DNA from: Bdellovibrio bacteriovorus
GTDB lineage: Bacteria > Bdellovibrionota > Bdellovibrionia > Bdellovibrionales > Bdellovibrionaceae
Assembly (NCBI RefSeq): GCF_001592755.1
Contig: NZ_LUKF01000016.1
Span: 310,001-374,000, forward strand
Length of the DNA stretch: 64,000 bases
Direction: 5' to 3'
Positions within the stretch are counted from its first letter, which is position 1. The number at the start of each line of letters is the position of its first letter. This document shows, piece by piece, positions 1 to 64,000 of this stretch. The translations under genes were made by a program, and so were the position numbers. The notes beneath the pieces were generated by a model. It ran no database searches. It was not told the DNA's origin and saw only the letters and a list, made by a program, of their open reading frames with translations.

Positions 1-617
1 GTTCCATTTCGGTTGATCACAGGCACGAGGCCGCGCCCCTCAGTCTGAATACGGTTGAATACAAAAGCCGCGTTTTCATGTTGAAGACGCACGCAACCTC
101 CGGATGCGCGGGATCCCAACTGTTTGTAAAGTCCCGGTGTTGTCGCATGAACGGCAATACCCCCGTTGAAAAAGACGGCGTAAGGCATTGGAGTCTTCCA
201 CGTTTCCGAATAATGATCTTTGTTCAACATATAGGGATAGAAATAACCCGTCGGAGTGACGGAAAAATAAGTACGACCACTTTTCGCGGTTTCCCATCTT
301 TCACGTCCTGTAGAAACTAGCCAATCATAAGTTAAGAAGCCATTAAGATAAACTCGCATGCGTTGGGCACCGACACCGGCCGCCTTTTTGTTGATGATTA
401 ACACGACTCGAAATTCACGAAATACGTCCAGTGATTCCGTGCGAGCGATGTCGTCCACCGACTTAACGACAAGAGGAATTTCGGTGCGCGGGAAACCACT
501 CTCTTCAGCGATTTCATCCGGTGACATCAAGTCATCAAGGGGTTGAGGTTCTAAGGACTCTTGTGCCTGAGCGTTCAGCGATAGCAACAACAAGAGCGGC
601 AAAAGATATTTCTTCAT
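1..617 (-). CDS. L,D-transpeptidase (YkuD family), 3' end cut off by window edge
   Basis: Reading from ATG at 617 (AAGGAGA Shine-Dalgarno just upstream) gives a protein with a Sec signal peptide (MKKYLLPLLLLLSLNAQA, residues 1-18) and a YkuD catalytic domain. The active-site pattern is clear: H157 in AVHATTP, then SGGCVRL with nucleophile C175 and R177. Family knowledge: these periplasmic enzymes form 3-3 cross-links in peptidoglycan or attach proteins to it. The frame is open to the first base of the window, so the C-terminus is missing here. In a predatory bacterium such enzymes can act on self or prey wall; the sequence does not say which. No operon partner is visible on its upstream side. 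Confidence 0.9.
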   Translation of the reverse strand, partial: MKKYLLPLLLLLSLNAQAQESLEPQPLDDLMSPDEIAEESGFPRTEIPLVVKSVDDIARTESLDVFREFRVVLIINKKAAGVGAQRMRVYLNGFLTYDWLVSTGRERWETAKSGRTYFSVTPTGYFYPYMLNKDHYSETWKTPMPYAVFFNGGIAVHATTPGLYKQLGSRASGGCVRLQHENAAFVFNRIQTEGRGLVPVINRNG

Positions 618-763
618 GGTGTCTCCTTCATATTTTTCTGAGTCGTAAAAAGACCGGACTCAACGCTACCCTCGTGATGAATTGGGGCTCAAGACGATAT
701 TGTCTAGTTTGTCTGAATAAACTTTTGACGAGGTATTACGAAGGATGGCCGCAAAGGCAGCGT

Positions 764-1717
764 CTAAAAATGCAGATTCACGTTCACCGTGACACCCGGA
801 TTTCTGACGAAGTTTGTTTCACGGACAAAGTCGATATTGGGAATAATATCGTAATCCAGAATACGATTTAAAACGATGTGTCGCCATGTTACTGAAAAGT
901 TGTAACCGGCCAACTGGTAATTAGGACGATTTGAAGAGGTCACAAAAATGGCATACGACAAGGAACGACTTTTTGAAAAACTCTGTCCTAAAGACACGCC
1001 ATTGGTAACAGTAAAAATATGGGGACGACTTTGGTAATCCCCTTCATTGATCAAAGTCACTGAGTACTTTGCGCTCAACGGCCAGTTGAAGTTAAGAGCT
1101 TCAAAAATTCCCGCACCCTTTCCTGGAGTCGCGTAAAACTCAAGTTCCGGATTGATACGATAAGTTTTCTCTTGAACGATTGTTTCAAACTTCAAAGAGT
1201 GCGATATCGCCGGCGTTCCTTCAAAAGTGATCCGCGGCTGAAATGAAGTTCTAATGTCGCCCATCCTTTTGAATAGACTTAATGAAGCTCCGTAGTTTCT
1301 TTCGCGCGGCTCGGTACGAAGATACTTTGTCTTCGCATCTCTTTCTTCATTTTCATCATAGCTGGTAAAGGTCAGTTGCCAGTACTCTTCCACATTCGGA
1401 AGACGAAGATCGATATTAAAGTTGAAGGCTCCGGAAGTACCGTCAAGCTCGGTGTAATAACCAGAAGATTCTAAGGTCACGACAGTTTTGTTCGGACGCT
1501 CAGTGTATCGTTCCCCCGCTAAAAACACATCCAAACCGTCGGCCACGCTATCCAACCATTCTGACACGTTGACGTTTTGCCGAATGATGGTTTCCTCAAT
1601 AGTTTCGGGGGCGGCTGAACTTGAAACCGAATACACCAAAACTCCAAGACATAAAAAGGCCTTCCACGAAGTGAAGTTCCTTTTACTTGAAAATTTTGAT
1701 TGTATTTTCTCGCTCAA
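764..1717 (-). CDS. Predicted outer-membrane beta-barrel protein, unknown family
   Basis: This 317-residue protein starts with TTG at 1717, preceded by GGGAG at good spacing; no ATG start is available near the signal peptide. It has a long positively charged n-region, a hydrophobic core (AFLCLGVLVYSV) and likely cleavage after SSSAA. The mature part has alternating polar/aromatic strands and ends in NVNLHF; a terminal Phe is typical of BAM-assembled barrels. I recognise no family. It is divergent from the gene at 1734 with only 16 bases between the start codons. A role in the outer membrane is inference from the signal peptide and strand pattern only. Confidence 0.65.
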   Translation of the reverse strand: MSEKIQSKFSSKRNFTSWKAFLCLGVLVYSVSSSAAPETIEETIIRQNVNVSEWLDSVADGLDVFLAGERYTERPNKTVVTLESSGYYTELDGTSGAFNFNIDLRLPNVEEYWQLTFTSYDENEERDAKTKYLRTEPRERNYGASLSLFKRMGDIRTSFQPRITFEGTPAISHSLKFETIVQEKTYRINPELEFYATPGKGAGIFEALNFNWPLSAKYSVTLINEGDYQSRPHIFTVTNGVSLGQSFSKSRSLSYAIFVTSSNRPNYQLAGYNFSVTWRHIVLNRILDYDIIPNIDFVRETNFVRNPGVTVNVNLHF

Positions 1718-1733
1718 AATTTAATCTCCCTAT

Positions 1734-2378
1734 ATGGACCACTGTAAACTAATTTCTGGTATCTTGTCCTTTATTTTGTTGTTTTCTTTCGTTGAAAACG
1801 CACACGCCTATATTCCTCAAAGAGGCAACGTCCACACATCCATTGGTCCCTATTTTTATCGCACAAATTATGACGGTGAAGGCTCTTCACCGGGCTACAA
1901 CACGGGCGTGAACTGGGTGATCATCGGTGATGTGAACGAGCGCGGAAGTCTAGAGTTTACAACAACCTTCATGAACAAAAGCTTCGTCGGAAGAGATGAT
2001 GGCTATGTCGTTATTGAAGAAACACAAGTGGTTCATGCCGCTGCCGGGTATCGTCGCTGGTTTGGCGAGCGCTACAGTGCCGTGATGTCGCTGTATACCT
2101 CGTACCCTCTGGGAGATTCAGAAAAAATCTACAACACATTCCCCGGTACACCCGTCACAACATACGCACAAGAAAATGCAGAGACGGGCCTGGATTTCGG
2201 TCTGCAAGCAGAACTGTGGTCCCGTGGACGTTACGCTTTCACAGCCGAGGGACGATACTCTTGGTCTTTAACAAAAAAGCATGACGAGTTTTCCGATCAA
2301 TATGGTTTTATGATTGTCCTGCGCTATTTCTTTCAAGGACAGAATACTCCCCGCGAAGATATTGACCTCTTAAAATAA
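1734..2378 (+). CDS. Predicted secreted outer-membrane beta-barrel protein
   Basis: The 214-residue product has a Sec signal peptide (about residues 1-25, ending ENAHA). The rest is rich in aromatic residues and has the alternating pattern of a small beta-barrel (for example SYSWSLTKK and FMIVLRYFF near the end). No family was recognised. The ATG has no convincing Shine-Dalgarno; the stretch before it (TAATCTCCC) is the complement of the ribosome-binding site of the divergent gene. The two genes therefore share an extremely short start-to-start region, and at least one promoter must lie inside the other gene. A terminator follows immediately. Confidence 0.6.
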   Translation: MDHCKLISGILSFILLFSFVENAHAYIPQRGNVHTSIGPYFYRTNYDGEGSSPGYNTGVNWVIIGDVNERGSLEFTTTFMNKSFVGRDDGYVVIEETQVVHAAAGYRRWFGERYSAVMSLYTSYPLGDSEKIYNTFPGTPVTTYAQENAETGLDFGLQAELWSRGRYAFTAEGRYSWSLTKKHDEFSDQYGFMIVLRYFFQGQNTPREDIDLLK

Positions 2379-2407
2379 AAAAGCCCCAGCTTTTCGAGCT
2401 GAGGCTT
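2375..2407 (-). terminator. Rho-independent terminator of proS
   Basis: An imperfect stem (AAGCCcCAGCT with AGCTGaGGCTT, loop TTTCG) is followed on the minus strand by a run of six T. It lies 23 bases after the proS stop codon. It may also slow transcription of the converging gene that ends at 2378, but there is no T run in that direction. Confidence 0.8.
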
Positions 2408-2429
2408 CGCAATCTAACAAATTACCTTA

Positions 2430-3929
2430 TTAGTAAGATTTCGCGAACAAAACCCACTTCGTTGCTGGCTTACCAGAGAAGATGCAGTTTCCAGTGACCG
2501 CTTCTTGTTGCAAAGGAGCACAACGTGGCGTCACTTTTAGTTTCGCCAACAATTCATGACCCATTCCCTCTTCACACCATGGCACCATCGCAAAGCCCGG
2601 AGCTGAAGCTTCGTCGCCTGAGAAATACTTTTCAAAGTCTTGCAATGAAGTGATGCGCTTGATGTTATCATCACGGAATTTTTTCGCTCTTTCAAAAAGT
2701 CCATCTTGGATTTCTTGCAGAAGATTTCCAATATTCGCGACGAAATCGGCTTTCGTTTGAGACGCTTTTTCTTTAGGACCGCGATCACGGCGACCTACGA
2801 AAACCTCTCCCTTAGCCATATCACGTGGACCGACTTCCACACGCACAGGAACACCTTGCTTGATGTACTGCCATGCTTTTTCTCCGCCACGCATATCGCG
2901 ATCATCAATCTTCACGCGCACTGCGGATCCAGAAAAGTTTTGTTGTTTAAGTTCTTTGGACAAAGTTTGCACATACTCAAGAACTTGTGCTTTTTCTTCG
3001 TCATTGCGATAGATCGGGATGATCACCACATGCAAAGGCGCAATTTTCGGAGGTGCCACAAATCCGTTGTCATCACTGTGGGTCATGATCAAACCACCGA
3101 TAAGACGAGTTGAAACACCCCAGGATGTTGTCCATGCGAACTCTTCTTTACCTTCCGCACTCAGGTATTTGATCTCAGAAGCCTTAGCAAAGTTTTGACC
3201 CAAGAAATGCGAAGTCCCCGCTTGAAGCGCTTTACGATCCTGCATCAACGCTTCGATCGTATAAGTGTCCACCGCACCTGGGAATCTTTCGTCCGGCGTT
3301 TTCATACCTTTAATCACTGGCATCGCCATGTATTGTTCAGCGAAGTCAGCATAGACATCCAACATTTGCAGAGTCTCTTCTTGCGCTTCTTTTGCCGTGG
3401 CATGAACGGTATGGCCTTCTTGCCATAGGAATTCAGCCGTTCTTAGGAACATGCGTGTGCGCATTTCCCATCTCATGACGTTACACCATTGGTTCACCAA
3501 GATAGGAAGATCGCGATAAGACTTCACCCACTTAGCAAACTGGTGGCCGATGATGGTTTCGGAAGTAGGACGAATGATAAGTGGCTCTTCAAGCTCACCG
3601 TCGGGAACTAACTTGCCTGTGCCATCGCCTTTAAGACGGTGATGAGTCACAACGGCGCACTCTTTAGCGAAACCTTCGACGTGGGCCGCCTCTTTTTCCA
3701 AGAAGCTAAGAGGAATCAACAATGGAAAGTAAGCATTCACATGACCGGTGTCTTTGAACATACGGTCTAGAACAGCTTGCATGTTTTCCCAAACAGCATA
3801 GCCCCAAGGTTTGATCACCATGCAACCACGGACCGGAGAGTTTTCCGCCATGTCAGCTGCTGTGATCACCTGTTGGTACCACTCAGGATAATTTTGTGCT
3901 CGTGTAGGAACAATCGCTGTATCTGCCAT
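2430..3929 (-). CDS. proS: Prolyl-tRNA synthetase, short (archaeal/eukaryote-type, ProS type 3)
   Basis: The 499-residue enzyme charges tRNA-Pro with proline in the cytoplasm. The N-terminal NYPEWYQQVITAADMAE segment, the class II motif 2 region (RPTSETIIGHQFAKW, then RTAEFLWQEGHTVHAT) and motif 3 are plain, and the C-terminal zinc-type extension ends in a Tyr (LFAKSY), as in ProS type 3. The bacterial editing (INS) insertion is absent, so this is the short form of about 500 residues, not the roughly 570-residue bacterial form. Start is ATG at 3929. It lies 14 bases downstream of the ntrX-like gene on the same strand and may be co-transcribed with it. It ends at a strong terminator. Confidence 0.95.
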   Translation of the reverse strand: MADTAIVPTRAQNYPEWYQQVITAADMAENSPVRGCMVIKPWGYAVWENMQAVLDRMFKDTGHVNAYFPLLIPLSFLEKEAAHVEGFAKECAVVTHHRLKGDGTGKLVPDGELEEPLIIRPTSETIIGHQFAKWVKSYRDLPILVNQWCNVMRWEMRTRMFLRTAEFLWQEGHTVHATAKEAQEETLQMLDVYADFAEQYMAMPVIKGMKTPDERFPGAVDTYTIEALMQDRKALQAGTSHFLGQNFAKASEIKYLSAEGKEEFAWTTSWGVSTRLIGGLIMTHSDDNGFVAPPKIAPLHVVIIPIYRNDEEKAQVLEYVQTLSKELKQQNFSGSAVRVKIDDRDMRGGEKAWQYIKQGVPVRVEVGPRDMAKGEVFVGRRDRGPKEKASQTKADFVANIGNLLQEIQDGLFERAKKFRDDNIKRITSLQDFEKYFSGDEASAPGFAMVPWCEEGMGHELLAKLKVTPRCAPLQQEAVTGNCIFSGKPATKWVLFAKSY

Positions 3930-3943
3930 CTGTCTTCTCTTTC

Positions 3944-5320
3944 TTAATTGTCTTTAGTATCGATACCGTAGGCTTTGATCTTTCTGTGAAGATAACTTCT
4001 TTCCAGACCAATCACTTCTGCTGTCTTACTGATGTTTCCGCTATTTTCGGAAATCTTACGAAGCAGATAATCTTTTTCAAACTGAGCGCGGGCCTCACGG
4101 AATGTGGAAAGGTCCTGCATCTCGACTGCTTTTTCATCGTCTTTGTCGATAAGCCCTGCAAAACGCAAGTCATGGACGTCGACGAACTCTCCCGGAGTCA
4201 AAATATACACGCGCTCGATAAAGTTCTTAAGTTCGCGCACGTTTCCAGGCCAAGTGTAAGCAATCATTTTTTCGATCGCTTTTTCAGAAAAAACTTTTTT
4301 CGGATAACCGCTTTCGCGAGACACATTGTCAGAGAAATAAGACACCAACACAGGGATGTCTTCCATGTGTTCACGAAGTGCAGGAATGCGGAAAGGAATA
4401 ACGTTCAGACGATAATAAAGATCTTCGCGGAAGCGCCCCTCCTTAACCTCTTTCTCGAGATCTTTAGAAGAAGCAGCAATGACACGAACATCATTTTCGA
4501 TCAGTTCGTTACCACCAACGCGGGAGTATTTCTTTTCATCAAGATATTTTAAAAGTTTCGCCTGACATTCTTTGTTCATCTCGCAGATCTCTGCGATATA
4601 AAGCGTCCCACCTTGGGCTAGATCAAGTTTGCCTTTTTTTACTCGGTCTACGCCGGGCATAGCTCCCTTTTCGATACCGAAAATTTCGGAATCAAGAAGG
4701 TCTTCCGGGATACCACCGCAGTTGATTTCAACAAACGGACGGCTGGCACGCGCGCTCATGTAATGCACGTTTTGCGCAACAAGTTCTTTACCCGTGCCCG
4801 CCTCACCTTGAATTAACACCCAAGAGTTTGTTGGTGCCACACGCGCGATGATTTGTTTCGTCTGCATGATCGAAGCCGCTTCACCGATAAGCGCGATGGA
4901 CTTACGAAGTTTATTTAACAACAACGCTTTTTCTTCTTTTTGTTGTTGGTAACTAAGAATGTTTGAAATCACGATCAGGATCTTATCCATGGAAAGTGGT
5001 TTTTCGATAAAGTCCCAAGCGCCCAGCTTTGTTGATTTCACCGCCGTTTCAATCGTTCCGTGACCCGAGATCATCACGAACTCCAACTGCGGAAATTCTT
5101 TACGAGCCATTGTTAGAACTTCGATACCATCGTACTTGCCGGGCATCCAGATATCTTGAAACACAATATCAGGTTGAACTTCGCGGATAGCTTTCAGTCC
5201 GGACTCTCCATCATGAGCTAAGAAAACTTGATAGCCTTCGTCTTTCAAAGAAGCCGAAAGCACATCACGAATCGGAGCCTCGTCATCAATAATCAGAATT
5301 TTTGTATTTTGAGCTGTCAT
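3944..5320 (-). CDS. NtrX-like response regulator with degenerate AAA+ domain
   Basis: A 458-residue three-domain regulator. Residues 1-120 are a receiver with phospho-acceptor D56 (DIVFQDIWMPG) and MISGHGTIETAV. About 145-385 is a sigma-54 activator AAA+ domain with intact Walker A (GEAGTGKE, 172-179). At 219-224 GAMPGV replaces the sigma-54 contacting GAFTGA loop, and Walker B reads TLYIAE, with A243 in place of the metal-binding Asp. Residues about 425-450 form a Fis-type helix-turn-helix. Family knowledge: NtrX proteins of some alphaproteobacteria also lack GAFTGA and act as sigma-70 regulators. Thirteen bases separate it from the upstream ntrY-like kinase, its likely partner. I infer DNA binding without classical sigma-54 activation. 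Confidence 0.85.
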   Translation of the reverse strand: MTAQNTKILIIDDEAPIRDVLSASLKDEGYQVFLAHDGESGLKAIREVQPDIVFQDIWMPGKYDGIEVLTMARKEFPQLEFVMISGHGTIETAVKSTKLGAWDFIEKPLSMDKILIVISNILSYQQQKEEKALLLNKLRKSIALIGEAASIMQTKQIIARVAPTNSWVLIQGEAGTGKELVAQNVHYMSARASRPFVEINCGGIPEDLLDSEIFGIEKGAMPGVDRVKKGKLDLAQGGTLYIAEICEMNKECQAKLLKYLDEKKYSRVGGNELIENDVRVIAASSKDLEKEVKEGRFREDLYYRLNVIPFRIPALREHMEDIPVLVSYFSDNVSRESGYPKKVFSEKAIEKMIAYTWPGNVRELKNFIERVYILTPGEFVDVHDLRFAGLIDKDDEKAVEMQDLSTFREARAQFEKDYLLRKISENSGNISKTAEVIGLERSYLHRKIKAYGIDTKDN

Positions 5321-5333
5321 CTAGGACCTCTTT

Positions 5334-7538
5334 CTACTCGCCAGCAGGTTTCCAAGCACCCACTTCATTGACTGGCATTTCGATCACCATCTTAACCCCT
5401 TTGGGTTCATTGGCTGTCGCACGAATGAATCCATTATGATCTTCGATGATCCTTTTCACAATGGCTAAGCCTAGCCCAGTTCCGCCTTCTTTTGTAGAGT
5501 AGTATGGCTCAAAAATGCGACTTCGATCTGCCGCAGGAATACCTTCACCATTGTCTGACACCGTCAAACGCACAGTTTTGATGTCCTTGTCGTATCGAGT
5601 CACGATTTCCACTGTGGCCTGTGGCTCTTTTGCAACAGCCGAAACCGAGTTATCAACCAAATTGACGATCACGCGCTTGATCTGATCGGGGTCAAACTTG
5701 AAGTCCGGAAGGTCACTGTCCTTTGAAAATAGGAACTTCACATTTCCATGGGCCTGACGATAAAGCCCCAAAGATTCTTCGACGACGCTATTCAGATTCG
5801 CCACCACGGGGCGCGCCTGAGGCAATCGTGCAAAGTTACTGAACTCATTCACCAGATTTTTCAAACCGTCCACTTGCTTCACGATCATCGTCGTACATTC
5901 GCTGAAAGCCGGATCGGTGATAGAAGCACCGAATTTTCTTTGCAAGCGTTCGGCAGAAAGCTTGATCGGCGTCAGAGGATTTTTAATCTCGTGAGCAATA
6001 CGACGAGCCACTTCCGTCCAAGCGGCCGCACGCTGCGCATTTGCAATCGGAGTCAAATCGTCAAACACCAAGATCTTACCCATCTCGTGCCCTTTTTCAT
6101 CCTTCAAGATCGAAAGAGTCATTAAGAGAGGTAAAGCCTCCCCTTGGACGTTCAGACGAAGTTCTTTTTGGATACTTTCAACTTTGTGATCGGCCATGGT
6201 CTTCTGCAGTTCAGCGAAAGTGCGGAAGTATTCCAAAGTCAGAAGATCACGAACAGATTTCCCAATGTATTTTTCAGGATCGATCTTCAACAGATGAGCG
6301 GCGTGACGATTGATTGTCGTCACAAACCCGTGTTCATCGACAGAGATCACCCCCGCACTGACGTTTTTCAGAACTGTATCGGTGTAGCGCGCATGCTGAT
6401 CTAATTCTTCCAGAGTTTTTTCCAAGGTCACGGTCATTTGGTTGAAGCTTGAAATCAAATCATTGATCTCTTCAGAGCCCGCTTGAATCTGCAACGGAGT
6501 GTAATCCCCTCCCGCGACACGTCGGGTGGCGCGTCCTAGCTGCACGATAGGAATGGAAAGCTGCTTTGCCAGATAGAAACCAAACCATGTCGCCGCAAGC
6601 AAGATCACAAAGGTCATGAGGACCAAGATGTACAGATAGATTGATTTCAAAGGATATTCGAGCGGGTTGATATCTCGAAACTCGTCATAGGCTGTTGAGA
6701 TGTCATTCATCTTAGAAATGAGCGACAGCGGCAAAAAGCTGGATACGACGATGGCCCCTTTTTCTGCACCCTCTTGGACAGGTACGATCACGCGCACCAA
6801 ATTCCCGTCTCCAAATTGATGGATGATGCTGGCTTCAGCTTGCAGCTTAATCCCTTTTTGCAGGAACTCGAGTGACACGGCCGGCACGTTAGGGACGGTA
6901 TCATCTTCCGCGGCAGAAACAACGCGCTTACCGAATAGCGAAGGATAATATTCCACTGCATCCAAGCTGAACTCTTCACGCAGGTTTTCAATGCGCTTTT
7001 TAATCTCATTCGGACTTCTTACATTGCGAATGGAATCCGCGATTTTGTGAGCGAAGTGGTAATTGTCTTTCTTTGCATTGAAATAATAAGCGTTCGTTAC
7101 TTCGATGGAGCTTTTTAAAACGCCCGCCATCTTGGCGCTAAACCACTTATCAAAACTGGAATTGATATAGAAAACCGAGATGATGAACATCAGCACTGTC
7201 GGAACAAAGCTGAAGGCTACGAAGGCGGCGATCAATTTTGCCTTGAGGCTGCTACCGAAAACTTTCCCCTGCCTTTCAACGAAAACCTTCACGACATTGC
7301 GGAAGATCATGAAAAGCAGAAGCAACAACAGGATGATATTGAAGTTTACCAGACCGAAGAAAAAAATACTGTGAACGAACGGAAGCTGTTGGCTGGTCGC
7401 GAAAAGACGGATTTCAAACCACGTCAGAAGACCAAATAAAAACGACACCAAAAGAACTAAAAAGATCTCGCGGCGTCGTTTCTTAAATTCCTGAGGACCA
7501 GGAGGCTGAAAATCGTCATTTACAGGGGTGTTTTCCAT
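5334..7538 (-). CDS. NtrY-like membrane sensor histidine kinase
   Basis: The protein (734 residues from ATG at 7538; a GTG at 7541 is also possible) has the NtrY layout. Three N-terminal membrane helices lie at about 26-48, 55-80 and 102-126, then a periplasmic sensor region to about 300 and a fourth helix at 301-325. A HAMP linker (325-375) and PAS domain (385-495) follow. HisKA has phospho-acceptor H517 in RIAHEIKNPLTP, and HATPase_c has N box NLVDN (627-631), G1 DNGEGIP and G2 GTGLGLAIV. It should phosphorylate the NtrX-like regulator encoded just downstream. It follows ribH by 14 bases, so it may be read with the riboflavin genes. The signal sensed is unknown. Confidence 0.9.
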   Translation of the reverse strand: MENTPVNDDFQPPGPQEFKKRRREIFLVLLVSFLFGLLTWFEIRLFATSQQLPFVHSIFFFGLVNFNIILLLLLLFMIFRNVVKVFVERQGKVFGSSLKAKLIAAFVAFSFVPTVLMFIISVFYINSSFDKWFSAKMAGVLKSSIEVTNAYYFNAKKDNYHFAHKIADSIRNVRSPNEIKKRIENLREEFSLDAVEYYPSLFGKRVVSAAEDDTVPNVPAVSLEFLQKGIKLQAEASIIHQFGDGNLVRVIVPVQEGAEKGAIVVSSFLPLSLISKMNDISTAYDEFRDINPLEYPLKSIYLYILVLMTFVILLAATWFGFYLAKQLSIPIVQLGRATRRVAGGDYTPLQIQAGSEEINDLISSFNQMTVTLEKTLEELDQHARYTDTVLKNVSAGVISVDEHGFVTTINRHAAHLLKIDPEKYIGKSVRDLLTLEYFRTFAELQKTMADHKVESIQKELRLNVQGEALPLLMTLSILKDEKGHEMGKILVFDDLTPIANAQRAAAWTEVARRIAHEIKNPLTPIKLSAERLQRKFGASITDPAFSECTTMIVKQVDGLKNLVNEFSNFARLPQARPVVANLNSVVEESLGLYRQAHGNVKFLFSKDSDLPDFKFDPDQIKRVIVNLVDNSVSAVAKEPQATVEIVTRYDKDIKTVRLTVSDNGEGIPAADRSRIFEPYYSTKEGGTGLGLAIVKRIIEDHNGFIRATANEPKGVKMVIEMPVNEVGAWKPAGE

Positions 7539-7552
7539 CACCCCATGCTAGA

Positions 7553-8077
7553 TTACTTTTTCGCTTTTTTCTTCTTTTTTTGTGTTTTTGATGCGGCTTT
7601 CGAGGACTTCGCCGCTTTAGGTTTGGCCATCATTAATGCCGTTTTCAAAGTCGCAGGAATCTCTTGAGTCAAACCAATCATTTCCATTACCACTTGAGCC
7701 GCTTCTTCACCTTTATTCCCGTGAGCACCGCCAGCGCGAGCCAACGCCTGCTCTTCGTTTTCAGTCGTTAGCACGCCAAAACCGATGGGTTTTTTGTAAT
7801 CAAGCATCAAACGAGTGATACCGTCAGTCACAGAGTTACATACATAGTCATAGTGAGAAGTTTCACCACGAATCACGGCACCCAAAGCGATAACACCGTC
7901 GCAACCGGCATCAAGAAAAGCTTGGCAAGCCAAGGGAAGCTCGACCGCGCCCGGAACCAAGGCTGCGAAAATTTCAACGCCTTCGCAAGACTCAAGGTAA
8001 GAGATAGCGCCCTCTTCCAATTTTTCAGTGATTTCATTATTAAAACGAGCCGTTACAACTCCAACTTTAAGTCCCAT
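7553..8077 (-). CDS. ribH: 6,7-dimethyl-8-ribityllumazine synthase
   Basis: This enzyme condenses 5-amino-6-ribitylaminouracil with 3,4-dihydroxy-2-butanone 4-phosphate to lumazine, the penultimate step of riboflavin synthesis. Visible family motifs are VTARFNNEITEKL, VPGAVELPLACQ, GAVIRGETSHYDYVCN and GFGVLTTENEEQALARAGG. At 174 residues it is slightly long because of a Lys/Ala/Ser-rich C-terminal tail (about 147-174, ending KKKKKAKK) that the family does not need. The start codon overlaps the ribBX stop (TAATG), indicating translational coupling. It is the last gene of the ribE-ribBX-ribH block. Confidence 0.95.
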   Translation of the reverse strand: MGLKVGVVTARFNNEITEKLEEGAISYLESCEGVEIFAALVPGAVELPLACQAFLDAGCDGVIALGAVIRGETSHYDYVCNSVTDGITRLMLDYKKPIGFGVLTTENEEQALARAGGAHGNKGEEAAQVVMEMIGLTQEIPATLKTALMMAKPKAAKSSKAASKTQKKKKKAKK

Positions 8078-9207
8078 TACTTGTGCCCCTTTACATTTTC
8101 AATAGCTACGATTTCTACAATTTCAATTCCGAAGGCTTTGAGGCCGACTTTCTTTTCTGGCTTGTTCGTCAAAAGACGAATTTTGTGAGCACCGATTTCG
8201 CGCAAAATTTGTGCGCCGATGCCATAATCACGTTCATCCATCAAGGGAGTTGAAGGACGAACATCTTCCATACCGATAAGGACATTCAATTCCTGCGCAA
8301 GACCTTGGGTGCGGTTGTTTCCACGAAGCAAGACAAATGCGCCGGAGCTTTGCTCATTGATAAGCTTGATACTTTCAAGAACCGTCGAAGCGCCTCTTTG
8401 CAAGACGGCCATAAAGTCTCGGGTGAAATTATCCACATGAACGCGTACCAAGGTTTCTGTATCCGGTGTGATTTCACCTTTTTGGATAACCAAGTGTTCA
8501 AGCCCGTCTACGGTGCTTCTAAAAACACGCGCTTTCAAGCCTTCGCCGAAAGAGGCTGGCAAATCAACACTGGCCAACTCTTCGACCAATGTTTCATTGG
8601 CCAAACGATAAGCGATCAAATCAACGATGGTTCCGATTTTGAGATTATGTTTTTTTGCGAACTCTTTAAGATCTCCAACTCGGGCCATGCTGCCATCGGG
8701 ATTCATGACTTCGCAAATCACCGCTGCGGGATTCAATCCTGCAAGACGAGCTAAATCTACGCTGGCCTCGGTGTGACCGGCACGTTTAAGAACGCCCCCT
8801 TGTTGAGCACGAATGGGGAAGATATGTCCCGGCATGTGAATATCGGAAGGCTTTGCATGAGGATTCGCAGCAACACGAAGAGTGTGAGCGCGGTCCGCTG
8901 CAGAAATTCCTGTCGAGATACCTTCAGACGCTTCAATGCTGACAGTGAACGCCGTTTTGTTCGGCGCAAAGTTCATATCATCACGAACCATCAGTGGCAG
9001 TTGAAGGCGTTCGATTTGCTGTGCGGTGACCGTCAAACACACAAGACCACGAGCCTCGGTGATCATGAAATTCACCGCTTGAGTTGTGACGTGATCTGTT
9101 GCCAGGATCAGATCACCTTCATTCTCGCGATCTTCGTCATCCACAAGGATGACCATTTTTCCGTTACGAATGTCTTCGATGATTTCAGGGATAGTATTAA
9201 ACGACAT
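8077..9207 (-). CDS. ribBX: 3,4-dihydroxy-2-butanone-4-phosphate synthase fused to a degenerate GTP cyclohydrolase II domain (RibBX type)
   Basis: Residues 1-205 are an intact RibB domain: VDDEDRENEGDLI, the HTEASVDLARLAG segment and ICEVMNPDG. It makes DHBP from ribulose 5-phosphate. Residues about 215-370 have the RibA fold (DYGIGAQILREIG and IRLLTNKP are kept), but the zinc-binding cysteines are gone: the usual three-Cys stretch reads HVDNFTRD...RGAST at 257-275. GTP cyclohydrolase II activity is therefore not expected. Family knowledge: RibB fused to a cysteine-less RibA-like domain is described in proteobacteria as RibBX. A separate ribA should exist elsewhere, since none is here. The start overlaps the ribE stop (TAATG). 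Confidence 0.9.
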   Translation of the reverse strand: MSFNTIPEIIEDIRNGKMVILVDDEDRENEGDLILATDHVTTQAVNFMITEARGLVCLTVTAQQIERLQLPLMVRDDMNFAPNKTAFTVSIEASEGISTGISAADRAHTLRVAANPHAKPSDIHMPGHIFPIRAQQGGVLKRAGHTEASVDLARLAGLNPAAVICEVMNPDGSMARVGDLKEFAKKHNLKIGTIVDLIAYRLANETLVEELASVDLPASFGEGLKARVFRSTVDGLEHLVIQKGEITPDTETLVRVHVDNFTRDFMAVLQRGASTVLESIKLINEQSSGAFVLLRGNNRTQGLAQELNVLIGMEDVRPSTPLMDERDYGIGAQILREIGAHKIRLLTNKPEKKVGLKAFGIEIVEIVAIENVKGHK

Positions 9208-9806
9208 TAGTCTTTCCTTACTTCAAGAGAGCGCTGAATCGCACGAGCCATATAGTCCGGCTCGACATTCACAGAAGAACCTTTTTTAAGTTCACCTAAA
9301 TTAGTCCGTTTGATTGTTTCCGGAATCAGACACACCGACACGGTGTTGTCTTGGAGCTCATTCACCGTCAGACTGACGCCATTCAAAGTGATGCTACCCT
9401 TCTTCCACACAAACGGAAGAATGCTGTCTTTTACTTTTACGTCGATGAAAAGAGATTCACCTTCAAGGTCGGAACGAAGAACTTCACCCAGGCTGTCCAC
9501 ATGACCTGTCACCAGATGACCATGGATACGATCCCCAAAACGAAGAGACCTTTCCAGATTCATTTTTTTACCAATCCAGCTTTCCGGATTCCAATTCAGA
9601 ACTTTGATGGTCTCTGCAGCTAAGGCAAAGGTCATTTGCTCGTCATTGAAAGCTTCCACGGTCAAGCAAACCCCATCACAGGCGATGCTGTCGCCAAGCT
9701 TTATATCGTTGAATTCACTAGGTTTTTTAACTTGAATTCGGTAGGCATTATCGAGTTCCTGAGAACTCAAAATAGGCATCACCGATTCTACGATTCCTGA
9801 AAACAT
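9207..9806 (-). CDS. ribE: Riboflavin synthase, alpha chain
   Basis: The 199-residue protein has the duplicated lumazine-binding barrel: MFSGIVES at the N-terminus, GDSIACDGVCLTVE in the first half and GSITLNGVSLTVNE in the second, with GHLVTGHVDSLGE between them. It dismutates two lumazines to riboflavin and the pyrimidine precursor. It is the first gene of the riboflavin block and is translationally coupled to ribBX. I looked upstream for an FMN (RFN) riboswitch and saw no RFN consensus in the about 210 bases before the divergent gene, only a short hairpin at 9885-9902. Confidence 0.95.
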   Translation of the reverse strand: MFSGIVESVMPILSSQELDNAYRIQVKKPSEFNDIKLGDSIACDGVCLTVEAFNDEQMTFALAAETIKVLNWNPESWIGKKMNLERSLRFGDRIHGHLVTGHVDSLGEVLRSDLEGESLFIDVKVKDSILPFVWKKGSITLNGVSLTVNELQDNTVSVCLIPETIKRTNLGELKKGSSVNVEPDYMARAIQRSLEVRKD

Positions 9807-9884
9807 AAGGGCCTCGGTTTGATGCCCAGGAAACTACACTTTTGCCCTCGGGAAGGCAAGGAATCCATCCTAGATCTCAGACCT

Positions 9885-9902
9885 TGTCCGAGGGTTCGGA
9901 CA
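9885..9902. other. Short perfect hairpin in the ribE / lipoprotein divergent region
   Basis: TGTCCGA and TCGGACA form a 7-bp stem with a GGGT loop, with no T run on either side. It lies between the divergent ribE and 10018 genes. It could be an operator or a leader hairpin for ribE; the sequence alone does not decide. Confidence 0.35.
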
Positions 9903-10017
9903 GAGCCGAGTCATTTTCACCGCCATCTCAAATATAAAGCCATCTGAGGCGTCCGAAATCAGGAACGCCAAATGCTCTAGGGGATATCGCAATTCAAACT
10001 CATAAAAGGAGTAAGTA

Positions 10018-11874
10018 ATGAATCCATTTAAAACAACAGTCTTATCAATGAGCCTGATGGCTGCTCTTTCAGCCTGCGCTCCCCAAAAAGAAAGTGCCCC
10101 CGCAACTCCGGACACGAAACAAGTCAGTATGAATTCTGATATCTACGTGAACGGTGAAAAAATGGGCGAAATCCATCGCCAAGTGAAAACTCAAGACGAG
10201 ATCGACAAACTCAAAGAGAAAAAACGCTCTTCGTCTCTTATCCCCCTTCCCGTTTCACCCGAATTGTCTGCTTCCGTTTTCAAACTCACAGGTCAGTCGG
10301 TGGAGGATCAGTACTTGGTGGCTCCTCGTGTTTTCGTCTACAGCGGAAGCCGACTTAGTAAGCTTAGTAAAACCACCGACGGCAGCGTGGTGATTCCTTT
10401 TAATATCGCGTTGATTGACGGCCTCAGCCCTCGAATCCATACCGCCGGCGTTTCTGGCCCTACCCAGGAAATTCCTGAAGCTTTGCGTGTGAAAAGCTAT
10501 CGTCAGCTTCACGAAGAAGTCGCGAGATATGCAGATAAGAAAAAAGAAGATTTCGCCTTGGCCGCGATCCCGGGTTGCGCTTCCAAGATCACAATCTCGG
10601 CGGCGGGTCAGAACTTCGATGTGACACCGGCGCATCTTTCAGATTCAGATTTTTGCGAGGTGAACAAACCGTTCACGGTGAACTTAAAGGTTCCCGAAAA
10701 CATCGCTCGATATATTCTAGGTACAGCCTTAAGAGCGAATATGGTGGATGTGATTGTCAACTATGCGGTGACCGCACCGGTTCCTGTCAGCGAGTTGTCG
10801 GTTCGCTTCGACAAACAAAAAGTCTACGATGCCATCGTTATGAATCTTCAAGCGTCTTATCCTCCCTACGGAGAAGCCGAAGTAGAATACGCCGTGGAAA
10901 AAGCGATGAAGTCCATGAAGATGAGCATCCATATTCAGGGTGACTACAACGAACAAATGAAGCTTATCGTGACACAAGCTATCGCCACATTCTTTGAAAA
11001 AATGCCGCCGAATCCCGAGCGTCCTTCTGCAGGCAAGTGTCAAAAAATGGTGTGCCTGACTGTGAAACAAGTGAAATTCGAACATCAAGAAAAGTTTGAA
11101 GTCCAATGGGCGCAATTAGAAAACATGCGCATGGAAAAGGTCTTCCGTCTCACTTCAAAACTGCAACCTGTAAATGATGAGCAAGTGACTATCGGTAAAG
11201 ACGCCAGCATCGGTGCTGCAACGGCGACGGAGTTTTCAAATAAAAATGCGAACTCTGCGACCAACCCGTTGAATGTTTACAGTGTCGGTATTACACCCCA
11301 AAAGGGAGATACGGTTTACTTCAGACCTACTTTGTACACTTGGGAAAGACGTAAGCTCGAGCAAGAAGTTCAATTCAATAGTAAAGTTTGGAGACAATGC
11401 ACAGGTCGCGTAGGAATTGAAAACAGTTGCAGCTATACGACACGCCACGAGTATTGGTATCGAAAGGAATATCTCGGTCAGGACATTTGGGTAAGCACGG
11501 TGAATCCTCTTGGCTCCATCCCTCAGTTCTTAAATGGTGTGAAGCTGTACTTCAGGTTTGCAAATGGTGAGCAAATGACCTGCCCTCTTGAAGACCTTTA
11601 CGGAACAAATGAAGACGGCCGTCGCACAATTCAAATTGAGAATACGCCAAACTGCCCTCTCTTCGACGTTGAAAGAAAAGTAATTACGAGCTTTGGACTT
11701 ATCAACGATATTAAATTAGATGCGATCACTTACACAGCAGGAGAAAGATATGTGACAGATTATGGTCCGGGCCATAACACGTACACAGAAAAAGTTTACA
11801 GTCCTACAGTCTATCTTGCGGGACAATTAACACTCTTGGGGGGCTCGTTTATTTCGGGAAGCTCGGTTCCCTAA
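10018..11874 (+). CDS. Large lipoprotein of unknown function
   Basis: The 618-residue protein has a lipoprotein signal peptide with a lipobox at LSAC (Cys 20), followed by a Pro/Ala/Thr-rich linker. No domain was recognised. Four cysteines cluster as pairs in the middle (GCAS and DFCEV; CQKMVC), suggesting disulfides in an exported protein. Several stretches look beta-rich (TVYFRPTLYTWER, SPTVYLAGQLTLLGG). Start ATG follows AAAGGAG at good spacing. It is monocistronic, ending at a strong hairpin. Asp follows none of positions +1 to +3 (APQ), so outer-membrane sorting is the default guess. Confidence 0.75.
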   Translation: MNPFKTTVLSMSLMAALSACAPQKESAPATPDTKQVSMNSDIYVNGEKMGEIHRQVKTQDEIDKLKEKKRSSSLIPLPVSPELSASVFKLTGQSVEDQYLVAPRVFVYSGSRLSKLSKTTDGSVVIPFNIALIDGLSPRIHTAGVSGPTQEIPEALRVKSYRQLHEEVARYADKKKEDFALAAIPGCASKITISAAGQNFDVTPAHLSDSDFCEVNKPFTVNLKVPENIARYILGTALRANMVDVIVNYAVTAPVPVSELSVRFDKQKVYDAIVMNLQASYPPYGEAEVEYAVEKAMKSMKMSIHIQGDYNEQMKLIVTQAIATFFEKMPPNPERPSAGKCQKMVCLTVKQVKFEHQEKFEVQWAQLENMRMEKVFRLTSKLQPVNDEQVTIGKDASIGAATATEFSNKNANSATNPLNVYSVGITPQKGDTVYFRPTLYTWERRKLEQEVQFNSKVWRQCTGRVGIENSCSYTTRHEYWYRKEYLGQDIWVSTVNPLGSIPQFLNGVKLYFRFANGEQMTCPLEDLYGTNEDGRRTIQIENTPNCPLFDVERKVITSFGLINDIKLDAITYTAGERYVTDYGPGHNTYTEKVYSPTVYLAGQLTLLGGSFISGSSVP

Positions 11875-11910
11875 AAAAAAGGGAGAGTCGATGACTCTCC
11901 CTTTTTTATT
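11873..11910. terminator. Bidirectional rho-independent terminator
   Basis: GGGAGAGTC and GACTCTCCC form a 9-bp stem at 11881-11901, flanked by A runs on the left and T runs on the right. It serves both the lipoprotein gene ending at 11874 and the converging gene ending at 11928. Confidence 0.9.
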
Positions 11911-11927
11911 TTTGGCCTAAGTTATTT

Positions 11928-13097
11928 TTAGCGACCTGGCTTTGTGGAGGCACCAGAACCTGGGCCTGGATTCACGGGAGTTACCGGAGTCACCCCTGGA
12001 TCCGCAGGTTTGTAATCAGCGGCGTGGAATTTGAAAAGTTTTACTTTCGCACCAATCACCGCGTTGTCATCGTTTTGTTCAATCACACGACCGCGGGAAA
12101 TCTCGTCGCCGACCCAGTCAATCTCGATTTTCGCCACGGCCGAACTTGCTTGCGCACCACCACCCAGATAGCGAGAGTTACAAGGCTCACCTTCCCAATA
12201 ATAGTCTTCATTATACACTAGCAACTGGTCGCCAGCTTCTAGCTTCACGTCAGAACCACCTACGATAATAAGATGCGTGTCATGATTCGCCATCACGCGC
12301 GTGTACCACTCTTCAGATTTTAGTTGGTCATTCAAAGATGTCACACCTAGGTTCAAGGCATTCTTCGTCACATTCGCTAGTGGTGTCTGATAATAAGCAC
12401 TTGGTCCCAATGTGAATGCGCCGAAATTAAGGCCGAAGCTGACTTTGGTTTTAGTTTGTTTGGAAGTTACGTTGGCCGCCGCCATCACCTTTGAAGTTAA
12501 AGGACGTGTCGCGACCATAGACAAATCAAGCTGTGCCCATTCTAAGTTGATGCCGGCTGACGCCAAACCATTTGTTGGATAAGCACCACTTGGATTAAAA
12601 CCTAAAGTGATACCGCCTCCGCCAATCAATTCAAATGAATTCACAGAGCCTGAGATCTTAGCTTGTGGAATGTTGACCATACACCATGCCGTCTTCGCAT
12701 ATTGCACGCTGTAGTTGTCTTTACCTGCAGCTTCCGAAAAAGCCTTCATCATTTGACCATCTGTTTTAGTCAAATTGAAGAAACCAACATCACCCGTTGT
12801 CGCTTGCGATGGAGGGACCGCAATTGGTGGATTGTATTTTAAAGTGAATTCTTTGCTGTCTAAAAGCACGCTGTAGATCTGTTGATTTGCGACGAATTGG
12901 AAGTCGAAAGCAGTTCCACCTGGAAACATCACTGAACTAGAACGGATGGAGCCCAGCTCAACAATCTTTTTCAAAGCGCGAGGTGGTGTTGCCACCGGTT
13001 GTTGTTGTTCACACTTCTGATTACCCATTGTCATGGCAGCGCCCGCCACCAAGATCGTTGCTTTAAAAATCTTCTTCGATATATTTTGTGCTTTCAT
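11928..13097 (-). CDS. Exported protein of unknown function with Pro/Gly-rich tail
   Basis: Start chosen at ATG 13097 (MKAQNISKKIF), which has AAAGGGA 7-8 bases upstream; an in-frame ATG six codons earlier overlaps that site and is less likely. The product (389 residues) has a Sec-type signal sequence. Cys 29 sits after GNQK, which is not a good lipobox, so lipidation is uncertain. The middle is rich in Gly and small residues (GGGGITLGFNPSGAYP), compatible with a beta-structured surface protein, and the C-terminus is a low-complexity PVTPVNPGPGSG segment. No family recognised. It converges on the large lipoprotein gene. Confidence 0.65.
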   Translation of the reverse strand: MKAQNISKKIFKATILVAGAAMTMGNQKCEQQQPVATPPRALKKIVELGSIRSSSVMFPGGTAFDFQFVANQQIYSVLLDSKEFTLKYNPPIAVPPSQATTGDVGFFNLTKTDGQMMKAFSEAAGKDNYSVQYAKTAWCMVNIPQAKISGSVNSFELIGGGGITLGFNPSGAYPTNGLASAGINLEWAQLDLSMVATRPLTSKVMAAANVTSKQTKTKVSFGLNFGAFTLGPSAYYQTPLANVTKNALNLGVTSLNDQLKSEEWYTRVMANHDTHLIIVGGSDVKLEAGDQLLVYNEDYYWEGEPCNSRYLGGGAQASSAVAKIEIDWVGDEISRGRVIEQNDDNAVIGAKVKLFKFHAADYKPADPGVTPVTPVNPGPGSGASTKPGR

Positions 13098-13478
13098 GAG
13101 TCCATCCCTTTCCACTCATTGCGCCCATCTGCGATACAGGCACAGTATACGGAGTAAAAGAGCTAGACCTTAAACTTGCGCTAAGTGTTCGAAGCGACTT
13201 GCAAAAACAAAACCGATATCACCTTGAGACACGCTAAGTATCTGAATTTAAAGACAACCTAAAAAATTCGCATTTACCAAAAAAATTATGTGTGTCGAAA
13301 CTTTGGACTCTTTCACCAAACATTTTACGGTCTGTTCGTAGAGTGAACACTCGAGTTGTCGAAACATTGTTCAGAAAATTTTGAAATGAAAAGTCTTCGG
13401 AAAAATCTTCCAAACACAATCTTAACTTTCAGATTCAAGGCGTGTGTGTTTTAAAGCGAGCACGAAGAAGGAGATCCT
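13098..13478. other. AT-rich intergenic region between divergent genes
   Basis: About 380 bases without a supportable gene. It must hold promoters for the divergent genes at 13097 (minus) and 13479 (plus). Visible structure: a near-perfect direct repeat TGTCGAAAC(t/a)TTG at about 13293-13305 and 13357-13369, and a short palindrome GAGTGAACACTC at 13341-13352 lying between them. No -10/-35 pair is convincing enough to call. Confidence 0.4.
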
Positions 13479-13832
13479 ATGAAAACTTTGGTTCTTATTT
13501 TCACTCTATTAATGGGCTTCTCGGCACAAGCAAACACGGCCTGTCTTTCAGAAGACCAAGCCCGTGAACAAATGCTTTTAAAAGAATCGACAGTGCTAAA
13601 AGCGCTTCATCAGAAAGCCGGAGTCCGTATTTGCAGAGGCACTCCGAACCAAGGATGCATCACTAAAACTCACTTCGTAAAAGCTATTTTAGCCTCAACA
13701 TGGAATGAGTATCATCAGGCGTTTGTCTCTAACACTCTGTACGGTTGGGATTGCGCCGCGGGAGCCTCTTGCTGGTTGCAAGTCGGCATTTCTTGCCAAG
13801 GTGATGTTAGACTTGTTGAAACTGGCGACTAG
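13479..13832 (+). CDS. Small secreted cysteine-containing protein
   Basis: The 117-residue product has a clean signal peptide (MKTLVLIFTLLMGFSAQA) and a mature part with seven cysteines, including CRGTPNQGC and CAAGASC, which probably form disulfides after export. Start ATG follows GAAGGAGA. No family recognised. Its stop codon overlaps by four bases the stop of the converging gene at 13829. Confidence 0.7.
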   Translation: MKTLVLIFTLLMGFSAQANTACLSEDQAREQMLLKESTVLKALHQKAGVRICRGTPNQGCITKTHFVKAILASTWNEYHQAFVSNTLYGWDCAAGASCWLQVGISCQGDVRLVETGD

Positions 13833-14326
13833 AAACTTCCGCCGCCAGACAATGTGATGAAGTACTGCACTTCATCCTTTCCTAAAACAAAGTCATTTTT
13901 ATCGGTGCGGTCTTCCAAATAATGGAAGGCCTGCACGCCACCACCGATACGCAGTCCACCGAGTCCAAAAGTGATTCCTGCTTTTCCGAAGACGGCATTG
14001 GATTTTTCGGTCGCTACACGCAGACCGGGACCGGCGAAAAACTCAACACCGAAAGCGCGATTCTGCGTATATAAATCATAATTAAACAAAGCGGCTGAAT
14101 CCAAACCGTAGACCGTTTTGATTTCAGTTCCAAACTGAGTGAACAATGAGTTGCGCCAGTTCAACCAATTTGTCGCGTAGTAATTAAGTCCCAAATGAAT
14201 TTCCGAATAAGTTTCGCCGTCACGAGTTCCCGAAGAACCACTCAGGTCATAAGTAAAGCGGCTTTGCGCAAAGGAAGAAATAGAAACAAAAAAACAAACG
14301 ACACTAAGTAAAATAGAGTTTTTCAT
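13829..14326 (-). CDS. Small outer-membrane beta-barrel-like protein
   Basis: The 165-residue product has a signal peptide (about residues 1-20, ending SSFA) and a mature part that alternates in the way of an 8-strand barrel (EIHLGLNYYATNWLNWR, FGVEFFAGPGLRV), ending in SGGGSF with a terminal Phe. Similar GLGG/GAGLR patterns occur in OmpA-like barrels, but I cannot place the family. It is the downstream neighbour, same strand, of the DUF2127 gene. Confidence 0.65.
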   Translation of the reverse strand: MKNSILLSVVCFFVSISSFAQSRFTYDLSGSSGTRDGETYSEIHLGLNYYATNWLNWRNSLFTQFGTEIKTVYGLDSAALFNYDLYTQNRAFGVEFFAGPGLRVATEKSNAVFGKAGITFGLGGLRIGGGVQAFHYLEDRTDKNDFVLGKDEVQYFITLSGGGSF

Positions 14327-14359
14327 AAAGAATATTGTGCGGACGGGCCTAAATGAAGG

Positions 14360-14800
14360 TCAAACTCTTTTTTGTTCGCGCGTGCGCACCAAATACACGA
14401 CGATCGCGATGTTCACCAGAGTTATAAGCACCTTAATCCACGAAAAATGAAATATCAGTTCGTAGAACTCGTAAGGCAGGTAAATGCCTCCAGACAAAAT
14501 TCCTAGCCATTGAGCCCAGGCTTTTTCACGCCAAAGTCCGAAAGCTTCAAGCCAGCGCATAAAACAATAGGCGATGATTCCGATAGCTAGAAGATGGATG
14601 TTTTGTTCGGTAATACCTGAAATATATTGAGCCAGTGGCTTAGGAATTTGGTGATGGGCATTAAGTCCCGCATGCGCTAGGAAATGTTCACCGACATGTT
14701 GGGCTCGATAATGCAAGAACTCTAAAAAGCCGAGGCCTGCTGTCAGCACCGTCAATCCCTTGAGGAATTCAAGCAGAGCAATGACTTGCAGGCCCGACAT
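14360..14800 (-). CDS. DUF2127 integral membrane protein
   Basis: A 146-residue protein with about four membrane helices: residues 5-25, about 68-82, 93-110 and 120-138. The LLEFLKGLTVLTAGLGFLEFLH start and the YCFMRWLEAFGLWREKAWAQWLG segment between helices match the DUF2127 pattern; the family's function is unknown. The ATG at 14800 has AGAGGTAAATC before it. It lies 11 bases downstream of clpB on the same strand and is probably co-transcribed with it. A stress connection would be inference from that alone. Confidence 0.75.
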   Translation of the reverse strand: MSGLQVIALLEFLKGLTVLTAGLGFLEFLHYRAQHVGEHFLAHAGLNAHHQIPKPLAQYISGITEQNIHLLAIGIIAYCFMRWLEAFGLWREKAWAQWLGILSGGIYLPYEFYELIFHFSWIKVLITLVNIAIVVYLVRTREQKRV

Positions 14801-14811
14801 AGATTTACCTC

Positions 14812-17397
14812 TTAAAAGCTCAGTTGTTGACCGTTCCCTTTAACATGAACAGTATCCCCTGCTTTTACTTTGCCAGAAATAATCTCTTTGGAAAGCGGAT
14901 TCAAAAGTTCTGATTGAATCGCACGTTTTAGAGGTCTGGCGCCATAAACCGGGTCGTAACCTTTCTTTGCCAAGAAATCGACCGCGCTTTGATCAAAATC
15001 AATATTGATCTTTTTCGCTTTCAATCTTTGTGCAACAAGGTCCAACTGCACTTTCACAATGCCGGAGATTTGTGATTCACCCAATGAGTGGAACATCACG
15101 ATCTCGTCAATACGATTTAAAAATTCAGGGCGGAAACGTTCGCGCAAAGCCTCGTTGACGGCTTCACGTTTGGCGTTTTCATTCATGCCTGGATCCAAGA
15201 TAGACTGCGAGCCCACATTGGAAGTCATGATCAAAACCGTATTCTTAAAATCAACCGTGCGACCTTGACCGTCTGTCAAACGGCCATCATCCAAGACTTG
15301 CAAAAGAATGTTGAAAACATCCGGATGCGCTTTTTCGACTTCATCCAAAAGGACGACGCTGTAAGGGCGACGACGAACGGCTTCAGTCAGTTGACCACCT
15401 TCTTCGTAACCCACGTATCCCGGAGGGGCCCCGATCAAGCGAGCCACAGAGTGTTTTTCCATGTACTCACTCATGTCGATGCGGACCACGGCTTGTTCAT
15501 CATCGAATAAAAATTCCGCCAAAGCCTTGACCGTTTCAGTCTTACCAACACCCGTTGGTCCTAAGAACATAAATGTTCCAATAGGACGATTCGGATCCGA
15601 GATCTCAGCACGGGCGCGGCGAATAGCATCAGAAACAATAGTCAATGCGTGATCCTGCCCCACCACTCGTTTCTTCAAAGCGTCTTCCATATTCAGAAGT
15701 TTTTGGGATTCGCTTTCAAGCATCTTGCTAACAGGGATGCCTGTCCACTTCGCCACCACTTCGGCCACGTCTTCCGGGCCGACTTCTTCTTTCAACATAC
15801 GGCTTTCCGTCGTGCTCTTTTGTTCTTTGCTACGTTCTTCTAAGCCTTTGAGTTTCTTTTCAGCTTCGGGAAGTTTTCCGTATTTCAATTCAGCCGCTTT
15901 ACCCAGATCGCCTTCGCGCTCGGCCCGTGACACCGCCAATTTCAAATCCTCGATGTCGGCTTTGAGCTTTTTAATCTGATCGATACCACCTTTTTCAAAC
16001 TCCCACTGTTCACGCAAAAGTTGGTTTTGCGCGTTCAGCCTAGTGAGTTCTTTTTCGATGACTCCCAAGCGCTCTTTTGAACTTTCGTCTTTTTCTTTCT
16101 TCAATGCTTCTTTTTCAATACGAAGCTGCATCAGTTCGCGTTCAATTTTATCAATCTCTTCCGGAACGGAGCGTGTTTCAATACCAAGTTTACTTGCCGC
16201 TTCATCGATAAGGTCGATGGCCTTATCCGGCAAAAAGCGATTCGTAATATAACGATGAGAAAGTTTCACCGCCGACACCAATGCCGAATCTGTGATGCGA
16301 ATACCATGGTGGACTTCATACTTTTCTTTTAGTCCGCGCAAGATCGTGATCGCATCTTCCACGCTCGGTTCTTCCACCATCACTGTTTGGAAACGTCTTT
16401 CAAGAGCCGCATCTTTTTCGATGTACTTACGATACTCATCTAAAGTCGTCGCACCGATACAGCGCAACTCTCCACGAGCCAAGGCCGGTTTTAAGAGCTG
16501 ACCCGCGTCCATAGCGCCTTCGGTCTTACCTGCGCCCACTAAAGTGTGAAGCTCATCGATGAACAAAATAATCTGTCCATCGCTGGATGTGACTTCTTTG
16601 ATGACGGCCTTTAGACGATCTTCGAATTCACCGCGGTATTTTGCGCCGGCGATCAAAGCCCCCATATCTAAAGACATCAATTTCTTACCGACTAAGTTGT
16701 CAGGCACATCGTGCTTAATAATTCTTAAGGCAAGGCCTTCAGCAATCGCCGTCTTACCCACACCAGGTTCACCAATAAGAACCGGGTTGTTTTTAGTACG
16801 ACGAGAAAGAACTTGAACTACACGGCGAATTTCTTCATCCCTCCCTACGACAGGATCTAGCTTGCCTTCCGCCGCCAAAGCCGTAAGGTCGCGACCATAC
16901 TTCTTTAATACTTCGTACTTGTTTTCAGGATCATCATCCGTGACTTTTTGGTTGCCGCGCATTTCCTGCAGGGCTTGTTTAATATTATCCGGAGTGACTT
17001 TATTCTTTTTAAACAGGCTGTTTAATTCCGTGTCTCCGCTTTTTAACATCGCTAAGAAGAAGTGCTCAGTGGAGATATAGGAATCTCCCCAGGCTTGGGC
17101 TTCATCTTCGGCCAATTTAAAGACCTTTTCTAATCTGGCACTGGCGAAAAGCTTTTGGCTGCCGCCTGTGACTTGCGGAAAACGCTCAATTTTGTTTCTT
17201 AGTTCTGTGAGGAATTGGGCCTGTTGCACGCCCACTTTATCCAGCAATCGAGGAACAATGCCTTCGGACTGCTGCACCAGTTCCATAAGAAGATGTTCTG
17301 GTTCGACAGAGGGGCTGCCTTTACGCTCAGCCAACTTTGCGGCCGCTTGCATGGCCTCCTGGCTTTTTCGCGTCATTTTTTCAATATCGTTGCTCAT
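14812..17397 (-). CDS. clpB: ClpB disaggregase (AAA+ chaperone)
   Basis: The 861-residue ATPase has the full ClpB architecture. A Clp N-domain repeat pair spans about 1-150, AAA-1 has Walker [10 protein letters not shown] and Walker [15 protein letters not shown], and a middle coiled coil covers about 405-525. AAA-2 has GPTGVGKTE and [14 protein letters not shown], and the D2-small domain follows. It works with DnaK to pull apart protein aggregates in the cytoplasm. Start ATG follows GGAGG. The upstream 60 bases carry a TTGACA box on the minus strand (complement of 17440-17445), a possible -35 element, but no clear sigma-32 -10 or CIRCE element. The DUF2127 gene follows at 11 bases. Confidence 0.97.
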
Positions 17398-17460
17398 ACA
17401 ACCTCCATCTGGAATAAAGGATGAGTCTTATTTTAGCTTTGTCAATGGAGGGTTTTAAGA

Positions 17461-17724
17461 ATGGCTGTGGGAATCGTAAATCCCAAGGGAAAAAACAAAT
17501 CGCAGCCGCGAATCCACCCTTCTATTAAAAAAGACACTGTGAATCCTCAAGATTATCTGCGCTATGAAACACGCTTTTCTTGTGAGGACTGTTCCCACTT
17601 TGACGGCGAAAAAGTCGTTTGCACCATTGGCTACAACCCGCAAAACCACCTCCGTGCGGTCCAAACTCACCAGTACGAGACTGCGGGCAATATGGCCTTT
17701 TGTCGCTTCTTAGAAATTGACTGA
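17461..17724 (+). CDS. Small four-cysteine (possible metal-binding) protein
   Basis: An 87-residue cytoplasmic protein with no signal peptide. Four cysteines are spaced as CEDC, then one in VVCTIG and one near the end (FCRFLEID), a spacing compatible with a zinc or iron-sulfur site. The basic N-terminus (NPKGKNKSQPRIHPSIKKD) may contact nucleic acid, but that is a guess. GGAGGG precedes the ATG by eight bases, supporting a real gene. It is divergent from clpB with a 63-base gap. Confidence 0.65.
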   Translation: MAVGIVNPKGKNKSQPRIHPSIKKDTVNPQDYLRYETRFSCEDCSHFDGEKVVCTIGYNPQNHLRAVQTHQYETAGNMAFCRFLEID

Positions 17725-17862
17725 GCCTTCGCCCAGAAAAATCCCCTTTTTCCCTCTGAAAGTATTGTATCTAAGTGGTTCAGGACCATCTTACGTCCTG
17801 AATCCTCGATCTATCGTTAGACTAGTATTGTAGAAAAAAGACAAAACCCGCCTGACGTCCTG

Positions 17863-17890
17863 TCAAGACATCGTCTCAAATCCCGATCAA
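17863..17890 (+). promoter_or_regulatory. Putative sigma-28 (FliA) promoter of fliC
   Basis: TCAA, 15 bases, then CCCGATCAA, compared with the flagellar consensus TAAA-N15-GCCGATAA. The -10 matches at six of eight positions and the spacing is exact. Transcription would start near 17897, giving a leader of about 315 bases. Confidence 0.5.
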
Positions 17891-18180
17891 ATGTGTATCA
17901 ATGATTCACTCAGAAGGAGTCAGAGAGAGAAGGTCACTCTCTCTGTGTAACCGAAAGGAGGGCCTTCAAGGATGAAATAGAAAAGAACAACAGATTGTTC
18001 ACGGGCAGCGCCCAGTAGCTGAAGCCGAAAGGCGAAAGCGGACTAAGCCCAAAATGTTTTTATAAAGGAAAACGTTTAAACAAAAAGGCCATTTAATTAG
18101 CACAGACTCGGATGTCAGTGCTCGGCAAAGCAGAGTAGGTTCTGCCCAGCCAAAAAAACAAATCAAGGAGGGTATTGAAA

Positions 18181-18198
18181 ATGAAAAATAAATATTAA
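18181..18198 (+). CDS. Five-codon leader ORF upstream of flagellin
   Basis: ATG AAA AAT AAA TAT TAA encodes MKNKY. It has its own strong AAGGAGGG site nine bases upstream and ends one base before the CGGAGG site of fliC. The arrangement suggests that ribosomes on the mini-ORF could influence fliC initiation (coupling or stalling). It is too short to be a functional protein gene and may be a chance duplication of the flagellin ribosome-binding region. Confidence 0.4.
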   Translation: MKNKY

Positions 18199-18212
18199 CG
18201 GAGGAATTTAAA

Positions 18213-19046
18213 ATGGGAATGAGAGTAACAACTAACATCAGCGCGATCAATGCTCAACGTAACCTAGTTGGTTCACAAAGAGCGATCAACGACTCAATGG
18301 CGAAACTTGCTTCTGGTAGCCGTATCAATAAAGCGGCAGACGACGCAGCAGGTTTGGCGATCTCTGAAGGCTTGAAAGCTCAGATTCGTTCTGCAGCACA
18401 AGCTCAAAGAAATGCGAACGATGGTATCTCAATGGTTCAAACTGCTGAGGGTGGCTTGAACGAAATCGGTAACATCGTGGTTCGTCTTCGTGAGTTGGGA
18501 ATCCAAGCGGCTTCTGACACTGTTGGTGAAACAGAGCGTGGCATGTTGAATAAAGAGGTTCAGCAATTGAAATCTGAAATTCAACGTATCTCTTCTGTAA
18601 CTACTTGGGGTACTACTAAACTTCTAGATGGTTCATCTCCGAAGTTTGATTTCCAAGTTGGTTTGTTCAACAACGCTGAAGAAGATCGTATCTCTTTCAA
18701 CGCTGGTGAGAACGTTGCAACTTTGGACGCTCTTGGATTGAGTGGTGTAGACTTCTCTTCTAAAGAAGGCGCTCAAGATGCTCTTGCAATGCTTGATAAT
18801 GCTCAGACTTCAATCTCTGGAACTCGCGCTAACCTTGGTGCCCTTCAGAACAGATTGACTTCGACTGTTGACAACTTAGGTGTTGCTCAAGAGAACTTGT
18901 CTGCAGCTAACAGCCGTATCCGTGACACAGACGTTGCTCAAGCATCTTCAGAGATGACTCGTAACAACATCTTGTTGCAAGCTGGTACTTCAACATTGGC
19001 TCAAGCTAACCAATCTAACCAATTGGCTCTTAAGTTGATCGGTTAA
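18213..19046 (+). CDS. fliC: Flagellin
   Basis: The 277-residue protein keeps the conserved D0/D1 ends: N-terminal MRVTTNISAINAQRNL with LASGSRINKAADDAAGLAIS, and C-terminal RDTDVAQASSEMTRNNILLQ ending LKLIG. The variable D2/D3 region is almost absent, so it is a minimal filament subunit, the size typical of sheathed Bdellovibrio flagellins. Export is by the flagellar type III route, with no signal peptide. Codon use is biased toward GCT/GGT/CGT, as expected for a very highly expressed gene. Its leader carries a sigma-28-like promoter and structured elements; a strong terminator follows. No other flagellar gene is adjacent. Confidence 0.97.
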   Translation: MGMRVTTNISAINAQRNLVGSQRAINDSMAKLASGSRINKAADDAAGLAISEGLKAQIRSAAQAQRNANDGISMVQTAEGGLNEIGNIVVRLRELGIQAASDTVGETERGMLNKEVQQLKSEIQRISSVTTWGTTKLLDGSSPKFDFQVGLFNNAEEDRISFNAGENVATLDALGLSGVDFSSKEGAQDALAMLDNAQTSISGTRANLGALQNRLTSTVDNLGVAQENLSAANSRIRDTDVAQASSEMTRNNILLQAGTSTLAQANQSNQLALKLIG

Positions 19047-19115
19047 TTGCGCTAGGCGCATAGAGTGCAGGGCAACGCCCGAAACTGAAGTAGCGCTTAA
19101 AAACGTAACTTACTA

Positions 19116-19151
19116 AAAACCCGATGAGTTCGCTCATCGGGTTTTTCTTTT
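19116..19151 (+). terminator. Rho-independent terminator of fliC
   Basis: AAACCCGATGAG pairs with CTCATCGGGTTT around a TTCG tetraloop and is followed by a long T run. It is the strongest terminator in the window, as befits a highly expressed gene. Confidence 0.95.
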
Positions 19152-19275
19152 TTTGACCAAGCACTGACACCAAAAGAATCTGCTTAGCGAACAAAGTTTA
19201 GACACCACCCTGTCCAAGATTTGACTTCTTCAAAAAACTGTAAAACTTATTTACCAATAATTTCAAATATTTAGC

Positions 19276-19303
19276 TCAAGTATCCAGGAATTTCCGCCGA
19301 AAA
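19276..19303 (+). promoter_or_regulatory. Possible sigma-28-like promoter of the 19329 lipoprotein gene
   Basis: TCAA, 16 bases, GCCGAAAA (consensus TAAA-N15-GCCGATAA; -10 matches seven of eight, spacing one longer). Transcription would begin near 19310, leaving the GGAGG site at 19318-19322 on the message. If correct, this gene belongs to the flagellar regulon. Confidence 0.35.
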
Positions 19304-19328
19304 TATGTAAGAAGCATGGAGGAATTCT

Positions 19329-20093
19329 ATGAACACGGCGCAAACAGCAAGATTACTGGTGATGGCATTGATGACGACATCCCTACTTGCAGCCTGCAGC
19401 AAAGGCGGCTTTGAGACTTTGGCTACGGACGGCAATTCAGGCCAGGGATCTGTGACCCCCGGCGATGATTCTGGCCAAGGCACTCCCCCGCCTGTCCCCA
19501 GTGAATTTGATAAATTAGATATGAATGCTTATGTTGGCAGCGGCACTTATGAAAATGAACAGGTGCTGGCGTTGGACAAGGCCAATAAGGCACTTCTTCT
19601 TTATCTTCCTTTGCCTCCTGGACCTTTCAGTTCCGTGTACATTGATGTTCCGAGCGTCAAAGGTGTTTCCATTAAGACCGTTCTGGACTCGCAACAAAAG
19701 GCTCGCGTCGCCGTCAGCATTCCGCTGCGCCTCATCGTGAAGGACAAGGTGACGCTGCCTCCGGCAACGACTTTGCCTGATGGTCGGACATTACCAATGA
19801 TGCCGAGCGGAGAATACCCTTCCCTAGCCCTGGGTCTTAATCAAAACTCTAGCAACAAGATCTACCTTTATTTGGGAGTAAATGCAGTGGGCCTTTTTGT
19901 GGAAAGCTCTTTCTTTCCGGAATATGTGGGCATAACTGCGCCGATTAAAAACCAAGCAGGTACTAGAACCTTGGGGTACTTTACCATCGTGCCTAAGCAA
20001 GGCGTTAACAACGGCGGTTTGTTCCTGTCTTTCTTGATGCCGAATGACTTGGCTGCAATCATTGATGATCACTTGAGTGGTATTATCAACTAA
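19329..20093 (+). CDS. Lipoprotein of unknown function
   Basis: The 254-residue product has a lipoprotein signal peptide with lipobox LLAAC (Cys 22) followed by a flexible Gly/Asp/Pro-rich linker (about 28-58). The globular part, about residue 60 onward, shows no family I recognise; it contains beta-type stretches (SVYIDVPSV, KIYLYLGVNAVGLFVE). Start ATG follows GGAGG. The gene sits directly after fliC and may share its sigma factor. Monocistronic. Confidence 0.7.
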   Translation: MNTAQTARLLVMALMTTSLLAACSKGGFETLATDGNSGQGSVTPGDDSGQGTPPPVPSEFDKLDMNAYVGSGTYENEQVLALDKANKALLLYLPLPPGPFSSVYIDVPSVKGVSIKTVLDSQQKARVAVSIPLRLIVKDKVTLPPATTLPDGRTLPMMPSGEYPSLALGLNQNSSNKIYLYLGVNAVGLFVESSFFPEYVGITAPIKNQAGTRTLGYFTIVPKQGVNNGGLFLSFLMPNDLAAIIDDHLSGIIN

Positions 20094-20212
20094 ACAAGAC
20101 TCTAAAATTCTCATTCTAATTTTCTTTGCCTGCCCCCTTAAATGTCGCTAGTCTAAGGGGGCTAATCATTTTTGAACGAAGTTTGACTTCTAGCATTTTC
20201 AGGGAGCGATCA

Positions 20213-20791
20213 ATGGCAAAGAAAAAAGCGAAAACAGCTAAGAAAGCCGCAACTAAAAAAGCAGCAAAAAAACCTGCTAAAAAAGCTGCTGCTAAAAAAG
20301 CAACTAAGAAAACTGCAAAACCAGCGAAGAAAGCTGCAACTAAAAAAGCAGCAAAACCCGCTAAAAAAGCTGCGACGAAAAAAGCCGCTACTAAAAAAGC
20401 AGCTCCCAAAAAAGCTGCGAAAAAGTCTGCTGCTAAAAAACCAGCTGCTAAAAAAGCGGCTCCAAAAAAAGAAAAAGTGGCTAAAGCCGCAGCCGTGGGC
20501 GCGGGTGCTGCTGAAGTATTGAAACCTTCCACTTCTCCGGCAGTTGAAGAAATCTCTTCTGATTTCGACGACGAAGCTGAAATGGACAACATGATCGACA
20601 TCGAAGAAGAAGACACTGGTTCTGACGACGAGTGGGAAACTGAATCTGATGACGAAGACATGGAATCTGAAGACGAAGAAGGTTCTATCGAAGAAGACGA
20701 AGAGTCTGAAGACGTAACTTCATCTGACGATGATGATGACGACGAAGACGATGAAGATGAAGACTTCGGCGATGACGAAGGTTACTTCTAA
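20213..20791 (+). CDS. Histone H1-like Lys/Ala-rich protein with acidic tail
   Basis: Start taken at ATG 20213 (MAKKKAKTAKKAA), with GGGAGCG upstream; an in-frame start 29 codons earlier lacks such a site and adds an unrelated segment. The 192-residue protein is bipolar. Residues 2-98 are tandem KKAA/KKPA/KKAT repeats, like the C-terminal domain of histone H1 and bacterial H1 homologues (Hc1, AlgP). Residues about 118-190 are almost all Asp, Glu and Ser. The basic half should bind DNA or RNA; the acidic half could mask it or bind other basic proteins. Only about 20 ordinary residues lie between. The DNA encoding the basic half is internally repetitive. Confidence 0.8.
   Translation: MAKKKAKTAKKAATKKAAKKPAKKAAAKKATKKTAKPAKKAATKKAAKPAKKAATKKAATKKAAPKKAAKKSAAKKPAAKKAAPKKEKVAKAAAVGAGAAEVLKPSTSPAVEEISSDFDDEAEMDNMIDIEEEDTGSDDEWETESDDEDMESEDEEGSIEEDEESEDVTSSDDDDDDEDDEDEDFGDDEGYF
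20255..20475 (+). repeat. Internal repeats coding for Lys/Ala motifs
   Basis: Imperfect units built on AAAAAAGC(A/T)GC and GCTAAAAAAGC recur throughout this stretch and encode KKAA-type motifs. Such repeats can expand or contract by slippage, so length variation between strains would be expected. Confidence 0.6.
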
Positions 20792-20815
20792 TTCTGAAAT
20801 CTAAATAACTGCGAA

Positions 20816-20844
20816 GCTCTTTCTAGAAGATTTTATGAAAGAGC
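20816..20844. terminator. Weak hairpin between convergent genes
   Basis: GCTCTTTC and GAAAGAGC form a perfect 8-bp stem with a 13-base loop, overlapping the end of the minus-strand DUF218 gene. No strong T run follows, so terminator function is tentative. Confidence 0.3.
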
Positions 20845-21362
20845 ATTTGCGGAAAATATTTAAGATTGGAAAAGCGCTCTTTGATGAAAAACAAGAGCGC
20901 TTTTTTGTATCTGCGAGGGTCTTCTCCAAACGCCTCTGCCTTCATTCCTAAAGACCGAGCCATCGCTAAGGCTCGCGGTTGATGATACTCTGATGTTACA
21001 ATCAAAACTCTGGGATATTTTTGAGGCATTAAAGGCCGGCTGTTTTGTATATTGTCCCAGGTGTTTTTGCTTTCCCCTTCTTCCAGAAAATCCGTGTAAC
21101 CTTCCTTCGAGAGAAGGATTTTATAGACGGCCACTTCTCCCCGTTTTTCATCTCCAGAAAGTATAAGCTGCGCATGCGGCCAACGACTTTTAGCTTTTGC
21201 CGCATTGCTGGCGCGGTCGCGGGTCACCGTACTTTTCAAATCCCCATTCGCACCTAATAAAAGAATGTAGTCATAATCAGTCAGCGAGCCGTTGCGGGAA
21301 AATCCATAAACATACAGCTCGGCCGCTAGAATATAAAATAGGAGGATACCTAGAAGAGTCAT
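20823..21362 (-). CDS. YdcF/DUF218 family membrane-anchored protein
   Basis: A 179-residue protein with an N-terminal membrane anchor (about 2-18), followed by the DUF218 domain. Visible motifs are YILLLGANGD, SRWPHAQLILSGDE, ESKNTWDNIQNS and VLIVTSEYHQPRALAMARSLG, matching the family's nucleotide-like fold with conserved S-x-NT and H-x-xRA residues. Members include SanA and YdcF; proposed roles concern the envelope or envelope precursors, but the substrate is unknown. The ATG lacks a strong Shine-Dalgarno. It is divergent from the kynureninase-like gene. Confidence 0.8.
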   Translation of the reverse strand: MTLLGILLFYILAAELYVYGFSRNGSLTDYDYILLLGANGDLKSTVTRDRASNAAKAKSRWPHAQLILSGDEKRGEVAVYKILLSKEGYTDFLEEGESKNTWDNIQNSRPLMPQKYPRVLIVTSEYHQPRALAMARSLGMKAEAFGEDPRRYKKALLFFIKERFSNLKYFPQMLFHKIF

Positions 21363-21430
21363 GTCGATATTGTAGCGCGAAGTGACCGGTCTTTGTAGTC
21401 AACGCCCCTGGTTTTGTTTATGATTTTTAT

Positions 21431-22597
21431 ATGTACAAGCATCTTTACCAGCGTTTTTTAGAAGCCCATCCTCACGAACTTCATTTTGCCTGCCACAGTC
21501 ATCACTATTGGCCGGATGTTTCTCGGGACGCTCATATTCAGTATTGGGATGATTCTGCTCGTTATGTCGATGACAAGTGGGCGCATATTTTTTCGGTGAA
21601 GGTGCCTCATGCGCAGCAGCTGATCGCCGAGGTTTTAAATATCTCGCATCCAGAGCAAATCGTTTTTGCCCCGAATACACACGAGTTTGTGTTTCGACTT
21701 TTAAGCTCTTTGGATTGGAAAAAGAATATCCGTATCTTAACGACGGATTCCGAGTTTTACAGCTTTGACCGTCAGATCAACCGTCTTTCCGAGATGGGAA
21801 ACTTTGAGGTGATCAAAGTTCCGACCTTACCATTTGAAACTTTCCACGAAAGATTTGAAGCCGAGATGGCCCGCGGCACTTGGGATCTGATGTTCTTAAG
21901 CCATGTGTTCTTCAACTCGGGCTTGGTTTGCGATGTCCATCGCTTGGCTTTGAAAGCTCCTCAAGGAAGCATGTTCGTTATTGATGGATACCATAGCTTC
22001 ATGGCTGTGCCTTTGGATTTTTCTTCCCTTCAAGATCGCGTCTTTTATATTGCGGGTTCTTATAAGTATGCTCAAGGTGGCGAAGGGGCTTGCTTTCTTT
22101 ATGTTCCACCGCAGACGCGGCACCGCCCTTTTCATACCGGGTGGTTTGCAGAGCTTTCTCACCTTTCAGCGGTGGGCAATCAAGTGGGATATCCGCAAGA
22201 TGCTCTTCAATATGCAGGAAGCACTATGGATTTTTCCGCACTTTACCGCTTGATTGCGGTTTTAGAGAAATTTAAATCTGAGGGTTTGAATGTCGCTAAA
22301 ATCCATCAAGTGATCAAAGACAATCAACAGACCTTTTTAGCTTCTTTAGAAAAGATTCAACATCCAGTATTAAACCGCAAGAATCTATTTATCTCGGCGT
22401 CTGCCACCGCCGAGCACGGACACTTTCTGACTTTTGAATGTCCTAGTGTTGAAGCCACTCAGGCCCTTGTTCGCCAGCTTAAGCAAGCGAAAGTCCAAAC
22501 GGATTCTCGAGCGACTCGGTTGCGTTTTGGATTCGGACTCTATCACGACCATAGCGATCTTTTAGAACTGGTGCACAGAATTGGGACTCTAGCATAA
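21431..22597 (+). CDS. Kynureninase-like PLP-dependent enzyme (aminotransferase class V fold)
   Basis: The 388-residue protein has a fold-type I PLP layout like kynureninase. FAPNTHEFVFRLL corresponds to the cofactor phosphate region. VIDGYHS has D185, which should contact the pyridine nitrogen, and H188. GSYKYAQGGEGACFLYV has the Schiff-base lysine at K212. The C-terminal small domain ends with RLRFGFGLYHD, with an Arg for the substrate carboxylate. A true kynureninase cleaves kynurenine to anthranilate and alanine. No other kynurenine-pathway gene is nearby, so the substrate is open; it could be a cysteine desulfurase-like or related enzyme. Confidence 0.7.
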   Translation: MYKHLYQRFLEAHPHELHFACHSHHYWPDVSRDAHIQYWDDSARYVDDKWAHIFSVKVPHAQQLIAEVLNISHPEQIVFAPNTHEFVFRLLSSLDWKKNIRILTTDSEFYSFDRQINRLSEMGNFEVIKVPTLPFETFHERFEAEMARGTWDLMFLSHVFFNSGLVCDVHRLALKAPQGSMFVIDGYHSFMAVPLDFSSLQDRVFYIAGSYKYAQGGEGACFLYVPPQTRHRPFHTGWFAELSHLSAVGNQVGYPQDALQYAGSTMDFSALYRLIAVLEKFKSEGLNVAKIHQVIKDNQQTFLASLEKIQHPVLNRKNLFISASATAEHGHFLTFECPSVEATQALVRQLKQAKVQTDSRATRLRFGFGLYHDHSDLLELVHRIGTLA

Positions 22598-22599
22598 AT

Positions 22600-22630
22600 T
22601 GCAACTGATGCTTTTTCCGCATCAGTTGCA
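22600..22630. terminator. Perfect 12-bp hairpin after the kynureninase-like gene
   Basis: TGCAACTGATGC and GCATCAGTTGCA pair around a TTTTTCC loop, starting three bases after the stop codon. The stem is strong but has only a weak T-rich tail (TTATCT). It is probably a terminator or an mRNA 3'-end stabiliser. Confidence 0.6.
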
Positions 22631-22774
22631 TTATCTATGAAGGCCGCCGCTTCCGAAATAAAGCATGATGTATTTGTTATCATTCTTTTGATACATATAT
22701 AGTTGTTTCCTATTTCATTGCGGAAGGACGTAAAGGACGATAGATACTTCGTCATTAACAAAACGGAGTTATCC

Positions 22775-23272
22775 ATGAAAACACTTTTATCTATCGCCTT
22801 GATTTTGGCCTCTACAACATCTGCATTCGCGGCTCCCGCTAAAGCAAAACAACCAGCGAACCTTGAGCTTTGCACTTTGGAACTTCATGAAGAAAGCGAA
22901 GAGCTTTTCATCGTTGAAGAGATCTTCGACATCAAAAAGGCAGCAAGCGCTACCAATTTTCAACTTGAAATGTTGAACGCCCACATGAACTACATCAGCT
23001 TCGAAGAACCTAAAGACTTTACTTTCGAAGAAATTAAAGACGTGTTCCAAAAAAGTTTCGACGATCTTTACATCCTAAAATTGACTTCTCGTAAAACCGG
23101 CAAGGTTTACTTGGAAACAAAATCGTATCCCGGTGACAACCCTTATGGATTGGTCTTCGATCTTAAAGGAAATGTGATCGCTCAAAACGGCGATGATTCT
23201 TACACGCTGATCGGTAAAGATGGCAGCGAGTTTTCTTGCTACGAAGTGAATAAAGACAAGTACGACAACTAA
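22775..23272 (+). CDS. Small secreted protein of unknown function
   Basis: Start chosen at ATG 22775 (MKTLLSIALILAS), preceded by ACGGAG; the longer in-frame start 24 codons earlier would bury the signal peptide. The 166-residue product has a signal peptide cleaved after AFA, then a mixed acidic domain with two cysteines (ELCTLEL and EFSCYEV) that may form a disulfide joining its ends. No family recognised. It ends at a bidirectional terminator shared with the marR-type gene. Confidence 0.7.
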   Translation: MKTLLSIALILASTTSAFAAPAKAKQPANLELCTLELHEESEELFIVEEIFDIKKAASATNFQLEMLNAHMNYISFEEPKDFTFEEIKDVFQKSFDDLYILKLTSRKTGKVYLETKSYPGDNPYGLVFDLKGNVIAQNGDDSYTLIGKDGSEFSCYEVNKDKYDN

Positions 23273-23289
23273 GTCTTGGCTTTGGAAAC

Positions 23290-23321
23290 AAAAAAGCCTC
23301 CTTCTCAGGAGGCTTTTTTTA
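23290..23321. terminator. Bidirectional rho-independent terminator
   Basis: GCCTCC TTCTCA GGAGGC with flanking A and T runs. It lies between the converging gene ending at 23272 and the MarR-type gene ending at 23319. Confidence 0.9.
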
Positions 23322-23831
23322 TTTGGTTAGCACACCGGTACTTTTCACCATGTTTTCCAGAATGCCACTGAAGCTATTCAGCTCCTCGTTGTTGATCTGA
23401 TTCCAGAACGTTGAAATCTTTGGCGCCCATTGCGGGAAAATCTCTTTCACCAAAGCCTGTCCTTTATCCGTGATCTTAATTACGAAAGAACGTCCGTCCT
23501 TTTCGTGCAACTCACGCTTCACCAATTCAGCCTTCTCAAGTCCATTGATGAGTCCTGAAATCGTGGCTTGAGTCACGCCCACGCGATTTGAAAGCTCGGA
23601 AGGCATCATACCTTCAGGTGCATCTCCAAGCAGGATCAACAATGTGAATCGACCGCTGGACAGATTGTGAGGCGCTAGCAAACTATCTAAATAGTTCTCC
23701 AAGTCATTAGCCACCTTCATAAAAAGAAGATTCGCGTACAGCGCTTGAGAATCCACGGCGTCGTGGATTTTCGACGCCGAGGCTCTTAATTCTTCTTTAG
23801 AAGGCAGAGTTTGAATGAATAATTTAGCCAT
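23319..23831 (-). CDS. MarR-family transcriptional regulator
   Basis: The 170-residue protein has the winged helix of the MarR family at about 55-130: LLILLGDAPEGMMPSELSNRVGVTQATISGLINGLEKAELV is the helix-turn-helix, and EKDGRSFVI (110-118) the wing. An unusual N-terminal extension of about 30 residues precedes it. Members repress efflux operons and are released by phenolic or xenobiotic ligands. It is the last gene of the tolC-RND-marR operon, 17 bases after the pump gene, so autoregulation of the operon is a reasonable inference. A second regulator (TetR) is divergent at the other end. Confidence 0.9.
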   Translation of the reverse strand: MAKLFIQTLPSKEELRASASKIHDAVDSQALYANLLFMKVANDLENYLDSLLAPHNLSSGRFTLLILLGDAPEGMMPSELSNRVGVTQATISGLINGLEKAELVKRELHEKDGRSFVIKITDKGQALVKEIFPQWAPKISTFWNQINNEELNSFSGILENMVKSTGVLTK

Positions 23832-23848
23832 AACATACTCCTATTCTA

Positions 23849-26800
23849 TTACCCTTCTGACAAACCTACTTCGTTAGACTCGACCGAACCTTTCGATTCA
23901 GAGCCCACTTTCACTTCAACATGACGATCTGCTTTTTCTTTTTTCATATGTGTCGTGAATCGAGAACCTAGGTTGTTAGCCCAAATTCTGAAGCGATCGA
24001 CATAAGTGAACACCGCAGGTACGACGATCAAAGTCAAAATCGTTGATGAAATCATACCGCCGATAATCGCCACCCCCATCGCCGTACGAGTTTTCGAAGC
24101 CTCATTCATACCGATCGCCACAGGCAATGTACCTGCGATCAATGCAAACGAAGTCATCAAAATCGGGCGAAGACGTGTCTTACCAGCTTCGACCAAAGCT
24201 TCCGCTCTGGATTTACCTTGCGCCATCATTTGGTTCGTATAGTCGACAAGCAAGATACCGTTCTTACCGGCAACCCCGATCAACATGAAGAAACCAAAGA
24301 TCGCAAAGATCGTTAATGTCTCGCTCATCAAGAACAAGCCCAGGAACGCACCACACAGTGCCAATGGCAAGGCCACCATGATTGTGATGGGTGTGATGAA
24401 GGACTCATACAGACTTGAAAGAATCAAGTAGATGAACATGATCGCGAATCCAAGGGCAAGGACCGTTGAAGTCATCAGCTCTTGCATGTTTTCCGCATCA
24501 CCACCGAATGTGTAACGCACACTTGGAGGGAACGCGTTCGGACCTGTCGTCATCGATTTAACCACGTCATTCACGGCATCACTTAGACCCACGCCTGGAG
24601 CAAGCCCCGCCGTGACCTGAATATAACGACCACGGTCTTGACGTTCGATAGAAGCAGGACCTGTTGCCAAGTCACCTGTCGCTACGTCAGAAAGTTTCAC
24701 CAGTTTTCCGTTCACGTTTGGAACATAAACTTGGTTGAAGGCTTGTTTAATATCACGTTGCTCTGGCAACAGACGTACACGCACTTCATACTCACGTCCC
24801 TTTTCACGGAACTTCGCTGGAGTTAAACCTTCCACTTGAGCACGCAATTCGCCGCCCATTGTTTTCGTGTTAATACCGTATAATTTTGCAGCGCCTGGTT
24901 TTACATGCACTTGCATTTCGGGTTTACCAGGGCGGAAGTTAGAATCCACGTCTTTAAAGCGAGGATCCGCCTTCAACGTCGCTAGCACTTTCGTCGCTGA
25001 AGCCTCCAAATCTTTTGGATCTGCAGAGATGATATTCAAGACAAACGGTTGATCTCCCATACCGCCGGAAGCGTCGTACTGTTTTACAACCGGATTTGCG
25101 TTGGTGAAACCAGCTAACTGTTTACGAATCTTATCGCGGAATTCTTCTGTCGTTAATTCCCCACGCTCTTTGCCATCTTTCATACGCACGTAGAACTGTG
25201 ATTTATTAGATTCCCCGTACAAGCTACCCACGATTTTCGCCGTGTAGTTCACTTCGGGGTTCGCGCGAAGGATGTTATCCACTTCGTCCGCCACTTTATT
25301 CATACCATCTAAGCTGGTGCCTGGTTCCATTTCCAATGTGACGGCGAACTCACCCGAGTCGTCATCCGTGATAAAGGCTCCAGGAACTTTCGTGACAGTA
25401 TAGATACTAAGCACGAACACCATGAATGTCGCACCAATCGTCATTAATGGATGACGTAAGGTCACACGCAATAACTTTTCGTAAACGTTTTCTAACCAAC
25501 CTTGGAAGCGGTCAAAACCACGCACCAAGCGGCCCAATGTTTTTCCATAAAGTGTATTATGATCTTGCGGAGAATGACCTGCACCGTGACCCGCACCACC
25601 AAAGTAAGCCGTTAACATTGGAATGATCGTCATCGCCACGAACCAGCTGATGGCCATAGAGAACACGACGGTCATACCGAACTGTTTTAAGAACTGACCG
25701 ATAGTTCCCGACATCGTACCTACCGGCACGAATACAGCGATAACAACCAGAGTGATGGCCATAACGGCCATTTGAATTTCCGTTGTTCCTTTTTCTGCCG
25801 CTGTCAGTGAATCTTCACCCAGTTCCATACGACGATAAATATTTTCGATAACCACGATGGCGTCGTCGATCAGAAGACCTACGGCCAAAGTCAACGCCAG
25901 CATCGATACGATGTTAATCGAGAATCCTGCGACCTTCATAATCATGAAGGCACCGATCAAGGAAATCGGAAGCGAAAGGGCTGTGATCAATGTTGAACGC
26001 GCACTTCCCAGGAAGAAGAACACCGTGATGATCGTGAGCACGATACCGATAATGATCGTTTCATTCACGTCATAAATATTATCTTTAATTTTGATGGAAC
26101 CATTCGTCACGACTTGAACTTTGGGCGCACCATCAAGCTTCGCCAATTCAGGTCCGATACGATCTAATTGTTTAATAACGTCGTCAGCTACACGCACGGT
26201 GTTTGAACCGGATTGACGATACACTTGTAAGAACAACGCTTTTTCGCCATTCAAATAAGCGCGGGATTTTTCATCCTGCATGGTATCGACAACCTTACCT
26301 AGATCCGCCACACGTGTTGGAACTTCGTTTCCGTAAAGATTCACAAGAGTGTCAGAAATTTCGGGCACGGACTGAAACTCTCCGAGGCCACGGAACACAA
26401 GCTCTTTACCACCTTGTTGTTCCACTTTACCACTTGGAATGTTCTCGCCGGAAGCACCGACTTGACCCGCCACTTGGCTGACAGAAATTTCACGAGCACG
26501 CAGCTTATTACGATCCAAGATCACGTGAATCTCACGTTCACGGCCCCCGAAGATTTCGATGGCACCGACGTTGTTCACTTGCTCAAGACGTGGCTTGATA
26601 AACTGGTCCGCGATATCGAAAAGTTGCGCATCATTTAGATTGTTCGCCGTTAAAGACACCATCAAAATCGGAGTGTCTGACGGGTCAAACTTTTTGATGA
26701 CAGAATCTTCAGCATCATCTGGAAGTTTCGGTTTTGCGATATTTACTTTATCACGCACTTGTTGTTCGGCGTACTTCACGTCGACCGAGCTATTAAACTC

Positions 26801-27079
26801 GACGATAACTTGTGAAACACCCTCTAAACTTTTAGAAGTCAGACGTTTGATACCGGAAATGGTACTCACTTCTTCTTCGATCGGACGGCTGACCAAGGTT
26901 TCAATCTCGGAAGGTCCTGCACCAGGATAAGTTGTTTGAACAGTGACAACCGGGATACTGACATCCGGAAATAAGTCCACGCTCATCGATTTGAAAGAGG
27001 CCCAACCCACGACGATGATGGCGATCGTCACACAGGCTGTAAAGATGGGTCTGCTGATTGATATCTTAGGTAAGCTCAT
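23849..27079 (-). CDS. RND multidrug efflux transporter (HAE1/AcrB type)
   Basis: The 1076-residue inner-membrane pump has twelve predicted helices and two large periplasmic loops. The N-terminus (ISRPIFTACVTIAIIVVG) and DLFPDVSIPVVTVQTTYPGA are typical. The proton-relay acidic pair is in LLIDDAIVVIENIYRR (TM4) and the lysine in VAGKNGILLVDYTN (TM10), so it should be active as a proton antiporter. Such pumps normally need a periplasmic adaptor (MFP/AcrA) between pump and TolC; none is encoded in this operon. The C-terminal cytoplasmic tail (about 40 residues) is Lys/Glu/Ser-rich. It starts two bases after the tolC-like gene. Confidence 0.95.
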   Translation of the reverse strand: MSLPKISISRPIFTACVTIAIIVVGWASFKSMSVDLFPDVSIPVVTVQTTYPGAGPSEIETLVSRPIEEEVSTISGIKRLTSKSLEGVSQVIVEFNSSVDVKYAEQQVRDKVNIAKPKLPDDAEDSVIKKFDPSDTPILMVSLTANNLNDAQLFDIADQFIKPRLEQVNNVGAIEIFGGREREIHVILDRNKLRAREISVSQVAGQVGASGENIPSGKVEQQGGKELVFRGLGEFQSVPEISDTLVNLYGNEVPTRVADLGKVVDTMQDEKSRAYLNGEKALFLQVYRQSGSNTVRVADDVIKQLDRIGPELAKLDGAPKVQVVTNGSIKIKDNIYDVNETIIIGIVLTIITVFFFLGSARSTLITALSLPISLIGAFMIMKVAGFSINIVSMLALTLAVGLLIDDAIVVIENIYRRMELGEDSLTAAEKGTTEIQMAVMAITLVVIAVFVPVGTMSGTIGQFLKQFGMTVVFSMAISWFVAMTIIPMLTAYFGGAGHGAGHSPQDHNTLYGKTLGRLVRGFDRFQGWLENVYEKLLRVTLRHPLMTIGATFMVFVLSIYTVTKVPGAFITDDDSGEFAVTLEMEPGTSLDGMNKVADEVDNILRANPEVNYTAKIVGSLYGESNKSQFYVRMKDGKERGELTTEEFRDKIRKQLAGFTNANPVVKQYDASGGMGDQPFVLNIISADPKDLEASATKVLATLKADPRFKDVDSNFRPGKPEMQVHVKPGAAKLYGINTKTMGGELRAQVEGLTPAKFREKGREYEVRVRLLPEQRDIKQAFNQVYVPNVNGKLVKLSDVATGDLATGPASIERQDRGRYIQVTAGLAPGVGLSDAVNDVVKSMTTGPNAFPPSVRYTFGGDAENMQELMTSTVLALGFAIMFIYLILSSLYESFITPITIMVALPLALCGAFLGLFLMSETLTIFAIFGFFMLIGVAGKNGILLVDYTNQMMAQGKSRAEALVEAGKTRLRPILMTSFALIAGTLPVAIGMNEASKTRTAMGVAIIGGMISSTILTLIVVPAVFTYVDRFRIWANNLGSRFTTHMKKEKADRHVEVKVGSESKGSVESNEVGLSEG

Positions 27080-27081
27080 GA

Positions 27082-28527
27082 TTATTTTCCTCCTTCAACA
27101 GAGGCTTGGTAAAGTTTAACTCTAGCTTGAAGTCCAAGAATCTGAGCGGCCGCTTGCACGCGGTTCACTTCAGATTGAGAGAAGTCTTGTTCAAAAAGAA
27201 GAACTTGATAAGTCGTAGTTCTTCCCTGACGAAGACGTGTGCGCTCATTGTCCAATTTGGCTTTTTGCGCGTTGACGATATTTGTAGCTAGACGAAGGCT
27301 TTCTTTAGCTTCCGCCATTTGTTCTACTAAGTTCGTCCATTCTTGTTCTTGATTGAATTGTTTTGCTTGATAAGAAAGCTCGGCCGCTTTGCTGGCTTTC
27401 AGTGCTCCGGCTTTAGCATCGTTCAAAGCGAAGACATTTAACGGAAGATTGAAGCGCAGACCGACGAAAGCTGTGTCTCTGCCGTCTTCACCCGCCGCTT
27501 TTAAAGCGTCGTTTAATTCTTCATTACGACCGTTCAATGCGTAACTTCCGTAAAGATCTAAAGTCGGCTTGTTTTTTTCTTCAGTGACTTTGGCAGAAGC
27601 TTGCGCCAAGCGAGATTGCGCTTCCGCAGCTTTCACATCGTAGCGGTCGCCCGGTCTTGCTTTAGGAACTTCAACCGTTCCTAAAGAAGAATAGTTAATG
27701 CCATCCAACGCCGGAGTTGGTTCTTCTGCTTTTCTATTTAGGAAAGTGTTAAAAGCGCGACGAGCGGCTTTTTCGCTATTTTCTGCTTGTTGCACTCCGA
27801 AGATAGTGGCTTCGACCATGGCTTTGGCTTGAAGAACGTCGGCGTTTTCACCTAAGTTCATACGAGCTTTACGAGACACATAATCCAAAATACTTTGAGC
27901 TTGTTTCAAAGCGCGTTTCTGAACTTGCACAAGCTCTTGAGCTGATGCCAGTGACCAGTAAGCCGCTTCAGCTTCAACCAAAGTTCCCACAGACTCAGCT
28001 TCTGCGCCGAATTTTTCTGCGACATTTTGTTGACGAGTCAGTTCTTCATTCGCACGTGCCGTGCGACCGAAACCATTTCCCCAAAGAGGCATGTTTAATT
28101 CTAGAAGCGGAGTCGCATCCCAAAAGCTGTTCGGAATTCCTGCCGGAAGATCTGCTCCGACAACTTCCGTGCGGTCCATAGCGTAGGAAAGTTTTGTTTC
28201 AAGACCGAAACTGAAATCTTGAGATACTCCTAAAGAGTAATTCTGCATTTTCAGTTCGTCATATGTAATGGTGGAACCGAACGGCTCTTTGCCATCGTAG
28301 CCAATTCTTGCATTCGCAAAAAGACGCGGCGTAAAGAACAAGTCTGCTTCACGTGTCTTTAGTTGAGAAGCTTCGGCCTGCTCAGAGCTCGCCTTGTACC
28401 CTAAACTATGTTGTTTAACTTGATCGAGATATTCATTCAGATTCATTGCGGACGCTGAATTTCCAACCAGGGTGGCTGCGAGAATCAGCGAGAAGCTAGC
28501 AATGTTTAAAACGTCGGATCTTTTCAT
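27082..28527 (-). CDS. TolC-like outer-membrane efflux protein
   Basis: The 481-residue protein has a signal peptide (about 1-27, ending SASA) and the two OEP repeats of TolC-family trimeric channels: long coiled-coil helices rich in Ala/Gln/Glu with membrane strands between. It supplies the outer-membrane exit duct for the RND pump encoded immediately downstream. It is first in the operon. Upstream lies an inverted repeat (28541-28558) close to its start codon and, divergently, a TetR regulator gene. Confidence 0.9.
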   Translation of the reverse strand: MKRSDVLNIASFSLILAATLVGNSASAMNLNEYLDQVKQHSLGYKASSEQAEASQLKTREADLFFTPRLFANARIGYDGKEPFGSTITYDELKMQNYSLGVSQDFSFGLETKLSYAMDRTEVVGADLPAGIPNSFWDATPLLELNMPLWGNGFGRTARANEELTRQQNVAEKFGAEAESVGTLVEAEAAYWSLASAQELVQVQKRALKQAQSILDYVSRKARMNLGENADVLQAKAMVEATIFGVQQAENSEKAARRAFNTFLNRKAEEPTPALDGINYSSLGTVEVPKARPGDRYDVKAAEAQSRLAQASAKVTEEKNKPTLDLYGSYALNGRNEELNDALKAAGEDGRDTAFVGLRFNLPLNVFALNDAKAGALKASKAAELSYQAKQFNQEQEWTNLVEQMAEAKESLRLATNIVNAQKAKLDNERTRLRQGRTTTYQVLLFEQDFSQSEVNRVQAAAQILGLQARVKLYQASVEGGK

Positions 28528-28540
28528 TTCATAACTCCGT

Positions 28541-28558
28541 TATGTAATCGCTTACATA
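28541..28558. promoter_or_regulatory. Candidate TetR/MarR operator
   Basis: TATGTAA TCGC TTACATA is a perfect 7-bp inverted repeat 14 bases before the tolC start codon, in the region divergent from the TetR gene. Size and position fit a repressor site for the efflux operon; the protein that binds is inferred. A second smaller dyad (TCAAGTACTTAATTGA, 28650-28665) lies nearer the tetR start. Confidence 0.55.
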
Positions 28559-28683
28559 CTTAACCTAACCGAAGACCCCTAAGTATGCAATCAATTACTT
28601 TCTTGCGTCCTGATTTAGCTTATGATACATTATATAAAGATAAGACATTTCAAGTACTTAATTGAATTGTCAGGAGATTATCA

Positions 28684-29331
28684 ATGACGGATTCATCTCA
28701 AGTTAAGATCCAAAAAGACGAAAGTCCTGCTCATGTTAAGGGCAAAAAAAGGGACCGTTCTGCTTCTGAAGAAAGACTGATTCAGGCAGGGTTGGAGATC
28801 TTTGCGAAAAACGGATTTAACGGTGCCACTACTAAGATGATTGCTAAAAAAGCGGACGTGAACGAATCACTGATCGGTCGCTACTTCGATGGCAAAGAAG
28901 GTTTGTTACTTGCCATCATCGAAAAGTTTCTTGAGCAAGTTATTCAAGACGAACTTCCCTACCCTCCTCAAAATTCGTTAGCAGCAGAGCTCGAGAATTA
29001 TGTGCGCTTTCGCGTGAACCAAGGTTGTATGCACGAAGATTTCGCGCGCATCGTATTTTCGCAATGTCTGGTAGATAGAAAATTTAAAAAGAAAGCGCGT
29101 GAAACCATTCCGCTTCTCATCGATCCCAAATTAATTGATCGCGTGCAGATGCTGGCAGACAAGGGACGATTAAAAGAAGGAACGAATGTCATGGAGATCT
29201 GTGAACACTTAGATACTTTCTTAGACGGCATCTTCTTTTTCGATCACATCTTGCATGAAGAGTCGCCGGAAGTGACTGGCGATAAAGCGGCGCGCTTCGT
29301 AAAAACTTACTCTCGTCTTTTTGATAAATAA
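28684..29331 (+). CDS. TetR-family transcriptional regulator
   Basis: The 215-residue protein has a TetR helix-turn-helix at about 48-68 (ATTKMIAKKADVNESLIGRYF, split by the usual turn) after a charged 28-residue N-terminal arm. The C-terminal ligand domain is helical with no recognised ligand motif. AGGAGAT precedes the ATG. It is divergent from tolC-RND-marR with 156 bases between, and the palindromes there are probable binding sites. The efflux operon thus appears to be under two repressor-type proteins. It ends at a bidirectional terminator. Confidence 0.9.
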   Translation: MTDSSQVKIQKDESPAHVKGKKRDRSASEERLIQAGLEIFAKNGFNGATTKMIAKKADVNESLIGRYFDGKEGLLLAIIEKFLEQVIQDELPYPPQNSLAAELENYVRFRVNQGCMHEDFARIVFSQCLVDRKFKKKARETIPLLIDPKLIDRVQMLADKGRLKEGTNVMEICEHLDTFLDGIFFFDHILHEESPEVTGDKAARFVKTYSRLFDK

Positions 29332-29352
29332 GATTTTTTAGATAGGTTAAAA

Positions 29353-29387
29353 ATAAAAAACCCACAGTGAGAGCTGTGGGTTTTTTG
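29353..29387. terminator. Bidirectional rho-independent terminator
   Basis: AACCCACAG and CTGTGGGTT form the stem (29359-29382) with A and T runs on either side. It is shared by the TetR gene and the convergent gene ending at 29390. Confidence 0.9.
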
Positions 29388-29389
29388 TT

Positions 29390-30379
29390 TTATTCTTCAA
29401 ACGCTGGAAGATCGTCGATCGTTGTTGTTGGCGGCGGTGGGATTACGCCTGGCTCTTCAGTTTGCGTTGTTGAGCCGGTAGAGTTCCCGCCTGAGCTTGA
29501 AGAACCCTTAGATCCCGTTGAAGAAGACTGTTTTTTCTTGTCCTCTTCTTGCTTACGTTTTTGTTCCTCAGCTTGCTTGCGAGCTTCTTCTTGTTTTCTT
29601 AACTCTTCTTGTCTGCGAACTTGCTCTTGATTTTGAGTTTGCGACTGACGACGTTGCTCTTCAAGGCGACGTTGTTCGTCGGCTCTGCGTTGAGCCTCGC
29701 GCTGAGCTTCGATACGTCTTTGCTCTGCCGCTCTTTGCGCCTCTTGTTGGCGTCTTTGCTCTTCAAGACGTGCTTGCTCGGCTGCGCGACGTTTTTCTTC
29801 TTCGATTCTGCGTCTTTCTCTTTCCTTACGTTCTTTAACGATAGGATCGTGTTCCTCCACACATTTCATTGCGTGCTGAACTCCGTACTGACCGCGATCT
29901 GCTTTATTGATGACACAGTTTTTAACTAAAGATGCTTGAGGTGTATTACAGATACGCATTGCATCTGTCGCGTCTCGAGGATTTGAGACATAAAGGCCAC
30001 CGCGCAAGAACAACTCGGAAGCACACATAGCGACCTCAAAAGAGTTCGTATTCAAGCAAGCTTCCGCTGCATAAATAACGTTCTTTTTGTGAGGATAACC
30101 ATTCTTATCAAAGGCTCTAGAATTTAAGTGCTTCGTCAAATAGATAGTACAATCTTGGAAACGAATGTCTGTACGGCCTCGGGTACAAGCCACATCCGTC
30201 TTTGAAGACATCGTATTTAGATTTTGATAAAGGAAATCAGAACACTCACGCTGCTGATAAGACATGGTGTCTTCATTAACGTAAATACTTGAATCGTTGT
30301 CATCATCCGCAACAACATAAGCATTCGCATTCACCGTAACGAACAAAACTGATAGTAAAACACCCAAAGTGAGTTTCAT
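29390..30379 (-). CDS. Secreted protein with long Arg/Glu/Gln coiled coil
   Basis: Start chosen at ATG 30379 (MKLTLGVLLSVLFV), with GAGGAAT before it; an in-frame start six codons earlier is less likely. The 329-residue product has a signal peptide cleaved near ANA and a cysteine-rich N-terminal half (about 25-180) with repeated short helices (CSDFL, CTIYL, CASELFL). A continuous charged coiled coil of E/R/Q (EEQRRQQEAQR type, about 185-285) follows, then a Ser/Gly/Thr-rich tail with PPPP. The N-terminal half faintly recalls TPR/Sel1-like helical arrays. Function unknown; it could be a periplasmic spacer. Confidence 0.65.
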   Translation of the reverse strand: MKLTLGVLLSVLFVTVNANAYVVADDDNDSSIYVNEDTMSYQQRECSDFLYQNLNTMSSKTDVACTRGRTDIRFQDCTIYLTKHLNSRAFDKNGYPHKKNVIYAAEACLNTNSFEVAMCASELFLRGGLYVSNPRDATDAMRICNTPQASLVKNCVINKADRGQYGVQHAMKCVEEHDPIVKERKERERRRIEEEKRRAAEQARLEEQRRQQEAQRAAEQRRIEAQREAQRRADEQRRLEEQRRQSQTQNQEQVRRQEELRKQEEARKQAEEQKRKQEEDKKKQSSSTGSKGSSSSGGNSTGSTTQTEEPGVIPPPPTTTIDDLPAFEE

Positions 30380-30540
30380 ATATTCCTCGTTTGGCATTAA
30401 TCCGGATGTATGTTTTGCAAGGCGTAGGCCACGTCATCTCGTTTTAATACGGCTTTTAGGTCGGTGGCGTGGCGAGGATTTTTACACAGTGACAATTCGG
30501 TTTGGCTCGAGAAAACGCTGACTTGGGAGAGATTTTAGGC

Positions 30541-30585
30541 AAAAAAAAAGCCCGAGGTGGGAAGAGAGAAAACCACCTCGGGCTA
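30541..30585 (-). terminator. Rho-independent terminator of the sigma-54 activator gene
   Basis: A 12-bp stem AGCCCGAGGTGG/CCACCTCGGGCT with a 12-base loop, followed on the minus strand by eight to nine T. Confidence 0.9.
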
Positions 30586-30617
30586 GCTAGTAATACTCGT
30601 ACTTTCGTACTTAAGAT

Positions 30618-31673
30618 CTATTTCATCGGCTTCGTGTGAACTGCGAATTTTTCGAACTCGCCGTACTCATGAAGTTTGTTATAAAGAGTCTTGATCGTAA
30701 TACCCAAGTTGTTTGCCGCTTGAGTTTTATTACCACCAAAGTGCGCTAGAGCTTTCAAGATATAGCGCTTCTCTAGGTCGTGAAGAGTCATTGTAGGATC
30801 ATACTCAATCACGTCTTTTTCAGTCTCACCGTTACGGATATTCTCTGGAATATCGTTCAACATGATCATGTGACCTTCAGAAAGGATCTGAAGTCTTTCG
30901 CACACGTTTTGAAGCTCACGGATATTTCCTGGCCAGTCGTAACGAATCAAAGCTTTCATCGCTTCTTCATTCACTGAACGACCACGGTTCAAATACGCGT
31001 GTTGAGAGTTGTTTAAAAAGTGGTTGATCAGCGACGGGATGTCATCTTTACGACGACGGAGAGGCGGAGCACTGACCACGATCGTGTTGATACGATAGAA
31101 CAAGTCTTCACGGAAATTACCTTTAACAACTTCTTGGTCCAATTCTCTGTTCGTTGCACAGATCAAACGGATGTCTACTTTGATAGGGTCTTTGCCACCC
31201 ACGCGGTAGATTTCACCTTCTTGGATGAAGCGAAGAAGCTTAGCTTGGATTGCTGGATCCAACTCACCGATTTCATCAAGGAACAAAGTTCCGCCGTTAG
31301 CCGCTTCCGCCAAACCGATCTTACGGTTGTAAGCGCCAGTGAAAGAACCTTTTTCGTGACCGAAAAGTTCTGACTCAAGAAGAGTCTCACGAAGAGCACC
31401 GCAGTTGATGGCTACGAAAGCTTTGTTTCTGCGATTAGAACGATCATGGATAGAGCGAGCGATAAGCTCTTTACCCGTTCCAGATTCACCAAGAACCAGG
31501 ATGTTCGCCGTTGAAGGAGCTACGCGGTCGATCATCTTCATCAAGCTTCCCATCACCTCAGACTGGTAGACGATGGTCTTGTTTTCCAAAACTTTGGAAG
31601 TTGTATTTGTATTCCACATCACTTGATTTGCATTCTGAGAAGAGGGCAAGATCATAGAGTTGTTGTCGTTCAT
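30618..31673 (-). CDS. Sigma-54-dependent transcriptional activator without receiver domain
   Basis: Start chosen at ATG 31673, with AGGTGG six bases upstream; a TTG start 40 codons earlier has no such site. The 351-residue protein has a short Asn-rich N-terminus (1-33) and then a complete AAA+ domain: Walker A GESGTGKE (62-69), intact GSFTGA (109-114), Walker B LFLDE (130-134) and the arginine-finger region. A Fis-type helix-turn-helix (about 316-334) ends the protein. It should bind enhancer sites and remodel sigma-54 polymerase. With no receiver, GAF or PAS domain, control may come from expression level or a partner protein. A sigma-54-like promoter exists in this window at 38541. Confidence 0.9.
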   Translation of the reverse strand: MNDNNSMILPSSQNANQVMWNTNTTSKVLENKTIVYQSEVMGSLMKMIDRVAPSTANILVLGESGTGKELIARSIHDRSNRRNKAFVAINCGALRETLLESELFGHEKGSFTGAYNRKIGLAEAANGGTLFLDEIGELDPAIQAKLLRFIQEGEIYRVGGKDPIKVDIRLICATNRELDQEVVKGNFREDLFYRINTIVVSAPPLRRRKDDIPSLINHFLNNSQHAYLNRGRSVNEEAMKALIRYDWPGNIRELQNVCERLQILSEGHMIMLNDIPENIRNGETEKDVIEYDPTMTLHDLEKRYILKALAHFGGNKTQAANNLGITIKTLYNKLHEYGEFEKFAVHTKPMK

Positions 31674-31859
31674 GGGTTCCACCTTTCGGTAACGTACTTT
31701 ATAAATCTGGGTGGGTGTCTCAGATTGAATATCTCGTTCTGATACACCGCAGCAACGCATTGAGTTATAACTTTGGTCGTGTAAGTTTTGCAAGTAAATT
31801 TTTGCATGGCGTTAAATTTTTTTTAGGGCCTATGCTTCAACCCGCGGGATTTCAGCATC

Positions 31860-32735
31860 ATGGGAAAGCCTTTTAAGTTGGCCGAAAACATTGATAAGTA
31901 TCTGAAATTCATGACCTTTGTGAAGTCAGCCTCCCCCCTCACAATCAAGCACTATAGCTTAGATCTTAAGCAGGCTTTTAATTATGAGAATTCATCGGCT
32001 TCTTTGAGCGAGGCCGAATTGCTAGCCACGGCTCGCGGCGCCTTCAACCAATGGGCTCACCTTTCTTTGGCCTCTCGCAATCGCAAAGCCGCGACCCTGA
32101 AAAGCTTCTTTTCCTGGGCCTTCGACGAGTCTCTGACTGAGAGAGATTTGTCTCTGCAAATCACTTGTCCCAAGGTTCCAAAGAAACTTCCGCACTTCCT
32201 AAGCGTCGATGAAGCTTTGGCCGTCTTTAAAAGTTTTGATGCCGACAAAGAGATTTCGCTGAAAGAAAAAGTTCTGTTCCTGCTTCTTTACGGGGGCGGT
32301 CTGCGTGTCAGTGAAGCTTGTAACTTAAAGTGGTCTGAAGTTTTCATGTCGCAAAAGATTCTGCGCGTAACAGGTAAAGGATCGAAAGAAAGAGTCATCG
32401 CCCTTCCTACGTTAACGGTGCAAGTGCTGCACGCATGGAAGAAAGAAAGTGGTTTTAATAAGTTTGTCTTTGGTGAAGAGCCTTTGAATCCGCGCACGGC
32501 CTATGACATGGTGAAAATAAGTGGCCAGCGCGCGGGACTTTTAAAACCTTTGCATCCCCATGCTCTTCGTCACAGTTTTGCGACTCATTTATTATCGAGC
32601 GGAGCCAATTTAAGAACGCTGCAAGAGCTGCTAGGTCACGAGAGCTTACAGGCCACCGAAAAGTACACTCACTTAGGGATCGATCAATTGGCGAGGACGC
32701 TTGAAAATCTGCATCCTCTGGGAAAAGGAAAGTGA
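31860..32735 (+). CDS. Tyrosine recombinase XerC/XerD-like
   Basis: The 291-residue recombinase has an N-terminal SAM-like core-binding domain (about 8-95) and a catalytic domain with all active residues: R149 (GGGLRVSE), K173 (GKGSK), H234 and R237 (HPHALRHS), H260 (LLGHES) and nucleophile Y269 (TEKYTH). The length and the HALRHSFATHLL signature fit the housekeeping Xer enzymes that resolve chromosome dimers at dif. No dif-like site, integron or phage gene is nearby. Xer or a stand-alone integrase cannot be separated with certainty, but XerC/D is favoured. Confidence 0.9.
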   Translation: MGKPFKLAENIDKYLKFMTFVKSASPLTIKHYSLDLKQAFNYENSSASLSEAELLATARGAFNQWAHLSLASRNRKAATLKSFFSWAFDESLTERDLSLQITCPKVPKKLPHFLSVDEALAVFKSFDADKEISLKEKVLFLLLYGGGLRVSEACNLKWSEVFMSQKILRVTGKGSKERVIALPTLTVQVLHAWKKESGFNKFVFGEEPLNPRTAYDMVKISGQRAGLLKPLHPHALRHSFATHLLSSGANLRTLQELLGHESLQATEKYTHLGIDQLARTLENLHPLGKGK

Positions 32736-32743
32736 TTACTTTC
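32728..32743. terminator. Small hairpin at a convergent stop-stop junction
   Basis: GAAAGT GATT ACTTTC straddles the abutting stop codons of the recombinase gene and the 32736 gene. It is short and has no T run; transcription arrest is only possible. Confidence 0.25.
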
Positions 32744-33179
32744 TGATAAATTCACACGTGATCTGATAACCCGCTCCTTCATCCAGCGCCAAAGTCACTT
32801 TATCACCATGATTCGTAAGAATATAAGTCTCTGAAAGATAGGCCTCTCCGACAAGAGGATACATGATAGTTTTTTGAGTAAGAACATTTCCGTCGATGGT
32901 TCCGACAACGTCATAACCAGAGTAATGACCTTCATTTATAGTTACGTGGCGAAAACCTTCTTCTAAAAGAAAGCCTACGGCCTCTTCGCCATAAACGTTG
33001 ATCTCGATGGACTTCGGATTAGATGTCTGCTTGCTATAACTGACGTAAGCTCTTTTTCCCGGAGCCAATTCACATTTTTCCTGGTTAACCGAGTAGGCAC
33101 CCAAGAACTGCTGTAAACCTTGAGCGTGAGAGATGTTTGAAAATAAAACTATCGCGATAAGTGAACAGACGAATTTCAT
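32736..33179 (-). CDS. Small secreted protein of unknown function
   Basis: The 147-residue product has a signal peptide (MKFVCSLIAIVLFSNISHA) and a beta-rich mature domain containing two cysteines (EKCELA near the start and ITCEFIRK at the end), which could join the ends of a lipocalin-like or beta-sandwich fold. No family recognised. AGGTT lies before the ATG. Its stop abuts that of the recombinase gene. Confidence 0.65.
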   Translation of the reverse strand: MKFVCSLIAIVLFSNISHAQGLQQFLGAYSVNQEKCELAPGKRAYVSYSKQTSNPKSIEINVYGEEAVGFLLEEGFRHVTINEGHYSGYDVVGTIDGNVLTQKTIMYPLVGEAYLSETYILTNHGDKVTLALDEGAGYQITCEFIRK

Positions 33180-33284
33180 AAAACCTCCGAGAGAGGCCTT
33201 TATAAGCTATCTTCGGCGGGGATCAAAATTCGCCGTACAAAACTTGTAATAGGTATAAAGCATATTCGAAACTGTCGCTTAGTT

Positions 33285-33881
33285 TTACAAAGTGGCGTGT
33301 TCAAGATAGTGGCGGACCATAGCTTCGACATTGCGAAGTTCCTGATCCACAAGTCCACGTTGGGGAGCAAGCTTGTCCGTATCTGCAAGATGAGCCTTAA
33401 AGAAAGGCGCCATCCAAGGTTCTGCATTCACAACACCTTGCTGAAGAAGAAACTTGATATAAAAGTGCATCTTTAAAACGAGAGGATCCTTTGCGGTCTC
33501 GACAGCCTTTAAAGCATTCCCTAAAAGGTTGAAAAGAAACTCAGAAGAATTATCACCCTCCTGGCTGACCTTGCTCACACAATCAATCATGTGCAGAGCA
33601 AGCTCCAGGCGGTCATAGTCTTTACGAATACCCGGGAAGTCGTTCAGCAGAGTCGCTTCTTGAAGAACATTCAGCTGTCCTTCTTCGGCCTGTTTATAGG
33701 TGAAACTCACGAAATGAGTGGGTTCAAGCACTCCCCCACCGAAACGTTTTTTACTTTTTAAGGCACCACGGGCAATGAACGACAGCTTTTCTCCGACGGG
33801 AGAAAGTGCATGAAGAATCAAGTCGGCTTCCGAGTATTTGATTTTTCTAAGAATGATAAAGCGGTCTTTGCCTTGAGTCAC
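33285..33881 (-). CDS. recO: DNA repair protein RecO
   Basis: RecO loads RecA with RecR in the RecF recombination pathway. The N-terminal OB fold is visible (FIILRKIKYSEADLILHALSPVGEKLSFIARGALKSKKRFGG), followed by the helical domain; the zinc-finger cysteines present in some RecO are absent, as in many members. I chose GTG at 33881, which overlaps the stop of the upstream gene as GTGA, a standard coupling arrangement. A TTG three codons earlier is possible. At 198 residues it is slightly shorter than the usual 230-250. Confidence 0.85.
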   Translation of the reverse strand: MTQGKDRFIILRKIKYSEADLILHALSPVGEKLSFIARGALKSKKRFGGGVLEPTHFVSFTYKQAEEGQLNVLQEATLLNDFPGIRKDYDRLELALHMIDCVSKVSQEGDNSSEFLFNLLGNALKAVETAKDPLVLKMHFYIKFLLQQGVVNAEPWMAPFFKAHLADTDKLAPQRGLVDQELRNVEAMVRHYLEHATL

Positions 33882-34864
33882 ACGTCCCAACTTTGCTGAA
33901 GCTTTACTTCTTCATACGAAGATATCACAAGCTTGGCAAAGTCTTTTGTATTCAGAAGATCTAATCCCACAATCAACAGGCCGCGCAGTTGTTCTAGGCT
34001 TGGTGTCGGCTCCCACCAGTGACGAAACATTTTGATTGCTGACCAGTGGCACATATTGGTGCTCGCCATTTTCTGCCAGCCCTCAGTTTTAGAAAGACCT
34101 AGTTTTTTAAACAGATTTTCCGCAACGGCTTCCGCGCTGACATCTGAAAAAGTAAAAACGGCACGATCGAACAAGCGTGGCGTTCCGCATTTAAAATACG
34201 GCTGCGCTTTCGCCGAAATTTCTTTTTCAAAATTTTCGACAAGCAACGGATTATTCTGATGCTCACGACGGGCGTCAGATAATTCTTTTAAAAAAGCTTC
34301 CGCGTTCCAACTCATGTTCTGAGCTATCATCGCTGGCGAACGAAATCTTTCACCCGCTACGGCCACCGCTACAGAAGGCGAGTATGAACACAACCGCACG
34401 GTATAGGGACGAATGGCAATCGCCTCTTGAAAATGTCGCGCATGAGAAACTCGAAAAGAGAAAATACGCTTTTCGTTTAACAATTTATCAAGTTCTTCGG
34501 CAAAGGGATAAACCTCTCCGGTTACGGGATGATCTTCAGCAAATAAAACAAAACAGGTTTCTTTTTTTAAGCTCTCTACCCACTCTTTCACATCGTGAAG
34601 TTTCAAGTGTGAAAGTGCAGCCACTTCATAAGTTTCTTTGTAGTAGTAAGGAAGCAAACCTTCAAATACGGAGGTCTGTCCCAGAATCACACCCATGGCT
34701 TTTTTATGGGACATGAACTGGGCCGTACTTTGTGAAATTTCAAAAACAGCAGAGGCAATGCCCGGAAAACTACGCGCACGAGCTTTGGGTTCCAAACCTA
34801 AGGCGGCTTTGACTTGATCGTTTAATTCTTCCCAAGCTTCCGGTCGTACAACGTCGATAAACAT
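33878..34864 (-). CDS. Unknown protein, possibly degenerate aminotransferase-fold
   Basis: A 328-residue cytoplasmic protein, coupled to recO by a GTGA overlap. It faintly resembles PLP fold-type I enzymes: MGVILGQTSVFEGLLPYY near 57-74, and FAEDHPVTGEVYPFAEELDKLL followed by FRVSHARHF. Where a Schiff-base lysine would be expected (after SHARHF, around VRLCSYSPSVAVAVAGERFR) I see no lysine. It may therefore be a catalytically dead relative or an unrelated fold. No domain is certain. Translational coupling suggests it is made with RecO, but no functional link is known. Confidence 0.5.
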   Translation of the reverse strand: MFIDVVRPEAWEELNDQVKAALGLEPKARARSFPGIASAVFEISQSTAQFMSHKKAMGVILGQTSVFEGLLPYYYKETYEVAALSHLKLHDVKEWVESLKKETCFVLFAEDHPVTGEVYPFAEELDKLLNEKRIFSFRVSHARHFQEAIAIRPYTVRLCSYSPSVAVAVAGERFRSPAMIAQNMSWNAEAFLKELSDARREHQNNPLLVENFEKEISAKAQPYFKCGTPRLFDRAVFTFSDVSAEAVAENLFKKLGLSKTEGWQKMASTNMCHWSAIKMFRHWWEPTPSLEQLRGLLIVGLDLLNTKDFAKLVISSYEEVKLQQSWDV

Positions 34865-34985
34865 CTTTAAAATTTAGCAGATTCCCTCACAAAAGAGAGT
34901 GCGACGAAGGTCTTATTTTCATCAGGAAATTGAGTGTTGACCCGATCCCAAAGTAAACTTACTAAGTTCACGTGGGAGTGCGTTT

Positions 34986-35603
34986 ATGAAATGGAATAAG
35001 TTTGTTTTAGCTATGGCTTTCTTCACCGTCGGTGCTTTGACTTCACCCGCGCATGCTCTTTTTGAAACGCGCGTGACTTACGGAATGCTTGCGAACAACC
35101 CTGATTTAGCTCCCTTATGTCCAACTTGTGCTGCAGAAACTCCGTCCGTTTCTAATGCTTATGGTCTCGGCGCTGACGCGATCCTAACAATTCCGTTCCC
35201 TTTCGTTCCAGGTGTAGGTCTGCGTTATGAAAACATGAGCTTCACGACAAGCGGTATTGACTACACGATGGATTACACTCGCACCGCGCTTTTAATTAAT
35301 TGGCGTCCCATCGACAATCTTTTCTTCTTAGGGCCTATTTTCACTTGGGGACTGTCTCACTCGACTCGTCTCAAGGCTGAAGAAGGTGGCGTATTAAAAG
35401 CAGATTTTTCAAGTGATTCCGTTAAATCCTACAGCCTGGGCTTAGAGGGCGGTGTGAAGCTGACTGGTTTCATTGTGGGAGCTGAAGTCGGCTACCTTGA
35501 TTTTCGCTGGGATGGCGCAGAAGACGCGACTGGTAACGCAGCCACGCAAGATATTAATATGAGTGGAACTTACGGCAAAATTATCCTTGGCTTTTCTATT
35601 TAA
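34986..35603 (+). CDS. Predicted outer-membrane beta-barrel protein
   Basis: The 205-residue product has a signal peptide ending at AHA (residue 25) and a mature domain with clear alternating strands (GVGLRYENMSF, TALLINWRPI, FLGPIFTWGLSHS) and a C-terminal strand GKIILGFSI. This is the pattern of an 8-stranded OmpA/OmpW-like barrel; a CPTC motif near the N-terminus (about 40) could form a disulfide. Start ATG follows GGGAGTG. Function unknown. Confidence 0.7.
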   Translation: MKWNKFVLAMAFFTVGALTSPAHALFETRVTYGMLANNPDLAPLCPTCAAETPSVSNAYGLGADAILTIPFPFVPGVGLRYENMSFTTSGIDYTMDYTRTALLINWRPIDNLFFLGPIFTWGLSHSTRLKAEEGGVLKADFSSDSVKSYSLGLEGGVKLTGFIVGAEVGYLDFRWDGAEDATGNAATQDINMSGTYGKIILGFSI

Positions 35604-35651
35604 GTGTCGAAATCTACACACCTCTGTTAGACTTGATTCTGAGAGGTGCTA

Positions 35652-36758
35652 ATGACAAAAAAACGTATCGAATGGCCAGTCGCCTTATTCCTGATTATCA
35701 ATCCGCTGGTCACCCTTATTCTAACTCCAATTTACTTCTACTATTATGGTTTCGAGTTAGACATTCTTCTTTTCGCTTTGATCTTTGCGGCTGCGACAAA
35801 CTTGAGCATCACAGCGGGCTATCACCGTTTATTTTCTCATAAAAGTTACGATGCTCATCCCTTGGCTAAAGCGCTTTTCCTACTTGTAGGTGCATCAGGC
35901 TTTCAAGGTTCAGCTTTGAAATGGTCTTCGGATCACCGTCGTCACCACACACACATTGATGGAGAAAAAGATCCTTACAACATCAATGAAGGTTTCTGGT
36001 ACGCCCACATGGGTTGGTTGTTCTTTAAAGACTCTGTTGACCAAAAAATCCACGCTCCTGATCTTCAAAAAGACTGGATGGTAGAGTTCCAACATAAATA
36101 TTATGTGCCACTCGCAATTCTTACTGGCTTTGCTCTTCCCACTTTGATTGGCTGGGCGATGGGTTCGGCGTTGGGTGGATTCGTTATCGGCGGCGGTCTT
36201 CGTATCGCGTTGACTCAACAAAGCACTTTCTTCGTGAACTCTCTTTGCCATACTTTGGGTAAACAAACTTACTCAAAAGAGATCTCGGCTCGTGACTCTT
36301 GGTTTGTGGCGGTTCTTACGCATGGTGAAGGTTATCATAACTTCCATCATAAGTTCCAAATCGACTACCGCAACGGTATCAAGTGGTATCACTGGGACCC
36401 AACAAAATGGGTTATTAAATCTTTGAACTTTATGGGCCTTGCTACGAAACTTCGCCAGATTTCAAATGCAGAAATTCTGAAGGCGCGTTTGCAAGCCGAA
36501 GCTGCGGAATTAACGAAACATGGATTTGCGGAAGAAAAACTGCAAGCTATGAGAGAAAAAATCTTAGAAGCTCAGAACAAAATGAAAAAGCTTCGTGAAG
36601 ATTACGAACAATTCAAAGTGGATGCAGTTCGTAAACGCGAAGAGCTTAAAGAGGCTTACGATTTAAAACTTGCGGAAATCAAACGCGAGATGGAAATTGC
36701 CAAGCTTGAGTTCCAGATGGGCATGAAGCAGTGGCAAGTGTGTCTAAGATCGGTTTAA
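35652..36758 (+). CDS. Acyl-lipid/acyl-CoA delta-9-type fatty acid desaturase with C-terminal coiled coil
   Basis: Start at ATG 35652 (GAGAGGTG upstream). Of 368 residues, about 1-265 are a membrane desaturase with three histidine boxes binding the di-iron centre: HRLFSH (58-63), HRRHH (95-99) and HNFHH (229-233), plus HWDP near 247. Membrane helices lie at about 10-32, 37-55 and 150-185. It should introduce a double bond into saturated fatty acyl chains. Residues about 273-358 are a long charged alpha-helix of coiled-coil type (KILEAQNKMKKLREDYEQF), not part of ordinary delta-9 desaturases. That tail may mediate oligomerisation or tether a partner. Confidence 0.88.
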   Translation: MTKKRIEWPVALFLIINPLVTLILTPIYFYYYGFELDILLFALIFAAATNLSITAGYHRLFSHKSYDAHPLAKALFLLVGASGFQGSALKWSSDHRRHHTHIDGEKDPYNINEGFWYAHMGWLFFKDSVDQKIHAPDLQKDWMVEFQHKYYVPLAILTGFALPTLIGWAMGSALGGFVIGGGLRIALTQQSTFFVNSLCHTLGKQTYSKEISARDSWFVAVLTHGEGYHNFHHKFQIDYRNGIKWYHWDPTKWVIKSLNFMGLATKLRQISNAEILKARLQAEAAELTKHGFAEEKLQAMREKILEAQNKMKKLREDYEQFKVDAVRKREELKEAYDLKLAEIKREMEIAKLEFQMGMKQWQVCLRSV

Positions 36759-36777
36759 GAAATTCAGTTTAGAAACT

Positions 36778-36808
36778 AAAAAGGGAGCTTTTCAGCTCCC
36801 TTTTTTTA
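36778..36808. terminator. Bidirectional rho-independent terminator
   Basis: AAGGGAGCT and AGCTCCCTT form the stem around TTTC, flanked by A and T runs. It separates the desaturase gene and the convergent lipoprotein gene ending at 36806. Confidence 0.9.
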
Positions 36809-38344
36809 TTTGCAGTCTTTCGACTTATTATAGAAGAAGTAGTGGAATTGAGAAGACGCCGGATTCCCACCGATGTCCCTGTCGTTAGGATATCTAGTGG
36901 CTTCACGGAAAGCTTGCTGCTTCTTACAGTCCTGATATCGGTATTCCTCGTTAATCTTCATCATGTCCTGAAACGATGGCAAATAGCCTTTCTTTTTATA
37001 GAACTCGGCCTCTTTGGCATAAATATTCTTTTCTAGAGTTTTCGCCACCGCTTCAAATTGCACATTCGTTTTAATACTTCCGATCGGCATGTATTTAGGA
37101 AGCGTGTCTTCCGCAATACCAAACTGACGAACAAACTTAGCAAAATAAGACTTGATCGAATGTTGCGGAGCCCAGTGGTACTCGTAGCCCTTTTCAATCA
37201 TCCAAGTATAAATGCTTTGAAGAACGGCATCTTGCATGCGCACTTGACGAAGAAGAGGATACCAGCGGTATTCCGCAACGAAGTCAAATCTTGGATCCAC
37301 TTCGATATCGTAAGGAGCGAATAAGGAGGTCTTAGAAACACCTAAGCTTTTAAGATAGTCGGTGTTTTTAAACTTCGTTGCGCCACTGCGATATTTCGGA
37401 ACCATAAAGCGACCATTGGAAGCTTTATCGTAAGCCATGCGGATCACTTCAGAACAGAAGATCGTTGAGTAGTCATCATCATCCATCGCAAAGTCATAAC
37501 GAATGCCTTTTTTCTTATCTAAGGCTGCTTTCGCGATATCGTACATTTTTCTTGCGGCCGATTTCGCTAATGCCTCATCAGGCTGGCGGTACAAAGCGAC
37601 ACGCGCATCTTCGGCCTTTCTCCATTCTTCAAGTGGCGTCACAATCACACCATACTGAATCAAGGCTTCCACGACGAATTTCTTACCGGCTTTATCTTCA
37701 CCGACAAGAGCCAAGTGGGAAAAGTTACCTTCTTCATCACCGATACGAGCGATCATCGCTGATACGTGCGATTTTCCGCGCACAAGCATCACGTCACCAC
37801 TTTTCAATTTGAAATCTGCAAACTTGGGATTCGTCCAAGTGCTAGGCTTTGTATTCGCCATAATCGGCGCTTTTTCAAACTTAAAGACTTTCTGGTTGTA
37901 CAGCCACTCTAAGAGATACTCTTCAGAAAAACGCGCATACTGAAAACCTTCACGGATCTCTGTGATACATTCCTTCGAAAGCTCATTGCGAGAATCAAAC
38001 TCTTGAAGTTTATCATGCAGGACAACGCGGATTTGAAAGATCGTGTCCATCACTTCACTGCCGCGAGTTTTTAATAACTCTACTTCCGCAGGAGTTTTAG
38101 GAATGAAATGATCCGCTGGAAGATAATAAAGATAGTCCGTGACTTGGTTCACGAATTTCGCGCAAGTTTGCGGATTAAAGATCTGCGGATTGTTTAAATC
38201 ATTCAACACTTTTTGACTGCCCGTCAAAAGCTCTTCCGTGCTGGCGGGACGACGATAGGATTCAACCTCACCTGTTTTTGAAAAGGGACTTTGACAGGCT
38301 GCCAGCGCCAAAAAGGCAGAACCTAGAAGTAAGCGTTTTTTCAT
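36806..38344 (-). CDS. Lipoprotein with permuted NlpC/P60 (YiiX/YaeF-like) domain
   Basis: Start chosen at ATG 38344, with a G-rich site (GGGGGAAA) upstream; the 24-codon longer version would hide the signal. The 512-residue product has lipobox LAAC (Cys 17). From about 180 it carries a permuted papain-like domain: KSGDVMLVRG, then catalytic-type H210 (NFSHLALVG) and C297 (IFCSEVIRMAY). Family members are amidases or peptidases acting on peptidoglycan peptides or lipids. Long helical extensions flank the domain on both sides and have no recognised family. An envelope location and a wall-remodelling role are inferred. Confidence 0.8.
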   Translation of the reverse strand: MKKRLLLGSAFLALAACQSPFSKTGEVESYRRPASTEELLTGSQKVLNDLNNPQIFNPQTCAKFVNQVTDYLYYLPADHFIPKTPAEVELLKTRGSEVMDTIFQIRVVLHDKLQEFDSRNELSKECITEIREGFQYARFSEEYLLEWLYNQKVFKFEKAPIMANTKPSTWTNPKFADFKLKSGDVMLVRGKSHVSAMIARIGDEEGNFSHLALVGEDKAGKKFVVEALIQYGVIVTPLEEWRKAEDARVALYRQPDEALAKSAARKMYDIAKAALDKKKGIRYDFAMDDDDYSTIFCSEVIRMAYDKASNGRFMVPKYRSGATKFKNTDYLKSLGVSKTSLFAPYDIEVDPRFDFVAEYRWYPLLRQVRMQDAVLQSIYTWMIEKGYEYHWAPQHSIKSYFAKFVRQFGIAEDTLPKYMPIGSIKTNVQFEAVAKTLEKNIYAKEAEFYKKKGYLPSFQDMMKINEEYRYQDCKKQQAFREATRYPNDRDIGGNPASSQFHYFFYNKSKDCK

Positions 38345-38540
38345 TAGGATTTCCCCCGTTTCCCCTTCTTCGGAAAATTCTTGGGTTTCCGTAACTGGAC
38401 TTTCGAAGCGAAGCAAAATTCAGCTCGGTTTAGCTGTCTAAGTCTTGGTCGTGGCTATGACCGTTTAGGCGTTTACCCATGATTGTCTCACTTTGAGACG
38501 GCATTCCGCTTTGTAATCTATTGAAATCATTGAGCCGCAT

Positions 38541-38556
38541 TTGGCAAAGCTCTTGC
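38541..38556 (+). promoter_or_regulatory. Putative sigma-54 promoter
   Basis: TTGGCA-N6-TTGCTT; the GG and GC doublets are separated by exactly ten bases, as in the -24/-12 consensus TGGCAC-N5-TTGCA. Transcription would start about 20 bases before the ATG of the transglycosylase gene, keeping its GAGGAG site on the message. A short dyad GTCTCA CTT TGAGAC lies upstream (38485-38499). Confidence 0.5.
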
Positions 38557-38584
38557 TTTGTAAGCCCTGTGAGGAGACCTATCC

Positions 38585-39865
38585 ATGAAAACTGGAACAC
38601 CACTATTATATAAGCTGTTGTTGTTGAACTTGTGTTTCAGCGTTGGTTGGAGCTTGGGTTCGCCTGTCTTTTCTACGTTCGAGTTAGCTTCAAGTGATAA
38701 AGGTCTTTCTGTTCCATTTAATATTGATGAACAGCCAGCCCCCATCATCGAACATGCTCTTGATCAGATTGATAAAGCTAAGAATGTTCAAAACCTTTTA
38801 GGTAGTCTGAACAATATGAGCAATAAGAATTGCCCTGACTGCGAAAAACAGTTGGCAAATCTGCGCTACAATCAGTGCAACCGTCAAAATGACTATTTGG
38901 AAAAAGAACTTGCACAGACTTCGCAAGGGAACTCATTGCTATCGGCCCTCACTCGCTCCCCTATTCGCGTGAATTCTATTATTAAACCAATGTGCATGCG
39001 TATGTCGATGGAAGCAAAATTTTCGGCTAGCAGTAAATCTTTCCGTCAATGCGCTGCGAACGGAACTACCTCTCAAGCATTCCGTCCTTGTATCTCAGAA
39101 AACTATTTCAAACTCATCAACAACAGCTTCGACGTTGTCAGCTCGTGCATGAAGGACTTCATTGCTCCGGGTGAAAGCGAAGAGATGCAAAAGCTGGATG
39201 TTCGCGCCGTTTACGCTCTTATCAATGTTGAATCTGGTTTCCATGTGAACGCGATGAGCGGCACGGGTGCTGGCGGTATCGGTCAGTTCACGCAACCCGC
39301 AATTCAAGACGTCAACACGAATGAATTAAATGACATTCGTATCGCTTTAGAGAGTAGCAAGAACCGTTTGTGCTCACGCCTTTCCATGGAGTTCCTAGAT
39401 TCCATGCAACCCATTCGTCCGCAAAAATCTTACGCGTGTGATCGTATCTCTTTAAAGCGCGGAAACCCTGTGACGAACATGATTTATACTTACGCTTATC
39501 TTAAAGGTGTTAAGAAAGACATGAACTCGATGATCTTTAGCAATAGAAATTATAAATCGAAGTTCCGCCTTTCTGAATACGACATGAACAAAGTGAAAAG
39601 AGCTTTGATGGTTTGGTCTCACAACACAGGTCCTGCGGGAACTTGGACTCCGGCGAAGACTTTGTTAAATACTTACTACCGCAATCGTCAGGTGACGAAC
39701 GCGGACGAGTTCATCAACCAAATGCAGCAGTACATGCAAAAGTTCCCGGCGAGCGCGAATAAGAGTTCCGCACGTCGTAAAGAAACATCGTCTTATTTCC
39801 CTGCGATTACGAAAACATTGAACGATATCGAAAAGAATGCTGGAGGTGGATCATGCGTAAATTAA
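38585..39865 (+). CDS. Secreted SLT-type lytic transglycosylase
   Basis: The 426-residue protein has an N-terminal signal sequence (hydrophobic about 8-25) and a helical N-terminal half with ten or so cysteines (KNCPDCEKQ, YNQCNR, MCMRMS), implying disulfides in the periplasm or outside. The SLT domain begins near 205: catalytic E216 in NVESGFH, then GTGAGGIGQFTQPAI, and a distal SHNTGPAGTW segment. Such enzymes cleave the MurNAc-GlcNAc bond of peptidoglycan. Its stop overlaps the start of the 39853 gene by 13 bases, so the two products are probably made together. A sigma-54-like promoter lies just upstream. Confidence 0.85.
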   Translation: MKTGTPLLYKLLLLNLCFSVGWSLGSPVFSTFELASSDKGLSVPFNIDEQPAPIIEHALDQIDKAKNVQNLLGSLNNMSNKNCPDCEKQLANLRYNQCNRQNDYLEKELAQTSQGNSLLSALTRSPIRVNSIIKPMCMRMSMEAKFSASSKSFRQCAANGTTSQAFRPCISENYFKLINNSFDVVSSCMKDFIAPGESEEMQKLDVRAVYALINVESGFHVNAMSGTGAGGIGQFTQPAIQDVNTNELNDIRIALESSKNRLCSRLSMEFLDSMQPIRPQKSYACDRISLKRGNPVTNMIYTYAYLKGVKKDMNSMIFSNRNYKSKFRLSEYDMNKVKRALMVWSHNTGPAGTWTPAKTLLNTYYRNRQVTNADEFINQMQQYMQKFPASANKSSARRKETSSYFPAITKTLNDIEKNAGGGSCVN

Positions 39866-40275
39866 TTCTGATGATTTGTTTGCTTGCTTCCCAATCGTCC
39901 TTGGCTTTTAACGACAGTCTGACTTTACAAACTGCGGATAACCTTATTGCGCACTTGCAACGGCAAGACAACATCGTCGCTCGTTTGCAATACCTAGAAA
40001 CATACAAGCAGTTTCTTTTCGAGCGATTAAATACGATTGAGATTCCTGATCTTGCGACCACGCCCGATGATCACCCGGCCTTGGAAGAATACCGCAGTTT
40101 GACTGAATATGATAACTACGTGAATTTGATTCGTATGAAAGATATCAATGCTTCGACCTGTCAGCGCACGAAAGTTCGCATTGAAAACTCCACCAGCCGT
40201 GACGGCGGACTAGTGCCTGAGGCTGTTGAGGCGATGAAGATTCTCAATGCGCTTTGCAGTCCTACTACAAACTAA
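39853..40275 (+). CDS. Small secreted helical protein coupled to the transglycosylase
   Basis: The 140-residue product has a signal peptide (MRKLILMICLLASQSSLA) and a helical mature domain with two cysteines (STCQRT, ALCSPTTN). GGAGGTGG lies inside the end of the upstream gene, and the ATG overlaps that gene by 13 bases, indicating tight coupling. No family recognised. An inhibitor, activator or adaptor of the transglycosylase is a plausible inference. Its 3' end overlaps that of the convergent LysR gene by 11 bases. Confidence 0.65.
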   Translation: MRKLILMICLLASQSSLAFNDSLTLQTADNLIAHLQRQDNIVARLQYLETYKQFLFERLNTIEIPDLATTPDDHPALEEYRSLTEYDNYVNLIRMKDINASTCQRTKVRIENSTSRDGGLVPEAVEAMKILNALCSPTTN

Positions 40276-41167
40276 ATCCCTTCATAAGCTTTGCGGCGAC
40301 CGGATTGTTGATCTTTCGGTCTGCCGCCGCAAGCCAGATCTCTTCACTCACGCCTTTTAATGTTCCTAACACCACCAGCTTCTTTTCTTTGATAAGCTCA
40401 TTGGCAGCCATTGAGGAAATCGGTATCAGACCGACGCCTTCCTGACCTAAAAGTATTTGCAAACTTGTGTCTTGAGTTTCGGCGATGCGATCAACTCTGA
40501 TACCATTGACCTTGAAGTAGTGATCTAAATCTCGACGTAATTTGCTATGCACCGTGGGAAAGACAAAGGGCTGACCTTCTAAAGATTGCGGAAAGCCTTT
40601 CTTCAAATGTTTGTATTTCGCCGATGCACAAACCACGACATCCAGCTTCGCAATAGGTCGGGCATAAATGCTTTTGGTGTCAACGTTGGGCGGATAGTTG
40701 GCAAGAAGCAAGTCAATTTGATGGGCGCTGAGCTCTCGCAAAAGTTCACTGCCTCCTCCCTCAACGACCGACACCGAACAATTCCCTTGCTTATAGGCCT
40801 GCAGAATAATTTCTAACAGGATGTGTTTGGGCACGCTGTCCAAAGCGCCTATCTGCACGTGCACGCGATTGTTTTGAAGACGGTCATGCAGAGCCTCCAC
40901 CATTTCTGAACCTAAATGGAACACCTGGTCCGCATATTCGTAAGCCAACTTTCCTGCCTCTGTCAGATGCAGCCTTTGCTTACGGCGTTCAAAAAGATCT
41001 TTGCCTAATGACTCTTCCAGTTGGCGTAATTGAGTGCTTAAGGAAGGCTGTCCGATTTTAAGTTTTTCAGCAGCTTTAGCAATGCTCCCCTCTTTAGCGA
41101 TTGTATAAAAGTAGTGAAGGTGATGATAATTAAGCCACTGCATTTGGTTTGCTACTTTAACAGGCAT
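40265..41167 (-). CDS. LysR-type regulator, NhaR-like
   Basis: The 300-residue protein opens with WLNYHHLHYFYTIAKEGSIAKAAEKL and the helix-turn-helix QPSLSTQLRQLEESLG, exactly the NhaR-type start. A LysR substrate-binding domain follows (about 95-295). NhaR proteins activate sodium/proton antiporter genes in response to sodium; no nhaA is adjacent here. It is divergent from the TerC gene with 96 bases between, so it may control that gene. AGAGGTCTT precedes the ATG. Confidence 0.85.
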   Translation of the reverse strand: MPVKVANQMQWLNYHHLHYFYTIAKEGSIAKAAEKLKIGQPSLSTQLRQLEESLGKDLFERRKQRLHLTEAGKLAYEYADQVFHLGSEMVEALHDRLQNNRVHVQIGALDSVPKHILLEIILQAYKQGNCSVSVVEGGGSELLRELSAHQIDLLLANYPPNVDTKSIYARPIAKLDVVVCASAKYKHLKKGFPQSLEGQPFVFPTVHSKLRRDLDHYFKVNGIRVDRIAETQDTSLQILLGQEGVGLIPISSMAANELIKEKKLVVLGTLKGVSEEIWLAAADRKINNPVAAKLMKGFSL

Positions 41168-41263
41168 AAGACCTCTTCGTTAAAATCAAATAACTTGTTA
41201 AAGATTATCGATTTTTTATAATTTAGAAAAGCCCTTATACTCTGAGTCCGGAGGTCCTTTTTT

Positions 41264-42238
41264 GTGACGCAGACTCTATTGTTTCCTTTTGCAGAATATT
41301 GGTGGTTTTATGCTGGATTTATCGCTTTCGTTTTGGCGATGCTTGCGTTGGACCTGGGTGTCTTTCATAAACATTCGCACACTGTCGGCTTTAAAGAAGC
41401 CACGATTTGGTCGATTGTTTGGGTCAGCTTGGCTTTGCTGTTTAACGCTGGACTCTATTACTACGCCCTAAATAAGTTTCCTGACCCGACCACAGCTAAA
41501 GACGTTGCCCTGCAATTCCTTACCGGATACGTCATCGAAAAATCTTTATCTATAGATAACATATTTGTCTTCGTCGTCGTCTTCGGATTCTTCGGCGTTC
41601 CGCCGAAATACCAGCATCGTGTTTTATTTTACGGTATCTTGGGTGCCTTGATCTTCCGTGCCATCTTCATCGCTCTAGGCTCTGTGCTGATGCAGTACCA
41701 AGCGGTCGTGATGATCTTCGGTGTGTTCTTAATCATCACGGGTCTAAAGATGATGATTCAGCCCGAAAAAGAAATCGATCCCACTCAAAACTGGTTGATC
41801 AAGTTCATGCGAAAATACGTGCGCGTTCACGAACGTATGCATGAAGATCATTTCTTCATTGTTGAAAATGGGATTCGTCATGCGACTCCGTTGTTCGTTG
41901 CTTTGATCTTCCTTGAAGCTACGGACATTATTTTCGCTGTGGACTCGGTGCCGGCGATCTTTGCGATCACGAATGAACCTTTGTTAGTTTTCACTTCGAA
42001 TATCTTTGCGATTCTTGGCCTGCGCTCTTTGTACTTCTTGCTTGCCGGTGTCGTCGACAAGTTCCACTTACTGAAGTATGGTCTAGCTGCCGTTCTTATT
42101 TTCGTGGGCTTAAAGATGGTGTGGTTGAACAAGCTGTTCGATGGCCACTTCCCTATTCTGTGGTCTCTCGCTATCATCGCCTTCTTTATTGGCGGCTCGG
42201 TCGCCCTTTCTTTGCTAATTAAGCCAAAGAATAAATGA
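41264..42238 (+). CDS. TerC/Alx family integral membrane protein
   Basis: Starts with GTG at 41264 (GGAGGTCC upstream). The 324-residue protein has eight to nine membrane helices and the family motifs EKSLSIDNIFVFVVVFGFF and ALIFLEATDIIFAVDSVPAIFAIT, whose acidic residues in the membrane are thought to bind Mn2+. Alx/YgjT-type TerC proteins export manganese or load it onto exported proteins. In E. coli alx is preceded by a yybP-ykoY riboswitch; the 96-base upstream gap here is too short and shows no such structure. The divergent LysR gene is the likelier regulator. Confidence 0.92.
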   Translation: MTQTLLFPFAEYWWFYAGFIAFVLAMLALDLGVFHKHSHTVGFKEATIWSIVWVSLALLFNAGLYYYALNKFPDPTTAKDVALQFLTGYVIEKSLSIDNIFVFVVVFGFFGVPPKYQHRVLFYGILGALIFRAIFIALGSVLMQYQAVVMIFGVFLIITGLKMMIQPEKEIDPTQNWLIKFMRKYVRVHERMHEDHFFIVENGIRHATPLFVALIFLEATDIIFAVDSVPAIFAITNEPLLVFTSNIFAILGLRSLYFLLAGVVDKFHLLKYGLAAVLIFVGLKMVWLNKLFDGHFPILWSLAIIAFFIGGSVALSLLIKPKNK

Positions 42239-42244
42239 CAAGTG

Positions 42245-42281
42245 CCCCTAAGATCAGGATAATGATCTTAGGGGGCTTTTT
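42245..42281 (+). terminator. Terminator of terC-like gene that contains the thpR ribosome-binding site
   Basis: CCCCTAAGATC and GATCTTAGGGG make an 11-bp stem, followed by GCTTTTT and then the ATG of the next gene. The AGGGGG Shine-Dalgarno of thpR is the right arm of the stem, so read-through transcripts would have it paired. Confidence 0.85.
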
Positions 42282-42899
42282 ATGAATAGAAGACTGTTCT
42301 TCGCTCTTAATGCCACGGATCCTCTTTCCGAATCCTTCCTACCCACTTACAAAAAATTGAAAATCAATGCCGATCGGCGAGAAATCAATGTGAAGTGGGT
42401 TCCTGTTGATAACTTCCACATCACCGTCAGTTTTTTGGGCGAACAGCCTGAAGAAAACATTCCGGCCTTGATGGATGCTTTAAAGGAAGTTTGCACACTC
42501 TTCACCCCTTTTGACTTAAAAATCGAAGATATGGGTGCTTTTTCCAATGAACACGATGCTCGAGTTCTTTGGTTAGGCGTTCAGAAAAAAAGGTACTTAG
42601 GTGAATTTAAGTATGCTCTGGATGATTTGCTACTGGAGCGCGGACTGATTCAACATCCAGACGCTAGAGAATTCAAACCTCATTTGACCTTCGGAAGACT
42701 TCGCAATCCTCGCAGTGTGAAAGACATGATTTCACCCTTCAAAAGAAAAAGTTTTGGAAAAATTCATGTGAATGAAATCGTGCTTTATGAATCAAAACTT
42801 CAGGGAGTTTTCCCCGTGTATACGCCGATTTTACGTTGCCCTCTGACGGGAGAAGAAAAGCTTGTGGAAGAAGAGGCCTTTCCGATTATCGCGCCATAA
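42282..42899 (+). CDS. thpR: RNA 2',3'-cyclic phosphodiesterase (2H family, ThpR)
   Basis: The 205-residue enzyme has both signature H-x-T motifs of the 2H superfamily: HITVSFLGE (about 46) and HLTFGRLR (about 134), and an N-terminal RRLFFALNATD that is typical of ThpR/LigT. It hydrolyses 2',3'-cyclic phosphates at RNA ends to 2'-phosphates. Start ATG 42282 has AGGGGG six bases upstream, inside the stem of the preceding terminator. It ends at a bidirectional terminator. Confidence 0.92.
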   Translation: MNRRLFFALNATDPLSESFLPTYKKLKINADRREINVKWVPVDNFHITVSFLGEQPEENIPALMDALKEVCTLFTPFDLKIEDMGAFSNEHDARVLWLGVQKKRYLGEFKYALDDLLLERGLIQHPDAREFKPHLTFGRLRNPRSVKDMISPFKRKSFGKIHVNEIVLYESKLQGVFPVYTPILRCPLTGEEKLVEEEAFPIIAP

Positions 42900-42928
42900 A
42901 AAAAGGGAGCTTACGCTCCCTTTTTTTT
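42897..42928. terminator. Bidirectional rho-independent terminator
   Basis: AAGGGAGC TTAC GCTCCCTT with A and T runs on both sides, between thpR and the convergent gene ending at 42927. Confidence 0.9.
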
Positions 42929-43313
42929 ATCTGTGGGCCCATCCGTAAAGGCGGATGTAGATCGTGCTGTTCTTAAGATAGAACATCAGATCTCCATAGT
43001 AGTGACCTTCAAATGGAGGCCAGAAGAAAACTCTTGTCCAGCAAGTTTGGCGTGGTGGCAATATCTTCGGGCAATTTGTCGTGGCATCGTAGGCTTGCCC
43101 ACGGATTGAAATGCCTTCGAGGTCCACTTGTTGCTCGCCTGCTGTTAATGAAAAATCGGCATACATACGGCTGTTCACCCAAGTAGAACCGAAGTTGTAG
43201 CTATAGTACTGGTCTTGCTGTTTTCCTGACTCAACTGTCAATGCGGTGACGTCGTTTGCCGAAGCCATCACGCTTCCAAAAATCAATGACATGAAAATGA
43301 GTAGCTTCATCAT
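42927..43313 (-). CDS. Small secreted Ig-like (ASH/HYDIN-type) domain protein
   Basis: The 128-residue product (or 127 from the second Met) has a signal peptide ending ASA and a mature domain of about 108 residues. The C-terminal half has the pattern C-x-x-L-P-x-x-x-C-x-x-x-V-F-x-P-x-x-G-x-Y-x-G-x-L (from NCPKIL to YGDLMFYL) and ends with a LYGWA strand. That is how ASPM/SPD2/Hydin-like immunoglobulin folds look in bacterial surface proteins, here as a single free domain. GGGGGAACC precedes the ATG pair. Function unknown. Confidence 0.6.
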   Translation of the reverse strand: MMKLLIFMSLIFGSVMASANDVTALTVESGKQQDQYYSYNFGSTWVNSRMYADFSLTAGEQQVDLEGISIRGQAYDATTNCPKILPPRQTCWTRVFFWPPFEGHYYGDLMFYLKNSTIYIRLYGWAHR

Positions 43314-43385
43314 GGTTCCCCCTACACTTAAAGTCTGAAAGACGGACGCATGCGAATCAATGCAAATGCTTGAAATTTACGCACA

Positions 43386-43411
43386 GGGTTGCAAAAAAGA
43401 AGCAGGCACTT
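43386..43411. repeat. Short interspersed repeat, copy 1
   Basis: Core GGTTGCAAAAAAGAAGCAGG followed by CACTT. It begins right after, and overlaps, the stop codon of the minus-strand gene at 43410. Two further copies lie at 43867 and 43907. Confidence 0.75.
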
Positions 43412-43706
43412 ACTGGCACTGAACATTGGCAGTTGCATTCACGAAGTAGTACGGTCCATTTGCGTAAACATAAGCGTACTGGAAGCCACCTGCGGGCACC
43501 CACACTTGGAACCAAGAATTCATCCACACACCTGTTTGAGTTAGACCGAAAACTTGTCCTTGGCAGAAGGCATTGAAGCCTGTGTAGTTATAAACCTGAA
43601 CAGCAGTCCATTGAGGTGTCACTTGGAATTGCATTTGCGGAACCCACCAAGCAAAGCTCAATGAAGGCAGCATAAAGCCCACGATAGCAACGAATAGATT
43701 TCTCAT
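43410..43706 (-). CDS. Tiny secreted aromatic-rich protein
   Basis: Start chosen at ATG 43706 (MRNLFVAIVGFM), with GAGGAG before it; the 20-codon longer frame lacks such a site. The 98-residue product has a signal peptide ending SFA and a mature part of about 80 residues with an exceptional content of Trp, Tyr, Phe and Gln (WWVPQMQFQVTPQW, VWMNSWFQVWVPAGG), compatible with one small beta-sandwich. Two cysteines (AFCQG and VQCQ) may pair. No family recognised; it may be related in fold to the neighbouring 42927 protein. The repeat copy 1 follows its stop. Confidence 0.6.
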   Translation of the reverse strand: MRNLFVAIVGFMLPSLSFAWWVPQMQFQVTPQWTAVQVYNYTGFNAFCQGQVFGLTQTGVWMNSWFQVWVPAGGFQYAYVYANGPYYFVNATANVQCQ

Positions 43707-43866
43707 AAAAACTCCTCGGTTAAAACTTTCCAGAGCCTCGTAACATGGGCCCTGTCGCTGTTTCAACGAAGAAACGACAGCCTTGTACTACAAAGAAATT
43801 AAGATCGTGAATTGCTGTTTATTTCAATTTGGAAGAGAGGTTGAGGGCCTCGTGACCCAGTTTTGC

Positions 43867-43938
43867 GCGATGGGTTGCAAAAAAGAAGCAGGCACTTTTT
43901 TCGATGCGATGGGTTGCAGAAAAGAAGCAGGCACCTTT
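43867..43938. repeat. Tandem pair of the short repeat, copies 2 and 3
   Basis: GCGATGGGTTGCA(A/G)AAAAGAAGC followed by AGGCAC(T/C)TTTT occurs at 43867-43900 and again at 43907-43938, exactly 40 bases apart, with two differences. The same core is copy 1 at 43386. Translating through it would give a duplicated peptide, but there is no ribosome-binding site. It resembles an intergenic REP-like word. Confidence 0.75.
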
Positions 43939-43951
43939 TGGTCGGCGCCTT

Positions 43952-43990
43952 CAAAAAAAAAGGAGCTATTTCTAGCTCCTTTTTTTTGGC
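43952..43990 (-). terminator. Terminator of the nuo operon
   Basis: AGGAGCTA TTTC TAGCTCCT (43961-43980) flanked by long A and T runs. It lies three bases after the nuoI stop on the minus strand and can also work in the plus direction. Confidence 0.9.
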
Positions 43991-43992
43991 GA

Positions 43993-44517
43993 TTAGATGC
44001 CTGATTTTAGGCGTTCTTCGTCGTCGACGTGGGTTTGGATGCCGCCCTTAAGATTTGGACGGTAAGCCAGGTGGTTGATGTCGTAGATGAAGTTGGCACC
44101 GTTCACGCCTGGAGTTTGCCACTCAGGGCCCAAACGGATGGCGTCCACGGGACATGCTTCTTCACAGTAACCGCAGAATACGCAGCGAAGAATGTCGATT
44201 TCGTAGCTGATCGGGAATTTTTCGACGTGAGGGTCGTTGTGTTCCGCCGCTACGATTTTGATACATTCCGCAGGACAGTTCGTCGCACACAACATACAAG
44301 CTGTGCAACGAAGTGAACCGTCTTTTTTCACTGTCAGAACGTGATTCCCTTTAAAGCGAGGAGAGTATTCATACTTTTCCTCTGGGTAGTTCAACGTCAT
44401 CATTTTCTTGCGGTTAAGAAGGTTCACCAACAAGTGCTTCATGGTGATGCCCAGGCCACCCAGGACCCCTGGCAAGTACCACTTTGCTTTTTCAGAGTTA
44501 TTTTGCATTACGCTCAT
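43993..44517 (-). CDS. nuoI: NADH-quinone oxidoreductase subunit I
   Basis: The 174-residue ferredoxin-like subunit carries two [4Fe-4S] clusters (N6a/N6b): CTACMLCATNCPAEC and CVFCGYCEEACPVDAI. It passes electrons from NuoG toward NuoB in the connecting arm of complex I. The amphipathic N-terminal helix (LGGLGITMKHLLVNLLN) is as usual. It overlaps the end of nuoG by four bases. In most operons nuoH lies between nuoG and nuoI; here it does not. It is the last gene before the terminator. Confidence 0.95.
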   Translation of the reverse strand: MSVMQNNSEKAKWYLPGVLGGLGITMKHLLVNLLNRKKMMTLNYPEEKYEYSPRFKGNHVLTVKKDGSLRCTACMLCATNCPAECIKIVAAEHNDPHVEKFPISYEIDILRCVFCGYCEEACPVDAIRLGPEWQTPGVNGANFIYDINHLAYRPNLKGGIQTHVDDEERLKSGI

Positions 44518-46097
44518 AGGCTGCCTCTTCTAAATACAAACTCGTTCTTCTTACGAGCTTCCAAAGTCACTTGGTCTTCACGCTGATTCATCGGCATGAA
44601 AGGTTGAGCTGTCGCTGTTGGGATTGTCAGGTTTTTACCTGCCAACAACAACGCCGCTTCCGTCAAAGTCAGTGCTTCAGAAACAATCGTCGTTACTTTT
44701 TTGAACTTCTGTTCAAGACCTGCGTGGTTGATGAACGTGCCATCTTTTTCCACGAAAGTTTTTGTTGGGATCAACCATACGTTGCCAGTCAAAGACATCA
44801 ACGCATCGTCTTTACCTGCTTGCAACCAGATCAAGTTTTGAGCTTTTGAAAGCTCTTTCACGCGCTCTTGAAGATCAGGGAAAACGGCTTGGTTTTCAGG
44901 ACCCGCAACAACCACAGTTTTGATCGAACCGTTACCAAGTCCTTGAGTCAAATCCGCCCAAGTTGCTGTGATACCGTGTTTTTCCAAAACTTTCAGAAGA
45001 CCTTTTGTATTCGGGTTTTTATCACCACGAAGAAGAAGGCCGTCAAAGCTGTCGAAAGTTTCTTTGTTATTAATCCAGAAGAAGACTTTCTTAGTTTTGA
45101 ATTCGTTTACGAATGTAGACACAATCGCATCAAACTCTTCCACTGTGTATTGAGCCGTCAAAACAAGAGCCAAAGAATCGCCCGAAGTGTTTTTCAAAAC
45201 TTCATGAGCATTCTTCGCCGCCGCTCCGCCAGCCATTTCTGTCCAGCCAGAAGCATTGCGAACTTGCGCTTTCAACAAGCGAGTTTCTTTGTTCACGAAT
45301 TTATAGATGTCGCGACCTTCGTCACACATCCAGTAACCGTTCACTTTTTCATTGTAAACAGGCTTCACGCGGAAGAAACCTTCCTTGTTGAAGTACACTT
45401 TTACGTTACAACCGTTTGAACAACCGTTGCAGACTGTTTCCGCGTCTTTGAGATACCATACGCGCTGACGGAAACGGAAATCTTTCGACGTCAATGCACC
45501 GACCGGGCAGATGTCGACAGTATTCAAAGAGTATTTATTGTTAAGCTCAACACCTTCGTGAGTTCCGATTTCAGAACGGTCACCACGGTTGAAGATACCC
45601 AACTCATTCGTCTTAGAAACTTCTTCAGTGAAACGAACGCAGCGAGAGCACAAGATACATCTTTCAGAGTCCAAAACCACTGTCGGACCTAGATCGACCA
45701 CTTTGTGTTTTTTTACTTTGGCTTCAGCCATTTCTGGATCGTACTTACCGTACTCCATGTATTGGTCTTGAAGACCGCACTCACCCGCTTGGTCACAGAT
45801 AGGGCAATCCAACGGATGGTTGATCAAGTGGAAGTCCAAGCCCCACTTTACAGCATCACGTACTTTTTCAGACGTGTTGTTGATCTTCATGCCTTCCGTA
45901 ACCATTGTGTTACATGCGATTTGTACACGTGGATTTCCTTCGATCTCCACCATACAAAGACGACATACACCCGCGACACTCAAACCTGGGTGCCAGCAGT
46001 AGTGTGCGATACGATCGCCAGACTGTTGCATGGCTTCGATAATCGACGTGCCTTCTTTTACTTCGACTTCTTTGCCATTAATGGTGCATTTCGGCAT
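44514..46097 (-). CDS. nuoG: NADH-quinone oxidoreductase subunit G (short form)
   Basis: The 527-residue subunit has the N-terminal [2Fe-2S] ferredoxin domain ([17 protein letters not shown]), the N4/N5-type cluster motifs ([25 protein letters not shown]) and a molybdopterin-oxidoreductase-type cluster ([10 protein letters not shown]). It is shorter than typical NuoG (700-900 residues); the C-terminal molybdopterin-like region is cut down to about 250 residues. The start overlaps the nuoF end by 20 bases. It relays electrons within the peripheral arm. Confidence 0.93.
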
Positions 46098-47370
46098 ATG
46101 TCGTTCCTTTTACTTTCGAACGTCCTTCGCGGACATAGAATTCAAATTCATCTCTAAACTTAGTCACAAAGCTCAAAACCGGAAGAGCCGCTGCATCGGA
46201 AAGGGCACAGATTGTTTTCCCTTTCATGTTGTCAGCAACTTTGATCAACAAGTCGATGTCTTGCAAACGACCGCGACCTTCCAAGATCGAGTGAAGAATC
46301 TTGTTCAACCAACCTGTACCTTCACGGCAAGGTGTACATTGACCACAAGACTCATGCGCATAGAAGTGAGTCAAAACACCCAACATATCCACCATACATT
46401 GAGAGTCGTCGATCACGATCACCGCACCAGAACCAAGCATGGTTCCAAGGCCCGCCAATGATTCGTAATCTAGATTTGCTTTCGCCACTTCTTCTGCTGT
46501 TAAAACAGGAGCTGAAGATCCACCAGGAATAACCGCTTTTAATTTGCGGCCTGGTTTCATGCCTCCGCCCTCTTTCATAAGCAAATCCATCAAAGGATAG
46601 CCCAATGGAACTTCGTAGTTCCCTGGAGTCATCACGTTTCCAGAAAGAGAGAACAATTTTGTTCCCGCAGATTTTTCTGTTCCATGTTTGCGGTAAGTTT
46701 GTGCGCCATCGCGAACGATGTAAGTCACGGCCGCCAAAGTTTCCACGTTGTTCACGATTGTTGGTTTACGCAAGTAACCTTGAACCGCTGGGAATGGAGG
46801 CTTCAATTTTGGTTGGCCTTTCAAGCCTTCCAAAGAAGAGATCATGCCTGTCTCTTCACCGCAGATATAAGCGCCGGCACCACGGTACACATCAAGGTCA
46901 AAGTCGAAACCAGAACCCAAGATGTTTTTACCAAGAAGGCCCGCTGCATAAGCTTCTTTGATCGCTTTATTTAAGCATTCGATCGGGTAAACGTATTCAC
47001 CACGAACGTAGATATAACCTTTATTAGAACCCACCGCGAAGCCAGAGATAATCATGCCTTCGATCAATTGATGTGGAGCACGCTCCATCATCATACGGTC
47101 TTTAAATGTACCAGGCTCCCCTTCATCGGCGTTGCAAAGAAGGTAACGAGGTTCTCCATTTTTAGGAAGGAAGCCCCATTTCATACCTGTTGGGAAACCT
47201 GCACCACCACGACCACGAAGACCCGAAGCTTTCACTTCGTCGATGATTTGCTGAGGTTGCATTTTCAAAGCTTTTGGCAAAGTTTCGTAACCGCCTTTAG
47301 CTTTGTAACCAGCCAAAGTTTGATACTCTGGCAAGTGATAGAATTCCGTCAGTAATTTTGTTTCAGCCAT
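46078..47370 (-). CDS. nuoF: NADH-quinone oxidoreductase subunit F (NADH/FMN site)
   Basis: The 430-residue subunit has the NADH/FMN region ([16 protein letters not shown], then [13 protein letters not shown]) and the N3 [4Fe-4S] cysteines in [15 protein letters not shown] with a distal Cys in ICALSDAAA. It oxidises NADH and hands electrons to the iron-sulfur chain. The start overlaps the nuoE stop as TAATG, showing translational coupling. Confidence 0.96.
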
Positions 47371-47843
47371 TATTTCATTCCTCGTAGCAGATTCATTGCT
47401 GATTCCGGAGTGAGTTTCTCATGATACGTGTCGTTTACTTGCATCATTGGAGCCGTTCCGCAGGAACCCAAGCACTCCACTTTGCTGACTGTGAAACGGC
47501 CATCTGAAGTGACTTCGCCGTATTTCACACCCAACTCGTGGCAGATGTGGCTAGCCATCTCGCGACCACCTTCAAGAGCGCAGGAAATATTCGTGCATAC
47601 TTGCACATGGTATTTACCCACCGGCTTTTGATTGAACATCGTATAAAACTTAAAAACTTCGTTAATACGTGCTTCAGGGATGTCCATCACTTTAGAAAGA
47701 TACGTGATCATTTCCGCAGTGACGAAACCGTTGTTTTCTTTTTGTGCGATGTAAAGGCTTGGGATGATCGCAGAATCTTTCGCTTCATAGCGATTCAATT
47801 CTTTTTTTACTTCCGCCAAACCTTGTTCACTTAGTTGAAACAT
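47370..47843 (-). CDS. nuoE: NADH-quinone oxidoreductase subunit E
   Basis: The 157-residue thioredoxin-like subunit binds the N1a [2Fe-2S] cluster through CTNISC and ECLGSC, both visible. It pairs with NuoF in the NADH module. A 91-base gap with two GC-rich hairpins separates it from nuoCD upstream, the only sizeable gap in the operon. Confidence 0.95.
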
Positions 47844-47934
47844 TCTTTTTCCTTTAAATTTTTCAAAACTCTAAGTTGCTTCAGTTCCGGGCCTTGCGGC
47901 CCTCCGCTCTGCGGGCTGCCGCCCTTCCGTCCGA
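47844..47934 (-). other. GC-rich inverted repeats between nuoCD and nuoE
   Basis: On the minus strand GCCCGC/GCGGAG and then GGGCCGCAAGGCCC form adjacent stems. They lie only in this gap and are more GC-rich than the flanks. They could be a processing site or attenuator that sets NuoE-I level relative to NuoB-CD. Confidence 0.45.
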
Positions 47935-49617
47935 TTATCTATCTAGTTCACCAGCGATTAAGTTCATCGATGCGACAGTTGCGATAGCATCTGCCAACAT
48001 CGCGCCTTTCACTACCGTTGGGTACGATTGGTAGATCGCGAAACATGGTGGACGGACTTTCAAACGGTATGGATTTGCAGAGCCGTCGCTCACTAGATAG
48101 AAACCTAGTTCACCGTTGGCCGCTTCCGTCGCATCGTAAACTTCGCCCACTGGAGGACGAAGCCCTTTGATGATCAACATGAAGTGATTCATCAAACCTT
48201 CGATGTTTCCGTAAACGTCTTTTTTCTCTGGAAGAACGATGCCTTTGTCGCGGATTGTGTAATCGCCACCTGGAACGTTTTTGCAGACTTGTTCGATGAT
48301 ACGAACTGATTGGCGCATTTCTTCGAAACGAACCAAGTAACGGTCGTAGATATCACCTGTTGTTCCTACTGGAACATCAAAGTCCAAAGCGTCGTAACCA
48401 TAGTAAGGTTTCGCTTTACGCAAATCCAAGTTCACGCCGGAAGCGCGAAGAAGAGGACCTGTGTAACCCCATTGAATCGCGTCTTGAGCAGATACCGGGC
48501 ACACGTTTTTAGTACGAAGGATGAAGATTTTGTTGTCCAAAACCATCGAAGCCATTTCGTCAGTGCCTTTACGGATCTCTTTACAAAGAGCTAAAACTTC
48601 GTCGAACCAGCCTTCAGGCGCATCTTGAGCCATACCACCGACGCGAGTCATAGATACAGTCAAACGAGCTCCGCAAAGTTTTTCGAACAAGCCATAAACC
48701 TGTTCACGAAGACCGAACATATAGAAGAAAGAAGTCAAAGCACCCAAGTCCATCGCGCCCGTACCGATTGCAATCGTGTGGTCGATGATACGAGAAAGCT
48801 CTGCCAAGATCACACGCATCGCTTGCGCTTTAGGCGGGATTTCCACGCCCAACAAACGCTCGACCGCTTTACAGTAACCAATGTTATTCATTGGCGCTGA
48901 ACAGTAGTTCAAACGATCTGTGTACGGGATCACTTGGTTGTACGGATGAGTCTCTGCCATTTTTTCGAAACAGCGGTGAAGATATCCGATTTCATTGTTA
49001 CAACGAACGATCGTCTCGCCGTCCATCTCAGCCATCACACGAAGAGTTCCGTGCATCGCTGTATGGGCAGGACCGATATTCAAAGGAACATATTTATCAT
49101 TCAACACATCACCAGGAGAACCCGGTTCGTTGTTGAAGTGAATTGGCAATGAGGACGTGCAAGGTTGTTGCAAGTTCGCATCGTAGTCTTTACGAAGCGG
49201 ATGACCCACGAATTGATGATGAGTCAAGATACGGCGCAAGTTAGGATGACCCTCGAACTTGATACCGAACATGTCATAGGCTTCACGCTCAAACCAGTCC
49301 GCACCCTTCCAAGCCGGAAGAACTGTCCCGATAGATTCGTTTTCACCAACCTGTGCTTTTACACGCAAACGAGAAGCGTCTTTTGACGAGAACAAGTGGT
49401 AAACAACGTCGAAACGTTTTTCGCGGTTTGGAAAATCCACTCCGCACACGTCCATCAAGAAATCGAAATGACCATTTTCGCGAAGAAACAAAAGCAACGC
49501 CGGAACGTCTTCTTTTGGAACTTCAAGAACGTCATCACCCACAGCGTGGATGAACTTGTAGTTCTCGATTTTAAATTTACCCGCGAGGTTTTGTTTTAAA
49601 GTCTCAAGTTTGTTCAT
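47935..49617 (-). CDS. nuoCD: NADH-quinone oxidoreductase fused subunit C/D
   Basis: Start chosen at ATG 49617 ([10 protein letters not shown]), 14 bases inside the end of nuoB and preceded by GGAAG; the 16-codon longer frame is less likely. Of 560 residues, about 1-150 are NuoC ([24 protein letters not shown]) and about 180-560 NuoD ([35 protein letters not shown]), which lines the quinone site. The C-terminus keeps [11 protein letters not shown] and ending LIAGELDR. The CD fusion is known in E. coli and others. Confidence 0.95.
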
Positions 49618-50167
49618 ATGGATACTTCCAGTTGTCTTTCCAAGGACGTGGTTGACGAGTCGCAATCATACGTTGCAATGCCATGATTCCATCCATCACC
49701 GCTTCTGGTGTTGGAGGGCAACCTGGGATGTAAACGTCGACAGGGATGACTTTGTCGACGCCTTGAAGAACGTGGTAAGCGCGGTAGAAACCACCAGAGC
49801 TTGCACACGCGCCCATGGAGATCACGTATTTTGGTTCAAGCATTTGTTGATAAATACGAGTGATCACCGGAGCCATTTTTTCTGTGATAGTTCCAGCAAC
49901 GACAAGCAAGTCCGCTTGACGAGGAGAGAAACGAGCCACCTCAGCACCGAAACGTGCTAGGTCATACTTCGGTCCCATCACTGACATGAACTCGATACCA
50001 CAACAAGCAGTACCGTAAGGCATTGGCCACAAAGAATTTTTTTGCCCCCACGCCACCAAAGCATCGAGCCTTGATGTGAAAGCAACATCTCGTGACATAT
50101 CATCTATGGCTTGAGTTCCGCTTGCGCCTGCGAGAGACACAGAACCCTGCACTTGATCTTTGTGCAT
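49604..50167 (-). CDS. nuoB: NADH-quinone oxidoreductase subunit B
   Basis: The 187-residue subunit binds cluster N2, last in the chain, through the tandem cysteines in GTACCGIEF together with GACASSGG and PGCPPTPE. It is the first gene of this operon; nuoA normally stands before it but the next gene upstream is a divergent protease. AGAGGTG precedes the ATG. A sigma-70-like promoter is visible about 30 bases upstream. Confidence 0.96.
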
Positions 50168-50204
50168 AAATACACCTCTGCAATTTCATTTAGCTATCAT
50201 TAAG

Positions 50205-50233
50205 TAGTTACTGAAAATCCGTAATCCTGACAA
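50205..50233 (-). promoter_or_regulatory. Putative sigma-70 promoter of the nuo operon
   Basis: On the minus strand TTGTCA, 17 bases, TAACTA. The spacing is ideal and the distance to the nuoB ATG allows a leader of about 30 bases. Confidence 0.5.
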
Positions 50234-50416
50234 CTAGATAAGTAATATAAGGGGCGCGTCTGATTTCTTCAACGCGGCATTCCGAAACGGGGTAATTGAA
50301 ATTGATTCTCTAGTCGTCTCATTTCAAACTTTAATTTCCACCTAACATCACTCGAGGAGAAGTCCAGTTGTTGATCAGCAGGACTTCGAGGGGACCTCGA
50401 CAAGAAGGGAAACAGC

Positions 50417-51835
50417 ATGAAGAAAATGGCTCTGTACGTGAGTTCTGCCATGCTTGCGATCAGCTTAGGGGCGCAAGCTAATTCAAAAAGACAAGATTTG
50501 CTCATTAAACTAGCACCGGGCTTCGTCGAGTTCGAAATGCAGGGAGCAAAAATCGAAAAGCTGAGCGAATCCTGGGTTCGCGTTCAAGCGCCTCGCGGTA
50601 TGAGCATTCAATCTCTGGAGAAAAATCCAGCTGTTGAGTACGTTCAACCGAACTACAAAGTGAAATTACTTGAAGATTATCGCATTGAAGACCCATTGCG
50701 CCGTGCTGCTTTGGCGAAAATGCTTTCTAGAAATCCTCAACTTCGCGCAGCCGCTCGTCAGGACAATCCGGCGATCCCTGACGCTCCGCAAACTACAACA
50801 GGCGCGGATCCTTTGTTTTCAAAACAATGGGGCATGATCGATAACGGCGTTGTCGATGCATGGAAAGTGACTAAAGGAAGTCCAGATATGATCGTTGCCG
50901 TGATCGACACGGGCGTGGACTACACTCACGAAGATCTTCTGCCGAACTTGTGGAGAAACGCGAATGAAATTCCAAACAACGGTATTGATGACGACGGCAA
51001 CGGTTATGTCGACGACGTGATCGGCTGGGACTTTGTCGGCAACGACAACAAGCCTTACGACCTGGCTGTTGATACTTTGGATGGACTGTTTAAAGGTGGA
51101 AACCCGGGTCACGGAACTCACTGTGCTGGCAATGTGGCAGCTCGTGGTGACAACGGTAAAGGGATTGCGGGCGTCGCACCGAATGTGAAAATCATGTCTT
51201 TGCGTTTCATCGGCATGACTGGCGGCGGAACCACAGCGGATGCGATTAAATCTATTCGTTACGCTGTTGATAATGGCGCGAAGGTTTTGAACAACTCTTG
51301 GGGTTCTGAAGGTGAAGAACCAGGCGCTCCAGAAAACCAAGCTTTGCGTGATGCTGTTCAATACGCGCAAGACAAAGGTGTTCTTTTTATCGCCGCCGCA
51401 GGTAACGGCCACAAAGGCGTTGGTTACGACAACGACAATGACCCAAATCCTGCCTACCCGGCTTCTTACCCGCATGACAACATCATCGCGGTAGCGGCTT
51501 TGGATTCCAACGATCGCTTGGGTTCATTCTCAAACTGGGGGCACAAGTCGGTGGATATCGGCGCACCTGGTGTGAAAGTATTTTCGACAGTTGTGGGTCA
51601 AGGCTACACTGACACCGTGATCGATAAGTTTGGTTTCAAAGCCACTTGGGACGGAACTTCCATGGCAGCTCCACACGTTGCAGGTGCCGCGGCTCTTTAC
51701 TGGTCGGCTCATCCAGAGAAATCTTGGCAAGATGTGAAGGCGGCGATCTTGGGTTCTTCTCGTAGAATTCAAGCTCTTGACGGCAAGTCTGTGTCGAACG
51801 GCAAGTTGGACGTTAAAGCTTTGATGAATTACTAA
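50417..51835 (+). CDS. Secreted subtilisin-like serine protease (S8)
   Basis: The 472-residue pre-pro-protease has a signal peptide (about 1-21), an inhibitor-like propeptide (about 25-85, with VEYVQPNYKV) and a catalytic domain. Catalytic residues are D164 (VIDTGVD), H235 (GHGTHCAG) and S415 (GTSMAAPHVAG), with oxyanion Asn in AAAGNGH (N330). A DDDGNGYVDD loop (191-200) probably binds calcium, as in thermitase-like subtilases. No C-terminal extension. GAAGGGAAA precedes the ATG. In a predator it could digest prey proteins or process surface proteins; the sequence gives no target. Confidence 0.93.
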   Translation: MKKMALYVSSAMLAISLGAQANSKRQDLLIKLAPGFVEFEMQGAKIEKLSESWVRVQAPRGMSIQSLEKNPAVEYVQPNYKVKLLEDYRIEDPLRRAALAKMLSRNPQLRAAARQDNPAIPDAPQTTTGADPLFSKQWGMIDNGVVDAWKVTKGSPDMIVAVIDTGVDYTHEDLLPNLWRNANEIPNNGIDDDGNGYVDDVIGWDFVGNDNKPYDLAVDTLDGLFKGGNPGHGTHCAGNVAARGDNGKGIAGVAPNVKIMSLRFIGMTGGGTTADAIKSIRYAVDNGAKVLNNSWGSEGEEPGAPENQALRDAVQYAQDKGVLFIAAAGNGHKGVGYDNDNDPNPAYPASYPHDNIIAVAALDSNDRLGSFSNWGHKSVDIGAPGVKVFSTVVGQGYTDTVIDKFGFKATWDGTSMAAPHVAGAAALYWSAHPEKSWQDVKAAILGSSRRIQALDGKSVSNGKLDVKALMNY

Positions 51836-51874
51836 AGCTTTCACCAACTTAATTTGTAAAAGTGAAGCACCTCT

Positions 51875-51932
51875 AAAAAAGTAGAACGAGCACTTACCGA
51901 AAGGATTTCAAAGATGCGCGTTCTACTTTTTT
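51875..51932 (+). repeat. Perfect 14-bp inverted repeat enclosing the yceI start
   Basis: The left arm runs A6-GTAGAACG (51875-51888), the right arm CGTTCTAC-T6 (51919-51932). The 30-base loop contains the AAGGA ribosome-binding site and the ATG at 51914; the right arm is codons 2-7. It looks like a terminator whose loop carries a start site. Regulation by structure or premature termination is possible. Confidence 0.7.
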
Positions 51933-52519
51933 CATTTCTAGCCACTACTCTTTTTTCTGCAACATCATTTGCCGAGAAGTTTGAGCTTGATAAGTCTCAC
52001 ACGGATGTCAGCTTCAGGGCACCTCACTTGATGGTTTCCAAAGTCAAAGGCCGTTTCGAAAAATTCGAAGGTACTTTCGACTTCGACGAAAAAACTCAAA
52101 AATTGGAAAACGTGTTCGTCAAAGTTTACACAGACTCTTTGAACACGAATGAGAAAGACCGCGACAAGCACTTACGCACGGCGGATTTCTTCGACGTTAA
52201 AAAATATCCAGAGATGACCTTCAAGGGAAACAAAGTTGATTACGACAATGGCAAGCCCGATAAAATTCATGGCGACCTGACTATTCGTGGTATCACGAAG
52301 CCGGCGACCTTCGACATCGACTACAAAGGCGCGGTCAACGATCCATGGGGAAATCGTGTCATTTCTTTCGAGGCTGAAGCTAAAGTAAATCGCAAAGACT
52401 TCGGTTTGAACTGGAATAAAGCGATGGACAAAGGCGGCTGGGTTGTCGGCGACGACATCGAAATCGAAATTGATGGCGAAGCCAAAGTAGCAAAACCTGC
52501 AGCTCCGGCAAAAAAATAG
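51914..52519 (+). CDS. YceI-family periplasmic lipocalin-like protein
   Basis: The 201-residue product has a signal peptide (1-20, ending SFA) and the YceI beta-barrel: DKSHTDVSFRAPHLMVSKVKGRF at the start, DLTIRGITKPATF in the middle and DFGLNWNKAM near the end. YceI proteins bind isoprenoid or quinone-like lipids in the periplasm. The C-terminus has an extra Ala/Pro/Lys tail (VAKPAAPAKK). The gene is followed after eight bases by the MNIO gene with a good ribosome-binding site, so it heads a three-gene operon. Its start codon lies within the loop of a 14-bp inverted repeat. Confidence 0.92.
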   Translation: MRVLLFSFLATTLFSATSFAEKFELDKSHTDVSFRAPHLMVSKVKGRFEKFEGTFDFDEKTQKLENVFVKVYTDSLNTNEKDRDKHLRTADFFDVKKYPEMTFKGNKVDYDNGKPDKIHGDLTIRGITKPATFDIDYKGAVNDPWGNRVISFEAEAKVNRKDFGLNWNKAMDKGGWVVGDDIEIEIDGEAKVAKPAAPAKK

Positions 52520-52527
52520 GAGCTGAC

Positions 52528-53382
52528 ATGCATCCCTCATCACGGACACATAAAGTGGGCTTAGGCCTTCGCCAGCCCCATTATTCCTATTTAGAAACCC
52601 GTCCTCAAACTGAAGCAGCTTGGTTTGAGGCGATCACAGAAAACTATCTGAATTCACGCGGGCGTCCTTTAGAGATGCTAAAGTTGATTCGTCAGGATTA
52701 CCCGGTGGCCCTGCACGGACTATCGATGAATATCGGATGCCCTGAAGGATTGCGTCTGGATTATTTGCAAAAACTGCGGGAGCTGATTGAACACGTCGAG
52801 CCTTTTATTGTTTCAGATCATCTTTGTTGGACGGGATCTCCGGACCAGAATCTTCATGATCTTCTGCCTCTCCCGTTTACAGAAGACAGCATTGAGACTT
52901 TGGTGAACAACATCGATTTCGTACAAAACTTTTTGCGTCGACCGCTAATTCTGGAAAATATTTCCACTTACATCAGCTATCGCAGCAACGAAATGAATGA
53001 GTGGGATTTTATTAGTGAAGTCAGCCGTCGCTCGGGTTGTGGGCTTCTGCTGGATATGAACAATGTGTATGTGAATTCCTATAATCACGGCTTTGACCCG
53101 AATTATTTCTTAAACCACATTCCTTTGGATCGCGTGGTGCAAGTTCACATGTCCGGTCCGACAAAATTTGAAGACATTCTTTTTGATAATCACGGGCAGG
53201 AAATTCCAGAACAAATCTGGGATTTATTCAAACTAATGGCGCCAAAAATTCGCCACTTGCCTATTTTAATTGAACGCGACGAAGACATTCCGGATTTCAA
53301 AGAACTTGAAGTCGAAGTGATGAAAGCAGTTTACATCTTGGAGGGCTCTCATGAATCTGAACGAAGCACAGAACCTGTTTAA
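52528..53382 (+). CDS. MNIO (DUF692) multinuclear non-heme iron oxidase, BufB/MbnB-like
   Basis: The 284-residue TIM-barrel enzyme shows the metal-ligand set expected for MNIOs: E38 (ITENYL), H63 (LHGLSMNIG), D97/H98 (VSDHL), E143 (LENIS), D176 with N179 (LLDMNNVYVN), H207 (VHMSG), D220/H222 (DNHGQ) and E249. Characterised members (MbnB, TglH, BufB) modify cysteine or other residues of ribosomal peptides such as methanobactin and bufferins. It overlaps the next gene, a DUF2063 protein, the usual recognition partner. No Cys-rich precursor (DUF2282) is encoded nearby; YceI takes that operon position instead. Confidence 0.92.
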   Translation: MHPSSRTHKVGLGLRQPHYSYLETRPQTEAAWFEAITENYLNSRGRPLEMLKLIRQDYPVALHGLSMNIGCPEGLRLDYLQKLRELIEHVEPFIVSDHLCWTGSPDQNLHDLLPLPFTEDSIETLVNNIDFVQNFLRRPLILENISTYISYRSNEMNEWDFISEVSRRSGCGLLLDMNNVYVNSYNHGFDPNYFLNHIPLDRVVQVHMSGPTKFEDILFDNHGQEIPEQIWDLFKLMAPKIRHLPILIERDEDIPDFKELEVEVMKAVYILEGSHESERSTEPV

Positions 53383-54121
53383 AAAAGGCCTTCTTGGCGA
53401 AAATGATCAGGCTTTTCAAAAAACTTTAAAAGCTGTAGGACAAATGTCTTTAGAGCGCGCTTTCAAAGTTTACAATCACAGCTACATCCGTCGCTTAACC
53501 GAAAGCTTGAAAGAAACTTATCCCGCGGTTTTTTGGGTTTTAGGTGCGGATTCATTTCAGCAAGTGGCGGCGGATTATATCAATGCGCAACCTTCGTTGT
53601 CTTATGATCTGGCTGCCCATGGAGCCGAGTTCCCGGCATTCCTAAAAACATCTTCGGTGTCTGCCGGTATTCCGTTTCTTTATGAGCTGGCCCGTTTTGA
53701 GTGGGCGATCAAAGACATGCATCACACACCCACGCCGCAGCCACTTTCTGAAGAACATATCGAAGAACTTTTGCGTGAAGAGGATTTCAAAGTTCACTTC
53801 ATCGAGTCCATGCATATTTTCGAAAGCCCTTACTCGATCTATGATGTTTGGAGACAGCGCAACGAGCGCACTTATCACTTTGAAGATATTCACTGGAGCC
53901 ATCCGGAGCATCTTTTGGTTTATAAGAAGCAAAGAAAGATTTATGTCCAAAGAATCGATGCCGTCGAAGCCCAAATCCTTTTGGATTTAAAAGAAGGGAA
54001 ATCGGTAGCGACAGCTTTGGCCGATTTTTCTCACGCTTTGAATGCGGAAAAAGTCACGCAGCTCTTAGAGATGATCACAAGAGCTGGCATTGTCGAAGAC
54101 GTTTTAGTTTTAGAGAATTAA
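53351..54121 (+). CDS. DUF2063 (BufC-like) partner protein
   Basis: The 256-residue protein has the DUF2063 N-terminal domain (about 1-95: [39 protein letters not shown]), followed by a less conserved C-terminal region (about 100-256) that in the family resembles a winged or RRE-like fold. In bufferin and related clusters this partner brings the precursor to the MNIO. The ATG at 53351 lies 32 bases inside the MNIO gene with GGAGGG upstream, so the two are made in fixed ratio. The stop overlaps that of the convergent chemoreceptor gene by four bases. Confidence 0.88.
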
Positions 54122-55575
54122 GCGGCTTTTTTACCGATCACTTCAGAAGCCATGTTGTTCACCATGTGCTGAAGAGTGTTGGCCTGAGCAGACATTTCTT
54201 CCGAGGTTGCGGCAGTTTCTTCTGCCGCTGCCGAGAAGGCTTGAGTTTGCCTTTCTAAAGATCCCATCGCTTCATGAATGGCTTTGATGCCATCTGACTG
54301 ATGAGTCGAAGTTTCCGAGATCTCTTGATTCAACACCGTCACTTTTTGCACGGAACTCACAATGCCATCGAGAACCTTGTCGCTTTTTTCGGCAAGTTCC
54401 AAAGACACGCGTGTTTGTTCAACACTGCTTGTGATCACTGTTTTTACTTCTTTAGCCGCGCTCGCAGATTTTAACGCCAAACCGCGTACGGCTTCTGCCA
54501 CGACGGCGAAACCCTTTCCTTGCTCTCCGGCGCGGGCCGCTTCGACAGCAGCGTTTAAGGCGAGCAAATTTGTCTGAAAGGCAATGTCATCGATAATATC
54601 CATTGCGGAAGTGATCTCGCCGGAAATTTTGGACATGACCGTGATGGCCTCGATCAATTTTTTTACTTCGTGAGCACCTTCAGAAGCTCCAACTTCGGAA
54701 GTCTTGGCAAGTTCGGCCGCGGTCTTTGCGCGATCCTGATTCGCCTTCACGATTTCATTTAAATCTGTCACTGAACGCAACGTCTCTTCAATTCGTGCAG
54801 CCGACTCCACCGCTCCTTGAGCGACATTTTGACCAGCCGTTGAAAGCATATTGGAAGCTTCCAACACTTGCTGGCTCGCGGTGTTTGTTTCACTCACTGT
54901 CTGCGCCAAGAAATTCATCAGGCGGCTTGCAAACACGTAGAACAGTGCAAATGCTAAAACGAAGGCCAGTGAAAAGCCGATAAGAACTTTATCGCGGAAA
55001 GTGGCAACCGCTTTTTCCACGTCATCGACATAAACGCCGCTTCCGACGATCCATTGCCATGGTTTGAACTGACGAACGAAACTGATTTTAGGTTCGGGTT
55101 GAGGCGAACCTGGCTTGGGCCACATATAATTGGCAAAGCCTTCAGCCTCTGCTGTTTGCCCAATGCGCGCAAACTCCACGAAGAGTTTAAAACCGTTCGG
55201 GTCTTTCATATCAGACAGGTCTTTACCGTCGAGTTCGGGCTTAATTGGATGCATCATCATGCGAGGGTGAAGATCATTAATCCAAAAGTACTCGTTGCCA
55301 CTATAGCGAAGAGCCTTGATAGCGGCGAGGGCTTGATCTTTCGCTTGATCTTCCGTGATTTCTTTCTTTTGAAATAGTTCGTACTTGTGCTCAATGATTT
55401 TTGTCGCGATATCAACCGTGCTTCGAATAGCGACTTTCCGATCTTCATACATATTGTCGCGAACCAGCGGAAGAACATAAAAAAGAACAATGGCCCAAAG
55501 AGGTAGGATCGCTACAATCAGTAACGCCAAGGTTTTATATCGATAACTCCGCGTTTTCCAAATACGATCCAACAT
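54118..55575 (-). CDS. Methyl-accepting chemotaxis protein with periplasmic Cache domain
   Basis: Start chosen at ATG 55575 ([11 protein letters not shown]), with GGGAG upstream; a GTG 28 codons earlier lacks a site. The 485-residue receptor has a membrane helix (about 14-36), a single Cache domain (about 40-185, with the [16 protein letters not shown] and [16 protein letters not shown]-type segments), a second helix (about 197-220) and a long cytoplasmic coiled coil. The signalling tip is [22 protein letters not shown]. Such Cache domains usually bind small organic acids; the ligand is unknown. There is no clear HAMP. It lacks a terminal CheR-docking pentapeptide. Confidence 0.93.
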
Positions 55576-55670
55576 GAATACTCCCTGTGTTGAATGACCC
55601 AGGGCTACATCGTCAAAATATTTTTGCAGCTGAAGGAACTTCTTAATATTCCGAAACACTTTTTAATTTC

Positions 55671-55687
55671 TGTTTCAGACTGAAACA
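55671..55687. promoter_or_regulatory. 17-bp dyad between L,D-transpeptidase and chemoreceptor genes
   Basis: TGTTTCA GAC TGAAACA is a perfect 7-bp dyad just after the stop of the L,D-transpeptidase gene and about 100 bases before the chemoreceptor start. It may be an operator; the T-rich flank needed for a terminator is weak. Confidence 0.4.
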
Positions 55688-55690
55688 ATC

Positions 55691-56440
55691 TTATCTGCCA
55701 CCGCCACCTTCGCCGGAAGTACGCCTCGGGTTTACTCCTGGCGGGATGATTTCTGAGCCCGAAACCTCTTGCTGCCAAGGCGAAAGCCGCGAAGCTCTCA
55801 TGAGGTCTTTATGATAAGACAGAAGCAAACTTCCCTTCTCTAGAACATCGATCAAATAGTCCCGATCTTGAAGACTGACGGCAAAGCAGCCTTCGCTCCA
55901 TCCCAGTCGACCGTTTTGTGCGATGAACTGTTCGCTGACGTAGCTGGCACCATGCAAGACGATGGCGCGCTCTTTGGCGCGATCATTGGATTTATCAATT
56001 CCTTCAAGGTATAGTGAGCGCCCATTCACTTTGCTGGGATAAGTCCCTTGCGCAAAGTAAAACCCCAAAGAGCTTTTCCAAGAATCGACAAAGTTTGAAA
56101 AGCTGCGCGCTTCTAGGACGCCTGAGTTGATGCCATGAGCGACATAAAATCTTTCGACATAGCCATAATCTAAATGCAGGAGATAAAGACGTTTGACGGT
56201 GGAAGGTTCTGAATAGTCCACAATCACCGCGTACTCAGTATTCGGGATCAGGCCCACATTGTAGTCAAACATACGGAAGGTCAGATCTAAGGCTTCCCGA
56301 GAGATTCCTTGTTGTAAGAATACGTCAAAGACCTTACGGCCATCGGCAATTCTTCGCTCGAACATGGATTCTGCTAAAGCTAAACGGGAACAAAGGAATA
56401 TGAAAAAGAAAGCTGCGATGAAACGAACGAAATTTTTCAT
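55691..56440 (-). CDS. L,D-transpeptidase-like catalytic domain protein (YkuD_2 type)
   Basis: The 249-residue product has a signal peptide (about 1-23, ending ALA) and the second type of YkuD domain: AIVLHGASYVSEQ has the catalytic-type His and LGWSEGCFAVS the Ser-x-Gly-Cys, with nucleophile Cys at about 191. The usual Arg after the Cys is replaced (CFAV), as in this subfamily. It probably acts on peptidoglycan stem peptides in the periplasm. The C-terminus is Gly/Ser-rich. It follows the 56501 gene on the same strand after a hairpin. Confidence 0.8.
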   Translation of the reverse strand: MKNFVRFIAAFFFIFLCSRLALAESMFERRIADGRKVFDVFLQQGISREALDLTFRMFDYNVGLIPNTEYAVIVDYSEPSTVKRLYLLHLDYGYVERFYVAHGINSGVLEARSFSNFVDSWKSSLGFYFAQGTYPSKVNGRSLYLEGIDKSNDRAKERAIVLHGASYVSEQFIAQNGRLGWSEGCFAVSLQDRDYLIDVLEKGSLLLSYHKDLMRASRLSPWQQEVSGSEIIPPGVNPRRTSGEGGGGR

Positions 56441-56450
56441 CAGATCACTG

Positions 56451-56475
56451 TTGCGGGTTTTGAATTCACCCGCAA
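56451..56475. terminator. Hairpin between two same-strand genes
   Basis: TTGCGGGT and ACCCGCAA form an 8-bp stem around a 9-base loop containing GAATTC, directly after the stop region of the 56501 gene and 11 bases before the next ATG. There is no T run, so it is more likely an intercistronic structure than a terminator. Confidence 0.35.
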
Positions 56476-56500
56476 GTTAAGAATCAGAAACACTGGAACA

Positions 56501-57220
56501 CTAAGGCCAAGGAATGTAAGGCACATCCTGACATACGATCGGCAAAGCTTCTGCTTGAAGAGGCGCTGCCACGTGATCAATTTCCGAAGACTCATCTAAG
56601 AGTGCAATGTGAGAACGCAACATCAAATTAGCGATGAACATCGTGGAGTCACCCAGACGCTCTTGCGCCATTTTTTCGTGACGTGGAATCAGCACGGCAA
56701 TGCGACGGATGGATTCAAGAATATGACGAACCATGCAGTTATAACGGGGTTCGCGCTCGAGTTCATGGATCAACTCATCGGCGTAATTCGCCAGTTCGTT
56801 GTATTCTCTTTCTTTATAGAACTGCAAAAGATATTTTTGCATCACTTCCACCGCTGCGGGACGGAAGTTATCTAAAGAATCTTTACCGGCTGGATTTACC
56901 GCCCTGAACTTCGGAGTTTCGTTCATCGAGATAAAGTAATCACACGTCATCGGGATACCGACTCTTTGGAAAGGCTGAACCAAAAGATCTGCCACCGGAG
57001 AAATGAGTCGCAGCTTTCTTTCCATTGAGATCAAACGTTTTGTGACTTCTTTGCTTTTTCCATTAGAGAGCCTTTCGTAGTGAGGCGCTCTTTTTTTATT
57101 CAGCTCTAAGGCTTCGTCAATGTGTTCAGTTAGGCAGGCGCGCGGCTTAATACCGGCAGCAAAACTTGCACTTCCTAACATCAAACTTAGAATGAAAATA
57201 AGTCCGTGGCTGAAATTCAT
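56501..57220 (-). CDS. Secreted helical protein of unknown function
   Basis: The 239-residue product has a signal peptide (about 1-21, ending SFA) and a mainly helical mature part rich in Arg, Glu and Leu. Four cysteines (RACLTEH, MTCDYF, YNCMVRH, IVCQDV) suggest disulfides in the periplasm. No family recognised. The ATG has only a weak ribosome-binding site. It is read away from the fibre gene, with 232 bases between their start codons. Confidence 0.65.
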   Translation of the reverse strand: MNFSHGLIFILSLMLGSASFAAGIKPRACLTEHIDEALELNKKRAPHYERLSNGKSKEVTKRLISMERKLRLISPVADLLVQPFQRVGIPMTCDYFISMNETPKFRAVNPAGKDSLDNFRPAAVEVMQKYLLQFYKEREYNELANYADELIHELEREPRYNCMVRHILESIRRIAVLIPRHEKMAQERLGDSTMFIANLMLRSHIALLDESSEIDHVAAPLQAEALPIVCQDVPYIPWP

Positions 57221-57452
57221 AGAGACGTTATAGCATAGTCCCCTTCATCAACCCTGTGAGCTCAGGGGCCCTCTGTAATAAGGGAAGGCTTGTCTACACT
57301 TTAGACATTCTTGCCCCCTTGTCATCTTTCCTGCTTTGGTCGGGCTCGCATATCTCTGGATGAGACGTCGTTTCTGCAATACGAACCAATGCAAGGTGGT
57401 TTCACTTAATACTGTTAAGATTTCGACAAATAAAATCCGAAAAGATAGGTGT

Positions 57453-60400
57453 ATGAAATACCCCGGAACGTTTCTCTTCATATTTCTATTTCTTACGGCT
57501 GCGTGGGCGGGGCCCAATTCTTTAACTTATCAAGGGCGCATTTTACGTTCCGATGGCTCACCCTTAGAATTTAATAACGTCAGCTTTCAGTTTGAAATCA
57601 CCAGTCCCGACGGGCTTTGTGTTCTGTACCGCGAACAAGTGAACGGCATCAACATGACGAATTCAGGTGGCGTGTTCGACGTCGCTATTGGCAGCGGCAC
57701 GAAAAGCTTTCCCGCCGACGCTTCTTTCAAACTTCTGGATGCATTCGTTAATGCCGGATCTTTATCTTGTTACGGAAGTGCCAATTACAATCCGAGCTAC
57801 GATGACATTCGTCGTCTGCGGGTGCAGTTTCACGATGGTTCTGGTTGGAAAGTTATTTCTCCAGACTCTGAAATTCGCTCGGTGCCTTATGCCGGTTACT
57901 CTTATTCGGCGACAAAACTAGGAACAAATAGTGCCTCTGATTTTTTATTAAAGGCCGGAATTCCAACCTGTGCTTCGGGAACATTTTTATCTTGGAATGG
58001 TTCCACTTTAGCTTGTGCCAGCGTTGCTGGAGCTAGCGGCGGCACGGTGACGGACGTCACTTCCGCAAACTCCTATTTAACAATCATCAATGGCACTTCA
58101 ACACCGACACTCACCTTGAACGTCGGAACTGCCGCAAACACCGTGGCTGCGGGAAATGATCCCCGTCTTTCTGATGCGCGTATTCCAACGGGAGCAGCCG
58201 GTGGAGATTTAAGTTCCACTTATCCCAACCCCACGGTCGCAAAAATCCAAGGCGTGGCGGTTTCTACAACCGCACCTAACACGGGTGAATACTTAAAGTA
58301 CAATGGAGTTCAATGGCTTCCTGCCGTGATCACGAGTTCTGATGTTTCAGGATTAGCAGCGACCTTAAGCGGTTATGTTACGCAATCTTATTTTAGCTCG
58401 GCGGTTGCAAGTGCGAACTGCGCCCAACATCAAACGATGTATTGGGAGGCCGCAACGAACAGCTTTAAGTGTCTATCTATCAATGTCAGTGTGGCTGGTG
58501 ATGTCAGTGGTTCCATTGGCTCCGTCAGTGTCGACAAGATCAAAGGCGTTGCTCTTGATTTTTCAACCGCCCCGACATCAGGTCAGACATTGAAATTTAA
58601 CGGCACAAGTTGGGCTCCTGCGAATGACAATAATGGCGGCGGGACTATCACTGCATTGACTGGCGATGTGACAGCAAGTGGTTCCGGATCTGTTACAGCG
58701 ACAGTGAATTCCGTTGGTGGTTCAACCGCAGCGAATATTCATAGCGCCACTCAAGCGGCGAACGCGGCAACGGATGCGAATACTGCCTCGACTATTATCA
58801 AAAGAAATGCTTCGGGAAACTTTACCGCCAACAACGCCAATTTAAACAGCGTCGTTTTGAAAGATTCTGGCTCAAATACGGTAACGCTTCAAGCTCCGAC
58901 TACAGTTTCTACTAGCTACTCTCTTAAGTTCCCTGCGGCGCAAAGTGGAGCGAATCAGTTACTTCTGAATGATGGTGCTGGCAATCTTTCTTGGACAAGT
59001 TTATCTTCCGTGGGCGTCACTAATGTTGGGGTCACCGCTCCTATCGTAAATTCCGGAACGGCGTCGGCACCGACAATTGGAATTCAACAAGCCAATGGTT
59101 CACAAGCGGGCTATCTTTCTAGCGCGGACTGGACAAGCTTCAACAGCAAACAAAGTGCAACCCTCAATTCAGGAAATATTTGGATTGGTAACGGATCTAA
59201 TGTCGCTACGGCGGTCACACCGGCAGGAGATGTGACGATCTCGACGGCAGGCGCGACTTTAGTTGGAAAAATTCAAGGCACCGGTGTTGTCAGCACAACT
59301 CCGACCGCGACAAATAATATCTTTAAATACAACGGCGCAAACTGGGCCCCGGGATTTATCGGTGTCGCTGACATCCGTTCAACCGCAGCCGGTAATGCGC
59401 AATTCTTTCCGACGACTTGCAGTGCCGCGCAAACTTTGAATTGGGAATCGGCGACGGATAAATATATTTGTACAAACATTGCCATTGGTGATTCGCAAAT
59501 CACCTACGCTTCCAAAGCGGCGAAAACATTCTTGGCAGCGCCCACGGCTGGCGGAGTTCCTTCATTTAGAACGATTGCCTCTTCCGACCTTCCCACCACG
59601 GGAATTGATGGGGCGTACATCAACGGAGGAAACTCTTTTGGTACAAATGCGACCCTCGGTGTGAATGATGCCTTTGGGTTAGATATTGAAACTAACAACG
59701 TGGCTCGTGTTTCCATCGGTAGCACTGGGAAAGTCGGTGTTAATGCTTCAGGCGCCTCTTCTCAGTTTCAAGTTCACGGCACAGCGAGTGTGCAAACAGA
59801 TTACGCGATTGCGACCTTCCAAGATTCTTCAAATAATGGTTTAAGCTTCGGTGTCGACACGTCAAATGGTTGGAGTTGGTTGTATTCACGCACGGCCGGA
59901 GTGTCTCCCCGCCCAATCGCTCTTTTTGCTCACAACTCAAATCAAACGCCGGATCTTTTGGTTGATAACGGGCAAGTCGGTGTTGGTACCGGATCTCCGC
60001 AAGCTCCTTTGCATGTTGTCGGAAACGGCAATGGCGGCATTCTTATTCAAAAAAGTTCCAATGATAATGGTGGCGCCACAATTGTTTTTGCCAAATCTCG
60101 CGGGACGAACACGGCGCGCACAGCCGCTCAATCGGGCGACCGCTTGATGGGACTTTATGGATCTGGCGCTTACGATGCGACGAACATTTCTAACAACTCC
60201 GCAGCCATTCAATTTCTTGCCGCCGAAAATTTCACAAGTACGGCGCAAGGGACGTCAATTGATTTTGGAACGACTCCGATTGGCGGCACGGCTCGACAAA
60301 CACGAATGACCATTCTTCCGTCTGGCCAGATTGCCGTCGGAACAATCACCGCTCCCGCTGGTCTGTTGTCAAACACTACGACGAATCTAGGTGACTCGGG

Positions 60401-61400
60401 CACTATTGCGGCTATCAACGGAAATGGCATCGGACCTGGCGGGTTCCAGTGGGAAGCCGCGGGCACCGGATACGCGACGACACTTTTTAACTCGACCAAT
60501 TTAGCAAATGCTCATGGACTCCAGCTTTACACCGCCTCGAGCGATGCCAACGTGAACATTCTGTATGCTCGCGCCAATGGCAATGCAAGATTTTCTGTCA
60601 AAGGAAACGGATTCGTTGGGATTAATACGCCCGGTCCTCGAGAAGCCATGGAAATTAATAAAGGGCACTTCTTCCATGCAGGAGGCGACCTCGTTCACTT
60701 CTTCAACTCCTACCACAATGGGACTCAACGTTACGGTGGTTATGGCGGTGTCGCTGGCTATACAGGTGGAATTGGATTCAGCCCTTCTACTGGAAATCTG
60801 TACTTAATGACATCAAATACTGCCGGCACCTCAGACAACCCCACCGTGGGAGTGGGCAATCACGTCGTTTTAGACCGGAACGGCAATCTGGGTGTTGGAA
60901 CAGGCTCTCCGGGTTACACTCTTCACGTCGTAGGATCTGCTGGGTTAAGTTCAGGAACAGCTTGGATTAATGCCTCAGACATCCGATTAAAAAATATTAA
61001 AGGCGACTATGAGTACGGATTGAATGAGATTCTGAAATTACACACAGTCCGCTTCAACTATAAAAAAGGAAATCCTTTAGGACTTCCTTCAGATCACAAG
61101 ATGACAGGCTTCATTGCCCAGGAAGTTCAAAAAGTAATTCCCGATGCCGTGAAAACTCGCGCGGACGGTTATCTTGAGTTGAACGTCGATCCCATTCACT
61201 GGGCGACAGTCAACGCCGTTCAAGAACTTCATGGCATTTGCAAACAATCTGAAGAACAAATGAAATCAGTGGATGCCCGCTTGCAACGTCATGATCGCGA
61301 GATTGCTTCTTTAAAAGAAGAAAATCGTCTGTTGAAACAACAACTGGAAAAACAAAGCCAAGACTTGGAAAAAATCAAAAAGAAGTTAGGCCTTGAATAG
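57453..61400 (+). CDS. Large S74-chaperone fibre protein (mosaic adhesive trimer-like)
   Basis: Start chosen at ATG 57453 (MKYPGTFLFIFLFL), with AGGTG upstream; the 39-codon longer frame would bury the signal peptide. The 1315-residue protein is secreted by Sec (cleavage near AWA). After an N-terminal domain (about 22-135) come at least three fibre repeats of the form GD(L/V)S...VxKIxGVAV...LKYNGxxWxPA, then variable beta-rich segments to about 1170. The C-terminus has an endosialidase-type S74 chaperone (SDIRLKNI at about 1173, FIAQEVQKVIPDAV) and a coiled coil. S74 domains help trimerise phage-type fibres. Bdellovibrio uses similar chimeric fibres to recognise prey; that role is inferred here. 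Confidence 0.85.
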   Translation: MKYPGTFLFIFLFLTAAWAGPNSLTYQGRILRSDGSPLEFNNVSFQFEITSPDGLCVLYREQVNGINMTNSGGVFDVAIGSGTKSFPADASFKLLDAFVNAGSLSCYGSANYNPSYDDIRRLRVQFHDGSGWKVISPDSEIRSVPYAGYSYSATKLGTNSASDFLLKAGIPTCASGTFLSWNGSTLACASVAGASGGTVTDVTSANSYLTIINGTSTPTLTLNVGTAANTVAAGNDPRLSDARIPTGAAGGDLSSTYPNPTVAKIQGVAVSTTAPNTGEYLKYNGVQWLPAVITSSDVSGLAATLSGYVTQSYFSSAVASANCAQHQTMYWEAATNSFKCLSINVSVAGDVSGSIGSVSVDKIKGVALDFSTAPTSGQTLKFNGTSWAPANDNNGGGTITALTGDVTASGSGSVTATVNSVGGSTAANIHSATQAANAATDANTASTIIKRNASGNFTANNANLNSVVLKDSGSNTVTLQAPTTVSTSYSLKFPAAQSGANQLLLNDGAGNLSWTSLSSVGVTNVGVTAPIVNSGTASAPTIGIQQANGSQAGYLSSADWTSFNSKQSATLNSGNIWIGNGSNVATAVTPAGDVTISTAGATLVGKIQGTGVVSTTPTATNNIFKYNGANWAPGFIGVADIRSTAAGNAQFFPTTCSAAQTLNWESATDKYICTNIAIGDSQITYASKAAKTFLAAPTAGGVPSFRTIASSDLPTTGIDGAYINGGNSFGTNATLGVNDAFGLDIETNNVARVSIGSTGKVGVNASGASSQFQVHGTASVQTDYAIATFQDSSNNGLSFGVDTSNGWSWLYSRTAGVSPRPIALFAHNSNQTPDLLVDNGQVGVGTGSPQAPLHVVGNGNGGILIQKSSNDNGGATIVFAKSRGTNTARTAAQSGDRLMGLYGSGAYDATNISNNSAAIQFLAAENFTSTAQGTSIDFGTTPIGGTARQTRMTILPSGQIAVGTITAPAGLLSNTTTNLGDSGTIAAINGNGIGPGGFQWEAAGTGYATTLFNSTNLANAHGLQLYTASSDANVNILYARANGNARFSVKGNGFVGINTPGPREAMEINKGHFFHAGGDLVHFFNSYHNGTQRYGGYGGVAGYTGGIGFSPSTGNLYLMTSNTAGTSDNPTVGVGNHVVLDRNGNLGVGTGSPGYTLHVVGSAGLSSGTAWINASDIRLKNIKGDYEYGLNEILKLHTVRFNYKKGNPLGLPSDHKMTGFIAQEVQKVIPDAVKTRADGYLELNVDPIHWATVNAVQELHGICKQSEEQMKSVDARLQRHDREIASLKEENRLLKQQLEKQSQDLEKIKKKLGLE

Positions 61401-61401
61401 C

Positions 61402-62148
61402 CTAATCTTCTTTGCCGTCTTTCTTCTTAATTGCACCCATATAGGAATACTGCCAAGGACGGAAAGACAACAACACACCTGTGTCTTGCACAGGGACGTT
61501 GTGTTCTCCTTCAAAGCGAGACTCTTCTTGCATCTCTAACAAAATACGTTCGAGTTTTGCTTTATACTTGGCTAACGCCGGAGGACTGATCTTTAAAAAC
61601 GAGAAGCGAATGTAGTCCTCAGGCCGGAAATCATAACTCAAATAACTTGTCTTGGTTTGATCGAACAAAGCCTTACCCACCGGCCCATCACGACGGAAGC
61701 GCAGAAAGCCTTGGCGTTTGAATTTCACTTTGTCTCGAGGATGAAGTTCAATCAGATTCAGTCGATCCAACTGAAAAAGATATTTTTTTGATTCGGAACT
61801 GGCGATTTGATAATCGCGCTCAATCTTTTGTGGAGTCTTCCCCTCTTGCAACATCATGAAGTAATGCAAAAGGCGCGCATTTTCGGCAAGAGCCTTTTCT
61901 TGCTCATCTGAAAGTGTGACGGCCTGATTCGCCTCTTCCAAGTTGGCCGATTTCACGACTTCGGAAAAGCTGATATCAGCCACGCGACAGATTTCTTCTA
62001 GTCGCTCAAGGCTTAAACTCTTATTGGAAAGAATGCGCTTCACGCTAGATTCGCTCAAACCTAAGGGTTTCGCTAAATCACGATATAGAACATTCTTCGC
62101 TTTTAAGGCGCGTTTCAGTGAGTTTAAAAACTGGTCAATCTGTGACAT
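61402..62148 (-). CDS. XRE-type transcriptional regulator with winged C-terminal domain
   Basis: Start chosen at ATG 62148, with GGGGGTTGAG upstream; a TTG four codons earlier is also open. The 248-residue protein has a Cro/CI helix-turn-helix (about 10-65: VLYRDLAKPLGLSESSVKRIL, then SLSLERLEEICRVADI). A second winged-helix-like domain (about 80-150: SESKKYLFQLDRLNLIELHP) and an unassigned C-terminal domain follow. Targets unknown. It converges tail-to-tail with the fibre gene, whose stop is two bases away. Confidence 0.8.
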   Translation of the reverse strand: MSQIDQFLNSLKRALKAKNVLYRDLAKPLGLSESSVKRILSNKSLSLERLEEICRVADISFSEVVKSANLEEANQAVTLSDEQEKALAENARLLHYFMMLQEGKTPQKIERDYQIASSESKKYLFQLDRLNLIELHPRDKVKFKRQGFLRFRRDGPVGKALFDQTKTSYLSYDFRPEDYIRFSFLKISPPALAKYKAKLERILLEMQEESRFEGEHNVPVQDTGVLLSFRPWQYSYMGAIKKKDGKED

Positions 62149-62254
62149 CTCAACCCCCAAAACTGACGGTAGCGTATTTTAATACTCTAAGCAAGGGTAT
62201 TGAATAATAGGACCAACCTGCCGATCCTAGAGACAAGGCACTGTAGGAGGTTTT

Positions 62255-62395
62255 ATGGCCATCTTTAAGTTTCTAGTAGACCGTTTATTTCAGTCCCGCC
62301 CGTTCTTTTATGGCTGGGAACAAAGAGCTTACGAACGACGCCAAGAGCAATATCGAGGGGAAACCCAAAACTCTTGCAGAGTCCGCTGGGATTAA
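62255..62395 (+). CDS. Conserved-looking 46-residue basic protein
   Basis: A short ORF with an excellent GTAGGAGG site seven bases before the ATG encodes a 46-residue protein, MAIFKFLVDRLFQSRPF...CRVRWD, rich in Arg, Gln and aromatic residues, with an amphipathic start. It ends 14 bases before the ATG of the ABC exporter, which itself has a poor ribosome-binding site. It is therefore likely to couple translation into the exporter and may be a small accessory subunit or leader. No family recognised. Confidence 0.55.
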   Translation: MAIFKFLVDRLFQSRPFFYGWEQRAYERRQEQYRGETQNSCRVRWD

Positions 62396-62409
62396 CTACA
62401 GTTCCGACG

Positions 62410-64000
62410 ATGCAATCTGCGACAGAGAACTCCTCTTTATTTAATCGCCCTCTTTGGTTCTACATAAAAAACAATCCCCGGGCCTTCAGCTTGGGGATGA
62501 TTTTTTTGCTTATCACGAATGCCCTTGATGGAATTTATCCATTGATCATGAAAACGGCGATTGATCAAATCGAAACCAAAGTTCCTTTGGACGACATCGG
62601 TAAAACATGCGCCATGTTTTTCGCTGTAATGGCAGGCCTTGCTATCAGCCGTTATGGCTGGCGCGCTCACTTTGGAAGGTTTCACACGTTTGCGGCCGAA
62701 CACATTCGTCAAAAACTTTTCCGCCACGTCACCTCTTTAGGACCGAACTTCTTTCACAAAAATCAAGTCGGCGAATTGATGAGCCTTCTGACCAACGACG
62801 TTCAATCTTTCCGCCAAGCCATCGGCCCCGGCCTTTTGATTCTGGCTGACGGTATCATCATCATCGGCGTGGTCTTACCGATTATGATTTCTTTAAACTG
62901 GGAATGGACTTGGAAAACTTTGGTATTCCTGCCGATCGTTCCGTTTTTGATCTGGCGAGTGATGCGCCTGATCCATTCTAACTATAAAACTCAGCAAGAT
63001 CGTTTTTCTGAGTTGACCGGTGTTGCTCAGGAAACTGTGGGCGGCATTCGAGTTATCAAAAGTTTTGCTCAAGAGGACAATCGCACGACACTCTTTAACA
63101 GTGTTAGCTCGGCCTTTGAAAAAGCTTGCAACAAAGTCGCCCGTATTGATGCTTTCTTTATTCCGGTGATGGAATTTGGAGTCACCTCAGGAAGTGTGAT
63201 TCTGCTTTTTGTCGCTCGAGATGATATTTATTCCGGCGCCGTGACTATCGGAACCTTCGTCGCTTTTCATCGTTATATTCAAAAGATGGTGTGGCCGATG
63301 ACGGCATTGGGTATGGGTTTTTCATACTTCCAAAAGGGTTATGCTTCTTTCGATCGCATCAAAGATGTTCTGCAAACAGAAACGGACATTCCCGATCTTG
63401 GAAAGCACGAACTGACTTCATTTAGATCTTTAGAATTTAGAAACGTTTCTTATAAACACAAGGGCAGCTCGGTCTATGTTCTAAAAAATGTGTCTTTCAC
63501 ACTGAATGCCGGTGAATCCTTAGGAATTATGGGACCTGTCGGCGCCGGTAAAACTACGATTTTGAATTTACTCTCGCGCATGTATCCTCTGGAAGAGGGC
63601 CAGATCTTGATCAATGGTCACCCTATTGAGGACATCACTCAGGAATCCTTAAGAAGAACCTTCCTGCTTGTACCGCAAGAGGCCTTTCTATTTAGCGAAA
63701 GCATTTCGGACAATGTCAGTTTTGGTCTAAAAGCGCGCGCCGCCGATGAAGACATCGTTCGCATGACGGAGGTCGTAGATTTAACAACAGAGATTGAATC
63801 ACTGCCTCATAAATTTGAATCGCAATTAGGAGAGCGCGGAGTGAATCTTTCAGGCGGCCAAAAACAACGCCTTACGATCGCTCGTGGACTGATTATGAGG
63901 ACGCCGGTTCTGGTCCTGGATGACTCATTAAGCGCCGTCGACACGCAGACAGAAAAAGCTATCGAAGCAGAATTAAGCAAAAGTCATTCAACCATGAGTC
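62410..64000 (+). CDS. Half ABC exporter, noncanonical NBD, 3' end beyond window
   Basis: The frame from ATG 62410 is open to the window edge (530 residues visible). About 20-310 is an exporter membrane domain with six helices. The nucleotide-binding domain has Walker A GPVGAGKTT (K381), a Q loop (PQEAFLF), signature LSGGQKQR (about 480-487) and Walker B VLVLDDSLSAVD, where D505 replaces the catalytic Glu. That substitution marks the degenerate-site half of heterodimeric multidrug exporters (BmrC/YheI-like), so a partner half is expected downstream. It begins 14 bases after the 46-residue ORF. Confidence 0.9.
   Translation, partial: MQSATENSSLFNRPLWFYIKNNPRAFSLGMIFLLITNALDGIYPLIMKTAIDQIETKVPLDDIGKTCAMFFAVMAGLAISRYGWRAHFGRFHTFAAEHIRQKLFRHVTSLGPNFFHKNQVGELMSLLTNDVQSFRQAIGPGLLILADGIIIIGVVLPIMISLNWEWTWKTLVFLPIVPFLIWRVMRLIHSNYKTQQDRFSELTGVAQETVGGIRVIKSFAQEDNRTTLFNSVSSAFEKACNKVARIDAFFIPVMEFGVTSGSVILLFVARDDIYSGAVTIGTFVAFHRYIQKMVWPMTALGMGFSYFQKGYASFDRIKDVLQTETDIPDLGKHELTSFRSLEFRNVSYKHKGSSVYVLKNVSFTLNAGESLGIMGPVGAGKTTILNLLSRMYPLEEGQILINGHPIEDITQESLRRTFLLVPQEAFLFSESISDNVSFGLKARAADEDIVRMTEVVDLTTEIESLPHKFESQLGERGVNLSGGQKQRLTIARGLIMRTPVLVLDDSLSAVDTQTEKAIEAELSKSHSTMS

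Follow-up and report, generated by a model that had tools for sequence, protein, structure and literature searches.

The locus described here raises the question of what a peptide maturase does when the peptide is missing. MNIO enzymes are usually sought through the precursor gene that lies beside them, and the window, a stretch of 64,000 nucleotides of Bdellovibrio bacteriovorus DNA, encodes an MNIO (DUF692) enzyme and a DUF2063 partner behind a yceI gene with no precursor next to them. The operon is an unusual and testable case of a maturase being retained after loss of the precursor from a bufferin-2 cluster. Because close sisters occur both with and without the precursor, the fate of a maturase after the loss of its substrate can be traced stepwise and can be tested in laboratory predators.

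A maturase pair of the bufferin-2 type without a precursor

The arrangement read from the sequence alone, with an MNIO gene 8 bp downstream of yceI and overlapping a DUF2063 gene (by 32 bp), was confirmed by the coordinates and the Pfam matches (Table 1). Upstream of yceI is a codirectional S8 protease gene, and downstream of the DUF2063 gene is a convergent chemoreceptor gene. Genome searches recovered a single MNIO gene and a single DUF2063 gene in the window genome. This MNIO is present in 19 of the 24 Bdellovibrio genomes, and in 18 of those the arrangement was found again with yceI adjoining the MNIO gene, a recurrence which argues that the operon arrangement is not due to chance. A scan for promoters and terminators gave a signal no higher than that in shuffled sequences.

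Table 1. Positions in the window and assignments of the features of the yceI-MNIO-DUF2063 locus
Feature	Position	Strand	Evidence and remarks
yceI	51914-52519	+	Pfam YceI 6e-47, 160 bits; Sec signal peptide; bufferin-cluster-linked paralog, accessory
yceI/MNIO junction, 8 bp	52520-52527	+	bufA2 site in G015, G026, and other genera
bufB-type MNIO (DUF692) maturase, 284 aa	52528-53382	+	MbnB_TglH_ChrH 1.7e-95; NCBIfam MNIO_BufB 316.9 bits
bufC-type partner, DUF2063 plus RRE-like C-terminal domain, 256 aa	53351-54121	+	Pfam DUF2063 3.7e-16, 59.6 bits

The score of the window MNIO passes the cut-off of the curated equivalog model for BufB bufferin maturases (NF050167; 310 bits for the whole protein), while its score against HvfB, 239.5 bits, misses the cut-off of 360. 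The full set of metal ligands claimed in the sequence-only reading is there: all nine metal-site residues were found (H63, H98, E143, D176, N179, H207, D220, H222, and E249), as they were in 109 of 110 comparison MNIOs. By its residues the window MNIO has a complete multi-iron metal site, with iron as the predicted metal. In HvfB, the replacement of N175, D242, or H244 by Ala or Ser abolished HvfBC activity (PMC13419390); by alignment, these residues correspond to N179, D220, and H222 of the window MNIO.

An AlphaFold2 model of the DUF2063 protein (pLDDT 85.6) matched TglI of TglHI (2e-7) and NGO1945 (3dee; 8.5e-4) in structure comparisons and, weakly, the lasso-peptide RRE protein TbiB1. As modeled, the partner has the TglI/NGO1945 fold, and its position downstream of the MNIO and its combination of DUF2063 and RRE (PME-type 1) are those of a bufferin-2 partner.

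The locus thus shares with bufferin-2 clusters a BufB-type MNIO scoring over the cut-off, an overlapping DUF2063 and RRE partner, and the gene order. However, bufferin-2 clusters carry bufA2, with or without DoxX, whereas the window locus lacks bufA2 and has a dedicated yceI in front. In the published landscape of MNIO clusters the core consists of the precursor, MNIO, DUF2063, and DoxX, YceI is absent from the text, and additional conserved genes are rare (PMC12452194). The HvfABC oxazolin system of Haemophilus influenzae likewise combines an MNIO with a DUF2063-type partner (PMC13419390), but it includes HvfA, and a profile search for an HvfA-type precursor found no match in the window genome. 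MbnBC (methanobactin) and TglHI (pearlin) have the same enzyme and partner folds as the window pair, but their sequence similarity to it is distant, and the window locus has no MbnA- or TglA-type context.

That no precursor lies beside the pair was borne out both by the 8-bp upstream gap and by profile searches of the genome, which were empty but which are blind to strongly diverged or new precursors. BufA2, which in bufferin-2 clusters normally lies immediately upstream of bufB, is missing from that position and was absent from the entire window genome by both the curated model and our own profile. A DUF2282 precursor, as in bufferin-1 systems, gave no match in the window genome at E values up to 1, and a profile of the EGKC/SCGD type, searched without a positive control, was likewise empty there. 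Conserved small Cys-containing open reading frames around the locus in the window group (defined below) proved to be shadow frames of conserved genes or a NuoE-like gene, and no precursor candidate was found among them. Elsewhere in the window (13479-13832), a 117-aa secreted-looking open reading frame with six Cys residues and no Pfam family is one possible trans-encoded substrate among many.

The probable ancestral cluster and the probable loss of bufA2

Across the order, an MNIO is present in 56 of 141 genomes. Between yceI and the MNIO gene, the congeneric genomes G015 and G026 encode a Sec peptide with the core ECHGVNSCKGKGxCGGxGHSCAGKNSCKGKG, as do five further loci of the order, and the tested peptides of this set, including those of G015 and G026, pass the curated NCBIfam BufA2 cut-off. 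The missing precursor had been expected to be of the DUF2282 type; in the relatives it is BufA2 that fills that place. For a wider neighborhood survey, 80 named loci were collected from public genomes by profile, and 76 were analyzed after four Bdellovibrio loci were left out. In 25 of these 76 loci, which include members of the Omnitrophota, Spirochaetota, and Bdellovibrionota, yceI lies upstream of the MNIO gene, and every one of the 25 encodes a Cys-rich Sec peptide between the two. The peptide is BufA2-like in 24 (one of which, L239, has a weak YceI score), and at the 25th (L209) it is another Cys-rich Sec-type peptide. The survey upheld the linkage of yceI to the MNIO-DUF2063 pair in relatives, and the occurrence of yceI-bufA2 linkage across phyla indicates that yceI-bufA2-bufB-bufC is an old arrangement.

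Several features of these clusters were seen in passing. In Omnitrophota yceI-bufA2 clusters, BufB and BufC are often a single fused protein of about 570 to 617 aa (L175, L178, L182, L184, L190, L193, L199, and others). Divergently beside the yceI-bufA2 clusters of L215 and L181 lies a gene pair (L215:1091-2313 and L181:675-2083) for an ECF sigma factor and the anti-sigma factor NrsF; ECF sigma/NrsF-type regulators have been reported for Buf1 and not for Buf2 clusters (PMC12452194). The BufB proteins of Nitrospirota metagenome-assembled genomes (L166 to L168, L170, L171, and L183), which have BufA2 and no yceI, are 52 to 54% identical to the window MNIO and closer to it than those of most other genera of the order, for which horizontal transfer is a possible explanation.

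Within Bdellovibrio, BufA2 was found in only 2 of the 24 genomes (G015 and G026), in both cases in cis, and the searches detected no copy elsewhere in the 24 genomes. The 17 of 19 MNIO-bearing genomes without bufA2 include the window group of 11 genomes (G000, G004, G006, G007, G009, G011, G012, G020, G021, G022, and G024), five of them single-contig assemblies (G004, G007, G009, G011, and G022), and a second group of six (G013, G014, G016, G018, G019, and G023). In an unrooted rpoB tree, the second group is placed beside G015 and G026 and not with the window group, with moderate support (71.6/70) as the sister of G015; the YceI tree agrees weakly with this placement. Given that outside genera have bufA2 at the same site, this tree placement makes at least two losses the simplest account, and bufA2 was probably lost at least twice in Bdellovibrio. 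G014, which is placed differently in the rpoB and MNIO trees, may represent a further loss. For the window group, comparison with the relatives indicates that the absence of bufA2 is a deletion. Genome searches and relatives together thus agree with the earlier description of the module as an MNIO and partner without their precursor, and we think it likely that the window operon is a bufferin-2 operon, ancestrally yceI-bufA2-bufB-bufC, from which bufA2 was deleted in most Bdellovibrio.

Other arrangements also occur in the genus. G017 (L244:4537-5346) has the DUF2063 partner alone, without yceI and with a 215-aa lipoprotein-like open reading frame upstream; a remnant at 4572-4625 encodes 18 residues of the MNIO C terminus overlapping the DUF2063 start. 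The yceI cluster is absent from the genome of G008, which carries two adjacent, divergent MNIO genes (L056, 7993-9956) with about 25% identity to the window MNIO and a 124-aa secreted-looking open reading frame directly upstream.

YceI as an accessory of the cluster

The linked yceI genes group in one clade with those that adjoin bufA2-MNIO clusters in other genera and phyla, and the paralogs in the same genomes fall outside it. The tree took in the strong YceI paralogs, with the weakest left out, and none of the strong paralogs from the five Bdellovibrio genomes without this MNIO or from G014, which keeps the MNIO-DUF2063 pair without a linked yceI, belonged to the linked clade. The absence of linked yceI where the MNIO is absent is as expected of a dedicated module, and on this phylogenetic evidence the linked yceI is a dedicated accessory gene. 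The sequence-only reading raised the possibility of a lipid-binding YceI as MNIO partner, which would be a new type of system, but the same yceI lies beside a normal BufA2 elsewhere; since YceI was already in the cluster alongside BufA2, it does not replace the precursor. Solved relatives of the linked YceI include polyisoprenoid-binding YceI proteins, and the linkage of yceI to bufA2 in several phyla points to a periplasmic protein that binds lipids or quinones as a regular component of some bufferin systems. In the open literature we found no paper tying YceI to bufferins or to MNIO/DUF692 and none tying Bdellovibrio bacteriovorus to YceI or DUF692.

Two probable fates of the MNIO after the probable loss of the precursor

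Within the window group, closely related pairs of MNIO genes have dN/dS values of 0.011 to 0.05, at dS values of 0.5 to 2 and with no broken frames, and all nine metal-site residues are kept in 11 of 11 proteins. The MNIO rate relative to that of the neighboring S8 protease is half of that in G015-G026, a comparison with a single pair. The intact metal site and strong purifying selection suggest that the window-group MNIO is probably an active enzyme. The second group has taken a different course: N179 is replaced by Ala and H222 by Lys or Arg in all six members, and G019 and G014 have lost further metal-site residues. These positions correspond to HvfB N175 and H244, which are essential there, and the second-group MNIOs therefore look like pseudoenzymes. 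The two that were scanned score below the BufB cut-off (G018, 272.7 bits; G014, 233.3 bits). Even so, the reading frames of the group are unbroken, and dN/dS remains at 0.07 to 0.13. When invariant positions were defined in the window group plus G015 and G026, 7 of the 119 in the MNIO were changed in all six members, 3 of these 7 being among ten listed active-site positions (P of about 0.013), compared with 0 of 55 in the DUF2063 protein. A model of the G018 MNIO keeps the MNIO fold, matching 3BWW and TglH. A loss of catalysis with retention of the complex fits this pattern better than general decay does. If true, the retention of MNIO pseudoenzymes in their operon would be a new outcome for the enzyme family.

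From what is known of the families, BufC of the ancestral system would have bound the leader of a Cys-rich peptide with a Sec signal through its RRE-like domain and presented the peptide to BufB, a multi-iron enzyme that would have oxidized Cys residues in the cytoplasm; after export, the modified peptide would have bound copper in the periplasm, the compartment in which YceI would also reside. For the window genome we prefer the reading in which the pair still has a substrate that is encoded elsewhere and is unlike known precursors, although conservation of the pair shows function and not catalysis. That the window-group pair remains catalytic on such a trans-encoded substrate, outside the known precursor profiles, seems to us about evenly poised between right and wrong. 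In the sister group, if the operon without catalytic residues still acts, it probably does so as a noncatalytic complex. A broader version, in which the pair was newly employed after the loss of the bufferin, as an active enzyme with a new, nonbufferin substrate in some genomes and elsewhere as a pseudoenzyme complex in the yceI operon, is offered tentatively.

It is unlikely that the BufB-BufC complex had already become noncatalytic before the sister group lost its residues, with a role as a scaffold, chaperone, or sensor that may be of service to YceI. Such a role would suit the six genomes that have all lost N179 and H222 (two of them with at least one further metal-site position replaced) while frames stay open, dN/dS stays well under 1, partner invariants are kept, and the G018 model retains its structural matches; it does not call for the full set of nine metal-site residues kept by the window group, nor for a rate of MNIO evolution that is slowest there. 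The steps of erosion seen in relatives allow the view of a module on its way out, including the metal-site losses of the six-genome group, the missing yceI of G014, the lone DUF2063 gene and MNIO remnant of G017, and the lack of both linked yceI and DUF2063 in G005, G008, G010, and G025. Nevertheless, a decaying relic that lost its remaining genes stepwise after bufA2 and has no important present function would be expected to carry stops and frameshifts and to have a dN/dS close to 1, and neither the constraint and unbroken frames of the window group nor the low ratios of the residue-less group, with its unchanged DUF2063 invariants, conform to this; we regard such a relic as quite improbable. 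Least probable is the proposal of the sequence-only reading that YceI or its Ala/Pro/Lys tail is the MNIO substrate. YceI lies directly upstream, in the usual position of an MNIO precursor, and has a Sec signal as bufferins do, and a Pro-containing tail is present in all window-group YceIs and not in G015 or G026. Known chemistry of the BufB/HvfB type acts on Cys, and no mature linked YceI of Bdellovibrio contains one, an argument that non-Cys chemistry would escape. The same yceI accompanies ordinary bufferin-2 clusters with a normal BufA2 in other genera and phyla, few group-specific invariant residues appeared in YceI after the loss of bufA2, G014 keeps the pair without a linked yceI, and the operon stays together even where the catalytic residues of the MNIO are lost.

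A further MNIO of the order with an altered metal site was seen in G136 (L053:8019-8837). A short open reading frame of 178 aa follows it at the expected DUF2063 position, with no BufA2-like gene, and this MNIO, with E143Q, N179S, H207R, H222R, and E249T, is possibly an independent pseudoenzyme.
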